Below, piece by piece: positions 1 to 38,800 of a DNA stretch of 38,800 nucleotides (its first letter is position 1; every line of letters starts with the position of its first letter). Position numbers and translations under genes: made by a program. This stretch comes from Flavipsychrobacter stenotrophus (GTDB lineage: Bacteria > Bacteroidota > Bacteroidia > Chitinophagales > Chitinophagaceae): positions 1-38,800 of the forward strand of contig CAMDNC010000013.1 in assembly GCA_945902755.1 (NCBI GenBank), written 5' to 3'. The notes under the pieces are model-generated. The model searched no databases, was not told where the DNA came from, and saw only the letters and a list, made by a program, of their open reading frames with translations.

Positions 1-90
1 GCTGTGATACTAGGTACGCTGAATGTGGTAGGTGGATTTGTGGTGACCGACCGCATGCTAGAAATGTTTGGGAAGAAAAAGAAGAAATAA
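1..90 (+). CDS. pntA2: NAD(P) transhydrogenase alpha subunit, C-terminal membrane part (partial, 3' end)
   Basis: The first 90 bases read in frame 1 as AVILGTLNVVGGFVVTDRML followed by a short Lys-rich tail and TAA. This matches the end of the small membrane subunit (PntA part 2) of proton-translocating NAD(P) transhydrogenase, whose last helix typically ends NVVGGFxVTDRMLxMF. The start lies outside the window. The protein would pair with PntB downstream to form the membrane channel that couples hydride transfer between NADH and NADP+ to proton movement. The two genes are normally adjacent; here about 550 bases carrying a broken gene separate them. The identification rests on this C-terminal motif and on the neighbouring pntB. 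Confidence 0.85.
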   Translation, partial: AVILGTLNVVGGFVVTDRMLEMFGKKKKK

Positions 91-136
91 AAATCCCAAG
101 GGGAAAGTTCCAAGGGAGTAATCCCAAATCCCAAAA
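91..136 (+). repeat. Left flank: CCCAA-rich repeat facing the right flank at 584-630
   Basis: Directly after the pntA2 stop come repeated AATCCCAA / TTCCAA units, for example ATCCCAAATCCCAAAA at 121-136. They are an imperfect inverted match to the TTTGGAATTTTGGA units at 588-616. Together they bracket the degenerate four-helix-bundle gene. In RNA the two flanks could pair partially, as the ends of 23S rRNA intervening sequences do. The match is by eye and imperfect. Confidence 0.5.
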
Positions 137-171
137 GGAGAATTTAGAGGATAATTAGAAATGTATTGCGA

Positions 172-506
172 ATGAATGAGCTGGAGATGAGATGTTTAAA
201 AATTGCAACTAACGTCAGAGATTATTGCCGATTATTAAAACATGACACTATAAACCTAGTTTACATAAAGCAAATAGTAAGGTCCACCTCTTCAATAGGA
301 GCAAATTATATAGAAGCAAATGAAAATTTAGGAAGGCAGGATCTATTAATGCTTTCGAAGATATCAAGGAAGGAAGCAAAGGAAACACAATATTGGTTAG
401 ATCTCATAATCAGGAAGATGATTTAACAAGAATCAGTTTGAAATAAGAAGCAGAGGAAGTAAGAAGAATATTGTCCGCGATAATAAATAAGATACAAGGG
501 CAATAA
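172..506 (+). pseudogene. Four-helix-bundle protein (23S rRNA IVS-encoded family), degenerate
   Basis: The first part, from ATG 172 (the track start at 166 is TTG), reads MNELEMRCLKIATNVRDYCR...SSIGANYIEANE...RKEAKETQYWLDLI. This is characteristic of the four-helix-bundle family TIGR02436, found in 23S rRNA intervening sequences and as free-standing genes. The ORF stops at 424-426, earlier than expected. In another frame the conserved C-terminus continues: EDDLTRISLK (414-443), a TAA at 444-446, then EAEEVRRILSAIINKIQGQ ending at TAA 504-506. So two lesions are visible: a one-base-type frameshift near 408-414 and a nonsense codon at 444. Function in this family is unknown. The gene sits between two genes normally adjacent in one operon and is flanked by imperfect inverted repeats, which suggests it arrived by insertion and then decayed. 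Confidence 0.75.
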
Positions 507-583
507 ATACATCAGGAAACTCGAAATTGACTTTATTTACGACGGAAGATGCACATAAGTAGTTGGCATTGGTGTTTAGTAAT

Positions 584-630
584 TCGATTTGGAATTTTGG
601 AGTTTGGAATTTTGGATTTTTTTGGAGTTT
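584..630 (+). repeat. Right flank: tandem TTTGGAATTTTGGA units
   Basis: Two perfect copies of TTTGGAATTTTGGA lie at 588-601 and 603-616 (15-base period), followed by TTTTTTTGGAGTTT. The block is an imperfect inverted counterpart of the CCCAA-rich flank at 91-136. It ends about 12 bases before the pntB start, so its GGAG at 624-627 may also serve as the pntB ribosome binding site. Confidence 0.5.
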
Positions 631-641
631 AATAACATCGT

Positions 642-2057
642 ATGGAAAACATGATATTACAGTTGATTTATTTGATAGGCTCTATTACGTTCATTATGGG
701 TCTGAAAATGCTATCGCACCCAGATACCGCAAGAAAAGGCAACTTGCTGGCGGCAGGTGGGATGACTCTGGCGATATTAGGCACCATATTTTTGTATAGA
801 GATGGGAACGGCGAAGGGCTGCACAACTATGCTTGGATATTTGCTGCATTGATAATAGGCACAGTGGTAGGAACTGCAGTATCTAAGAAAGTGCAAATGA
901 CAGCAATGCCCGAGATGGTGAGCCTGTTTAATGGTATGGGTGGTGCCTGTGCCATGCTGATATCTATAATAGAATACAGACACATAATGGCCAATATAGC
1001 CACCCATACCCCTGGCACGGGTACTATGATAGTGGTGGTGCTGGGAATGCTGATAGGTACCGTATCGTTTGCCGGTAGTATAATAGCTTGGGGCAAGTTG
1101 AATGGCAGTATAAAAGACCGCACTATAGCCGGGGGACAGGCTATCAACTTTATACTGTTTGCTGGTATGATAGCGCTGGTGATAATGGTGGCAAGTGGTA
1201 AGTTTACAGATATGCCAGCACTATTTTATGGTATTCTGGTGCTGTCTGCATTGTATGGTATATTGTTTGTGATGCCTATAGGTGGCGCAGATATGCCGGT
1301 AGTGATTTCACTGCTGAACTCGTTTACGGGTGTGGCAGCAGCATTTGGAGGTTTTTTGTATGACAACCCTGTGATGCTAACGGGTGGCATATTGGTAGGA
1401 TCGGCAGGAACTATCCTTACCATACTGATGTGTAAGGCAATGAACCGATCTTTGAAAAATGTATTGATAGGCTCTTTTGGTGGAGCAAAAGCTGGTGGCG
1501 GTGAGGCTGGCAGTAAAGAGCAAGGCAACTACAAAGAAATATCGCTGAATGACACGGCTGTGCTGATGGCCTACGCACAAAAAGTGATGATAATACCCGG
1601 CTATGGACTAGCTGTGGCGCAAGCACAACATACCTGCCACGAACTAGAAAAAGTGCTGAATGAAAAAGGGGTGGAAGTGCTATACGGTATACACCCAGTA
1701 GCAGGCAGGATGCCTGGCCACATGAATGTGCTATTAGCTGAGGCCGATGTACCCTATGAAAAACTGCTGGAAATGGAAGAAGCCAATGACCAAATGGGCG
1801 GTACTAATGTGGTGCTGATACTCGGAGCCAATGACGTGGTGAACCCAGCTGCAAAAGAAGATCCAGCAAGCCCGATATTTGGTATGCCTATACTAGAAGT
1901 GGAAAAGGCAGAACATGTAATAGTGAATAAACGTAGTATGAAACCAGGCTATGCGGGAATAGAGAATGAATTGTTCTTCCGCCCTAAATCTTCGATGCTG
2001 TTTGGAGATGCTAAAAAAGTACTGCAATCGCTGGTAACCGAGCTGAAACAAATGTAA
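642..2057 (+). CDS. pntB: NAD(P) transhydrogenase subunit beta
   Basis: This 471-residue protein is full length for PntB. The N-terminal half is hydrophobic with about eight or nine membrane helices (for example LIYLIGSITFIMGLKMLSHP and MIVVVLGMLIGTVSFAGSII). The C-terminal half is the soluble NADP(H)-binding domain III, with the family motifs PGYGLAVAQAQH, GIHPVAGRMPGHMNVLLAEA, GANDVVNPAA and KRSMKPGYAGIENELFF. It forms the inner-membrane transhydrogenase with the alpha subunits and balances NADH and NADPH using the proton gradient. ATG 642 has GGAG 15 bases upstream, inside the right repeat flank. The pntA2 gene just upstream is separated from it by a decayed insert, so co-transcription may be affected. 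Confidence 0.95.
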   Translation: MENMILQLIYLIGSITFIMGLKMLSHPDTARKGNLLAAGGMTLAILGTIFLYRDGNGEGLHNYAWIFAALIIGTVVGTAVSKKVQMTAMPEMVSLFNGMGGACAMLISIIEYRHIMANIATHTPGTGTMIVVVLGMLIGTVSFAGSIIAWGKLNGSIKDRTIAGGQAINFILFAGMIALVIMVASGKFTDMPALFYGILVLSALYGILFVMPIGGADMPVVISLLNSFTGVAAAFGGFLYDNPVMLTGGILVGSAGTILTILMCKAMNRSLKNVLIGSFGGAKAGGGEAGSKEQGNYKEISLNDTAVLMAYAQKVMIIPGYGLAVAQAQHTCHELEKVLNEKGVEVLYGIHPVAGRMPGHMNVLLAEADVPYEKLLEMEEANDQMGGTNVVLILGANDVVNPAAKEDPASPIFGMPILEVEKAEHVIVNKRSMKPGYAGIENELFFRPKSSMLFGDAKKVLQSLVTELKQM

Positions 2058-2159
2058 CTGGCCACAAAAAGCAGTTGTTAACTGAAAGCTGAAAGTGCTG
2101 CGCTAGAGAATATGCAGATGACTTGTAACAAAATTCAAAACTTTAACTAAATTTATGCC

Positions 2160-2747
2160 ATGGTAAGTAAGAAAAACGGCCTGGTAATAACAGTATTGGG
2201 GATATTATCCTTAATCGTATCGGTTATATATATCTCCTCCTGCACCAGAACCCCTGGAGAGTTTCCCTATTCATGTAGCGGCGTAGTGTGCCAAAATGGT
2301 GGCAAATGCGACAGTGGCAAATGTGTATGTCCGGTAGGATTTGAGGGCACAAACTGCGCCACTGGCACTGTAGACAAGTTTATAGGTTACTGGAAGGTAA
2401 CCCAAACAGTGTTAGGTAGTGACTCATTGATTCTTGTGAATACGCAAACTACGTACACTTTGCGCATAATGCCAACTGCCACTAATACTACTTTTTTCTT
2501 GTACAACTTTAATAACAACCCAACCTATAGCAGTTTAATTTGCCGCTTGGACAGTAATAATAAGGCAGACTTTGGGATGGACACTACATCTGCTACAAAT
2601 ATGATTTACGACCAGTATAGAATCAGAAATGGTTATGGTTTTATGTACACTAACGATTCTATAAGTATGAAAGTGTTTGTGCGCAGACTGAATAGTACTG
2701 TTAACTGGCAAAACGATACCCTAGCCTTGGGATTGAAGCGACTATAA
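2160..2747 (+). CDS. EGF-like domain lipoprotein
   Basis: A 195-residue predicted lipoprotein. Residues 1-28 form a basic N-terminus plus a hydrophobic stretch ending IYISSC, a plausible signal peptidase II site. Next comes an EGF-like module with the CxxVVCQNGGKCDSGKCVCPVGFEGTNC spacing (about residues 38-65), which has the six cysteines of an EGF fold. The remaining ~125 residues (FIGYWKVTQTVLGSDS...) are Thr/Asn-rich and look like a small beta-sandwich or lipocalin-like domain of unknown function. The protein is probably anchored at the outer membrane or cell surface. A paralogue with the same layout lies at 34260-34796. It follows pntB by ~100 bases and may be transcribed separately. Confidence 0.75.
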   Translation: MVSKKNGLVITVLGILSLIVSVIYISSCTRTPGEFPYSCSGVVCQNGGKCDSGKCVCPVGFEGTNCATGTVDKFIGYWKVTQTVLGSDSLILVNTQTTYTLRIMPTATNTTFFLYNFNNNPTYSSLICRLDSNNKADFGMDTTSATNMIYDQYRIRNGYGFMYTNDSISMKVFVRRLNSTVNWQNDTLALGLKRL

Positions 2748-2844
2748 TAGGTGATCATAGTTCTGAAAAGCAAGATAGCATCATACAGCATGGCTGTGCA
2801 CGAGAAATAAGGATGAAAACTATCTGAAATTTCTCGAAAAAATA

Positions 2845-2876
2845 TTTGCAAAACACAATTTTACGTTTTACTTTTG
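2845..2876 (+). promoter_or_regulatory. Bacteroidota-type promoter of the tRNA-tuf cluster
   Basis: TTTG at 2845-2848, then 20 bases, then TACTTTTG at 2869-2876, matching the TTTG-N19-21-TAnnTTTG consensus used by the primary sigma factor of this phylum. The first tRNA begins 64 bases downstream. Confidence 0.7.
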
Positions 2877-2940
2877 CAATCCCTTTTAGTGATAAGCGTA
2901 TGGCTTGCCGCGATAAAAGAGGAAGTAGTTCTTTTTTTAA

Positions 2941-3013
2941 GCCACTTTAGCTCAGATGGTAGAGCAACTGATTTGTAATCAGTAGGTCGCTGGTTCGATT
3001 CCGGCAAGTGGCT
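2941..3013 (+). tRNA. tRNA-Thr (anticodon TGT)
   Basis: 73 bases fold as a cloverleaf. The acceptor stem is GCCACTT/AAGTGGC, the anticodon arm is ACTGA-TTTGTAA-TCAGT with anticodon TGT, and the T arm contains GGTTCGATTCC. CCA is not encoded. It is the first of four tRNA genes upstream of tuf. Confidence 0.95.
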
Positions 3014-3025
3014 CTGGTAAGATTT

Positions 3026-3076
3026 AAACTTCAAAAGTGATTAAGCAGACGAATGGTTAATCACTTTTTTAAGTTT
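3026..3076 (+). other. Long hairpin in the tRNA-Thr/tRNA-Tyr spacer
   Basis: AAAAGTGATTAA (3033-3044) pairs perfectly with TTAATCACTTTT (3057-3068) around a 12-base loop. The stem extends with AAACTT/AAGTTT outside a small bulge. It lies 20 bases after tRNA-Thr and could be a processing signal or a partial terminator; the T run is interrupted by the outer stem. Confidence 0.6.
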
Positions 3077-3085
3077 TGACTGAAT

Positions 3086-3169
3086 GGGCACATTCCACAA
3101 GCGGCCAACGTGAGCAGACTGTAAATCTGCCGTCTTTAGACTTCGGAGGTTCGAATCCTTCTGTGCCCA
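3086..3169 (+). tRNA. tRNA-Tyr (anticodon GTA)
   Basis: 84 bases with a long variable arm, typical of bacterial tRNA-Tyr. The acceptor stem is GGGCACA/TGTGCCC, and the anticodon arm GCAGA-CTGTAAA-TCTGC has anticodon GTA. The variable arm CGTCTTTAGACTTCG and T loop GGTTCGAATCC are present. CCA is not encoded. Confidence 0.95.
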
Positions 3170-3176
3170 CATCAAC

Positions 3177-3250
3177 AATGTGAAAAGTTGTAAATTTGAC
3201 AATGAAGCCGTAGGCTGTATGCTCTTTTTATAAGTTTTCACATTTTTTTA
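3177..3250 (+). other. Bracketing inverted repeat in the tRNA-Tyr/tRNA-Gly spacer
   Basis: AATGTGAAAA (3177-3186) is a perfect inverted match to TTTTCACATT (3235-3244), followed by a T run, enclosing almost the entire spacer. It is similar in placement to the hairpins of the other spacers in this cluster. Function is unknown; tRNA precursor processing or attenuation is possible. Confidence 0.5.
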
Positions 3251-3251
3251 A

Positions 3252-3324
3252 GCGGGAGTAGCTCAGTTGGTAGAGCGACAGCCTTCCAAGCTGTAGGTCG
3301 CGGGTTCGAGCCTCGTCTCCCGCT
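3252..3324 (+). tRNA. tRNA-Gly (anticodon TCC)
   Basis: 73 bases: acceptor stem GCGGGAG/CTCCCGC, D arm GCTCAGTTGGTAGAGC, anticodon arm ACAGC-CTTCCAA-GCTGT with anticodon TCC, and T arm with GGTTCGAGCC. CCA is not encoded. Confidence 0.95.
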
Positions 3325-3383
3325 CGCTTTTTTTAAGTTCTTTAACTTAAGCATTTCTAGGTTATCAGTTTGTACTTGTTAGT

Positions 3384-3472
3384 TTATTTCACAATTGCAT
3401 GTAGATAATCGTTTTTGTTTTCAGGTCGAGCTGTGATTATTTATAGTTTGCCTTGGCAACAATGTGAAATAA
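3384..3472 (+). other. Bracketing inverted repeat in the tRNA-Gly/tRNA-Thr spacer
   Basis: TTATTTCACA (3384-3393) is a perfect inverted match to TGTGAAATAA (3463-3472), 69 bases apart and ending 17 bases before the next tRNA. The TGTGAAA core also occurs in the preceding spacer. The same spacer also holds a small TTAAGTT/AACTTAA hairpin near 3332-3352. Confidence 0.45.
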
Positions 3473-3489
3473 TAGCAGTGTAGTAAAAA

Positions 3490-3561
<72 letters not shown>

Positions 3562-3752
3562 CATTCTTTTCTAAGTTTTCATTAGTTGTGCTTAATACTG
3601 TGGCGTTTACAGTAAATAGAAAAGAGATTTCTCACCCAAAAAGAATACCAACTACTAGGAATAGGTGTAGAGATGGGATAAAAACGGTTGTATTCGCTAA
3701 TAGTTAATACCGTAATGTAGGCTTTTTAGATTTCTCTTCAAAAAAAATTTTA

Positions 3753-3780
3753 TTTGGAGACGAAAATAAGTTTATATTTG
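3753..3780 (+). promoter_or_regulatory. Promoter of tuf
   Basis: TTTG at 3753-3756 and TATATTTG at 3773-3780, a good TAnnTTTG element with a slightly short spacer (16 bases). It would give a leader of about 40 bases before the tuf ATG, so tuf can be expressed independently of the tRNAs. The 190 bases between tRNA-Thr and this promoter show no gene. Confidence 0.6.
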
Positions 3781-3828
3781 CACACTTTTTAGAATTAAGC
3801 AAAACCAATAATTTCAAAACAATAAAAA

Positions 3829-5016
3829 ATGGCAAAAGAAACCTTTAAGAGGGAGAAACCTCACGTAAACATTGGTACCATCGGCCACGTTGACCACGGT
3901 AAAACTACACTGACCGCTGCTATCACTACTATTCTGTCTTCTAAAGGATTGGCAGAAAAAAGAGGATACGATGAAATCGATGCAGCTCCCGAGGAAAAAG
4001 AGCGTGGTATCACGATCAATACGGCTCACGTAGAATACGCTACTGCTAACCGTCACTATGCACACGTTGACTGTCCAGGTCACGCTGACTATGTAAAAAA
4101 CATGATTACTGGTGCTGCTCAAATGGATGGCGCTATACTAGTGGTTGCGGCTACAGATGGTCCTATGCCACAAACAAGAGAGCACATCCTTCTTGCTCGT
4201 CAGGTAGGTGTTCCACGTATGGTTATCTTCATGAACAAGGTTGACCTTGTAGATGATGCTGAAATACTGGAGCTAGTAGAAATGGAAATTCGCGAATTGC
4301 TTTCTAAGAATGGTTATGATGGTGATAACACACCTATTATACAGGGTTCTGCTACAGGTGCACTTGCTGGCGATGCTAAGTGGGTTAAAGCTGTAGAAGA
4401 TTTGATGGAAGCAGTAGATTCTTATATACCATTGCCTCCACGTCCAGTTGATCAACCATTCCTTATGTCTGTAGAAGATGTATTCACTATCACTGGTCGT
4501 GGTACTGTTGCTACAGGTCGTATCGAGCGTGGTGTGATTAAAGTAGGTGAAAACGTTGAAATCGTTGGTTTCAATGAGTCTCCACTTACTTCTACTTGTA
4601 CTGGTGTTGAGATGTTCAAAAAACTGTTGGATCGTGGTGAGGCTGGTGACAACGCTGGTTTGCTACTTCGCGGTATTGAGAAAAAAGATATCCGTCGTGG
4701 TATGGTTATCTGTGCTCCAAAAACTATTACTCCGCACACAGACTTCAAAGGTGAAGTTTATGTACTGAGCAAAGAAGAAGGTGGCCGTCACACTCCATTC
4801 TTCAACAAATATCGTCCTCAGTTCTATTTCCGTACTACTGACGTAACAGGCGAGTGCATGTTGCCAGAAGGTGTGGAAATGGTAATGCCAGGTGATAACG
4901 TAAATCTTTCTGTAGTTCTTATCGCTCCTATAGCGATGGACAAAGGTTTGAAATTCGCGATACGCGAAGGTGGCCGTACAGTAGGTGCAGGTCAGGTAAC
5001 TGAAATCATCAAATAA
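3829..5016 (+). CDS. tuf: Translation elongation factor Tu
   Basis: 395 residues, full length for EF-Tu. The GTPase domain has GHVDHGKT (residues 19-26), the switch region with [17 protein letters not shown] (about 81-85) and NKVD (about 136-139). Domains 2 and 3 follow ([43 protein letters not shown]). It delivers aminoacyl-tRNA to the ribosome in the cytoplasm. Codon usage looks optimised compared with neighbours (frequent GGT, CGT, GTT and ACT), as expected of a very highly expressed gene. It follows four tRNA genes and ends in a strong terminator, so the secE-nusG genes that often follow it are not in this transcript. Confidence 0.98.
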
Positions 5017-5053
5017 TTAGTTGCAGCCCTGCTGCGCTAGTGACACATTTATA

Positions 5054-5092
5054 AAATAGCCGTTCCTATACTAGGGACGGCTATTTATTTTT
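5054..5092 (+). terminator. Rho-independent terminator of tuf
   Basis: AAATAGCCGTTCC pairs with GGGACGGCTATTT (one mismatch) around a 7-base loop and is followed by ATTTTT. It lies 38 bases after the tuf stop. The remaining ~100 bases up to the convergent signalling operon show no gene. Confidence 0.85.
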
Positions 5093-5195
5093 GGCGAATA
5101 CTACAAAATGTGACAAAAAACTGGCTCTGTAGTCCTATTAAAGAATAGTGAATACTGAAGATCATTAGCCCGCGTATATGGCTATAATAGCAGCA

Positions 5196-6284
5196 TCAAT
5201 GAATTGTAAACAAATCAAATTTTACGTTGTGCCCTTCTGTTGTCATTTGTAACGATAAACCTAGTCTATCAGCTATACCGACACACACAAAAAGACCTAA
5301 ACCCAAACCAATGTAGGTGTCATCTTTGTGGAACTTTGTAAACGGTTTCACTTCTGCAAAATCGAAACTAATACTATTTAAAGTTGTATTAGAGACTGAA
5401 AAGTGGAAACCATCATCAGTAGTAGTGAGTCTTACCTGTGGCAATTGAGAGGGAGAGCTATTGAATTTCATACAGTTGTCTACTAACTCTGTAAATAGCA
5501 CACTTACCAACTCATTATCTATAGATGACAGTGCGGTATCGGTACCATGAATTGAAATATCTATCTTGTTTTGTATCAACCCGTTTTGAAACCAAGTTAT
5601 TACCTCTTTCAGAATACTCTTAGCCGATCTTGAATAACCAGTAATTTCATTACTTATAGACTGACTGGTGGTGATGAGTGAAAACAGTACCATATTTCTC
5701 GCATTACGATACATTCTGAAGCTAGAGGAATATATAGCCTGTACAGTAGTGGTTAATGCCTCGGTCGTAAATTTGGACTCTGTGTTGCCCAATATTATTG
5801 ACGCATTGAGTATACCATTTATGGGTGTAAAAAATTCTTGTTTAAAGCTAGCGTTAAGTATGGTCAGCCATTTTTTATTGAGCTCTTCTTGTGTGTGCTT
5901 TGTGTGTGTTTCATTTACACTAATTCTGGCGTTGATGGTTTTTATGAGTTCCTTGGCTGAAAAAGGTTTTGTCATGTAGTCATCAGCACCCATATTCATG
6001 CCTATTCTTATGTCCTTTTCGTCGGCATAGGCAGTAAGGAAAATGAAGGGGATTTTATAGAGTACATTGTCGGCTTTGACTTCTTTGAGGATCTCATAAC
6101 CGTTGATATCTGGCAAATTGACATCGCATAATATGACGTCAATAGTGTCTGCATTGGTACGTAGCAATTCCAAACCATTTATGCCACTAGATGCAGAAAT
6201 AGTTTCCAACCCACTTGCTTCCAAAATAATTACAAGCGATTCCAACAAACTAACCTCATCTTCTATCAATAATATTTTACTCAT
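5196..6284 (-). CDS. Receiver-histidine kinase fusion lacking the phosphoacceptor His
   Basis: 362 residues. Residues 1-120 form an intact receiver: acidic pair IEDE, phosphoacceptor Asp54 in LCDVNLPDINGY, Thr84 and Lys106 in TKPF. Residues ~140-215 look like a dimerisation helix pair, but the H-box reads SFKQEFFTPINGIL where SLSHELRTPLNGIL is expected, so Gln149 replaces the histidine. Residues ~235-362 are a divergent GHKL ATPase with an N-box-like FTELVDNCMKFN and GLGLGLFV as G2 box; a clear DxGxG G1 box is missing. It is probably a phosphorylation-controlled pseudokinase or phosphatase acting on partners in the same operon. Its ATG lies 3 bases after the stop of the PAS kinase gene, so the two are co-expressed. 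Confidence 0.8.
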   Translation of the reverse strand: MSKILLIEDEVSLLESLVIILEASGLETISASSGINGLELLRTNADTIDVILCDVNLPDINGYEILKEVKADNVLYKIPFIFLTAYADEKDIRIGMNMGADDYMTKPFSAKELIKTINARISVNETHTKHTQEELNKKWLTILNASFKQEFFTPINGILNASIILGNTESKFTTEALTTTVQAIYSSSFRMYRNARNMVLFSLITTSQSISNEITGYSRSAKSILKEVITWFQNGLIQNKIDISIHGTDTALSSIDNELVSVLFTELVDNCMKFNSSPSQLPQVRLTTTDDGFHFSVSNTTLNSISFDFAEVKPFTKFHKDDTYIGLGLGLFVCVGIADRLGLSLQMTTEGHNVKFDLFTIH

Positions 6285-6287
6285 CTG

Positions 6288-9200
6288 TCAATTAGCTGGC
6301 AAAGAAATTTTGAAAATAGACCCTTCATTTTGAATGCTAGAGAACGAGATGAGACCATTATGCTTTTTAACTACATAATCTACCACCATTAGCCCTAACC
6401 CGGACCCTTGAATGACGCCAGCATTTGATGCCCTGAAGAAGGAAGAAAATAGTTTTTTCTGATCTTGCTCGGGTATACCAATACCAAAATCTTGGACCTC
6501 AAAAATAAGCGTATTATCTATCTTTTTCAGACTAATTTGAGGGGGCTTTTTACCTGCCGAGTATTTAAACGCATTATTGATAAGATTGACAATGGCATGC
6601 CTCATCAGCTTTTTGTCGATACTAGCAAAGATGGTATTTGGGCTGGTGCAATGCACAGATAGCGCTCTTCCATCGGTGTGGGGGTTGTAAAGGTCGTTTT
6701 TGATATCTTCAACAAACTTTAGAATATCTATGTTGTCTGGTGCATACTCCATTTTGCCTGCTTCTATGCGGCTTATCATCATCAGCTCATTGAGTATTTC
6801 GGTCATGAGCCGCACCTCTTTCATTATTCTGCCCATCATCACTTCTGGCTTCAATTTGCTATTGCTACCCAGACTGCCCGAATGATACATTTCGAGTATT
6901 TCGGTATTGGCCTGAATGATGGCTAGCGGTGTACGTAGCTCATGAGATGTGATGCGGATAAATTGTGATTTGGAATTATTCAGTTCTTTTTCTTTAGCAA
7001 TAATCTCATTGAGGTACAGCTCTTTGTTTACTATTTCGGTGATGTCTGATATTCTGCCCACATAAGGTCCCCCAGACTTAGAAACGGAAGATGCTATTGT
7101 AAAATCGAGATACAGCTCTTTGCCGCTAGCTGTGGTAGTATGTAATACGCACGACTGTGGTGTGCCGGATTTATTGAGCTGAGCAACACTATTTTGGTAT
7201 TTTACTTGTTCTGTAAGAGGTAATAAAGTCAGAAAGTTGACCCCGATGCTAGCTGTGTCAAGCTCCAAAATTCGTGCAAAAGAATTATTAAAGAAACTTA
7301 TACTTCCATCTGCCAAGCCAGTAAAAATACCGTCTTTAACAAGGTTGAGCAGATTGAGTACCCTTTTTTCTTGGGTCTCGGCTTTTTGTTTGTTTTTTAT
7401 CTGTTCTGATATGTCTATACCGTAACCTATTATAAACTTAACCTCGCCGTGTGAATCTAGGCTAGGGTACATGATACGCAGAATGTGGTGGGTGGTACCA
7501 TCGGGCTTAGTGATGTCGTCTATTATAGATACTGGTTGTTTAGATAGAAATGCCTTGTCAAATATTTCCTTCCTTTGATCTGCCAGCTTATAGTCTATGC
7601 CTTTGTAATCGCAGTATTCATAGTCGTTTTTTCCTATGAGCCATGCCCTGATTTCGGGATTTTTTACTGCGTTTTTATTTACAAATTGATACCTATGATC
7701 TAATGAGAAGATGACGATATCTGCTGGTACCTCGTTGAGAATTTCGTGATAATATTCTCGTTGCTCGGCAATTTTTATTTCGTTCAGTACACGCTCTGTG
7801 ATATCCATACCAAAGCCTACTACATATTCTGGTTTTCCCATTTTATCAAGAAATGGGTATAAAAAACGCAGCATATACTTTTCTGAACCATCGGGCAGTA
7901 TGTGCTTGTCGATATTGCTCAATGCTTTTTTGGTGCTTACTGCCTCTCTAAACATAGCATCGCGTTGCACAGCACGGGCATTGTCTATTCCTTTACGGGC
8001 AGTATAGTCATACATGTCTTTGCCTATAAGCCAAGTTCTCATTTCATCATTTCTGACAGCATTTTTGTTGATAAACTCGAACTTCTGTTGAAGATCAAAC
8101 ATCATAATGTCAGCTGGAAGTTCATTGAGTATGCGGTGAAAGTATTCCCGTTGTTCTATAATTTTTTTTTCGTAGTTAATCCTTTCGGTTACGTCTTCAT
8201 AAATCCAGAGAAAACCAGATTCCTCGCTATCTACAACTACCGGAATAAATTGTTGTTTTAGTATACTGCCACTTGCCATCTCTACTAGTTTAGAGGCTAC
8301 AAGGCTTCTATTAGCCACTATTTCATCTATTCTTGATATTTCTTCGTCGGGATACCTGAACAAGTGCTTGACGTGCTCTAATGAAGTTGCCGAATTAGCT
8401 CCTACCAAAGTAAAGTCCGTAGCAGTGGCATCGATTATTTTATAGAGTGCCTTATTGACAAAGATGATGTTTCGGTTGATATCTTCGAAAAGCACGGCAG
8501 CGTTAAAATTATTGATGAGTGCAGAAAGGCGTGCTTCTGAGTTTTTTAGTTGCTGTTCTATTTTCTGGGGTTGTGTTACATCATTATATTTCCACAAGTG
8601 ACCAGCATACATACCGTCGATATTGATTGGTATGTAGTCGCGCTCCAGTATTCGTCCGTCTTGCAAGTACAACAAGTCTGCGGTAACCATTTTTTGCTGT
8701 TGCAGCAACTCCTTTACCCGGCACATAAATGCATCAGGATTGGCAAATAAAACTTTACTGTCTTCAGCCATACCTGAGCAGTCCATTCCTAGCATTTGCT
8801 CTGTGGAGAATGGCACGGAAAACATATCACAAAATCGCTGATTGACTAGAACAATTTCTCTGTTTTCATTTTCGAGTAACACAGCGTAATTCAAACTCTC
8901 TAATATCGTACTCAATCTGGTTGCCATTTTTTTGAACTCCAGATCTTTGAGTTTGTCGTCGTTGATGTCCGTAAGTGTTCCGAACAATATATTTGGTTTT
9001 CCCTCGGGTGTCCAATTGAGTACTTTGCCACGCGTTTTAAAGTACTTGATACCATTGTTTTTGCACTGCATCTTCTGTTCCAAAGAAAACGAGGGGTGTT
9101 CGGTATCTAGTGCAGGCAAAACATCAAGCATTAGATGGTTGTAATCATCTACGCACATTGTCTTGTTTAGCTGTTCGGCATCAAAAGTATCCCAGGTACT

Positions 9201-10127
9201 ATACCCCAAGAGATCTTTGAACTTGTACGAAACCTGAAAATCGTTGTTTTGCAAGTTGTATGACCAAACCCCATCGCCCGCACCCTCTAGCGCAAACTTC
9301 CACAGCTCTTGGCTTTCGCGGAGGGCATGTTCATTGGTTTTGAGTTCGGTTACATCTTCAAAAAAATAGTACCTCCCTTTAAGTTCATTTTGCTGGTCAA
9401 GTATGGGTTGCACAGTGGTTCTGAACCAAAAAGACTTATTGTACTTATTGTAGCCAATATTATCGAAGGAAAATGGTTTTTTCTTCTTCACCATATCGTC
9501 TACATAGCTAGATGGAATGTGTGTAGACTGTTTGCCATAAATTACATCTCTGGGCCTTAACCCTAGTACTTCCTCTAATTTACAGCCAATAGACCTTTCA
9601 AAATCTCTGCTCACCCACTCAATGGCCCCTTTGGCGTCTGTGATAGCTACGCCTCTTATGGTTTCTGAATGATATTTTTCTGTTTCAGTGGTATATTCAA
9701 GTTTAGGGGCAGTGTTGTAACTAAGCTGAGCATCTACATTAAACAACGCATCTTTGTTGACGTAGACATCTGCGTTTATTTCTTTATCTTGTTTTAGGTT
9801 AATATTGGGTGCACCTAAAAAAAGCAACTCGTTGGATAAAGATAAGTACTCCAACTCACCTTGAATCATCATTGGATACTCACCCGGTTTGGCAGACGAT
9901 GCCAGCAGTTGATAACTCTTGCCACCCATATCCGCAAACCGAAAAGCAGAGATATCAGGCGTTTGTATCGTAAAGCAGTCAGTTATTTTGTTTCCGGGGT
10001 GTATACCAAACATTCGGGTAACTGTATGTCCGGCAGATTGCACAACAAAATCACTGTTTACTAAAATGTAAAAAGGAAATAAACGCCCAATCTGCTCCAC
10101 GCCAAACACAATACTATTGCCTGCCAT
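6288..10127 (-). CDS. Multi-PAS sensor histidine kinase with HNOBA-like N-terminus
   Basis: 1279 residues from ATG 10127 (the 10163 start in the track is TTG). Residues ~10-115 resemble the heme-NO-binding-associated (HNOBA) domain: FPFYILVNSDFVVQSAG at the start and GELEYLSLSNELLFLGAP near the end. About seven PAS domains follow at roughly 155-265, 275-395, 400-522, 530-650, 658-783, 785-910 and 915-1035, several closing with DVTE/DITE motifs. The dimerisation domain has FIRITSHELRTP with His1062. The ATPase domain has N-box VNLINNAFKYS, G1 DFGIGIP and G2 GSGLGLMVV, so the catalytic core is complete. No membrane helix is evident, implying a cytoplasmic sensor. It lies in a tight operon with three receiver-type proteins and a receiver-pseudokinase. 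The signal is unknown. Confidence 0.9.
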   Translation of the reverse strand: MAGNSIVFGVEQIGRLFPFYILVNSDFVVQSAGHTVTRMFGIHPGNKITDCFTIQTPDISAFRFADMGGKSYQLLASSAKPGEYPMMIQGELEYLSLSNELLFLGAPNINLKQDKEINADVYVNKDALFNVDAQLSYNTAPKLEYTTETEKYHSETIRGVAITDAKGAIEWVSRDFERSIGCKLEEVLGLRPRDVIYGKQSTHIPSSYVDDMVKKKKPFSFDNIGYNKYNKSFWFRTTVQPILDQQNELKGRYYFFEDVTELKTNEHALRESQELWKFALEGAGDGVWSYNLQNNDFQVSYKFKDLLGYSTWDTFDAEQLNKTMCVDDYNHLMLDVLPALDTEHPSFSLEQKMQCKNNGIKYFKTRGKVLNWTPEGKPNILFGTLTDINDDKLKDLEFKKMATRLSTILESLNYAVLLENENREIVLVNQRFCDMFSVPFSTEQMLGMDCSGMAEDSKVLFANPDAFMCRVKELLQQQKMVTADLLYLQDGRILERDYIPINIDGMYAGHLWKYNDVTQPQKIEQQLKNSEARLSALINNFNAAVLFEDINRNIIFVNKALYKIIDATATDFTLVGANSATSLEHVKHLFRYPDEEISRIDEIVANRSLVASKLVEMASGSILKQQFIPVVVDSEESGFLWIYEDVTERINYEKKIIEQREYFHRILNELPADIMMFDLQQKFEFINKNAVRNDEMRTWLIGKDMYDYTARKGIDNARAVQRDAMFREAVSTKKALSNIDKHILPDGSEKYMLRFLYPFLDKMGKPEYVVGFGMDITERVLNEIKIAEQREYYHEILNEVPADIVIFSLDHRYQFVNKNAVKNPEIRAWLIGKNDYEYCDYKGIDYKLADQRKEIFDKAFLSKQPVSIIDDITKPDGTTHHILRIMYPSLDSHGEVKFIIGYGIDISEQIKNKQKAETQEKRVLNLLNLVKDGIFTGLADGSISFFNNSFARILELDTASIGVNFLTLLPLTEQVKYQNSVAQLNKSGTPQSCVLHTTTASGKELYLDFTIASSVSKSGGPYVGRISDITEIVNKELYLNEIIAKEKELNNSKSQFIRITSHELRTPLAIIQANTEILEMYHSGSLGSNSKLKPEVMMGRIMKEVRLMTEILNELMMISRIEAGKMEYAPDNIDILKFVEDIKNDLYNPHTDGRALSVHCTSPNTIFASIDKKLMRHAIVNLINNAFKYSAGKKPPQISLKKIDNTLIFEVQDFGIGIPEQDQKKLFSSFFRASNAGVIQGSGLGLMVVDYVVKKHNGLISFSSIQNEGSIFKISLPAN

Positions 10128-10178
10128 AATTTTTGTTTTGTTATTATTGGGCAACTTCAGCAATCAGCTACCATGACT

Positions 10179-10562
10179 TTAGGTAGTATAAGACAACAAA
10201 GTATCGCTAAAGCGTTCCATATGAAATGGTTTTTCGAAGTAATCTTTAACAGCCGTAGTGTCGATCTCATTTTCAAATGCTGTCTTCAAAAAATCTTTCT
10301 TACTATAACAAGAGGTAATGAAAATTTTCAACCTGTTCTTGAGGTCTGTTTTGCTTATTTCATTCAAGAAGGTATATCCGTCCATTACTGGCATGTTCAA
10401 ATCTAAAGATACCAAAACTATTTTTTCGTTGGTCTCAATTATCTCTAATGCCTGTTGTCCATTTTCTGCTTCATATATTTCGAAACCGATACTCTCCATT
10501 GTTCTTTTTAATATAAGTCTTGAAATAAAATCATCATCAACTATTAGTAGGTGTTTGTTCAT
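10179..10562 (-). CDS. Single-domain response regulator
   Basis: 127 residues, one CheY-like receiver and nothing else. Visible active-site residues are the acidic cluster VDDD (9-11), Asp54 in SLDLNMPVMDGY, Thr in FITSC and Lys in YFEKPF. It is likely a phosphate shuttle between the large PAS kinase just downstream and another partner, or a sink. Its start overlaps the stop of the preceding pseudo-receiver gene by ATGA, which implies translational coupling. The kinase ATG lies 51 bases after its stop. Confidence 0.9.
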   Translation of the reverse strand: MNKHLLIVDDDFISRLILKRTMESIGFEIYEAENGQQALEIIETNEKIVLVSLDLNMPVMDGYTFLNEISKTDLKNRLKIFITSCYSKKDFLKTAFENEIDTTAVKDYFEKPFHMERFSDTLLSYTT

Positions 10563-10945
10563 TTAAGATTAGTTTGTTGTATGTTTTTGATAAGGTTGTG
10601 AATGCTGGTTGTGTTAGGTAAAAAACATACGTTGTAATTTTTTGTGCCTGGATCAATTGCTATTTGTTGAAACTGCTGCTGTGGTTGTTTGCCTATTAAA
10701 AAAAGCTGTGTTGACTTTTTAAAAAAATTACGTGAAAGATCATCAAAACCTACGTAATGATCTAACGAACCGTCGGCAAAAAACAACAAAACAATTTTTA
10801 TTTTATTTGCAAATTTCATTTGCGACTGCGCTTCCTGAATATTTTGTGCTGTATAGCACCTGTATCCTAGCCGCGTAAGTGCTGAAAAGAAGATATATCT
10901 TTTCCCTGCACTATTACTAATTATTAAAATTTCTGCTTGTTGCAT
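10559..10945 (-). CDS. Pseudo-receiver protein
   Basis: 128 residues with the size and hydrophobic beta-strand pattern of a receiver (AEILIISNS; KIVLLFFADGS; TQLFLIG; YNVCFLPNTT), but without the active site. The acidic pair is replaced by ISNS, the phosphoacceptor position reads FFAD, and the conserved KP is LP. It probably cannot be phosphorylated and may act as a binding partner in the operon. The similarity is structural, judged by pattern, not by a strong family motif. It lies 26 bases after the LuxR-type regulator and overlaps the next receiver by 4 bases. Confidence 0.65.
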   Translation of the reverse strand: MQQAEILIISNSAGKRYIFFSALTRLGYRCYTAQNIQEAQSQMKFANKIKIVLLFFADGSLDHYVGFDDLSRNFFKKSTQLFLIGKQPQQQFQQIAIDPGTKNYNVCFLPNTTSIHNLIKNIQQTNLK

Positions 10946-10971
10946 TAGCTGTAAAGTATAAATTGCGTAAG

Positions 10972-11607
10972 CTAATTGAGAAATTTACTGATTAGTTCCG
11001 CTTTAGACTTTACGTCCATTTTAATGTATATACTCTTCAAATGAAAGTTGATGGTGTGAAAAGTAACGTTCATTTCGTTAGCCATTTCTTTGTAGGTATA
11101 CCCTTTTTTGGCCAACTCTAAAACTCTTTTTTCGCGTGTGGTGAGTTCTTTATCTGATCGTACGTCGCGCCCTACCTCCTGAAGATTGACATTTAGCTGC
11201 GCCATTAGTTTTGTTAGTGTTTCGGGGTCTAGAAAACTACCTGTACGCTCTACATTGGCAATTGCGTCATATAGTTGTGAAGTGCTGAAAGGCTTGTAAA
11301 TGTAGCCGTTGGCTCCATTTTTTATGGCCTTTAGTATCAGTCCTTCATCATAGTCACCCGTGATGACAATAATATTCACACCAGTAAACAGAAATTTGAT
11401 TTCTTCAATAACGTTCAAACCCATAGTATCGTCCAAATGAATGTCTAACAATACGAAATCTGGTTTGCCACACTGATGTGCTATTTCTTTTAGGTCTGTG
11501 AAGCTACCCTCTGAAAAAGCTATAGTATGCTGTTTATTAATAGATATAAAATCTTCTAGCGTTTCGCGTAAGCCTTTATCGTTTTCTAATATGCCGATGG
11601 AATACAT
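10972..11607 (-). CDS. LuxR/NarL-family response regulator
   Basis: 211 residues from ATG 11607; the track's 11628 start is TTG and adds seven residues. The receiver domain has LEND at the acidic pocket, phosphoacceptor Asp in VLLDIHLDD (Asp62 in track numbering), Thr in VITGD and Lys in YKPF. The C-terminal ~55 residues form a LuxR-type helix-turn-helix: LTTREKRVLELAKKGYTYKEMANEMNVTFHTINFHLKSIYIKM. It is the DNA-binding output of the signalling operon and its first gene, so autoregulation is plausible. The targets are unknown. About 170 bases without a gene separate it from the next cluster. Confidence 0.9.
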   Translation of the reverse strand: MYSIGILENDKGLRETLEDFISINKQHTIAFSEGSFTDLKEIAHQCGKPDFVLLDIHLDDTMGLNVIEEIKFLFTGVNIIVITGDYDEGLILKAIKNGANGYIYKPFSTSQLYDAIANVERTGSFLDPETLTKLMAQLNVNLQEVGRDVRSDKELTTREKRVLELAKKGYTYKEMANEMNVTFHTINFHLKSIYIKMDVKSKAELISKFLN

Positions 11608-11775
11608 GTTGTGTATATTTGAATACAAACTTACACTTATTTATGAGCCATTATACTACTATTGTTAGTAGTTTACCTGCTTAATTTAGGAGTGAATAAA
11701 AAAAACGACCAAACACATAATAACGAATGCTATAAAGTAGATTAAAAATGATGTGGCACTAAAGAAATGTACGTA

Positions 11776-13116
11776 CTAGTGCAATACTTTATTTTCGTTT
11801 GTTGACAATTGCTGGTGGTTTATCTCTGCAACAAACTGCTCATATGCATTGCGCCATCCGTTCCACTCATAGTCTGTTCCCAAAGAAAAATTATGAAAAA
11901 CGGTGATAAGTGTGCTTCCTGTTTGCTGCAATATTCGGGTCATTGCTTGCAGACGATCTATAGCTGCAGCAGGAGAGAGCTTCGCCTCGTAGTGTGCAGT
12001 GGTATCCATGAAGCAAAAAGGAAAGATGCGCAATTGTGTAACAACGTCATTCTCAAGATCGTACCATAAAAATGAACTGCCTGTGCCCGCCCTGAAACCG
12101 AGGTGTGTGCCATAACCCATAGAGTAATCTTGAGAGATATGGTTGTAGAGCAGTTGATGGTAGGTTTCGGGTAATATAGCCCTTATATAATGCTGCCGCG
12201 ACAAGGATGTTCGTTTGCCCGCTACTTGCTCCAGCATCATTTTTTCTTGGCGCAGGGTATCGCCCTTACTAGAATAGTAAGAAGGGTGAATACCTATGTT
12301 GCCGTCAATGGTCAGGTTTTTTATGACCCTCACCATCGCTGGGTGCTGTGGGTGAATGTTTTTATCGAAAGCTGTATTGCGCCTTGCTGATAATACGAAG
12401 TACAATGGCGACAAACCATACTCCTTGTGCAGCTGTCGCAGCCACCTGAAAGAGTCGTAGGGGTCTTTTTCTTTTTTTCGTAGCACCTTAGCTCTGTGAC
12501 TTAGCTGGCGTACATCTGCCCGCAGCAGCGCTCTTATTAGCGCCCCTATTATACGTCTTGCGCCCTTATGCAGTTGGGCATAAGCCATATCTATGTCGTA
12601 GGTGGGCAAAAAAACGAAAGTGCTTGCTGGCAGTGTGCACTTGTAATGATCTTGCAATGCATTGCGTAGCGTTTGTATCCACTCATCTACAATAGGGCGT
12701 TGCAGCCACCCTTGCTGATACAAAATGCTGTTGGTGGCCGGATAACGCCCATGCTTGTCTGGCACATAAACCTCATACTCCTCATAGCGGGTAAGTAGAA
12801 AAAAGATAGCCGAAAACATATCGAATGGCAGCGTGTATCCATCGGCACTACTGGCAAAAAGAGTAGGGATACCTTGCCAATCGCCTATTGCTGGCTGCTG
12901 TGTAGTAATGCCATTGATGCCCAGTAAGCCCTCTGCAGGTATACTCACTGCATCGGGCAGGGGTATGCCGTACGCTACAACATGAGTTGCCGCCTGAGCC
13001 TCGACAAGGGTGTGAACTACTGTATAGTTGAGGTGTAGCCTTTCTTTAAACAGCCACTCGGCTACATAGCGCAGGCGAGTACTGATAAAAGGGCTGTAAA
13101 CAACTATACTATTCAT
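11776..13116 (-). CDS. Polysaccharide deacetylase-like protein (DUF7033 type)
   Basis: 446 residues from ATG 13116. The track start at 13176 is TTG and would overlap the LutB gene by 47 bases with a residue stretch that looks out of frame. The N-terminal ~110 residues resemble the DUF7033 region seen in Bacteroidota proteins. The C-terminal part resembles a NodB-type deacetylase: FLPTYDIDMAYA supplies the catalytic/metal Asp motif, GNIGIHPSYYSS a possible metal His, and FCFMDTT and LITVFHNFSLG later strands. Likely role: deacetylation or hydrolysis of a surface polysaccharide; the substrate is unknown. It lies 13 bases after lutB and may share its transcript, though a functional link is not obvious. 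Confidence 0.7.
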   Translation of the reverse strand: MNSIVVYSPFISTRLRYVAEWLFKERLHLNYTVVHTLVEAQAATHVVAYGIPLPDAVSIPAEGLLGINGITTQQPAIGDWQGIPTLFASSADGYTLPFDMFSAIFFLLTRYEEYEVYVPDKHGRYPATNSILYQQGWLQRPIVDEWIQTLRNALQDHYKCTLPASTFVFLPTYDIDMAYAQLHKGARRIIGALIRALLRADVRQLSHRAKVLRKKEKDPYDSFRWLRQLHKEYGLSPLYFVLSARRNTAFDKNIHPQHPAMVRVIKNLTIDGNIGIHPSYYSSKGDTLRQEKMMLEQVAGKRTSLSRQHYIRAILPETYHQLLYNHISQDYSMGYGTHLGFRAGTGSSFLWYDLENDVVTQLRIFPFCFMDTTAHYEAKLSPAAAIDRLQAMTRILQQTGSTLITVFHNFSLGTDYEWNGWRNAYEQFVAEINHQQLSTNENKVLH

Positions 13117-13129
13117 ACCTTCTGGTGAT

Positions 13130-14503
13130 TTATGGTTTCTTTTCTTTCCACATTTTATTAAACGACTTTTCGGCAAATACTAATTGTGACCGGTGCTTTA
13201 CCCAACTGTCTTTAAACAGGTAGTTGACAGCCTTGCCCTTGGTAGCTGGACCTATTATATTTAGCAGCCCCCTGCTGAGCATTGTTTTTTCCCAGCCAGC
13301 CCAGGCAGCATGCTCTGCAAAGCCATTCAGGTTTTCTTCTACAGCTATTTTGCGGTTTTCCAGTAGCATCTCGTGTATGTTGATCTTTACGGGGCACACC
13401 TCGGTGCAGTTGCCACACAAGCTCGAAGCATAACTGAGGTGCTTGTACTCATTCATGCCCTTGAGGTGGGGAGTTATAACCGCTCCTATAGGGCCACTGT
13501 AAGTAGCACCATAGGCATGACCACCTATGTTTTTGTAAACCGGACAGGCATTGAGGCAAGAGCCACAACGTATACAATACATGCTTTCCCGCACCTCTTT
13601 ACGCATCAGGTTGGTGCGGCCGTTATCTAGCAATATTACATACATTTCTCTCGGGCCATCCGTTTCGCCCGCACGGCGTGGTCCGGTAAATATGCTATTG
13701 TATACTGTGACCTGCTGCCCAGTACCAAACGTAGCTAGCAGCGGCCAAAACAGGTGTAGGTCATTGACTGAAGGTAGGAGTTTTTCTATGCCTACTATGG
13801 CGATATGTACATCCGGAAACGAGGTAGACAACCTGCCATTACCTTCGTTTTCTGTAACACACACACCGCCTATATCTGCCAGCAGAAAGTTGCCACCAGT
13901 AACACCCACCTGTGCCGATACATACTTGGCTCGCAGCTTGTGGCGGGCTATCATAGTGATTTCTGATGGGCTGAGGTGTGGCTCAGTGCCTAGCTTTTCG
14001 TGAAACAGTTTTGCCACATCTTCCTTGCTCTTGTGCATGGCGGGAGTTACTATATGGTATGGAGCCTCACCATCCAGCTGCTGTATGTATTCGCCTAGGT
14101 CTGTCTCTACCGATTCTATGCCATTTTCGCCCAGAAACTCGTTGAGGTGTATTTCCTCAGTCACCATCGATTTGGCTTTCACCACTTGCTTGGTGTTGTG
14201 CTCGCGGCAGATCTCCAGCACCGCTTGCTGGGCCTCTTCGGCATTTTCTGCCCATATTACCTTGCCACCACGAGCAGTAAAGTTTTTCTCAAACTGCTCT
14301 AGATAGGTATCTAAATGCTCTATGGTTTTCCATTTTATGTTTTTGGCTTTTTGGCGCGCCAGTTCCAGATTGGCATACTGATGTTTGCCCTTCACCACAC
14401 TATCATTGTACTTCTGAATATTGAAGGCTACCTTGCGCTTGTGCTCCAGGTCGCTGGCCTTCACTTCGCTCTTGGCAAGAAATATATTTTGCTGATCGGC
14501 CAT
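13130..14503 (-). CDS. lutB: LutB/LldF-type iron-sulfur protein (lactate utilisation)
   Basis: 457 residues from ATG 14503, near the usual LutB length. The N-terminal two thirds form the LUD domain (KAKSMVTEEIHLNEFL; VGVTGGNFLLADIGGVCVTENEGNGRLSTSFPDVHIAI). Two ferredoxin-type motifs follow: CIRCGSCLNACP near residue 308 and CGNCTEVCP near 359, able to bind two 4Fe-4S clusters. In the lutABC system this protein carries electrons during L-lactate oxidation to pyruvate. No lutA or lutC is present in the window. The track start at 14584 is less likely because a good promoter lies at 14527-14558, inside that extension. Directly upstream is a ferredoxin-NADP reductase-type gene. Confidence 0.88.
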   Translation of the reverse strand: MADQQNIFLAKSEVKASDLEHKRKVAFNIQKYNDSVVKGKHQYANLELARQKAKNIKWKTIEHLDTYLEQFEKNFTARGGKVIWAENAEEAQQAVLEICREHNTKQVVKAKSMVTEEIHLNEFLGENGIESVETDLGEYIQQLDGEAPYHIVTPAMHKSKEDVAKLFHEKLGTEPHLSPSEITMIARHKLRAKYVSAQVGVTGGNFLLADIGGVCVTENEGNGRLSTSFPDVHIAIVGIEKLLPSVNDLHLFWPLLATFGTGQQVTVYNSIFTGPRRAGETDGPREMYVILLDNGRTNLMRKEVRESMYCIRCGSCLNACPVYKNIGGHAYGATYSGPIGAVITPHLKGMNEYKHLSYASSLCGNCTEVCPVKINIHEMLLENRKIAVEENLNGFAEHAAWAGWEKTMLSRGLLNIIGPATKGKAVNYLFKDSWVKHRSQLVFAEKSFNKMWKEKKP

Positions 14504-14526
14504 TGCTTGATGTTGTACTTTATGCA

Positions 14527-14558
14527 CAAAGTTACGAAGCCATACCCGCATTTGCAGA
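14527..14558 (-). promoter_or_regulatory. Promoter of lutB
   Basis: On the minus strand TCTG, 20 bases, TAACTTTG: a full TAnnTTTG element with a near-match at -33. Transcription would begin near 14520, leaving a leader of ~17 bases before ATG 14503. This supports the shorter LutB start. Confidence 0.6.
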
Positions 14559-14624
14559 GTATTACCTTCCTTACGAATGTACATTAAATGTGGAACAAAA
14601 AAAGAAAATGAATGCAGCGTATTA

Positions 14625-15344
14625 TCAGCCGTATATCTCTATATGAACGTCTTTTTTGTCGTAGCCCATTTTCAGTATACGCTCGCGGGCTTCGTCTACC
14701 ATATCTCGCCAGCCACATAGCATAAACGATGCTGGTTGCCGCTGGCTGCATAGCTGCTCGTAGATGTCGTGTACATAACCTGTGCTGCCCTGCCATTGCT
14801 CGCGCGATAGGGTGGGCAAATATCGGAAACCAGGTATCTGGGTTTCCAGTTGGCGCATTTCGTCATAGTACAGTAGGTCGCTCTGGGTGCGTGTACCAAA
14901 AACCATGTTTACCTTATACCCCTCCAGCTTGTAGTGTGCTATATAGTGCAACATGCTCCGAAAGGGAGCAATGCCAGTGCCTGTGCAGATAAAAAAGTGT
15001 TCTTTTTCTTTGTCTTCCGGCAACACAAATATGCCATGAGGCCCGCGTAGTGTGAGCTCGCTGCCTTCTTTTATGTTTTCGAATATGTACTTAGAGCCAC
15101 CAGTGCCGCCCTCCATATGTACTATAGCTAGTTCTATCTCATTGCTACCATCTGGAGCAGAGGCTATGCTGTAGCTGCGCCAGCGCTTGTTGCGCTGCTC
15201 ATGTATGGGTAGGTCCAGTGTCACAAACTGACCGGGCTTAAACATAAACGACTCGGTTTCGGGTAGTGTCACCCATAGGCGGCGCGTGTTGTGCGTAGCC
15301 TGCTCTATTCGGGTCACTATTCCTTTTTGCCAGTTGGGTAACAT
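14625..15344 (-). CDS. Ferredoxin-NADP reductase-type flavoprotein
   Basis: 239 residues. An N-terminal FAD-binding barrel has RWRSYSIASAP (RxYS at about 56-59) and GSKYIFENIKEGSELTLRGPHG. A C-terminal NAD(P)-binding domain has CTGTGIAPFRSML (about 120-132), VFGTRTQSDLLYYDE and MLCGWRDMVDEAR. It lacks an attached 2Fe-2S ferredoxin or globin domain, so it resembles free ferredoxin/flavodoxin-NADP+ reductases. It would move electrons between NAD(P)H and a small carrier or the Fe-S protein next door. Its ATG at 15344 and stop at 14625 leave ~90 bases before the lutB promoter. Confidence 0.85.
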   Translation of the reverse strand: MLPNWQKGIVTRIEQATHNTRRLWVTLPETESFMFKPGQFVTLDLPIHEQRNKRWRSYSIASAPDGSNEIELAIVHMEGGTGGSKYIFENIKEGSELTLRGPHGIFVLPEDKEKEHFFICTGTGIAPFRSMLHYIAHYKLEGYKVNMVFGTRTQSDLLYYDEMRQLETQIPGFRYLPTLSREQWQGSTGYVHDIYEQLCSQRQPASFMLCGWRDMVDEARERILKMGYDKKDVHIEIYG

Positions 15345-15511
15345 ATCTATTGATAAAGGTACACTTTTTTGCCCTGCAGGTGTATAGATGGTGGTGATAG
15401 GGGGATATGTGAGGGCGAAACTGATTATTATTATTCGTTACAAATTATGCTGAGTTGCAAAAGCTACAGATAATCAAGTGTATATCTTGTGCCGCTATCT
15501 AATGATAGTAA

Positions 15512-16783
15512 ATGACTATCTTTAAAGCTAAATTTGATATTTTGTATTTTTCTGAGTTTGGTTTCGATGACGACCTGATGGATGGCATAGATGCCATGGG
15601 CTACGAAACAGCCACCCCTGTGCAAGAGCAGGTAATACCCCACATAATAGCTGGCAGAGACATAATAGCCGCTGCCCAAACAGGTACTGGAAAAACTGCT
15701 GCCTTCCTGCTACCAGTGCTGCACAAGCTGCTATCGCAGCCCCATGATGAGCATTCTATAAACGCACTAATAGTAGTGCCCACCCGCGAGCTGGCTGTGC
15801 AAATAGCCCAGACACTAGAGGGTATAACGTACTACACCTCTATCAGCTTTATATCGGTGTACGGTGGCACGGGTGGAGCTCTGTTTGCTGCTGAGCGCAA
15901 GGCACTGGAAAAAGGAGCAGATATAGTGATATGCACACCGGGGCGCATGATATCGCACCTGAACATGGGCTATGTGAAACTAGATGGCCTGCGCTACCTG
16001 ATACTAGACGAGGCCGACAGGATGCTGGATATGGGTTTTTATGAAGACATCATAAAAATAATATCGTACCTACCCGCACAGCGGCAAAACCTGCTGTTTT
16101 CAGCAACTATGCCACCGGCTATGCGCAAGCTAGCCAATACCATACTGAAGAACCCCGCCGAAATAAACATTGCCATATCTAAGCCACCAGAGCAGATAGC
16201 CCAAGGTGCTTTTCTGGTGTACGAGCCACAAAAAATACCGCTGGTAAAGTATGTGTTGGAGCAAAAAGAATTTGGCAGTGTGCTCATCTTCTGCTCTAGC
16301 AAGCTGAGTGTAAAAAAGCTGTATGAAGAGCTGCGCAGAGCTAACTTTTCGGTAGGTAATATACAGTCTGACCTGGAGCAAGACCAGCGCGAGCAGGTAC
16401 TGCTGGACTTCAGAAGCCGCAAGCTGAAAATAATAGTAGCTACTGACATACTGAGCCGAGGTATAGATATAGAAGACATAGACCTTGTAATAAATTACGA
16501 TGTGCCCCACGATGGCGAAGACTATGTACACCGCATAGGCCGTACAGCCCGGGCAGCTACCAAGGGTACAGCCTATACGTTTGTGACAGATAAAGAGTTG
16601 TACAAGTTTCAGAAGATAGAAAAGCTGATAGGCACTGATGTGCCACGTCAGGTAGTACCAGAGCAGTTTGGCCCGGCACCTGCCGAAACTATAGCTTCGA
16701 AGTCAAAATCGAAAAGCAATAACAAAAAACGCAAGTTCAAACGCAGCGGACCTGGCAAGGGAGCGCAAGGCGGTGGTACGTAG
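15512..16783 (+). CDS. DEAD-box RNA helicase, RhlE-like
   Basis: 423 residues with all helicase motifs: Q-motif FSEFGFDDDL...TPVQEQVIP, Walker A AAQTGTGKTAAF, PTRELA, GG, TPGR, LILDEADRMLDMGF (motif II), SAT, ATDILSRGIDIEDI and HRIGRTARA (motif VI). The last ~40 residues are Lys/Arg/Ser-rich and disordered, typical of RhlE and likely to bind RNA. Expected role: ATP-dependent unwinding of RNA duplexes in ribosome assembly or RNA decay. It is convergent with nusG and shares a bidirectional terminator with it. The upstream 167 bases hold no gene. Confidence 0.93.
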   Translation: MTIFKAKFDILYFSEFGFDDDLMDGIDAMGYETATPVQEQVIPHIIAGRDIIAAAQTGTGKTAAFLLPVLHKLLSQPHDEHSINALIVVPTRELAVQIAQTLEGITYYTSISFISVYGGTGGALFAAERKALEKGADIVICTPGRMISHLNMGYVKLDGLRYLILDEADRMLDMGFYEDIIKIISYLPAQRQNLLFSATMPPAMRKLANTILKNPAEINIAISKPPEQIAQGAFLVYEPQKIPLVKYVLEQKEFGSVLIFCSSKLSVKKLYEELRRANFSVGNIQSDLEQDQREQVLLDFRSRKLKIIVATDILSRGIDIEDIDLVINYDVPHDGEDYVHRIGRTARAATKGTAYTFVTDKELYKFQKIEKLIGTDVPRQVVPEQFGPAPAETIASKSKSKSNNKKRKFKRSGPGKGAQGGGT

Positions 16784-16819
16784 CGCACAACAGGTATAAT
16801 AAGACCAGCATACAAACAC

Positions 16820-16854
16820 AAAAAAGCCGCAGCCTCTTCAGGTGCGGCTTTTTT
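16820..16854. terminator. Bidirectional terminator between the RhlE-like gene and nusG
   Basis: AAAAAGCCGC pairs with GCGGCTTTTT around the ~13-base segment AGCCTCTTCAGGT, flanked by A and T runs on both sides. It can end both convergent transcripts. On the minus strand it cuts nusG off from any rplK-type gene. Confidence 0.85.
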
Positions 16855-16873
16855 AAATGTATAACGAGTAGTA

Positions 16874-17467
16874 TTATGCCAGTTTTTCTACCTGCATATA
16901 GTTCAGCTCTACTGGTGTAGCCCTGCCAAATATTTTTACTACCACCTTCAGTTTTTTCTTCTCGTTGTTTATTTCCTCTACAGTACCATTGAAGTCGTTG
17001 AACGGACCATCAATTATTTTCACTGTTTCGCCTATGATGTACGGATCTGCGTAGCCTATACCCTGCTCGCTTACCTCGTCCATTTTACCAAACATTTTGT
17101 TCACCTCTGCCTTGCGCAAAGCCGTAGGATGGTCTTTGCCCAAAAAGTGAATGACACCTGTTACATTTTTTACCGTGTGTATAATATCGTCGGTAAGTTT
17201 GCCGTCATTAGCTTCCAGCAATATATATCCTGGAAACAAAGTTTTCTCGCGGAGTACTTTTTTGCCATTCAGCACTTTAAATACCTTTTCTACAGGGCAC
17301 AATATCTGCACCACAGAGTTGGTCCAGTTATTGATTTTCACTTCCTTGTCCAGGTATTCTTTTACTTTTCTTTCCTTTCCGCTCACTACACGTATCACAT
17401 ACCACTTGGTATCTGGCGCTGGTGCCACAGCAGGAATTATTACTACTTCTTCGCTCATAGCATCCAT
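16874..17467 (-). CDS. nusG: Transcription termination/antitermination factor NusG
   Basis: 197 residues. After a short N-terminal extension (MDAMSEEVVIIPAVAPAPD) comes the NGN domain, starting KWYVIRVVSGKERKVKEYLD and containing LFPGYILLEA and GVIHFLGKDHPTAL. A KOW domain follows at about 145-190 (GETVKIIDGPFNDFNGTVEEIN). It binds RNA polymerase and couples it to Rho or the ribosome. It lies 4 bases after secE, as usual. Unusually, it is followed by a terminator and a convergent helicase instead of ribosomal protein genes rplK/rplA. Confidence 0.97.
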   Translation of the reverse strand: MDAMSEEVVIIPAVAPAPDTKWYVIRVVSGKERKVKEYLDKEVKINNWTNSVVQILCPVEKVFKVLNGKKVLREKTLFPGYILLEANDGKLTDDIIHTVKNVTGVIHFLGKDHPTALRKAEVNKMFGKMDEVSEQGIGYADPYIIGETVKIIDGPFNDFNGTVEEINNEKKKLKVVVKIFGRATPVELNYMQVEKLA

Positions 17468-17471
17468 TTGA

Positions 17472-17669
17472 TTAGCCGCCTATAGTTTTGTAAATGAATG
17501 TAAGCGCATTTTCAGACACAAAGTCCATACCAAAGATAACAACAGTAACCAGCGATAGCGCTACCAGCACTATGATAGTAGTTTGTTGTAGTTCTTCCCA
17601 AGATGGCCAGGTCACCTTGTGCAACAACTCGTCATAAGCTTCTTGCACATAATTGCCTAATTTACTCAT
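17472..17669 (-). CDS. secE: Preprotein translocase subunit SecE
   Basis: 65 residues, the single-helix form of SecE. An amphipathic N-terminal part (YVQEAYDELLHKVTWPSWEELQQT) carries the conserved KVTWPSWEE motif. One transmembrane helix follows (IIVLVALSLVTVVIFGMDFV). It clamps SecY in the inner membrane translocon. It lies between tRNA-Trp and nusG, the usual secE-nusG pairing. Confidence 0.96.
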   Translation of the reverse strand: MSKLGNYVQEAYDELLHKVTWPSWEELQQTTIIVLVALSLVTVVIFGMDFVSENALTFIYKTIGG

Positions 17670-17757
17670 ATTTCTATTTTAGTGACCAAACAACAAAGGT
17701 GTAAATAGCAGACGCTATTTACAACCCTCAATCGGTTGACCGATTAAACATTAAGGG

Positions 17758-17828
17758 CACGGGCACGCGGATTCGAACCACGATCAAAGGTTTTGGAGAC
17801 CTCTATTCTACCATTGAACTATGCCCGT
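17758..17828 (-). tRNA. tRNA-Trp (anticodon CCA)
   Basis: 71 bases on the minus strand. The acceptor stem is ACGGGCA/TGCCCGT with G discriminator, the anticodon arm is AGGT-CTCCAAA-ACCT with anticodon CCA, and the T arm is GTGGTTCGAATCCGC. It precedes secE-nusG in the same direction, an order typical of the phylum, where it normally follows tuf. Confidence 0.95.
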
Positions 17829-17835
17829 ATAAATC

Positions 17836-17868
17836 AAAAAGTCAAAAGATAAACTTTTGACTTTTTTT
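17836..17868 (-). terminator. Hairpin between the Na/Pi symporter gene and tRNA-Trp
   Basis: AAAAAGTCAAAAG and CTTTTGACTTTTT form a perfect 13-bp stem around a 5-base loop, with T-rich flanks on both sides. It probably terminates the symporter transcript. A promoter-like TACATTTG for tRNA-Trp lies upstream of it on the minus strand, so it could also fall in the leader of the tRNA-Trp transcript. Confidence 0.65.
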
Positions 17869-17878
17869 GAACACAGTG

Positions 17879-17910
17879 CAAATGTAGGAAATGTTTTTGG
17901 TTTTTTGAAA
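17879..17910 (-). promoter_or_regulatory. Candidate promoter of tRNA-Trp-secE-nusG
   Basis: Minus strand: TTTC, 20 bases, TACATTTG. The -7 element is perfect and the -33 has one mismatch. Transcription would start near 17872 and run through the 17836-17868 hairpin before the tRNA. Confidence 0.5.
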
Positions 17911-17940
17911 TCAATTTGAAGTTTTTGGGCGCCTTGCCGT

Positions 17941-18894
17941 TTACACTTCTTTGTTCACAATTACTTTATCAGGCAGTAGTTTATTCAGCACCCGCTCAAA
18001 CACAGGTATCAACCAAACAAAAACCAACACGCCTAGCATATTGAATAACATATGCGCATTAGCCAGTGTTCTTTCGATCGAAGCACCGGCACTAATACGT
18101 TGCACAAACCATACAAAAGGATAGAACAATATAAGACCTATTATAATTGACAAAAGATTGAAAGACAAGTGAAATAATCCTGTTTTTAATGCTGCTCTGC
18201 TACCATTTATAGTAGCGATCAACGTGTCGCTACAGGTACCTAATTCTGCACCTAGCATCACTGCTATACCTCCGGTAAGACTCAGCAATCCTTTTTTTGC
18301 CAATATTAGCGCCATACCCACCGTTGCCGACGAAGATTGAATAAACAATGTGACCACTGCGCCTATCAAAGCACCAGTCACAGGTTGTTCGGTTTTCTTC
18401 ATCCATTCAGCAAAAAATGGCTTCTCTTTTAGGGGCTCTACTGCATTTTCCATAGTATACAACCCAAAAAACAACACCCCGAAGTATAATATAATTTTGC
18501 CTGTGTTGCTCAGTTTTTCAGATTTAGAGGCTACCAGCAGCACAAAACCTATCAGCAACAGCACAGGTGAGTATTTACCAATGTCCATCGCTATTATTTG
18601 GCTGCTTACAGTAGTGCCTATATTGGCCCCCAGCACTATACCCATAGCTTGTTTGAAAGTCAATATTTTAGAATTTACCAGAACTATGGTAATAATGATA
18701 ACTGCCGAGGAAGAATCTAGTAAGGTAGTAACGACGACACCTACTAACAGACTACTAAAGGTATTTGAGGTAAATTTTTGTATCCAGTTATTGGCTTGTT
18801 CTCCTACTGCGGTTTGTAAGGTAGTAGACAAATTATTAACGGCATATAGAAACAACACTAAGCCAGCTATTATTGACAATATTATCTCATACAT
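17941..18894 (-). CDS. Na+/phosphate symporter family protein
   Basis: 317 residues, almost wholly hydrophobic with about eight membrane helices. It shows the duplicated family motif: LLDSSSAVIIITI in the first half and FIQSSSATVGMALIL in the second, each followed by GANIGTT / GAELGTC. In the first repeat the usual Gln of QSSS is Asp. It lacks the C-terminal PhoU-like domain present in longer NptA/YjbB proteins. Likely role: sodium-coupled phosphate movement across the inner membrane. It is a single gene, with a hairpin after the stop and ~220 gene-free bases upstream. Confidence 0.88.
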   Translation of the reverse strand: MYEIILSIIAGLVLFLYAVNNLSTTLQTAVGEQANNWIQKFTSNTFSSLLVGVVVTTLLDSSSAVIIITIVLVNSKILTFKQAMGIVLGANIGTTVSSQIIAMDIGKYSPVLLLIGFVLLVASKSEKLSNTGKIILYFGVLFFGLYTMENAVEPLKEKPFFAEWMKKTEQPVTGALIGAVVTLFIQSSSATVGMALILAKKGLLSLTGGIAVMLGAELGTCSDTLIATINGSRAALKTGLFHLSFNLLSIIIGLILFYPFVWFVQRISAGASIERTLANAHMLFNMLGVLVFVWLIPVFERVLNKLLPDKVIVNKEV

Positions 18895-19100
18895 ATACAG
18901 AAGATTCTTGGAGTCAAGAATACTTCAGAAGATTGGCATAGTATGGCCAATTGGTATTATGAAATTGTAACGATTTGTATTTCAATACTTTATACTACCA
19001 CCTACACAAAAATAATCAGGCGTAGAATGATCAATGTTTATGCAATTCAGCCCGCTCATTTGAAAATAGCAAATGATGCCCTACAATGCCTAATTACTAC

Positions 19101-19108
19101 TAATTTTG
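19101..19108 (+). promoter_or_regulatory. -7 element TAATTTTG just before gltX
   Basis: TAATTTTG matches TAnnTTTG and ends 4 bases before the gltX ATG, which would give a leaderless or nearly leaderless mRNA. No clear -33 TTTG is seen at the right distance. Confidence 0.4.
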
Positions 19109-19112
19109 GGCT

Positions 19113-20633
19113 ATGAAGGTAAGAGTAAGATTTGCACCCAGCCCTACCGGCGGCCTGCACCTGGGTGGTGTACGCACTGTATTGTACAACTATCTGTTTG
19201 CTCGCGCACATGGCGGCGATTTTGTATTAAGAATAGAAGATACCGACCAAACACGCTTTGTACCTGGTGCCGAGCAATATATAATGGATTGTTTGGCTTG
19301 GTGCGGACTAGAGCCAGATGAAAGTCCCGTAAAAGGTGGTCCTTTTGTTCCCTACCGCCAAAGCGAGCGCAAAAGCATGTACAGGCAATATGCTATGCAG
19401 CTTGTAGCATCAGGCAATGCATATTATGCGTTCGACACGCCTGAAGAGCTAGAAAAAATGAGGCAGGAGCATCGTAAAGATGAGCACTCTGCAGCCCAGT
19501 ATGATAGCAGTACCCGCTTACTAATGCGCAACTCACTCACACTCAGCCCCTCCGAAACCGAAGCATTGATAGTAGCTGGCACACCCTATGTAATAAGAAT
19601 AAAGGTACCAGAGCATACCACCATACACATCAGCGATATGATACGGGGCGAAATAGCCTTTGATAGCTCGCTGGTAGATGATAAAGTGCTGCTGAAGGCC
19701 GATGGTATGCCCACTTACCACCTGGCTGTGGTAGTAGACGATTACCTGATGCAGATATCGCACGCTTTTCGTGGCGAAGAGTGGTTGCCCAGTGCGCCAG
19801 TGCATGTGCTGCTGTGGGACTATCTGGGTTGGAAAGCACACATGCCCCTATGGGCGCACCTGCCACTGATACTAAAGCCCGATGGCAATGGCAAACTGAG
19901 TAAACGTGATGGTGACAGGCTAGGCTTCCCGGTGTTTGCCATGAACTGGCACGACCCCAAAACAAATGAAATAACAAAGGGCTTTAAGGAAATGGGCTTT
20001 ATGCCACAGGCGTTTGTAAACATGCTGGCTATGCTAGGTTGGAATGATGGCACAGGACAAGAGCTGTTTTCGCTCGATGAGCTGGTAAGCCGTTTCTCAA
20101 TAGAGCGGGTACATAAAGGCGGTGCCAAGTTCGACTTTGAGAAGGCTAAATGGTTCAACCATCAGTACATACAACACACGGATAACGATACACTTGCTAC
20201 TCTTGCACTTCCATTTATAGAGGCTAATGGTGCTACACCTACTCATGAGCTGGTAACAACTGTAGCAGGCCTTATCAAAGACCGCTGCACCCTGCTTAGC
20301 GACTTCTGGACACAGGGTCATTTCTTTTTTGCCACACCTGAGCTAGTAGAAAAAGCTGCCATTGCCGATAAATGGAATGAACAGAAACAAGCATTTTTCA
20401 GTAGCTGGACACAGGTACTTGCTGAGCTACCCATCTGGAATGCTATCGACCTCGAAACCTCATTTAACGACCATGTGCTGCTACACGGCATCAAAAAGGG
20501 AGAAGTAATGTTGCCGTTCCGCATTATGCTAGTAGGCGGTAAATATGGCCCAGGAGTGTTTGCGATAGCAGAAGTGATAGGCAAAGAAGAGACCATAGGC
20601 AGAATGAATACAACAATGGTGGCAATAGGATAG
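19113..20633 (+). CDS. gltX: Glutamyl-tRNA synthetase
   Basis: 506 residues, class I synthetase. The N-terminal FAPSPTGGLHLGGVRT contains the HIGH-equivalent HLGG, RIEDTDQTR is a conserved GluRS signature, and GKLSKRDGDRLG (about residue 258) is the KMSKS-type loop. A helical anticodon-binding C-terminal domain follows. It charges tRNA-Glu in the cytoplasm. Whether it is discriminating or also charges tRNA-Gln cannot be read here. It is a single gene with its own terminator. Confidence 0.97.
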   Translation: MKVRVRFAPSPTGGLHLGGVRTVLYNYLFARAHGGDFVLRIEDTDQTRFVPGAEQYIMDCLAWCGLEPDESPVKGGPFVPYRQSERKSMYRQYAMQLVASGNAYYAFDTPEELEKMRQEHRKDEHSAAQYDSSTRLLMRNSLTLSPSETEALIVAGTPYVIRIKVPEHTTIHISDMIRGEIAFDSSLVDDKVLLKADGMPTYHLAVVVDDYLMQISHAFRGEEWLPSAPVHVLLWDYLGWKAHMPLWAHLPLILKPDGNGKLSKRDGDRLGFPVFAMNWHDPKTNEITKGFKEMGFMPQAFVNMLAMLGWNDGTGQELFSLDELVSRFSIERVHKGGAKFDFEKAKWFNHQYIQHTDNDTLATLALPFIEANGATPTHELVTTVAGLIKDRCTLLSDFWTQGHFFFATPELVEKAAIADKWNEQKQAFFSSWTQVLAELPIWNAIDLETSFNDHVLLHGIKKGEVMLPFRIMLVGGKYGPGVFAIAEVIGKEETIGRMNTTMVAIG

Positions 20634-20665
20634 GTTATAGACTATACATTGGCTACATTACATAA

Positions 20666-20706
20666 AGAACCCGCTACTTTGCACAACGCTAGGTAGTGGG
20701 TTTTTA
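20666..20706 (+). terminator. Terminator of gltX
   Basis: AACCCGCTAC pairs with GTAGTGGGTT (one G-T pair) around a 15-base loop, followed by TTTTTAGTTTT. It lies 33 bases after the stop. Confidence 0.8.
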
Positions 20707-20791
20707 GTTTTAAATATTGCATGTACTGCTCCACAAGAATTGGTATTAACCAAAAGATCTTAACCAAATCACTATTCTGAGTTCAATGTCC

Positions 20792-23260
20792 TTACCCTGT
20801 CTGGCTACCAGCCCGGCGTTTTTCATCTTCTGCACCACTTCTATGCCTGCCTGCAGGTGCTAAGGTACGAGTGCCAAAACGATAGGTGAATGATACAGCC
20901 ACCTGACGGGTATCGCGCCTAGCCGAAAACCACTCGTTGTAACTATTGTAATAGGATGTACCACGTGGATAACCACGCCAGAACATATCAACCACGTTGA
21001 TGCGGGCAGTAGCGCGCTTGTCGAACAGGTTTTTTTGCAAACCCATGTTCAGCATCCAGCTAGGTTTCAGGTTCATGTAGCCATATACCTGTGGTGCCTG
21101 ATAAAACCCACCCACCTCTGCCGACCAGCTATGTGGCAGCACAAAACTATTACTGGTGTTAGCATCAAACGTAGCTTTACCTGCACTCAAATTGGTGCCT
21201 GCTATATTGCCTGTGTAGTGTGCGTAATATATGTTCACATTGGTTGTATTGTTCCACCAACTGCATACTCTTATCTGGTAAGATCCACTCACTCCAAAAT
21301 AAGACATTGACGACAGATTTTTTTGGGTCTGTATCGTCACCTTACTTTCGGTGGCACTAGGTTGCAACACTTCCGTTATAGGTGCTGTGGTATGGGTATA
21401 GCTGAGGTTGGTGATAAACTTCTGCTTCCAGGTGTGTGATAGCTCTGCTGCGTATGACAATGCAGGATTAAGATATGGATAACCAGTTTTGTAAGAAGTA
21501 GGATCCAGATAGTATGTAGCGGGGTTGAGCTGATCATAGTTGGGGCGTTCTATCCGGCGACTCAGGGTTAGGCCCAGGTCGTTGTGTGCATTTATGTGTC
21601 GCTGCACAGCTAAGCTAGGGAAGAGTTGTGCATAGTTTCGGGTGAATGTAGAGTCTCCTATTACTGGTGTGGTGGCATCGCCGCTAGCTATGGTTTGCTC
21701 TGCTCTTAGCCCTATCTGCGTGCTCCACTTGCCATACTCCTTGCCTACGTTTATGTATGCAGCATTTATCTGTTCTCTGTACAAAAAGTTATTGGTTCGG
21801 TTACTGTCTGTTACGGGTTTGCTGTTCTTATAGTTGTAAAATTTCAGGTCGTTTTCAGCAGTTACATAACTCATTTTTACGCCTGCATCCATTTTTACTC
21901 CATTGCTCATGGGTCGGCTATAGTCAGCCTTTACCGACCGTATTTGGGTAATGCCCGCAAGGTCGCCATGAAACTGTAATGGCTGCACACCTGCAGGCAC
22001 AATAGTGCCATCGGTCAGGTCGTGATAGTATCGGGTGGTGTAGTCTTGTCTGCCACTGGTGGGGTATGCCGCATAGTCTGCATCTACAGCCAGTGTTTGT
22101 CCGGCAGTGTCAAAGTTGTGTCGCAGGTTGAAGTTAGCAGTTCTATTACCCCAGTTATTGGGCGAGCTGTTTTGTGTCACAAAGTGCGATTGCTGCTTGG
22201 TAGTATCTGGGTCTATAACACGAGAAAAATTATTGCCATCGCGCCTGAAGTAAGTATGCTCGCCACTTACTGCGCCTCCTATAGTGGTAGCAGATGATAG
22301 GCTATAATCTGCACTCAGCACGCCCATATCTGTTTTGATATCGTAGAGGTAGGTGTTATCTTGCTCGTATGCACCGGTAAATGTACCATTCTCAAAAAAG
22401 TTTCTTTTCAGGGTCAGGTTATTAAATCCCACCCTGTTGCTATAGTTATAGTTAGCGTTAAGATTTAGTTTTTGAGTACGGTAGTTTATATTCATACTGG
22501 CATTAGCCTTACCATATACCCCCTGAGCATAGGTTGTATTTACGCTACCATTGAGCCCCATTTTTCGGTCTCGTTTCAGCTTTATGTTGATGATGCCTGC
22601 TGTGCCCGCGGCATCATACTTTGCCGGTGGGTTTGATATGAGCTCTATGGTCTCTACCGCACTAGCAGGCATACTTTTCAGCATATTGGCTAGGTCTTCG
22701 CCCGATATGGGTTGTATTTTGCCATTTATCATCACCGTCACTCCTTGTTTGCCTTTCAGGCTTATGTTGTCGTTGTTATTTACCGTCACCCCTGGCGAGC
22801 GTGCCAGTACTTCCAGTGCATTGCTGCCGGCACTCACTATACTGCTTTCTACATTTACCACCAGCTTATCGGCATGTACTTCTACAAATGGTTTCTGGGC
22901 ACGCACGGCTACTTCATTCATCATAGCGGCTCTGGGCAGCAGCATAATGCCTGGCAGTGTCACATTGCCGCCATTGATAGCTACCGGTGCAGATGTGTAG
23001 CCCTCATAACCCATCAGGCTCACCCGCACCACAAAATTACCGTCTGCTGATGGGGTGAGGTGATACTCCCCCTTTTCATCAGTGAGCTCTGTTTTCACCA
23101 GTACCGAGTCTGATGCATTCAGCAACAAAACACTTACCAGCGACAGAGGCTTGCCAGTATTATCTATAATTCTGCCAGATATGCTTCCAGTATGGGCTGT
23201 AGCCGACAGGGACAAGGAAATTAACAACAATAAAACTACTGAAAATCTGGTTGTGCGCAT
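20792..23260 (-). CDS. Outer-membrane beta-barrel receptor (TonB-dependent type)
   Basis: 822 residues. A signal peptide (MRTTRFSVVLLLLISLSLSATA) is followed by a carboxypeptidase-regulatory-like repeat (SISGRIIDNTGKPLSLVSVLL, about 25-105). A plug-like segment (EVHADKLVVNVESSIVSAGSNALEVLARSPGVTV...MINGKIQPISGEDLANMLKSMPASAVETIELI) and a large barrel with the OMP_b-brl_3 character (LGLTLSRRIERPNYDQLNPATYYLDP) complete it. It sits in the outer membrane and probably imports or senses an unknown ligand; no SusD or substrate enzyme is adjacent. The C-terminus ends in a basic, hydrophilic tail after the final strand-like SFTYRFGTR, not in an aromatic residue. A TACCTTTG element lies 20 bases before the ATG (23280-23287). 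Confidence 0.88.
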   Translation of the reverse strand: MRTTRFSVVLLLLISLSLSATAHTGSISGRIIDNTGKPLSLVSVLLLNASDSVLVKTELTDEKGEYHLTPSADGNFVVRVSLMGYEGYTSAPVAINGGNVTLPGIMLLPRAAMMNEVAVRAQKPFVEVHADKLVVNVESSIVSAGSNALEVLARSPGVTVNNNDNISLKGKQGVTVMINGKIQPISGEDLANMLKSMPASAVETIELISNPPAKYDAAGTAGIINIKLKRDRKMGLNGSVNTTYAQGVYGKANASMNINYRTQKLNLNANYNYSNRVGFNNLTLKRNFFENGTFTGAYEQDNTYLYDIKTDMGVLSADYSLSSATTIGGAVSGEHTYFRRDGNNFSRVIDPDTTKQQSHFVTQNSSPNNWGNRTANFNLRHNFDTAGQTLAVDADYAAYPTSGRQDYTTRYYHDLTDGTIVPAGVQPLQFHGDLAGITQIRSVKADYSRPMSNGVKMDAGVKMSYVTAENDLKFYNYKNSKPVTDSNRTNNFLYREQINAAYINVGKEYGKWSTQIGLRAEQTIASGDATTPVIGDSTFTRNYAQLFPSLAVQRHINAHNDLGLTLSRRIERPNYDQLNPATYYLDPTSYKTGYPYLNPALSYAAELSHTWKQKFITNLSYTHTTAPITEVLQPSATESKVTIQTQKNLSSMSYFGVSGSYQIRVCSWWNNTTNVNIYYAHYTGNIAGTNLSAGKATFDANTSNSFVLPHSWSAEVGGFYQAPQVYGYMNLKPSWMLNMGLQKNLFDKRATARINVVDMFWRGYPRGTSYYNSYNEWFSARRDTRQVAVSFTYRFGTRTLAPAGRHRSGAEDEKRRAGSQTG

Positions 23261-23279
23261 AGGGACGATTTTGATACTT

Positions 23280-23287
23280 CAAAGGTA
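23280..23287 (-). promoter_or_regulatory. -7 element TACCTTTG of the outer-membrane receptor gene
   Basis: On the minus strand TACCTTTG lies 20 bases upstream of the ATG at 23260. No good -33 match is seen. The rest of the 157-base divergent gap shows no gene. Confidence 0.45.
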
Positions 23288-23417
23288 TCTTGCCCCTAAT
23301 CCCTTGATTTCACCCGCAGTGGGTGATTTGCATATCTGTAACATTGTATGTGCCATACACAACAACCTGCACACTAAAATCTGATTTTTGTCCGTTATAT
23401 ATCCCTAACATCGTTAC

Positions 23418-24116
23418 ATGCACCTACTGAAATGCCTGACAATACTAAGTTTTAGCACAGCAACGCTGCTTGCGGGCTGTACTAAAAATGACACACCATC
23501 TTCTTCTGACAAACCATATCATCAATCATATAATGTAGAGTACTGGCTTACTGACAGTATAACCTACATGACTGCAAGTTTCAGAGAATATACTGCTAGC
23601 GGCCCCACTGTAAGGATATCCAATGATAGCGTCATTAAAGTCAATAACCTTACATACAACTACAACTATACAGGCACACTCTCACAGGGATGGAGATTTG
23701 ATGGGGTTCCAGACTTGAACATCGAACTGTTAAAGGCAGGTTTACCCATTCGCAACACAGTATCTACATCTGATGTAGGAGATTTTGATTTTGACTCTAT
23801 TATTGCCGGTACATTAAGCCGTGGTGGTAGTTTGACGGTAAGCTGGACAGGCGATCCGCTTCGTGATAAAGAAGTTGTAAGTATTAGCTTGAAACCAATC
23901 GGATTAAGCGTTTCTACATTTCCTGGTATCACCAAGATAATGTCGGGAAACACTATAACATTTTACAGTAACGATCTTTCTCTATTCAAAACTGAGAAAT
24001 TAAAGATAATACTTTCTAGAAAAATAGTTATCCCACTTATACAACTAGATGGCACAGCATCGGGTGAAAAAATTGTAGAAAAACAACGGTACAAAGAAGT
24101 ATTCCTAACAGACTAA
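23418..24116 (+). CDS. Lipoprotein of unknown function
   Basis: 232 residues. The signal MHLLKCLTILSFSTATLLAGC has a classical lipobox (LAGC), so the mature protein starts at a lipidated Cys followed by TKNDTPSSSD. The remainder is Ser/Thr-rich with alternating hydrophobic residues, probably all-beta (SLTVSWTGDPLRDKEVVSISLKP). I do not recognise a family. It is transcribed divergently from the receptor gene, with 157 bases between them, and ends 13 bases from the convergent GNAT gene; no terminator hairpin is obvious between them. Confidence 0.75.
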   Translation: MHLLKCLTILSFSTATLLAGCTKNDTPSSSDKPYHQSYNVEYWLTDSITYMTASFREYTASGPTVRISNDSVIKVNNLTYNYNYTGTLSQGWRFDGVPDLNIELLKAGLPIRNTVSTSDVGDFDFDSIIAGTLSRGGSLTVSWTGDPLRDKEVVSISLKPIGLSVSTFPGITKIMSGNTITFYSNDLSLFKTEKLKIILSRKIVIPLIQLDGTASGEKIVEKQRYKEVFLTD

Positions 24117-24129
24117 AAAATCCGGTTAG

Positions 24130-24411
24130 CTATACCAGCACATCTCTGAAAGCCTCAATCCTGTCGAACATACCCTTAGCAAAAGGACACAGTGGTATCA
24201 CTGTTATCTTTTGTTTGCGTGCGTAGGCTACCAGTGCTTGCAGCAGTTGTTTGCCCAGCCCCTTGCCCTCATATGCCTCAGCTACCTCTGTGTGGTCAAT
24301 AATTATTTTGTTGGCAGCAGGGTAGTTGTAGTGCATAGTTGCTATCTCTGCACCTTCATGCATTATATAAAACCTACCCTTTATTTCATTGTTTTGTTGT
24401 AGTACGTCCAT
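24130..24411 (-). CDS. GNAT-family N-acetyltransferase (YjdJ-like, small)
   Basis: 93 residues, the short GNAT form (PF14542 type). It shows MHEGAEIATMHY, IIIDHTEVAEAYEGKGLGKQLLQALVAYARKQ with the acetyl-CoA loop EGKGLGKQL, and IPLCPFAKGMFDR, where the PLCPF/Y motif is typical. The acceptor substrate is unknown. The start is 26 bases downstream of the DbpA-like helicase stop in the same direction, so the two are probably co-transcribed. Confidence 0.88.
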   Translation of the reverse strand: MDVLQQNNEIKGRFYIMHEGAEIATMHYNYPAANKIIIDHTEVAEAYEGKGLGKQLLQALVAYARKQKITVIPLCPFAKGMFDRIEAFRDVLV

Positions 24412-24437
24412 GCGCTGTTTTTGATGCAGGTGGGTAG

Positions 24438-25766
24438 TTATTTAGCTACCGCTATCATCACCTTTTTGTTTTTAATTTTTTCGTTTTTCACCAGTTGCAG
24501 TGCTTGTCCCACTTTCGACTTCCTTACTGCCACAAACGAGAAAAAGTCTTTTACATCAATTAGCCCTATGTCTTCTTTTTTCAGCATTCCTTTCTGTGCC
24601 AGAAAGCCTACTATATCTACCTTATTTACCTTGTCTTTTTTGCCAGCAGCTATAAATAGGGTAGACCATTGTGGTGGTGCGGGTAGCTTCTGGTCTGCTT
24701 CAGGGACTATCTCCTCTACCTCTCCGGTTATATACTCTGGTAGCTGCTCCTCTGGCGATAGTATCAGAATAGCAGTACCTGTTGCATCCATTCTAGCGGT
24801 TCTACCATTGCGATGGGTATAGCTATCTGGTGTCAGTGGCAGGTGGTAGTGTATTATGTAACGGATGTTGGGTATATCCAGCCCGCGTGCGGCTAGGTCG
24901 GTAGTCACCAGAAAATCAACCGTGCCGTTTCTGAACTTGCAGAGTGCCGTATCGCGCTCTTGCTGCTCCATACCACCATGATAAAAAGTATTTACTATAC
25001 CACTCTTTGCCATCAGTGCGCTTGTTCTTTCCACCGCCTCGCGGTGATTGCAAAAAATGATAGTGGGTCGGTTACCTATGTAGCACAACAACTCGAACAG
25101 TGTATCTGTTTTATCCTTGCCGGGCGAAAGTACTTTTTTTACTTCCAGTCTGTCTTCTTCGGTAGTTTCCTCGGGCAGGTAATCGAGTGTAGTTACCTCT
25201 TTCATACCCAGAAAATCCATTACCTCGACCGCTTCCGTAGCAGAGGTCAACACTCTTTTGTTCAATGCTGGTAATGAGCCTACCACAAACGACATCTCTT
25301 CCTCAAAACCCAACTCTAGTGTTTTATCATATTCATCCAGTACCAGGGTTGTGATAGCACCTACGGTTATGTTGCCACGGCGAATATGATCAGCCAATCG
25401 GCCAGGGGTACCCACAATAAGTGCCGGTGGTTGTTTCAGGTTGTTTTCTTCGGTTTGCCTCAGATGTCCGCCATAGCAGGCAGTTATCTTCAGCCCTGTA
25501 CCCATAGCCTTAAACACTTCTTCTATTTGCTGTGCCAGCTCTCTCGACGGTACTATGATAAGTGCTTGCGTCAGCTTGTTGCCAGCGTCTAGCAGTTGCA
25601 CTAATGGCAGCAGATAAGCCAATGTTTTGCCCGACCCTGTAGCCGATAGCAATACAGTATCACCCCCCTTGCCGATAGCAGTCATAGCTGCTACCTGCAT
25701 TTCATTCATTTCCTTTATTTTCAGATTGGCGAGTAGTGTGTCTACCGGATATTTTTGAACTTGCAT
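24438..25766 (-). CDS. DEAD-box-type RNA helicase, DbpA-like
   Basis: 442 residues. Motifs: ATGSGKTLAYLLPL (Walker A, about 42-48), PSRELAQQ, GTPGRLADHI, motif II LVLDEYDKTLELGF, SATE, FCNHREAVERT, TTDLAARGLDIPNI and motif VI HRNGRTARM. Motif II reads DEYD in place of DEAD and motif VI has Asn for Ile. The C-terminal ~70 residues (STLFIAAGKKDKVNKVDIVGFLAQKGMLKKEDIG) match the DbpA RNA-binding domain, which in E. coli recognises hairpin 92 of 23S rRNA. A role in large-subunit assembly is likely. The gene is followed by the GNAT gene. Confidence 0.9.
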   Translation of the reverse strand: MQVQKYPVDTLLANLKIKEMNEMQVAAMTAIGKGGDTVLLSATGSGKTLAYLLPLVQLLDAGNKLTQALIIVPSRELAQQIEEVFKAMGTGLKITACYGGHLRQTEENNLKQPPALIVGTPGRLADHIRRGNITVGAITTLVLDEYDKTLELGFEEEMSFVVGSLPALNKRVLTSATEAVEVMDFLGMKEVTTLDYLPEETTEEDRLEVKKVLSPGKDKTDTLFELLCYIGNRPTIIFCNHREAVERTSALMAKSGIVNTFYHGGMEQQERDTALCKFRNGTVDFLVTTDLAARGLDIPNIRYIIHYHLPLTPDSYTHRNGRTARMDATGTAILILSPEEQLPEYITGEVEEIVPEADQKLPAPPQWSTLFIAAGKKDKVNKVDIVGFLAQKGMLKKEDIGLIDVKDFFSFVAVRKSKVGQALQLVKNEKIKNKKVMIAVAK

Positions 25767-25870
25767 AACCGCAAAGGTAGGTTTAATTATACGGCATTGA
25801 TTTACCTATGCATTAACCCAATCCCCTTTAATTGTCAAAAAATATCTACCTACACTTAGACTTATACACT

Positions 25871-26848
25871 TCAATCCTTCAAAAATCCAAACTTACCCGC
25901 GTTGTAGTCTTCTACTGCTTGGCGTATCTCAGCTTCTGTATTCATCACAAACGGACCATAACTCACATACGGCTCATTGAGTGGCTGTCCGCTCAGCACC
26001 AGTATGGTAGCCGTTTTTGATGCTGTTATCCGTATCTCTCCACCCTCATTTTTCAACTGTACGTAGTGATTTTCAGGTACCGGATACTTATTCACCGTTA
26101 TAGATCCATCTATTACCAGTATGCCAGAGTTGTAGTGTGCAGGTAGGGTGAAAGTGAAGTCTGCATTGGCATTCAGGTGCATGTCATACATATTCACAGG
26201 CGAAAAAGTACTGGCGATTCCCTTCACTCCTTCATACTCACCAGCTACCACATACACTGTGCCCGAGTTGCGAGGTAGGGTTACTTTGGGCTTAGATGAG
26301 TGTAGTATACTTTGGTATTTCGCAGGGGTCATTTTGTGTGCTTTCGGCAGGTTTATCCATAGTTGCAACATCTCAAATGCGCCACCCTTCTTGGTGTAGG
26401 TTTGCTCGTGGTATTCTTTGTGAAGCACACCTCCACCAGCGGTCATCCATTGCACATCGCCTGGCCCTATTATGCCATGATTGCCCTTGCTGTCGTGGTG
26501 CTCTACCGCTCCTTTGTACGCAAATGTGATGGTTTCAATACCTCTATGCGGATGCACACCTACACCTCTAGATATCTCGGACGGGGGATAACTTACCTCG
26601 GCATTAAAATCCAACAAAAAAAACGGGCTCATGCGCTCCTCAAATCCTCTTCCATTCGGGAAATAGTTCATCACTTTAAATCCATTTCCCACCATATGTG
26701 TGTTGGTAGGGGGTAGCACAGCTTCTACGCCTCTGTAGGGCGATGTGGCTACCTTCTCCGCTGCCCTCAGCGGACTGGTTATGGCGTTGTGTAGGTAAGT
26801 AAGCGCAGTAGCAACTATCCCTTTTTTGATAAATTCTTTCCTTTCCAT
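25871..26848 (-). CDS. Pirin family protein with N-terminal extension
   Basis: 325 residues, a bicupin pirin. GVGVHPHRGIETITFAYKGAVEHHDSKGN and MTAGGGVLHKEYHE carry the metal-binding His/Glu set of the N-terminal cupin. The C-terminal cupin follows (GEYEGVKGIAS...). Pirins bind Fe and are linked to quercetin dioxygenase activity or redox sensing. About 40 residues precede the usual pirin start: MERKEFIKKGIVATALTYLHNA, which resembles the RK-type twin-arginine signal context of Bacteroidota (RREFIKKG). Export is possible but not certain. It is a single gene, just downstream of the phage-like block. Confidence 0.88.
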   Translation of the reverse strand: MERKEFIKKGIVATALTYLHNAITSPLRAAEKVATSPYRGVEAVLPPTNTHMVGNGFKVMNYFPNGRGFEERMSPFFLLDFNAEVSYPPSEISRGVGVHPHRGIETITFAYKGAVEHHDSKGNHGIIGPGDVQWMTAGGGVLHKEYHEQTYTKKGGAFEMLQLWINLPKAHKMTPAKYQSILHSSKPKVTLPRNSGTVYVVAGEYEGVKGIASTFSPVNMYDMHLNANADFTFTLPAHYNSGILVIDGSITVNKYPVPENHYVQLKNEGGEIRITASKTATILVLSGQPLNEPYVSYGPFVMNTEAEIRQAVEDYNAGKFGFLKD

Positions 26849-26945
26849 ACCAATTACGTTTTGTGATATTCAAAATTATTGAAAAAACATGTACCAACAT
26901 CTATTTGCGGGCTTATAGTTCAATAGACCTTAGTTATGCCAGACC

Positions 26946-27449
26946 TTATTCACCAAGTGTTACCTGCAAGCTAGCAGGGGTGTAGAGTTGCTCGGGCTGG
27001 GTGCTGTAATCGTCAAATGTTACCGAATACCTTATTTCCCTTACCCTATATCCATCAGTGCGGGTTTGTGTATCGGCGGATACTCGAATCATACACCCGA
27101 AACTACCCCCTGCACTCCAGCCATGTAGTACCTTCTGCAGTGCCCATTCTAGGTCGTAGTAGCTTATGGCCATTTCTTTGTATTCGTTGGGGGTGTTGTG
27201 GGCAGTAGAACTCAGTGGTGCAAAACCCAGCTTTAGCACTACTTCTCCACAAGCCGTCTGCACACCCTCGCCGAGATTGCTGAAGGAGAACTTGTCAAAG
27301 TCTATCAGCACACACGGAAACGTCACTGGCGGTCTTACTTTTGCCGACAACTGCCCAGTGTCTTGAGCCACATAACTGATGCTGGTTACGGTGCTCTTTA
27401 TATGCACTTGCAGTGCCAAAAACAATTGTGCGAATGGTGAGTTCATCAT
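26946..27449 (-). CDS. Phage neck/tail-like protein (putative, Mu gp37-like position)
   Basis: 167 residues, last gene of the phage-derived block. Features: MMNSPFAQLFLALQVHIKSTV at the start, a segment PCVLIDFDKFSFSNLGEGVQ, and beta-rich C-terminal REIRYSVTFDDYSTQ. The size and pattern resemble small head-tail joining or tail-terminator proteins that follow gp36-type proteins in Mu-like phages. I cannot name a family with certainty. It lies 33 bases downstream of the portal gene in the same direction, and the next gene, pirin, is an ordinary chromosomal gene, so phage genes stop here. Confidence 0.5.
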   Translation of the reverse strand: MMNSPFAQLFLALQVHIKSTVTSISYVAQDTGQLSAKVRPPVTFPCVLIDFDKFSFSNLGEGVQTACGEVVLKLGFAPLSSTAHNTPNEYKEMAISYYDLEWALQKVLHGWSAGGSFGCMIRVSADTQTRTDGYRVREIRYSVTFDDYSTQPEQLYTPASLQVTLGE

Positions 27450-27482
27450 TTCTATTTTCTAGGTTTTAGTAGATGTTTGTAG

Positions 27483-28571
27483 TTAAGCCTGCGGTATACC
27501 ATAGGTATCATACCAGTAACTGTCTGGAATACCTACTATACCCGCCAGGCCTTTATCTATTGTCATTCGTTTGTGCAAATACTCAATGTCTGTATCTTTT
27601 GCAAATACAAACCTTCCTCCCGCCACCTCATATCCGTACGACTGTAGTATGCGCATAAAAGCTGGTGTATTGAGCATAGCAGTAGTGTAGGCTATGTCTG
27701 CCTTTGTTATTTCATACTGCTGTTCCTGATGTATTTTGCTTTGTGCATAACCCGCACTACGACTGCTGTTGGTGGTTTCTGTGTTGCCCAGCACTGTTAC
27801 AGATATTTCCTCGTTTAGCGCCTTTATAAACGATAACTGCAATCCACCATCACTATTGGCTTGTTTTCCATCTTTTATTTCGAAATCTGCCTGGCGGGGT
27901 ATCATCATAGACAGCGAGCTACCACTATCTTCCAGCACCTTTCTCAGTTCTTCCTTAGTTTGCTCGTCATACGAGTCATATTTTATCACGCGTACCGGCT
28001 GCCCAAATAGTTCTATAAATTGAGCCCAGTCGGCCAACCCACTTCTTTTATACAGGCAGTATGGAGCACACCGCAGCAACAGACCCATATCTCCCGGTGT
28101 CTCCATTACCCACACATTGCGCAGGTCTGCATAGTGTATTCCTTCCTGTCCGTTTTGCTCGTAGGCTATCACTCTACTTTCTGGTTTTATATGCTTTCTT
28201 GGTATGGAATTGCATATCAACTCCGTACCCGGCACAAACTCTAATCCCGACAAACCCCACAACAAGGTTTCCAGAATGGTTTTTATTACCTCTCTGAATG
28301 CCATTGAAGCTATTAGGCCGTCTAGCTTGTGCACCTTTTTTCCACCTTTTTCAAAATATATTTCTTTATTAAGTACAGCATTTATTTTCTTAGCTACCAC
28401 ACCCGTTAGGTGCCCATCTAGCAGTATATCTTCATAAAGGTCATATAGCCTGGTTCTGTTAGGGTGATGCATAGACTCTGCCGCACTTAGTGCATTACGC
28501 CAAGTGTTTATATCCTTCCTATTTCGGTCAATTGACCTTACGTTCAATTCATTCAATATTATCTTCTCCAT
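27483..28571 (-). CDS. Phage portal protein, DUF935 (Mu gp29-like)
   Basis: 362 residues. Matches the DUF935 portal family in layout: an N-terminal region with LYDLYEDILLDGHLTGVVAKKINAVLN, LLWGLSGLEFVPG, IPRKHIKPE, then WAQFIELFGQPVRVIKYDSYDEQTKEEL and TVLGNTETTNSSRSAGYAQSKIHQEQQ. Portals form the dodecameric ring through which DNA enters a capsid. The ORF is uninterrupted but shorter than Mu gp29 (about 500 residues), so the C-terminal part may be reduced. The upstream neighbour is an oppositely oriented membrane protein, so the portal gene needs a promoter within 28572-28694, where only weak TAnnTTTG matches are seen. Confidence 0.82.
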   Translation of the reverse strand: MEKIILNELNVRSIDRNRKDINTWRNALSAAESMHHPNRTRLYDLYEDILLDGHLTGVVAKKINAVLNKEIYFEKGGKKVHKLDGLIASMAFREVIKTILETLLWGLSGLEFVPGTELICNSIPRKHIKPESRVIAYEQNGQEGIHYADLRNVWVMETPGDMGLLLRCAPYCLYKRSGLADWAQFIELFGQPVRVIKYDSYDEQTKEELRKVLEDSGSSLSMMIPRQADFEIKDGKQANSDGGLQLSFIKALNEEISVTVLGNTETTNSSRSAGYAQSKIHQEQQYEITKADIAYTTAMLNTPAFMRILQSYGYEVAGGRFVFAKDTDIEYLHKRMTIDKGLAGIVGIPDSYWYDTYGIPQA

Positions 28572-28694
28572 ATGATGCGATTAATTTACGTTTATTTAAA
28601 GCTGATTCCCTTACACTTCCAAATAGAATATTATTATCTTTACGTATCCCTTGCTTCTATTGATATAAATTTCTACAGTGCAATTATTATAACA

Positions 28695-29057
28695 ATGAGA
28701 CGAATACTAACAGAATTTTATAGCCTTGTATACAAGACTACAGGCAATAAGTTGTTGGCTTATGTTGTTGGCTTAATGGTGTTGGCTTTGTTTAACTGCG
28801 TTATAGTAAAGGGCTTGGCAATGCTTATTCAAGATTGGGTAGGCTTCGCTGCTATGATACTTGTCTTGTTCCGGTTTCCTATCTACTTTGCAACATTCTT
28901 ATTATCGCTTGGTGCTGCATATTGGTTCACCCCCAATATACAAACACTATCACGCGATGCTAAAAAGAACAATAAATATCTCACGATAATCCTATACAGC
29001 CTGTTTGCTGTTGTTCTTTTTGCCTACATGCAATTGGGAGAAGTTTTATTCTCCTGA
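28695..29057 (+). CDS. Small membrane protein, inserted against the phage block
   Basis: 120 residues from ATG 28695 (Met42 of the track ORF; the 41 residues before it look like non-coding Tyr/Ile-rich sequence). Three or four hydrophobic helices: LLAYVVGLMVLALFNCVIV, FAAMILVLFRFPIYFATFLLSLGAAYWF and LTIILYSLFAVVLFAYMQL. No family recognised. It sits on the plus strand between the gp36-like and portal genes, which read on the minus strand, diverging from portal and converging on gp36. This is the placement expected of an independently expressed cargo gene (moron) or an insertion. Function is unknown. Confidence 0.6.
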   Translation: MRRILTEFYSLVYKTTGNKLLAYVVGLMVLALFNCVIVKGLAMLIQDWVGFAAMILVLFRFPIYFATFLLSLGAAYWFTPNIQTLSRDAKKNNKYLTIILYSLFAVVLFAYMQLGEVLFS

Positions 29058-29091
29058 TATTCACACCTTGATTTGGCGTTGTAACAATTAC

Positions 29092-29529
29092 CTAGTAATG
29101 ATTACTTCTTTTGGGGTTACTGTTCCAGTTTATAGCGTTGCTTTCTGGCAGTGCTGTATTGTTCCCAGCATCCTTGTAGGGCCATCCATCTGGTTGCAAA
29201 GCGCCTGTTTTTATGCTTTTCAGCACCTCTACTGCGTCTGTGTAAGCGACTCTGCTGGTGCTATACTCTACTCCTGTGTTGTTAAGACGCAATAAGTGCC
29301 AGCAAGCCACGTCTTTTACTATACTTTTCAGGTACTCATCTTGTACAGCAGGTGGCGTTGTTCCTGTACCAAATAGTTGAGTAAGGTCGTAGCGGCTTAG
29401 GTACATCTTGCACTCTTGCTCGGCAGTAGCAATAGCTATTTCTGCTATCGCTATGTCACCTCTTGTGATCTCTGTTATTACTTCTGCATACAGCTTGGTT
29501 TCCAGCTCTGCAACGGTTATTATAGGCAT
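29092..29529 (-). CDS. Mu gp36-like protein (DUF1320)
   Basis: 145 residues. The start MPIITVAELETKLYAEVITEITRGD, the middle AEQECKMYLSRYDLTQLFG...LKSIVKDVACWHLLRL and the C-terminal AVEVLKSIKTGALQPDGWP...NNTALPESNAINWNSNPKRSNHY are the recognisable pattern of the DUF1320/Mu gp36 family, thought to be a head-tail connector or completion protein. The ORF is intact. In Mu it follows the major capsid gene; here it precedes portal, and no capsid gene is near. Confidence 0.8.
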   Translation of the reverse strand: MPIITVAELETKLYAEVITEITRGDIAIAEIAIATAEQECKMYLSRYDLTQLFGTGTTPPAVQDEYLKSIVKDVACWHLLRLNNTGVEYSTSRVAYTDAVEVLKSIKTGALQPDGWPYKDAGNNTALPESNAINWNSNPKRSNHY

Positions 29530-29550
29530 GGTTTAAAGGTTTATATTGGT

Positions 29551-29649
29551 TTATTTAGTCTCCTTAGGCGTTGACATCCAGCACTGCATCCCTATTGGGG
29601 GTACTATTGTCACTAGTTCTTCAATAGTTGCAGCGGCGCGGCTATTCAC
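29551..29649 (-). CDS. Possible tiny ORF between the acidic secreted protein and the gp36-like gene
   Basis: Not in the ORF track. A GTG overlapping the upstream stop (TAGTG) opens a 32-codon frame reading NSRAAATIEELVTIVPPIGM and ending CWMSTPKETK, stopping 21 bases before the gp36-like ATG. The composition looks protein-like and resembles short 'ATIEEL...PxxGMQCW' segments of phage structural proteins, but it is very short. It could be a real small gene or the remnant of a longer one. Confidence 0.3.
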   Translation of the reverse strand: MNSRAAATIEELVTIVPPIGMQCWMSTPKETK

Positions 29650-30215
29650 TATTCATCCTCTTCTTTCGGTTCTTTCTTTTTTCCTTTTGTAGGCTTGTCT
29701 TCTTCATCCTCCTCTTCTTCATCCTCCTCTTCCTCACCTTTCTTCTTTCTCGCCGTTGGCTTTTTTACATTTTGCCTGTTACCAGGCTCTGAAGCCTCTT
29801 CTTTATCTATTTCCAGCGTTTCGCCTGTGGGCTTTACTTGTACTATCTTTTTGGAAGTACGGTCATACGTTACTTCGTATACATTAGCAACGTTATCTCC
29901 CAGTGTCAGCATTATATAGCCTATCAGTTTTTTACCATCATTATTGTCGTTTAGCGAGTCTACAACTGCATATATCTTGGGTATACCCTTACCTGCTTTT
30001 CTTATTTCCTGCAGTCTACTTCTTTGCTCAGCGTATTCAGGTAGTGTCAATATCTGCCTTCTTAGCAAATTGTAGTCTACCCTGTCGTTGTTTTTTGCTT
30101 TTTTCTCATCCTGTGCTTCTTTTAGCTCTTCCCTTCTTTCGTTCCTGTCTTGCTGCGCAGCTACTTCACTATCAATACTCAAAATTATAAGCAGTGCAAA
30201 AAATACATTTTTCAT
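29649..30215 (-). CDS. Secreted protein with Lys/Glu-rich acidic tail, inside the phage-like block
   Basis: 188 residues. A Sec signal peptide (MKNVFFALLIILSIDSEVAAQQ) is followed by a charged helical region (DRNERREELKEAQDEKKAKNN), a compact ~75-residue middle (LLRRQILTLPEYAEQRSRLQEI...KLIGYIMLTLGDNVANVYEVTYDR), and a ~45-residue tail of alternating Lys and Glu/Asp runs. No family recognised. It is expected in the periplasm or at the outer membrane, which is odd between a terminase and a head-completion gene. It lies 82 bases after terL and overlaps a possible tiny ORF by one base. It could be a cargo gene captured by the phage. Confidence 0.7.
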   Translation of the reverse strand: MKNVFFALLIILSIDSEVAAQQDRNERREELKEAQDEKKAKNNDRVDYNLLRRQILTLPEYAEQRSRLQEIRKAGKGIPKIYAVVDSLNDNNDGKKLIGYIMLTLGDNVANVYEVTYDRTSKKIVQVKPTGETLEIDKEEASEPGNRQNVKKPTARKKKGEEEEDEEEEDEEDKPTKGKKKEPKEEDE

Positions 30216-30297
30216 GTTTTACTGTTTTACGTATATCGCAAATGTCCTTATTTTTTATCGCACTCTATTACGCACTTTTTTCATTGTTCATACATTC

Positions 30298-31851
30298 TCA
30301 GTATCGTTTGTTGTTATGGGGTTTACCACCTAGTGTTATCCCGTGCCCACCTTTATTAGCTGTCTTTTCTATTATTATCCATACAGCTCCCTCTACCGCA
30401 TCTGGTCCGTCATCGTGCGCATTGCCCGCCTGCGAAAAAGCTCTAAACTGTTCTACCAATCGCTGCATATGTGGGTTGTGTTCTTCTTGCTCATTCAGGT
30501 ACAGTTCACCATTTCTGTTCATGGGTTCCAGCAGGCTTTCTACCCTCATAAACTTGTCGGGTTTTTTGCGGGTATCGCCTATTATGGGTATCGTTCTCCC
30601 TCTTCGTCTACCCGCATCACTCACTTCTTTCACAAGCACATCTTGCATAAACACCTGCTCCATGTAGTAATAACAGCTACGATTACCTACGATATTCATT
30701 ATATCATAGTGCCAGTCTATCATTTCGGCAGTAGTGGCTCGGTCTAAGTAACATTTTATTACATGGTATTCACTTCGCCATTTACCCACCAGCACTGTGG
30801 CTTTATAGTCGGCGGTTGTTTTGTATGATGGGTCTGTATAACACACTAGTATGGTATATTCATTGATAGGCAGCACTGGTTTGTAGGCCATTTGTCTAAA
30901 CACCGCCCCCTCAGTCAATGGGTTGTTGTAGTATTCCTTTTGCTGCGCTGCATAGCTTTTTTGGCTTAGTACTCTATCTATATCCGATTCGCTGTTTTTT
31001 TCAGGCCAGGAAGAACGTCCTTGCTCATTACGTATATTCACAATGTCTACGTGGTCTGCTATATCTGCTGCCTTTTGTATGCAAGACGACAGGGCTATAC
31101 GGTTGCCGCAAAATATAATGGTGGTAGCCACCGATACGGATCTGGTACCAATAGCAGCTTCCTCTATCCAACGCCATTTTTTAGATACAATATCACTGTT
31201 CAGGCAGTCGCTATCTGTGTCTACATCGTCAAACAATATGATGTCTGGCCTTGCCTCCTCATTTCTTGTCCCTCTGGGGCTTTGCCCTACCCCTACCGCC
31301 CTAAACGATACCCCTCCCCTTGTTACAAACTCTGTAATACTCCACACACCATCTCCCACCTGCTGGCCATAATCTTGTATCAGTCTTTGGTTATACTCCA
31401 TATTAGCTTTGTAGGGCATCAGCAGTCGGGTTGCATTGTCCAGACTGTTGCTTATCATCAGTACACAGCGTTTTTTTATTCTTTGTGCTTCTGTCATTGA
31501 GCCATCGGCATGCACCACCATTCGGTCATCTTCATTTCTATGCCCAACCAGTGCCAGGTAAAATACCTCCATCATAGTACGGGTGCTTTTAGCCAGCTCC
31601 CTACTCCACATGCGCACTTCGCACCATTCTTTGTTGTGGAGTATTCGGTTTGTGGAGTTTAGCTGAAATGCAGCTGCCTTTGCATAAGCAAACCTAGGAA
31701 AGTAATACCCAAACCATTTCTCAGGTTCAGCCTCCAGTCTAGCTTTTCTAGCTACTAGAGCTGCTTCGTTTTCTTTTTTATCGGTTAGCGTTCCCGATTT
31801 TATCATCTTTACAAACTCTTCCCACCTTGCTATCAATTGTCTATCGGTCAT
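30298..31851 (-). CDS. Phage terminase large subunit
   Basis: 517 residues. The ATPase domain has a Walker A-like MWSRELAKST (about 81-90, the AKST variant known in terminases) and Walker B IILFDDVD (about 204-210). The C-terminal RNase H-like nuclease domain has CYTDPSYKTTADYKA (about 343-357, first metal Asp) and HDDGPDAVEGAV near 480 (last metal Asp). All key motor and nuclease residues appear present, so the protein could be active. Terminases cut and pump DNA through the portal into a capsid. It lies 49 bases after the small-subunit gene. Confidence 0.9.
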   Translation of the reverse strand: MTDRQLIARWEEFVKMIKSGTLTDKKENEAALVARKARLEAEPEKWFGYYFPRFAYAKAAAFQLNSTNRILHNKEWCEVRMWSRELAKSTRTMMEVFYLALVGHRNEDDRMVVHADGSMTEAQRIKKRCVLMISNSLDNATRLLMPYKANMEYNQRLIQDYGQQVGDGVWSITEFVTRGGVSFRAVGVGQSPRGTRNEEARPDIILFDDVDTDSDCLNSDIVSKKWRWIEEAAIGTRSVSVATTIIFCGNRIALSSCIQKAADIADHVDIVNIRNEQGRSSWPEKNSESDIDRVLSQKSYAAQQKEYYNNPLTEGAVFRQMAYKPVLPINEYTILVCYTDPSYKTTADYKATVLVGKWRSEYHVIKCYLDRATTAEMIDWHYDIMNIVGNRSCYYYMEQVFMQDVLVKEVSDAGRRRGRTIPIIGDTRKKPDKFMRVESLLEPMNRNGELYLNEQEEHNPHMQRLVEQFRAFSQAGNAHDDGPDAVEGAVWIIIEKTANKGGHGITLGGKPHNNKRY

Positions 31852-31900
31852 ATTCCTTCTTCTTACACTTCAGGGTATTTTTTTCGTCAACTTGTCTATA

Positions 31901-32341
31901 CTACAATTCCTTTTGCTCCTTTATGTACGCCTCCATTTCTATCGTCACAGTTTTGGATAGCTGTTCATCTTTTTTGTACAGCCATGTCAAAAATGCTTCT
32001 CCCAAATGGATCAATCCTGACAAGTCATGCTCAGTGTCTACGTTTTTTATCATGGCACTATACTTCATCATCAGCTCCACATCCTTGGGTGTAGGTTCTT
32101 CGGTTGCGTTCAGTCTGCTCGTCACTGAGTTCAATGCTTTGTACAGATATTTAAGCTGTTTCTTTTTTGATATACTCAGCGATTCTCTGAACATATCCCA
32201 CTCTCCACTTCGTATCCAGTTTTCTATCGTCCCCTCTGGTTGCCTCACTCGTTGTGACACTTCCCTTACACTCATTTCGCATTGCAGGTACAATACTCTT
32301 GCTATGCCTTCTACATGCGATTCATCAAATCTTAAGTCCAT
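31901..32341 (-). CDS. Putative terminase small subunit
   Basis: 146 residues. The N-terminal ~55 residues look like a helix-turn-helix of the small terminase type (GIARVLYLQCEMSVREVSQRVRQPEGTIENWIRSGEWDMFRESL), followed by a helical oligomerisation region. It is called by this pattern and by its place directly upstream of terL. It would recognise DNA for packaging. It starts the phage-like block; a CACCTTTG element ending 5 bases before the ATG resembles the -7 box with one mismatch. Confidence 0.7.
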   Translation of the reverse strand: MDLRFDESHVEGIARVLYLQCEMSVREVSQRVRQPEGTIENWIRSGEWDMFRESLSISKKKQLKYLYKALNSVTSRLNATEEPTPKDVELMMKYSAMIKNVDTEHDLSGLIHLGEAFLTWLYKKDEQLSKTVTIEMEAYIKEQKEL

Positions 32342-32572
32342 AGCACAAAGGTGATACGACGTTTTCTTTCTGACAATTTTGCGTTTTGTTACATACGCAT
32401 AGCTGTATATGATAGTACTAAAAACGCACTATCATAAATCTTTTTTCTGTGGATAACCTTTGTTTGGTGATTGTTTTACAGCAGCTTATACGTTAGCACA
32501 AAGTCACCTATTTATGGTTCGGCCTTTCGTGTTCATGTAGTGCCCATTCCCAACCACACATTGATACATAAC

Positions 32573-34099
32573 TTAATGCGTCAAATGTTTGTTTTTCCAT
32601 TCTATCCTGTTTATCCCAGCCTTGGCTTGCTGGTCTATCGAGTTCTGAAAATCGTGTTCGGGCATGTCTATACATCGGTTGTACATTGATATTGCTTCTT
32701 TGTCCATTTGCAGCGCTTCATATATTTTGCCTGTGTGCAGCGCTGCCCTGGCGGCAAACTGCTCTTGTCTACCTGCACCTTCATTCATTGCCATTTTATA
32801 GGCCGCCAGTGCATCTTTATACAGTCTCGTTCCCATTGGCATATGTGCCATCTCTTCATACACCCTACCCAATCTGAAGTAGTACTCTGACCTATCGGCT
32901 ACATTTTTCAATTGTGGGGCATTGGTCTGTTGCAGCAGTACCAATGCCTGCTCATAATAACCACCATCTATTAGCATTCTAGCTCGCAGCAAAGTTTTAT
33001 GTGGCCATATAGCGCTGGTAGCAAACCGTTGCGCTTGTTTATCTGCATCTATTCTGGTGCTACCTGCACCTAATATTTGTTGTCTGCAATACCATGCTTT
33101 GTTTTCATTATCGTTTACATACCACAATAGTGCCATCTTCTGCCATGCTTCTTTCACATACAGTTCACTCCGGTTATGCTTTAGGTACCTGTTAAGATAA
33201 TAAATAGCATTTGTATCTGCTTTTGCCATCATTGCTATTCCCTGCTGGTAATCAAAAACCGGATATATTGTATGTTGTTCATTGGTAGCGGCCAACTTTA
33301 GTGTTGCTAATGCAGCGCTTGCCTCTCTGTGATCTAGCGCTATGTTTACTTTTACATACGCCTTTAGCAAATTGTTTTGCACATCCCACTCACTGTTATT
33401 CAGCATTTGCCAAACTGGTTCAGTCTCTGCCAGTAGGTAAAAACGGGTATACACATAATACAGCAGCGTTTCGGCATACAGCGGGTCGGCTTCGGTATGT
33501 GTGTGTACAAACACAGCCAGCTTTTCAGTGCCATTCCGCACACTACCCTTTACCCCAAATACCGCTGCCAACCATTTATAGTTGCCAGGTAGCGAGCCCA
33601 CTACGGCCTCTTGCAGCCCGGTTACTGTATGGTTATATTCAAACTCCGGAAACAAACGTTTGTTTTCTTTTAGCAACGCAAAAGACTTTCTGAAATTAAA
33701 CGCTGCTTTATATTGCTCTCCAAACTTCACATTTATAATGGCCCTGTGCATGTAAGCGCCTGCCACACAAAACCGATACCATGGCTCCGATGCGTCGCCA
33801 CTACTAAGAGACACCAATCTTTTTTCCATTCCTGCCTTCCTTCGTTCGTATTCTTGCTTGTCTGTATTTAGTAGCAGCACTAGGCAGTCTTCGTAGTCTG
33901 CTATATAAGTTGCCATCAGGTTTTGGGGATTGTTTTTTTGCTCTTGTAATAAGGCTGACCTACCCGCTGCCAAACGCAATGCCATAAAATGATTGTATGC
34001 TTGCGCACAATTGTCGGTATACTGGTACGTAGCACCTGCCCCTATGCTGCAAAAGCTCAGCAAAAACACCAATACAGCTACTAAAACACGATACAGCAT
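32573..34099 (-). CDS. Exported tetratricopeptide-repeat protein
   Basis: 508 residues from ATG 34099 (track start 34165 is non-ATG). Start MLYRVLVAVLVFLLSFCSIGAGA is a good Sec signal peptide. The rest is helical with TPR-like pairs, clearest near the C-terminus: SEYYFRLGRVYEEMAHMPMGTRLYKDALAAYKMAM and FAARAALHTGKIYEALQMDKEAISMYNRCIDM. It is probably a periplasmic scaffold; the partner is unknown. A TATCTTTA box ends 6 bases before ATG 34099, close to TAnnTTTG and suggesting a very short leader. The 231-base gap 32342-32572 shows no gene. Confidence 0.78.
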   Translation of the reverse strand: MLYRVLVAVLVFLLSFCSIGAGATYQYTDNCAQAYNHFMALRLAAGRSALLQEQKNNPQNLMATYIADYEDCLVLLLNTDKQEYERRKAGMEKRLVSLSSGDASEPWYRFCVAGAYMHRAIINVKFGEQYKAAFNFRKSFALLKENKRLFPEFEYNHTVTGLQEAVVGSLPGNYKWLAAVFGVKGSVRNGTEKLAVFVHTHTEADPLYAETLLYYVYTRFYLLAETEPVWQMLNNSEWDVQNNLLKAYVKVNIALDHREASAALATLKLAATNEQHTIYPVFDYQQGIAMMAKADTNAIYYLNRYLKHNRSELYVKEAWQKMALLWYVNDNENKAWYCRQQILGAGSTRIDADKQAQRFATSAIWPHKTLLRARMLIDGGYYEQALVLLQQTNAPQLKNVADRSEYYFRLGRVYEEMAHMPMGTRLYKDALAAYKMAMNEGAGRQEQFAARAALHTGKIYEALQMDKEAISMYNRCIDMPEHDFQNSIDQQAKAGINRIEWKNKHLTH

Positions 34100-34194
34100 A
34101 AATTGTAAAGATACAGGCACTAAGTAGTAGTAGCTACAGTTAATAGAGCGAAAAAAAGTTAACAATTACAAAGTATGGTATTTCTAAGGAATAC

Positions 34195-34225
34195 ATTGTT
34201 ATTAGACATTTTTGACTTAGTTTTG
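34195..34225 (+). promoter_or_regulatory. Promoter of the EGF-like lipoprotein gene
   Basis: ATTG at 34195-34198, 19 bases, TAGTTTTG at 34218-34225: a perfect -7 and near-perfect -33. The start codon is 34 bases downstream. Confidence 0.65.
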
Positions 34226-34259
34226 CGCCATACATTCATTTTAACGTAAAAAAACCAAT

Positions 34260-34796
34260 ATGAAATCATTTAAACAAATCGCATTAAGCGCATTCCTGAC
34301 AATCAGCGCATTTGGCGCAGTAGTGTACACTTCTTGCAACAAAGACGAGTGTAAAGATGTAGTTTGCCAAAACGGCGGTACTTGTAGCGAAGGTAAATGT
34401 ACTTGCCCTACTGGCATAGGTGGAGACAAGTGCGAAACTATCTTCAGAACAACTTATGCAAATACTTATGTAGGTAACGGTACAGACAATGCTACTCCTT
34501 CTAATACATATACTAACTGGAGAATGTCTTTCACTACAGTAGGTACTGATGTTACTAAAATGGAACTTATCCTGAAAGACAACACCAGCGCACCAGTAAT
34601 TACTGTACCTGTTACACTTTCTAACACTACTGCAACTGGTTCTGTATTCACAATTACTTCTACTGTTTCTGGTGGTTTCACTTACACTGGTACTGGTAAC
34701 ATAAGCGGTACAATCGCTTCTATGACCCTAACAGAAAAAGAAAACGCAACTAACACTACTACTACTTACACGTTTACAAACATGGCTAAGCAGTAA
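34260..34796 (+). CDS. EGF-like domain lipoprotein (paralogue of 2160-2747)
   Basis: 178 residues. The signal MKSFKQIALSAFLTISAFGAVVYTSC has a lipobox-type YTSC. A six-cysteine EGF-like module follows immediately (CKDVVCQNGGTCSEGKCTCPTGIGGDKC), then ~120 residues that are very Thr/Ser/Asn-rich and predicted all beta (TVPVTLSNTTATGSVFTITSTVSGG). It shares layout and the VVCQNGG core with the lipoprotein near 2.2 kb. Its codons look optimised (many ACT, GGT, GTT and CTT), like tuf, and it has a strong promoter and terminator, so high expression is likely. It is probably an abundant surface lipoprotein of unknown function. Confidence 0.8.
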   Translation: MKSFKQIALSAFLTISAFGAVVYTSCNKDECKDVVCQNGGTCSEGKCTCPTGIGGDKCETIFRTTYANTYVGNGTDNATPSNTYTNWRMSFTTVGTDVTKMELILKDNTSAPVITVPVTLSNTTATGSVFTITSTVSGGFTYTGTGNISGTIASMTLTEKENATNTTTTYTFTNMAKQ

Positions 34797-34813
34797 TTAT
34801 ACAGTTATTTACA

Positions 34814-34850
34814 TAAAAAAACCGTTGCTCTAAATAGCAACGGTTTTTTT
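34814..34850 (+). terminator. Terminator of the EGF-like lipoprotein gene
   Basis: AAAAAACCGTTGCT pairs with AGCAACGGTTTTTTT around a 6-base loop, with a 7-T run. It lies 18 bases after the stop and is strong in both directions. Confidence 0.9.
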
Positions 34851-34929
34851 ATGTAGTTATTCTACCATACTGAGATATCCTATTCTTCAAGTATACCTTT
34901 TACTTGCGGGCCTATATTCATTTTTTAAA

Positions 34930-34969
34930 TTAGAGAGGGGTGCATGACAAATCATGCACCCCTCTCTAA
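34930..34969 (-). terminator. Perfect 18-bp hairpin after the Ala/Pro-rich lipoprotein gene
   Basis: TTAGAGAGGGGTGCATGA and TCATGCACCCCTCTCTAA form a perfect 18-bp stem with a 4-base loop (CAAA). It lies 14 bases beyond the minus-strand lipoprotein stop. The T run expected for intrinsic termination is only three bases, so it may instead protect the mRNA 3' end. Confidence 0.65.
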
Positions 34970-34983
34970 CAAAGAATAGTAAA

Positions 34984-35400
34984 TTATTTCTGTGATTGAT
35001 CAGAACGACCTCTCAAACCTCCACCAGATGCTGGCTTAGCTTCTGTACCGCTTTGTGATTGATCAGAACGACCCTTCAGACCTCCGCTTGGTGGTGGTGG
35101 CGGCGGTGGCGGAGCAGGTGATGCTGGCTCAGCTTTAGGAGTTTTAGTGGTTTTTTTGCCACCAGATGATTTTTTAGCGGCAGCAGCAGCAGCCGAATCA
35201 GCAGCAGCTTTTTCTGCTTCCATTGCCTTCAGAGTAGAGTCGTTTTTACGAGCCATTTCTGCTTCGCGCTCTGCAACCTGTGCATTTACTGCAGAATCTA
35301 TCTGAGCCTGTGACTGACCTGCATCTTCTGTTTTAGTCTCACCGCCGCAAGATGCAAGCAAAAAAGCCGCACTCGCCATAAGTAGAAATTGTTTTTTCAT
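34984..35400 (-). CDS. Ala/Pro-rich lipoprotein with C-terminal GRSDQSQ repeats
   Basis: 138 residues. The signal MKKQFLLMASAAFLLASC has a lipobox LASC. It is followed by a charged, Ala-rich helical or coiled-coil stretch (AQIDSAVNAQVAEREAEMARKNDSTLKAMEAEKAAADSAAAAAAKK), a Lys/Ser linker, a run of eight prolines, and two copies of GGL(K/R)GRSDQSQ. The second half is of low complexity. The layout (lipid anchor, helix, flexible Pro linker) recalls envelope spacers or peptidoglycan-tethering lipoproteins, but no family is recognised. The gene stands alone and ends in a strong hairpin. Confidence 0.75.
   Translation of the reverse strand: MKKQFLLMASAAFLLASCGGETKTEDAGQSQAQIDSAVNAQVAEREAEMARKNDSTLKAMEAEKAAADSAAAAAAKKSSGGKKTTKTPKAEPASPAPPPPPPPPSGGLKGRSDQSQSGTEAKPASGGGLRGRSDQSQK
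34991..35073 (-). repeat. Two 20-base direct repeats, 63-base period, in the lipoprotein gene
   Basis: TGTGATTGATCAGAACGACC occurs identically at 34991-35010 and 35054-35073. It encodes the repeated GRSDQSQ motif. The 63-base period keeps the frame (21 codons), so copy number could change without disrupting the protein. Confidence 0.85.
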
Positions 35401-35560
35401 TGCTATGTATTTAAGTTTGGTGCAAAAATATCGTTATTATTTAGAACTAAAAAACAATGTTGCAATAAGTTTTTATAAGTTCACATACCGGCGTCTAGAG
35501 TGAATACAATTTAGCATAATTAATGCACTTTCAATCTGTTATGCATTATTTTAAAATAGG

Positions 35561-36355
35561 CTACACTGCTACGGGTGCTTTTATGGCAGGGTGACTGTTG
35601 TAGTTTTCAAGCACAAAATCTTCATACCTGAATGCAAATATATCCTTCACCTCCGTATTTATCTTCATTACTGGCAGAGGGTAAGGTGTTCTGGTTAGTT
35701 GCAACTTAGCCTGCTCTATATGGTTGTTATAAAGATGCACATCTCCAAATGTATGTATAAACTCACCCGGCTGCAAGCCACATACCTGCGCCATCATCAT
35801 CGTCAGTAGGGCATAAGAGGCTATATTAAATGGCACTCCCAAAAAAACATCGCCGCTGCGCTGATACAATTGGCAAGACAACTTACCGTCTATCACATAA
35901 AACTGAAACAATGCATGACACGGACTCAGCTTCATAGCAGGCAGGTCTGCCACATTCCAGGCATTTACTATCATTCTTCTGCTATCGGGGTTGGTTTTTA
36001 TCTGGTGTAGTACATCCTTTATCTGGTCGTATGTTTTGCCATCAGCTCCTGTCCAGCTGCGCCATTGATGGCCATACACTGGCCCCAGATTGCCATTTTC
36101 GTCAGCCCACTCATCCCATATGCGTACTCCGTGTTCTTTCAGGTACCCAATGTTGGTATCCCCCTTCAAAAACCACAATAACTCATGTATTATAGATTTC
36201 AGGTGTAGTTTTTTAGTAGTTACCATCGGAAATCCTTCTGCAAGGTCAAAACGCATCTGATACCCGAAACAACTGATTGTACCCGTTCCGGTACGGTCAG
36301 TTTTTTGAGCCCCATTCTCCAGTATGTGCTTCAGTAAGTCTAAATAAACCTGCAT
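35561..36355 (-). CDS. thyA: Thymidylate synthase
   Basis: 264 residues, the same length as E. coli ThyA. It shows [20 protein letters not shown], the catalytic Cys146 in [22 protein letters not shown] for phosphate binding, [23 protein letters not shown] and [14 protein letters not shown]. It converts dUMP to dTMP using methylene-tetrahydrofolate. A dihydrofolate reductase gene, often next to it, is not present in the window. A TACTTTTG box lies about 22 bases before the ATG on the minus strand. Confidence 0.97.
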
Positions 36356-36460
36356 AAAGTAGTAGTAATAACTTCAAAAGTAGCCAAACCAATATTGCCG
36401 CTACCCATATCACCATGCGGACTATCTATTATGAATTGTTTTTCCCCTTGTTTCCGTTTA

Positions 36461-36946
36461 TTAATCGAAATATTGGATCTGTATGTCCGATGGATAATAA
36501 GGTACTGTCGAGTAAGGATTGCCGGGTACAGTTACCAACGAGTCGTTCAGTTTGTAGGTTACCGTATTCGTGCAATAGTGCGTTTTAGAGGTGGCACTCT
36601 CGTGAGATATATTTGAAATATAATATACTCTGTTCGATGGTTTCAGTTTTATCTGCCAGTCGTATTCATAGGTTTCTTCACCCTTCATTGGTATCTCCAT
36701 ACTTTTGTCTGTAACACCTACCTGTACTAACCTTATAGCAGGAAAAGTCTCCGACAATTGCCCGAAGTCACTGCCTTTTCTGAACTTATTTACCACTGCA
36801 GAGGTGTCTGGCACCTTCAGGCTAGATAATGGACTGAAGAATAAAACCTTCCGAATAACAGGGGTTTCACAGTTGATAGTCTTTTTGCAAGAATAAAAAC
36901 CAAGAGTAGCTCCTAGCAGCACGGCAAGACTGATGACACGTTTCAT
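36461..36946 (-). CDS. Lipoprotein of unknown function
   Basis: 161 residues. MKRVISLAVLLGATLGFYSC is a signal with lipobox FYSC followed by KKTINCETPVIRK. The remainder looks all beta (EETYEYDWQIKLKPSNRVYYISNISHE) and contains two further cysteines (INCETP and HYCTNT) that might pair. No family recognised. It lies 105 bases upstream of thyA in the same direction; whether they share a transcript is unclear. Confidence 0.72.
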   Translation of the reverse strand: MKRVISLAVLLGATLGFYSCKKTINCETPVIRKVLFFSPLSSLKVPDTSAVVNKFRKGSDFGQLSETFPAIRLVQVGVTDKSMEIPMKGEETYEYDWQIKLKPSNRVYYISNISHESATSKTHYCTNTVTYKLNDSLVTVPGNPYSTVPYYPSDIQIQYFD

Positions 36947-37112
36947 AAGTTACAACTTATTTAAATAATGGTACAATATAAGGGCAATTTCAATTATAAG
37001 CAAATCGGGCATGCAATTTACCTACTTTTCACTTCATTGCTACCCGTATTCCGTTTTTTGGGTCTCCTTTTCGTCCTGCAGTGTCTTTGTAAGTGCCGCT
37101 TATTATTCGCTT

Positions 37113-37144
37113 CTTGGCTTTTGCCCTCACACACGGTATCTTTG
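37113..37144 (+). promoter_or_regulatory. Promoter of purH
   Basis: CTTG (37113-37116), 20 bases, TATCTTTG (37137-37144), a perfect TAnnTTTG. It lies inside the track's N-terminal extension of purH, supporting the ATG at 37180 with a leader of about 30 bases. Confidence 0.65.
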
Positions 37145-37179
37145 CCACACATTATTACATAAAAACAATTTACAATTCA

Positions 37180-38694
37180 ATGGATCGCAAAATACAATCT
37201 GCGCTTATCTCGGTATTTTACAAGGACGGTTTGGAACCCATAGTACGCAAGCTACATGAGCTGGGCGTTACCATTTACTCTACTGGTGGCACACAGTCTT
37301 TTATAGAGCAGTTAGGCATTCCCTGCACTGCTGTGGAAAGTGTAACTGGTTACCCATCTATTTTGGGCGGCAGAGTAAAAACACTACACCCACGCGTATT
37401 TGGTGGCATCCTAGCGCGTCGCGATTTACCAGAAGATACCAGCCAAACGCAGGAATATGGCATTTCATTGCTCGACCTTGTGATTGTAGACTTGTATCCG
37501 TTTGAAGAAACACTGAAACAAACCACCGACGAAAAAACCATCATTGAGAAAATAGACATAGGTGGCGTGTCGCTGATACGTGCTGCTGGCAAAAACTATA
37601 AGGACGTAGTTATTGTTGCGTCTCGCAATCAGTACGCCAACCTGCTCCAGTTGCTGGCCAGCGACAATGGCAATACTACACTCGCCGACCGACGTTCGTT
37701 CGCAGCAGTAGCTTTTGCCGAATGTGCGCACTATGATGTGGCCATTTCAGATTACTTCAATAGCAGCCCCGATGCTGCCCAGTTTCAATTGTCGCACGCT
37801 AGCAAACAGCATCTCCGTTATGGCGAAAACCCTCATCAGCATGCTGCTTTTTACGGTAACCTCGATGAACTCTTCACAAAGCTTAATGGTAAAGAACTCT
37901 CTTATAACAACCTTGTAGATGTAGACGCAGCCTGCCAGATAATTTCAGAATTTACTGAGCCTACATTTGCGGTCATCAAGCACACCAATGTTTGTGGCAT
38001 AGCCACACGCAGCAATGTTTCTGCAGCATGGGATGCCGCTCTTGCCGGCGACCCAGAAAGCGCTTTTGGTGGTGTACTCGTTACCAATCAAACCATCAAT
38101 GCATCGGTAGCCGGAAAAATTAGTGAGCTGTTCTTCGAAATCCTCATTGCGCCTGCTTATGACGATGATGCGTTGACGATACTCAAAACCAAGAAAAACC
38201 GTATTCTGCTACAGCAAAAACAATCTTTTTTCCCTGTGCGCGAATACAAGCGCATACTGAATGGTGTACTAGTTCAAGCAGCAGACAACACCAACTTTAC
38301 TGAGTGGAACGAAGCTGGTGCTCGTAACTGCACAGAGGCTGAGCATACAGATCTGTTGTTTGCCAACATCGTTTGCAAACACCTGAAATCAAATGCAATA
38401 GCTATAGTAAAAGACCGCCAGCTGATAGGCAAGGGTTGCGGACAAACCAGCCGTATAGACGCCCTGCGTCATGCGCTAGACAAGGCCAAACAATCGGGCT
38501 TCGCTACGCAAGGTGCAGTGCTCGCTTCTGACGCCTTTTTCCCGTTCGACGATTGTGTACGCATGGCACACGATGCTGGTATCAATGCTGTAATACAGCC
38601 CGGCGGCTCAGTGCGCGATGCCGACAGCATCACCTACTGCAAGGGCAACAACATGGCTATGGTAATGACCCAGCTCAGGCACTTCAAGCATTAA
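37180..38694 (+). CDS. purH: Bifunctional AICAR formyltransferase / IMP cyclohydrolase
   Basis: 504 residues from ATG 37180; the 29 residues before it in the track are hydrophobic and precede the family start MDRKIQSALISVFYKDGL. The N-terminal IMP cyclohydrolase domain shows STGGTQSFIEQLGIP, GRVKTLHPRVFGGILARRD and DIGGVSLIRAAGKNYKDV. The C-terminal formyltransferase domain shows LRYGENPHQHAAFYG, IKHTNVCGIATRS, AFGGVLVTN, DAFFPFDDCVRMAHDAGINAVIQPGGS. It catalyses the last two steps of purine synthesis (AICAR to FAICAR to IMP). It is monocistronic with a clear promoter and terminator; no purine riboswitch fold is evident in the leader. Confidence 0.97.
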   Translation: MDRKIQSALISVFYKDGLEPIVRKLHELGVTIYSTGGTQSFIEQLGIPCTAVESVTGYPSILGGRVKTLHPRVFGGILARRDLPEDTSQTQEYGISLLDLVIVDLYPFEETLKQTTDEKTIIEKIDIGGVSLIRAAGKNYKDVVIVASRNQYANLLQLLASDNGNTTLADRRSFAAVAFAECAHYDVAISDYFNSSPDAAQFQLSHASKQHLRYGENPHQHAAFYGNLDELFTKLNGKELSYNNLVDVDAACQIISEFTEPTFAVIKHTNVCGIATRSNVSAAWDAALAGDPESAFGGVLVTNQTINASVAGKISELFFEILIAPAYDDDALTILKTKKNRILLQQKQSFFPVREYKRILNGVLVQAADNTNFTEWNEAGARNCTEAEHTDLLFANIVCKHLKSNAIAIVKDRQLIGKGCGQTSRIDALRHALDKAKQSGFATQGAVLASDAFFPFDDCVRMAHDAGINAVIQPGGSVRDADSITYCKGNNMAMVMTQLRHFKH

Positions 38695-38714
38695 TAGTTC
38701 AAAGCATATAATAC

Positions 38715-38753
38715 AAACAGCCCCAGGAATAGACATCCCGGGGCTGTTTATTT
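38715..38753 (+). terminator. Terminator of purH
   Basis: AAACAGCCCC pairs with GGGGCTGTTT around a 15-base loop, followed by ATTT. It lies 21 bases after the stop. Confidence 0.8.
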
Positions 38754-38765
38754 ATGGTTAATAAT

Positions 38766-38800
38766 TTATTCCTTCATTCTGTCATTAGCAGTGATGCACC
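38766..38800 (-). CDS. Possible 3' end of a minus-strand gene (window edge)
   Basis: On the minus strand the last bases read CITANDRMKE then TAA (38766-38768). This is a plausible C-terminus for a gene convergent with purH across the shared terminator, but 11 codons are too few for identification. Confidence 0.25.
   Translation of the reverse strand, partial: CITANDRMKE

What the first reader, a model, noticed from the sequence alone, without database searches (positions are those of the whole stretch)
26946..32341. Phage DNA-packaging module without a capsid: terS-terL-X-gp36-portal-neck in a chromosomal setting
Seen: six minus-strand ORFs with terminase, DUF1320, DUF935 and neck-like character, all uninterrupted, with terminase ATPase and nuclease motifs intact. 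Not seen: capsid, scaffold/protease, Mu F-like protein, tail, lysis, integrase or MuA/MuB genes. Known: in Mu the order is gp27-gp28-gp29-gp30-...-capsid-gp36-gp37; here gp36 precedes portal and the whole capsid block is absent. Inference: either a prophage truncated so recently that the remaining genes have not decayed, or a module kept by selection, for example half of a split gene-transfer-agent or a DNA-translocating device using a portal without a head.
Basis: partly seen in the sequence, partly recalled or inferred. Interest (0 to 1): 0.72.

Follow-up and report, generated by a model that had tools for sequence, protein, structure and literature searches.

The report
Split gene-transfer agent in Chitinophagaceae (predicted)
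The six phage-like genes are the DNA-packaging half of a domesticated phage whose head-and-tail half sits elsewhere in the same genome; both halves have been inherited with the bacteria, kept intact and placed behind the same unusual promoter, so they probably build particles that move bacterial DNA between cells, which I found described for no member of this phylum in an open-access library.

Summary
The block is real: terS-terL-X-gp36-portal-tail terminator, all open, in chromosomal surroundings. It is not a headless device or a fresh truncation. The same genome carries the other half on contig C52 (capsid, endolysin, sheath, tube, baseplate, fibre) beside mreBCD-carB. In the genus, this type of portal is in 30 of 35 genomes (23 of 25 good ones). 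The head-tail cluster sits at mreBCD-carB in about 20 genomes examined. The distance between the halves ranges from 9 kb to at least 127 kb, or separate contigs. dN/dS is about 0.01-0.17 for nearly every gene; host, packaging and head-tail trees agree (Mantel r 0.81-0.84). A promoter (TTG-N20-CACCTTTG) precedes both operons and none of about 700 other gene starts examined. MuF, neck1 and the phage early genes are gone. X and a small membrane gene have been gained. Best reading: a gene transfer agent derived from a Mu-like, contractile-tailed phage of Bacteroidota and split into two co-regulated loci. DNA packaging and transfer are inferred. The main rival is a PBSX-like killer particle. 'gp36 before portal' is the normal order of this phage family.

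The parts
31901..32341 (-). TerS, terminase small subunit (146 aa, DNA-binding)
   Evidence: phrog_4151 2.5e-14; dN/dS 0.079 against sister genome G159
30298..31851 (-). TerL, terminase large subunit (517 aa), ATPase and nuclease motifs intact
   Evidence: phrog_38 2.1e-63; motifs conserved in 15-18 of 18 relatives; dN/dS 0.067
29649..30215 (-). X: predicted secreted protein (signal peptide, helix, small beta-sheet, acidic tail), found with this element and absent from the related phages
   Evidence: conserved in most members of the clade; model mean pLDDT 78, no PDB fold match; dN/dS 0.173
29092..29529 (-). gp36-like head-tail adaptor (145 aa)
   Evidence: PF07030 7.4e-6, phrog_195 1.7e-13; dN/dS 0.105
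28695..29057 (+). small membrane protein (about 120 aa from the conserved ATG; mechanical ORF 28572-29057), opposite strand between gp36 and portal; duplicated in some relatives; function unknown (holin-like is a guess)
   Evidence: conserved at this place in nearly all members, not found at the packaging operon of the related phages; dN/dS 0.10 against G159 but fast-evolving in the genus (mean identity 0.34)
27483..28571 (-). portal protein (362 aa, Mu gp29 / DUF935 family)
   Evidence: PF06074 8.8e-65; dN/dS 0.053
26946..27449 (-). tail terminator ('neck', 167 aa)
   Evidence: phrog_6911; AlphaFold model mean pLDDT 86; Foldseek matches T5 p142, lambda gpU, pyocin R2 collar and an RcGTA virion chain (6tba), best E 2.6e-6
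32346..32376 (-). promoter-like element TTG-N20-CACCTTTG just upstream of terS; the same element precedes the head-tail operon of relatives
   Evidence: 21 of 25 protease and 14 of 29 terS upstream regions, 0 of the other upstream regions in the same loci
32408..32436 (-). palindrome TATGATAG...CTATCATA, candidate operator
   Evidence: heptamers TATGATA/TATCATA: mean 0.92 (protease) and 0.59 (terS) per upstream region against 0.10 for other genes
32448..32456 (-). TTATCCACA (matches the DnaA-box consensus), upstream of the palindrome
   Evidence: 9 of 29 terS and 2 of 25 protease upstream regions, 1 of 369 other regions; function not tested

Best explanation
The block is the packaging operon of a gene transfer agent (GTA) domesticated from a Mu-like phage with a contractile tail. 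It works together with an unlinked head-tail operon: protease, capsid, small membrane protein, CHAP endolysin, sheath, tube, tail chaperone, tape measure, hub, baseplate, fibre, beside mreBCD-carB. SHOWN by sequence: both halves are in the same genome (the protease is not seen in the own assembly, whose contig starts at the capsid gene, but is next to it in sister genomes); both are conserved in the genus, mostly inherited with the host, under purifying selection, and preceded by the same promoter type; MuF, neck1 and the phage early genes are gone; two new genes were gained. INFERRED: a host signal acts through an unknown regulator at the palindromes and switches on both promoters in some cells; protease and capsid build a procapsid on the portal; TerS/TerL load fragments of the host chromosome headful by headful, since no separate phage genome remains; gp36, the tail terminator and the contractile tail complete the particle; endolysin and a membrane protein release it by lysis; the fibre binds related cells and DNA is delivered. 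X and the plus-strand protein probably act at the envelope (release or recipient side), but that is a guess.
For: Head-tail half in own genome. Genus: any portal match in 32/35 genomes and 25/25 good ones, this type in 30/35 and 23/25 by my reading of the scores; capsid in 28/35 and 22/25. Head-tail cluster beside mreDCB-carB in the genus members fetched and in the isolate Flavipsychrobacter stenotrophus RB1R16. dN/dS 0.015-0.173 for nearly all genes in two genome pairs. Host, packaging and head-tail trees congruent: Mantel r 0.84, 0.81, 0.84, p 1e-4. Portal tree: the type forms one clade with no MuF-bearing member, nested among Mu-like phages; carB tree: carriers fall in one host clade. MuF in the genus only in 4 genomes, at separate loci; beside a second portal copy in three of them. 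Shared promoter. Fibre conserved, dN/dS 0.046 and 0.038.
Against: No particle, packaged DNA or gene transfer has been shown. No MuF or neck1 homologue is seen with the element, and these are often needed for head or neck assembly. The tape measure evolves very fast (mean identity 0.20 in the genus; dN/dS 0.63 in the window's pair). One relative (G070) carries broken copies, and some genus members lack one half, so the function can be lost. No regulator was identified.
Confidence: 0.66

Rival explanations
1. A PBSX-like phage-derived bacteriocin: particles that package random host DNA but whose main selected function is killing competing relatives with a contractile tail, without productive DNA transfer.
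For: Contractile sheath, endolysin and full head genes, as in PBSX-like elements, which are also conserved across a species group and package random host DNA (PMC8347963).
Against: In PBSX-like regions the fibre region is the most variable part; here the fibre is about as conserved as other tail genes and under strong purifying selection (0.046, 0.038), with mean genus identity 0.56, similar to the endolysin and tail terminator. No immunity gene was recognised. Two separate loci would be new for this type as far as I know.
Confidence: 0.18
2. A tailocin or other contractile device in which capsid and packaging genes are leftovers.
For: Contractile tail genes are present; no DNA packaging has been shown.
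Against: Portal, TerL and capsid are as constrained as the tail (0.053, 0.067, 0.073), and terS-terL-portal keeps a promoter of its own that matches the tail operon's. Leftovers would decay.
Confidence: 0.05
3. Two separated pieces of a still mobile or recently inactivated Mu-like prophage, or a phage satellite.
For: The proteins are of clear phage origin, and complete Mu-like prophages of the same family occur in some of these genomes (L355).
Against: Same chromosomal site for the head-tail cluster throughout the genus, tree congruence, purifying selection, no transposition genes beside it, no MuF, and no long flanking repeats at the window block. Pfam and PHROG scans of neighbouring window ORFs found no phage or integrase gene.
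Confidence: 0.06
4. One reading: a DNA translocator that uses portal and terminase without a head.
For: Within the window alone no head gene is visible.
Against: Head and tail genes are in the same genome, behind the same promoter type in relatives.
Confidence: 0.02

Closest known systems
RcGTA-like gene transfer agents (Rhodogtaviriformidae, Alphaproteobacteria)
   Same: Caudoviricete-derived head, tail and packaging genes, inherited vertically, under purifying selection, spread over several chromosomal loci (RcGTA: five loci; PMC11409702).
   Different: RcGTA is siphovirus-like and keeps packaging with the head-tail cluster (my knowledge); here the ancestor is a Mu-like contractile phage of Bacteroidota and the packaging operon is what has moved away.
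Brachyspira BhGTA / VSH-1 (Brachygtaviriformidae)
   Same: The only terL lies outside the structural cluster and co-diversifies with the genus (PMC9662315).
   Different: Non-contractile tail; there the terL link is putative, here a whole packaging operon shares its promoter with the head-tail operon. Not compared here by sequence.
Bartonella BaGTA (Bartogtaviriformidae) and Desulfovibrio Dd1
   Same: Independent domestications of tailed phages.
   Different: Different hosts and ancestors; not compared here by sequence.
Mu-like transposable phages of Bacteroidota (Porphyromonas gingivalis phages; Chryseobacterium, Flavobacterium and Chitinophaga prophages)
   Same: Same gene order protease-capsid divergent from TerS-TerL-gp36-portal; best database portal hit 34% identity.
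   Different: Phages have MuF, neck1 and early-region genes and lack X, the plus-strand gene and, mostly, the promoter (1 of 40 and 4 of 37).
PBSX-like particles of Bacillus
   Same: Contractile, domesticated, package random host DNA.
   Different: Killer particles with variable fibres, one locus (PMC8347963).

Membership tests
Gene transfer agent (definition of Kogay et al. 2022, PMC9662315) | uses proteins derived from tailed phages to form particles | tested here: met
   Portal, TerL, adaptor, tail terminator, capsid, protease, sheath, tube and hub have phage-family or fold matches; particle formation itself not tested
Gene transfer agent (definition of Kogay et al. 2022, PMC9662315) | genome fully endogenised, often over several loci | tested here: met
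   Two loci 9 kb to at least 127 kb apart or on different contigs, chromosomal flanks
Gene transfer agent (definition of Kogay et al. 2022, PMC9662315) | vertical inheritance, co-diversification with the host | tested here: met
   Mantel r 0.84 and 0.81 with the host tree, p 1e-4; 7 and 8 of 13 splits shared; same chromosomal site
Gene transfer agent (definition of Kogay et al. 2022, PMC9662315) | mostly packages random host DNA | not testable with these tools
   needs purified particles
Gene transfer agent (definition of Kogay et al. 2022, PMC9662315) | own genome cannot be fully packaged (small head) | not testable with these tools
   head size unknown; with the two loci more than 100 kb apart in G155 one headful could hardly hold both (inference)
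Gene transfer agent (definition of Kogay et al. 2022, PMC9662315) | delivers DNA to other cells | not testable with these tools
   needs a transfer assay
Mu-like transposable phage | MuF (gp30) and transposition genes with the structural genes | tested here: not met
   PF04233 gives no match in the own genome; 4 of 35 genus genomes have one, at separate loci; phage early families c12/c16 absent from the element's loci; MuA/MuB themselves not searched by profile
PBSX-like bacteriocin particle | strain-variable fibre region, killing of relatives | tested here: inconclusive
   Fibre conserved; killing not testable here
Capsid-forming phage satellite (PICI) | integrase and mobility | tested here: inconclusive
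   Fixed site for the head-tail half across the genus; no integrase among the window ORFs scanned; no profile search of the whole genome for integrases

The most novel reading that the evidence does not exclude
First gene transfer agent of the phylum Bacteroidota: an independently domesticated, contractile-tailed GTA whose DNA-packaging motor and particle are encoded at two distant chromosomal loci tied together by a shared palindrome-plus-promoter, with a secreted protein (X) and an embedded antisense membrane protein as new host-side parts.
Probability: 0.6. Interest if true: 0.85.

Novelty: new variant of a known kind. Interest (0 to 1): 0.76.

Why it matters
Classified GTAs rest on three independent, experimentally grounded clades (two alphaproteobacterial, one spirochaete; PMC9662315), with a few others described elsewhere. 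A further domestication in Bacteroidota, from a contractile Mu-like ancestor, would test whether GTA evolution repeats itself: loss of early genes, scattering over loci, host regulation. It would suggest a route of gene exchange in a group of Chitinophagaceae for which I found none described. The split makes it experimentally handy: the packaging operon can be deleted without touching the particle. It also shows that contigs filed as viral (L155-L164) can be pieces of such chromosomal elements.

Tried and rejected
Mu gpT capsid family PF10124 in own genome: nothing; the capsid here is of another family (phrog_267 / PF19821), so this was the wrong probe. Protease query in own genome: nothing; the C52 contig starts 5 bases before the capsid gene, so the gene presumably lies in the assembly gap; in sister G159 it is in place. 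Canonical Bacteroidota promoter TAnnTTTG upstream of the operons: mostly absent; the conserved element is CACCTTTG instead. Fold search for X: no match. Rfam in 24-36 kb: none. Flanking repeats as att sites: only short chance-like repeats. Literature searches for a GTA in Bacteroidota or Chitinophagaceae found none; the library is open access only, so absence there is weak evidence.
Full report
OBSERVATION. The window is one whole 38.8-kb contig (G000:C13) of a 3.52-Mb draft genome, 95% complete. Six minus-strand ORFs at 26946-32341 are open and are TerS, TerL, X, a gp36-like adaptor, a DUF935 portal and a small protein called neck. The neck protein models well (mean pLDDT 86) and has the fold of tail terminators: T5 p142, lambda gpU, pyocin R2 collar, and a chain of the RcGTA virion. 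Flanks are chromosomal (pirin and a DEAD-box helicase on one side, a TPR protein on the other).

GENE ORDER IS NORMAL. In related prophages and viral contigs the order is protease-capsid on one strand and, divergently, TerS-TerL-gp36-portal-MuF-neck1-terminator. So gp36 before portal is the rule in this family, and in the phages the head genes stand upstream on the other strand.

THE OTHER HALF. Capsid and sheath queries taken from a relative (L031) found one place each in the own genome, both on contig C52: capsid 66% identical at 6-911, sheath 52% at 2723-3895. C52 reads capsid, small membrane protein, CHAP endolysin, sheath, tube, tail chaperone, tape measure, hub proteins, baseplate proteins, fibre, then mreD-mreC-mreB and carB (families from homologues; 'fibre' is named from its position at the end of the operon, no family matched). 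The protease is missing only where the contig begins; sister genome G159 has it next to the capsid.

CONSERVATION. In the genus (35 genomes) a portal match is found in 32 and in 25 of 25 good genomes. By score, 30 are of the window's type (29 above 600 bits plus G182, which is split over two contigs), 23 of 25 among good genomes; G099 and G172 carry only other types. Capsid: 28 of 35, 22 of 25 good. The head-tail cluster stands beside mreDCB-carB in the genus loci read (L325-L343, with L325 completed by L356) and in the isolate F. stenotrophus RB1R16 (L353). The distance between portal and capsid varies: about 9 kb (G174, G175, G177, G180), 19 kb (G161), 27 kb with carB in between (G165, G169), 84 kb (G160), 127 kb (G155), separate contigs (G000, G159, G164, G157). 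In the window's subclade the packaging operon stands behind the TPR gene. So the halves have moved apart while both stayed intact.

SELECTION AND DESCENT. Against sister G159 (carB 99% identical) dN/dS is 0.079 TerS, 0.067 TerL, 0.173 X, 0.105 gp36, 0.053 portal, 0.115 terminator, 0.073 capsid, 0.037 sheath, 0.015 tube; chromosomal controls are 0.036 (pirin), 0.082 (gltX), 0.092 (TPR). A second pair, G174/G177, gives 0.01-0.10 for the same genes; the plus-strand gene and tape measure are too diverged there. These are Nei-Gojobori estimates, some with dS above 1, so the second pair is rough. For 16 genomes, trees of host genes (carB, mreBCD), packaging genes and head-tail genes agree: Mantel r 0.84, 0.81 and 0.84, each p 1e-4, 7-8 of 13 splits shared. 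The host genes used are neighbours of the head-tail cluster, so the packaging comparison is the more independent one. In a portal tree of 102 sequences the window's type forms one clade with no MuF-bearing member, inside the Mu-like phages. In a carB tree the carriers fall in one clade of the family, with an apparent loss in G043, G096 and G135 (the labels there were set by hand from the earlier calls, and two carriers with incomplete carB are not in it).

WHAT WAS LOST AND GAINED. MuF (PF04233) is absent from the own genome; in the genus it occurs in four genomes at separate loci, in G161, G178 and G171 right beside a second portal (read in full only for G161). Neck1 and the early-region families c12 and c16 are absent from the element's loci. 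Two genes are typical of the element: X, predicted secreted, and a membrane protein of about 120 aa on the opposite strand between gp36 and portal, present in nearly all members and duplicated in some. Its true start in the window is probably 28695.

SHARED CONTROL. Upstream of the protease operon and of terS lies the same arrangement: palindromes of the type TATGATAG...CTATCATA, then TTG-N20-CACCTTTG. In F. stenotrophus and a near relative (L353, L354, L100) the palindrome is GGTGGTAC...GTACCACC instead, in front of both operons. The promoter pattern occurs in 21 of 25 protease and 14 of 29 terS upstream regions, and in none of the roughly 700 other upstream regions of the same loci; in phage-type loci in 1 of 40 and 4 of 37. 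The pattern was written down after looking at the protease and terS alignments, so these counts describe it and do not test it independently; the empty control regions are the informative part. Some loci are the same genome fetched twice; identical upstream stretches were counted once. In the window the promoter is at 32346-32376, the palindrome at 32408-32436, and a TTATCCACA at 32448-32456.

INTERPRETATION. A two-locus, vertically inherited, selected and apparently co-controlled set of capsid, packaging and tail genes without the phage's early genes meets the three features of the GTA definition (PMC9662315) that sequence can test; the three that need experiments are open. The most serious rival is a PBSX-like particle; the conserved fibre speaks against it but does not exclude it. 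I therefore say 'works like a GTA, membership unproven'.

LIMITS. Most genomes are metagenome assemblies; some absences (G162, G173) may be gaps. G070 has broken copies (portal, sheath and protease each in two pieces), showing that the element can decay. The literature search covers open-access papers only.

Noticed in passing
L155-L164 (viral contigs): Contigs filed as viral in IMG/VR carry this element's packaging operon without MuF (most with X and/or the plus-strand gene or c19); several look like pieces of bacterial chromosomes rather than viruses.
   Followed up: partly
L076:5012-6301 (own contig C52): The tape measure protein is short (429 aa) and evolves far faster than its neighbours: mean identity 0.20 in the genus, dN/dS 0.63 in the window's pair, with a conserved C-terminal end.
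   Followed up: partly
window 32448-32456 and upstream of terS in L093, L094, L107, L108, L112, L129, L100: TTATCCACA, the DnaA-box consensus, recurs upstream of the terS palindrome; a link to replication control is possible.
   Followed up: no
L036, L081 (G070): A decaying copy of the element: portal, sheath and protease each broken into two frames, tail genes after the sheath missing; the same genome also holds another cluster of this phage family (L037).
   Followed up: partly
L033, L130, L131; L035, L039: Other MuF-less packaging operons with neither X nor the plus-strand gene, outside the main clade in the portal tree; possibly further, independent domestications.
   Followed up: no
L031:12645-13313, L105, L112, L116 between portal and terminator: One to three variable extra ORFs sit between portal and tail terminator in several members; the one in L031 begins like a signal peptide.
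   Followed up: no
window 2941-5016: Ordinary tRNA-Thr-Tyr-Gly-Thr cluster followed by the EF-Tu gene.
   Followed up: no
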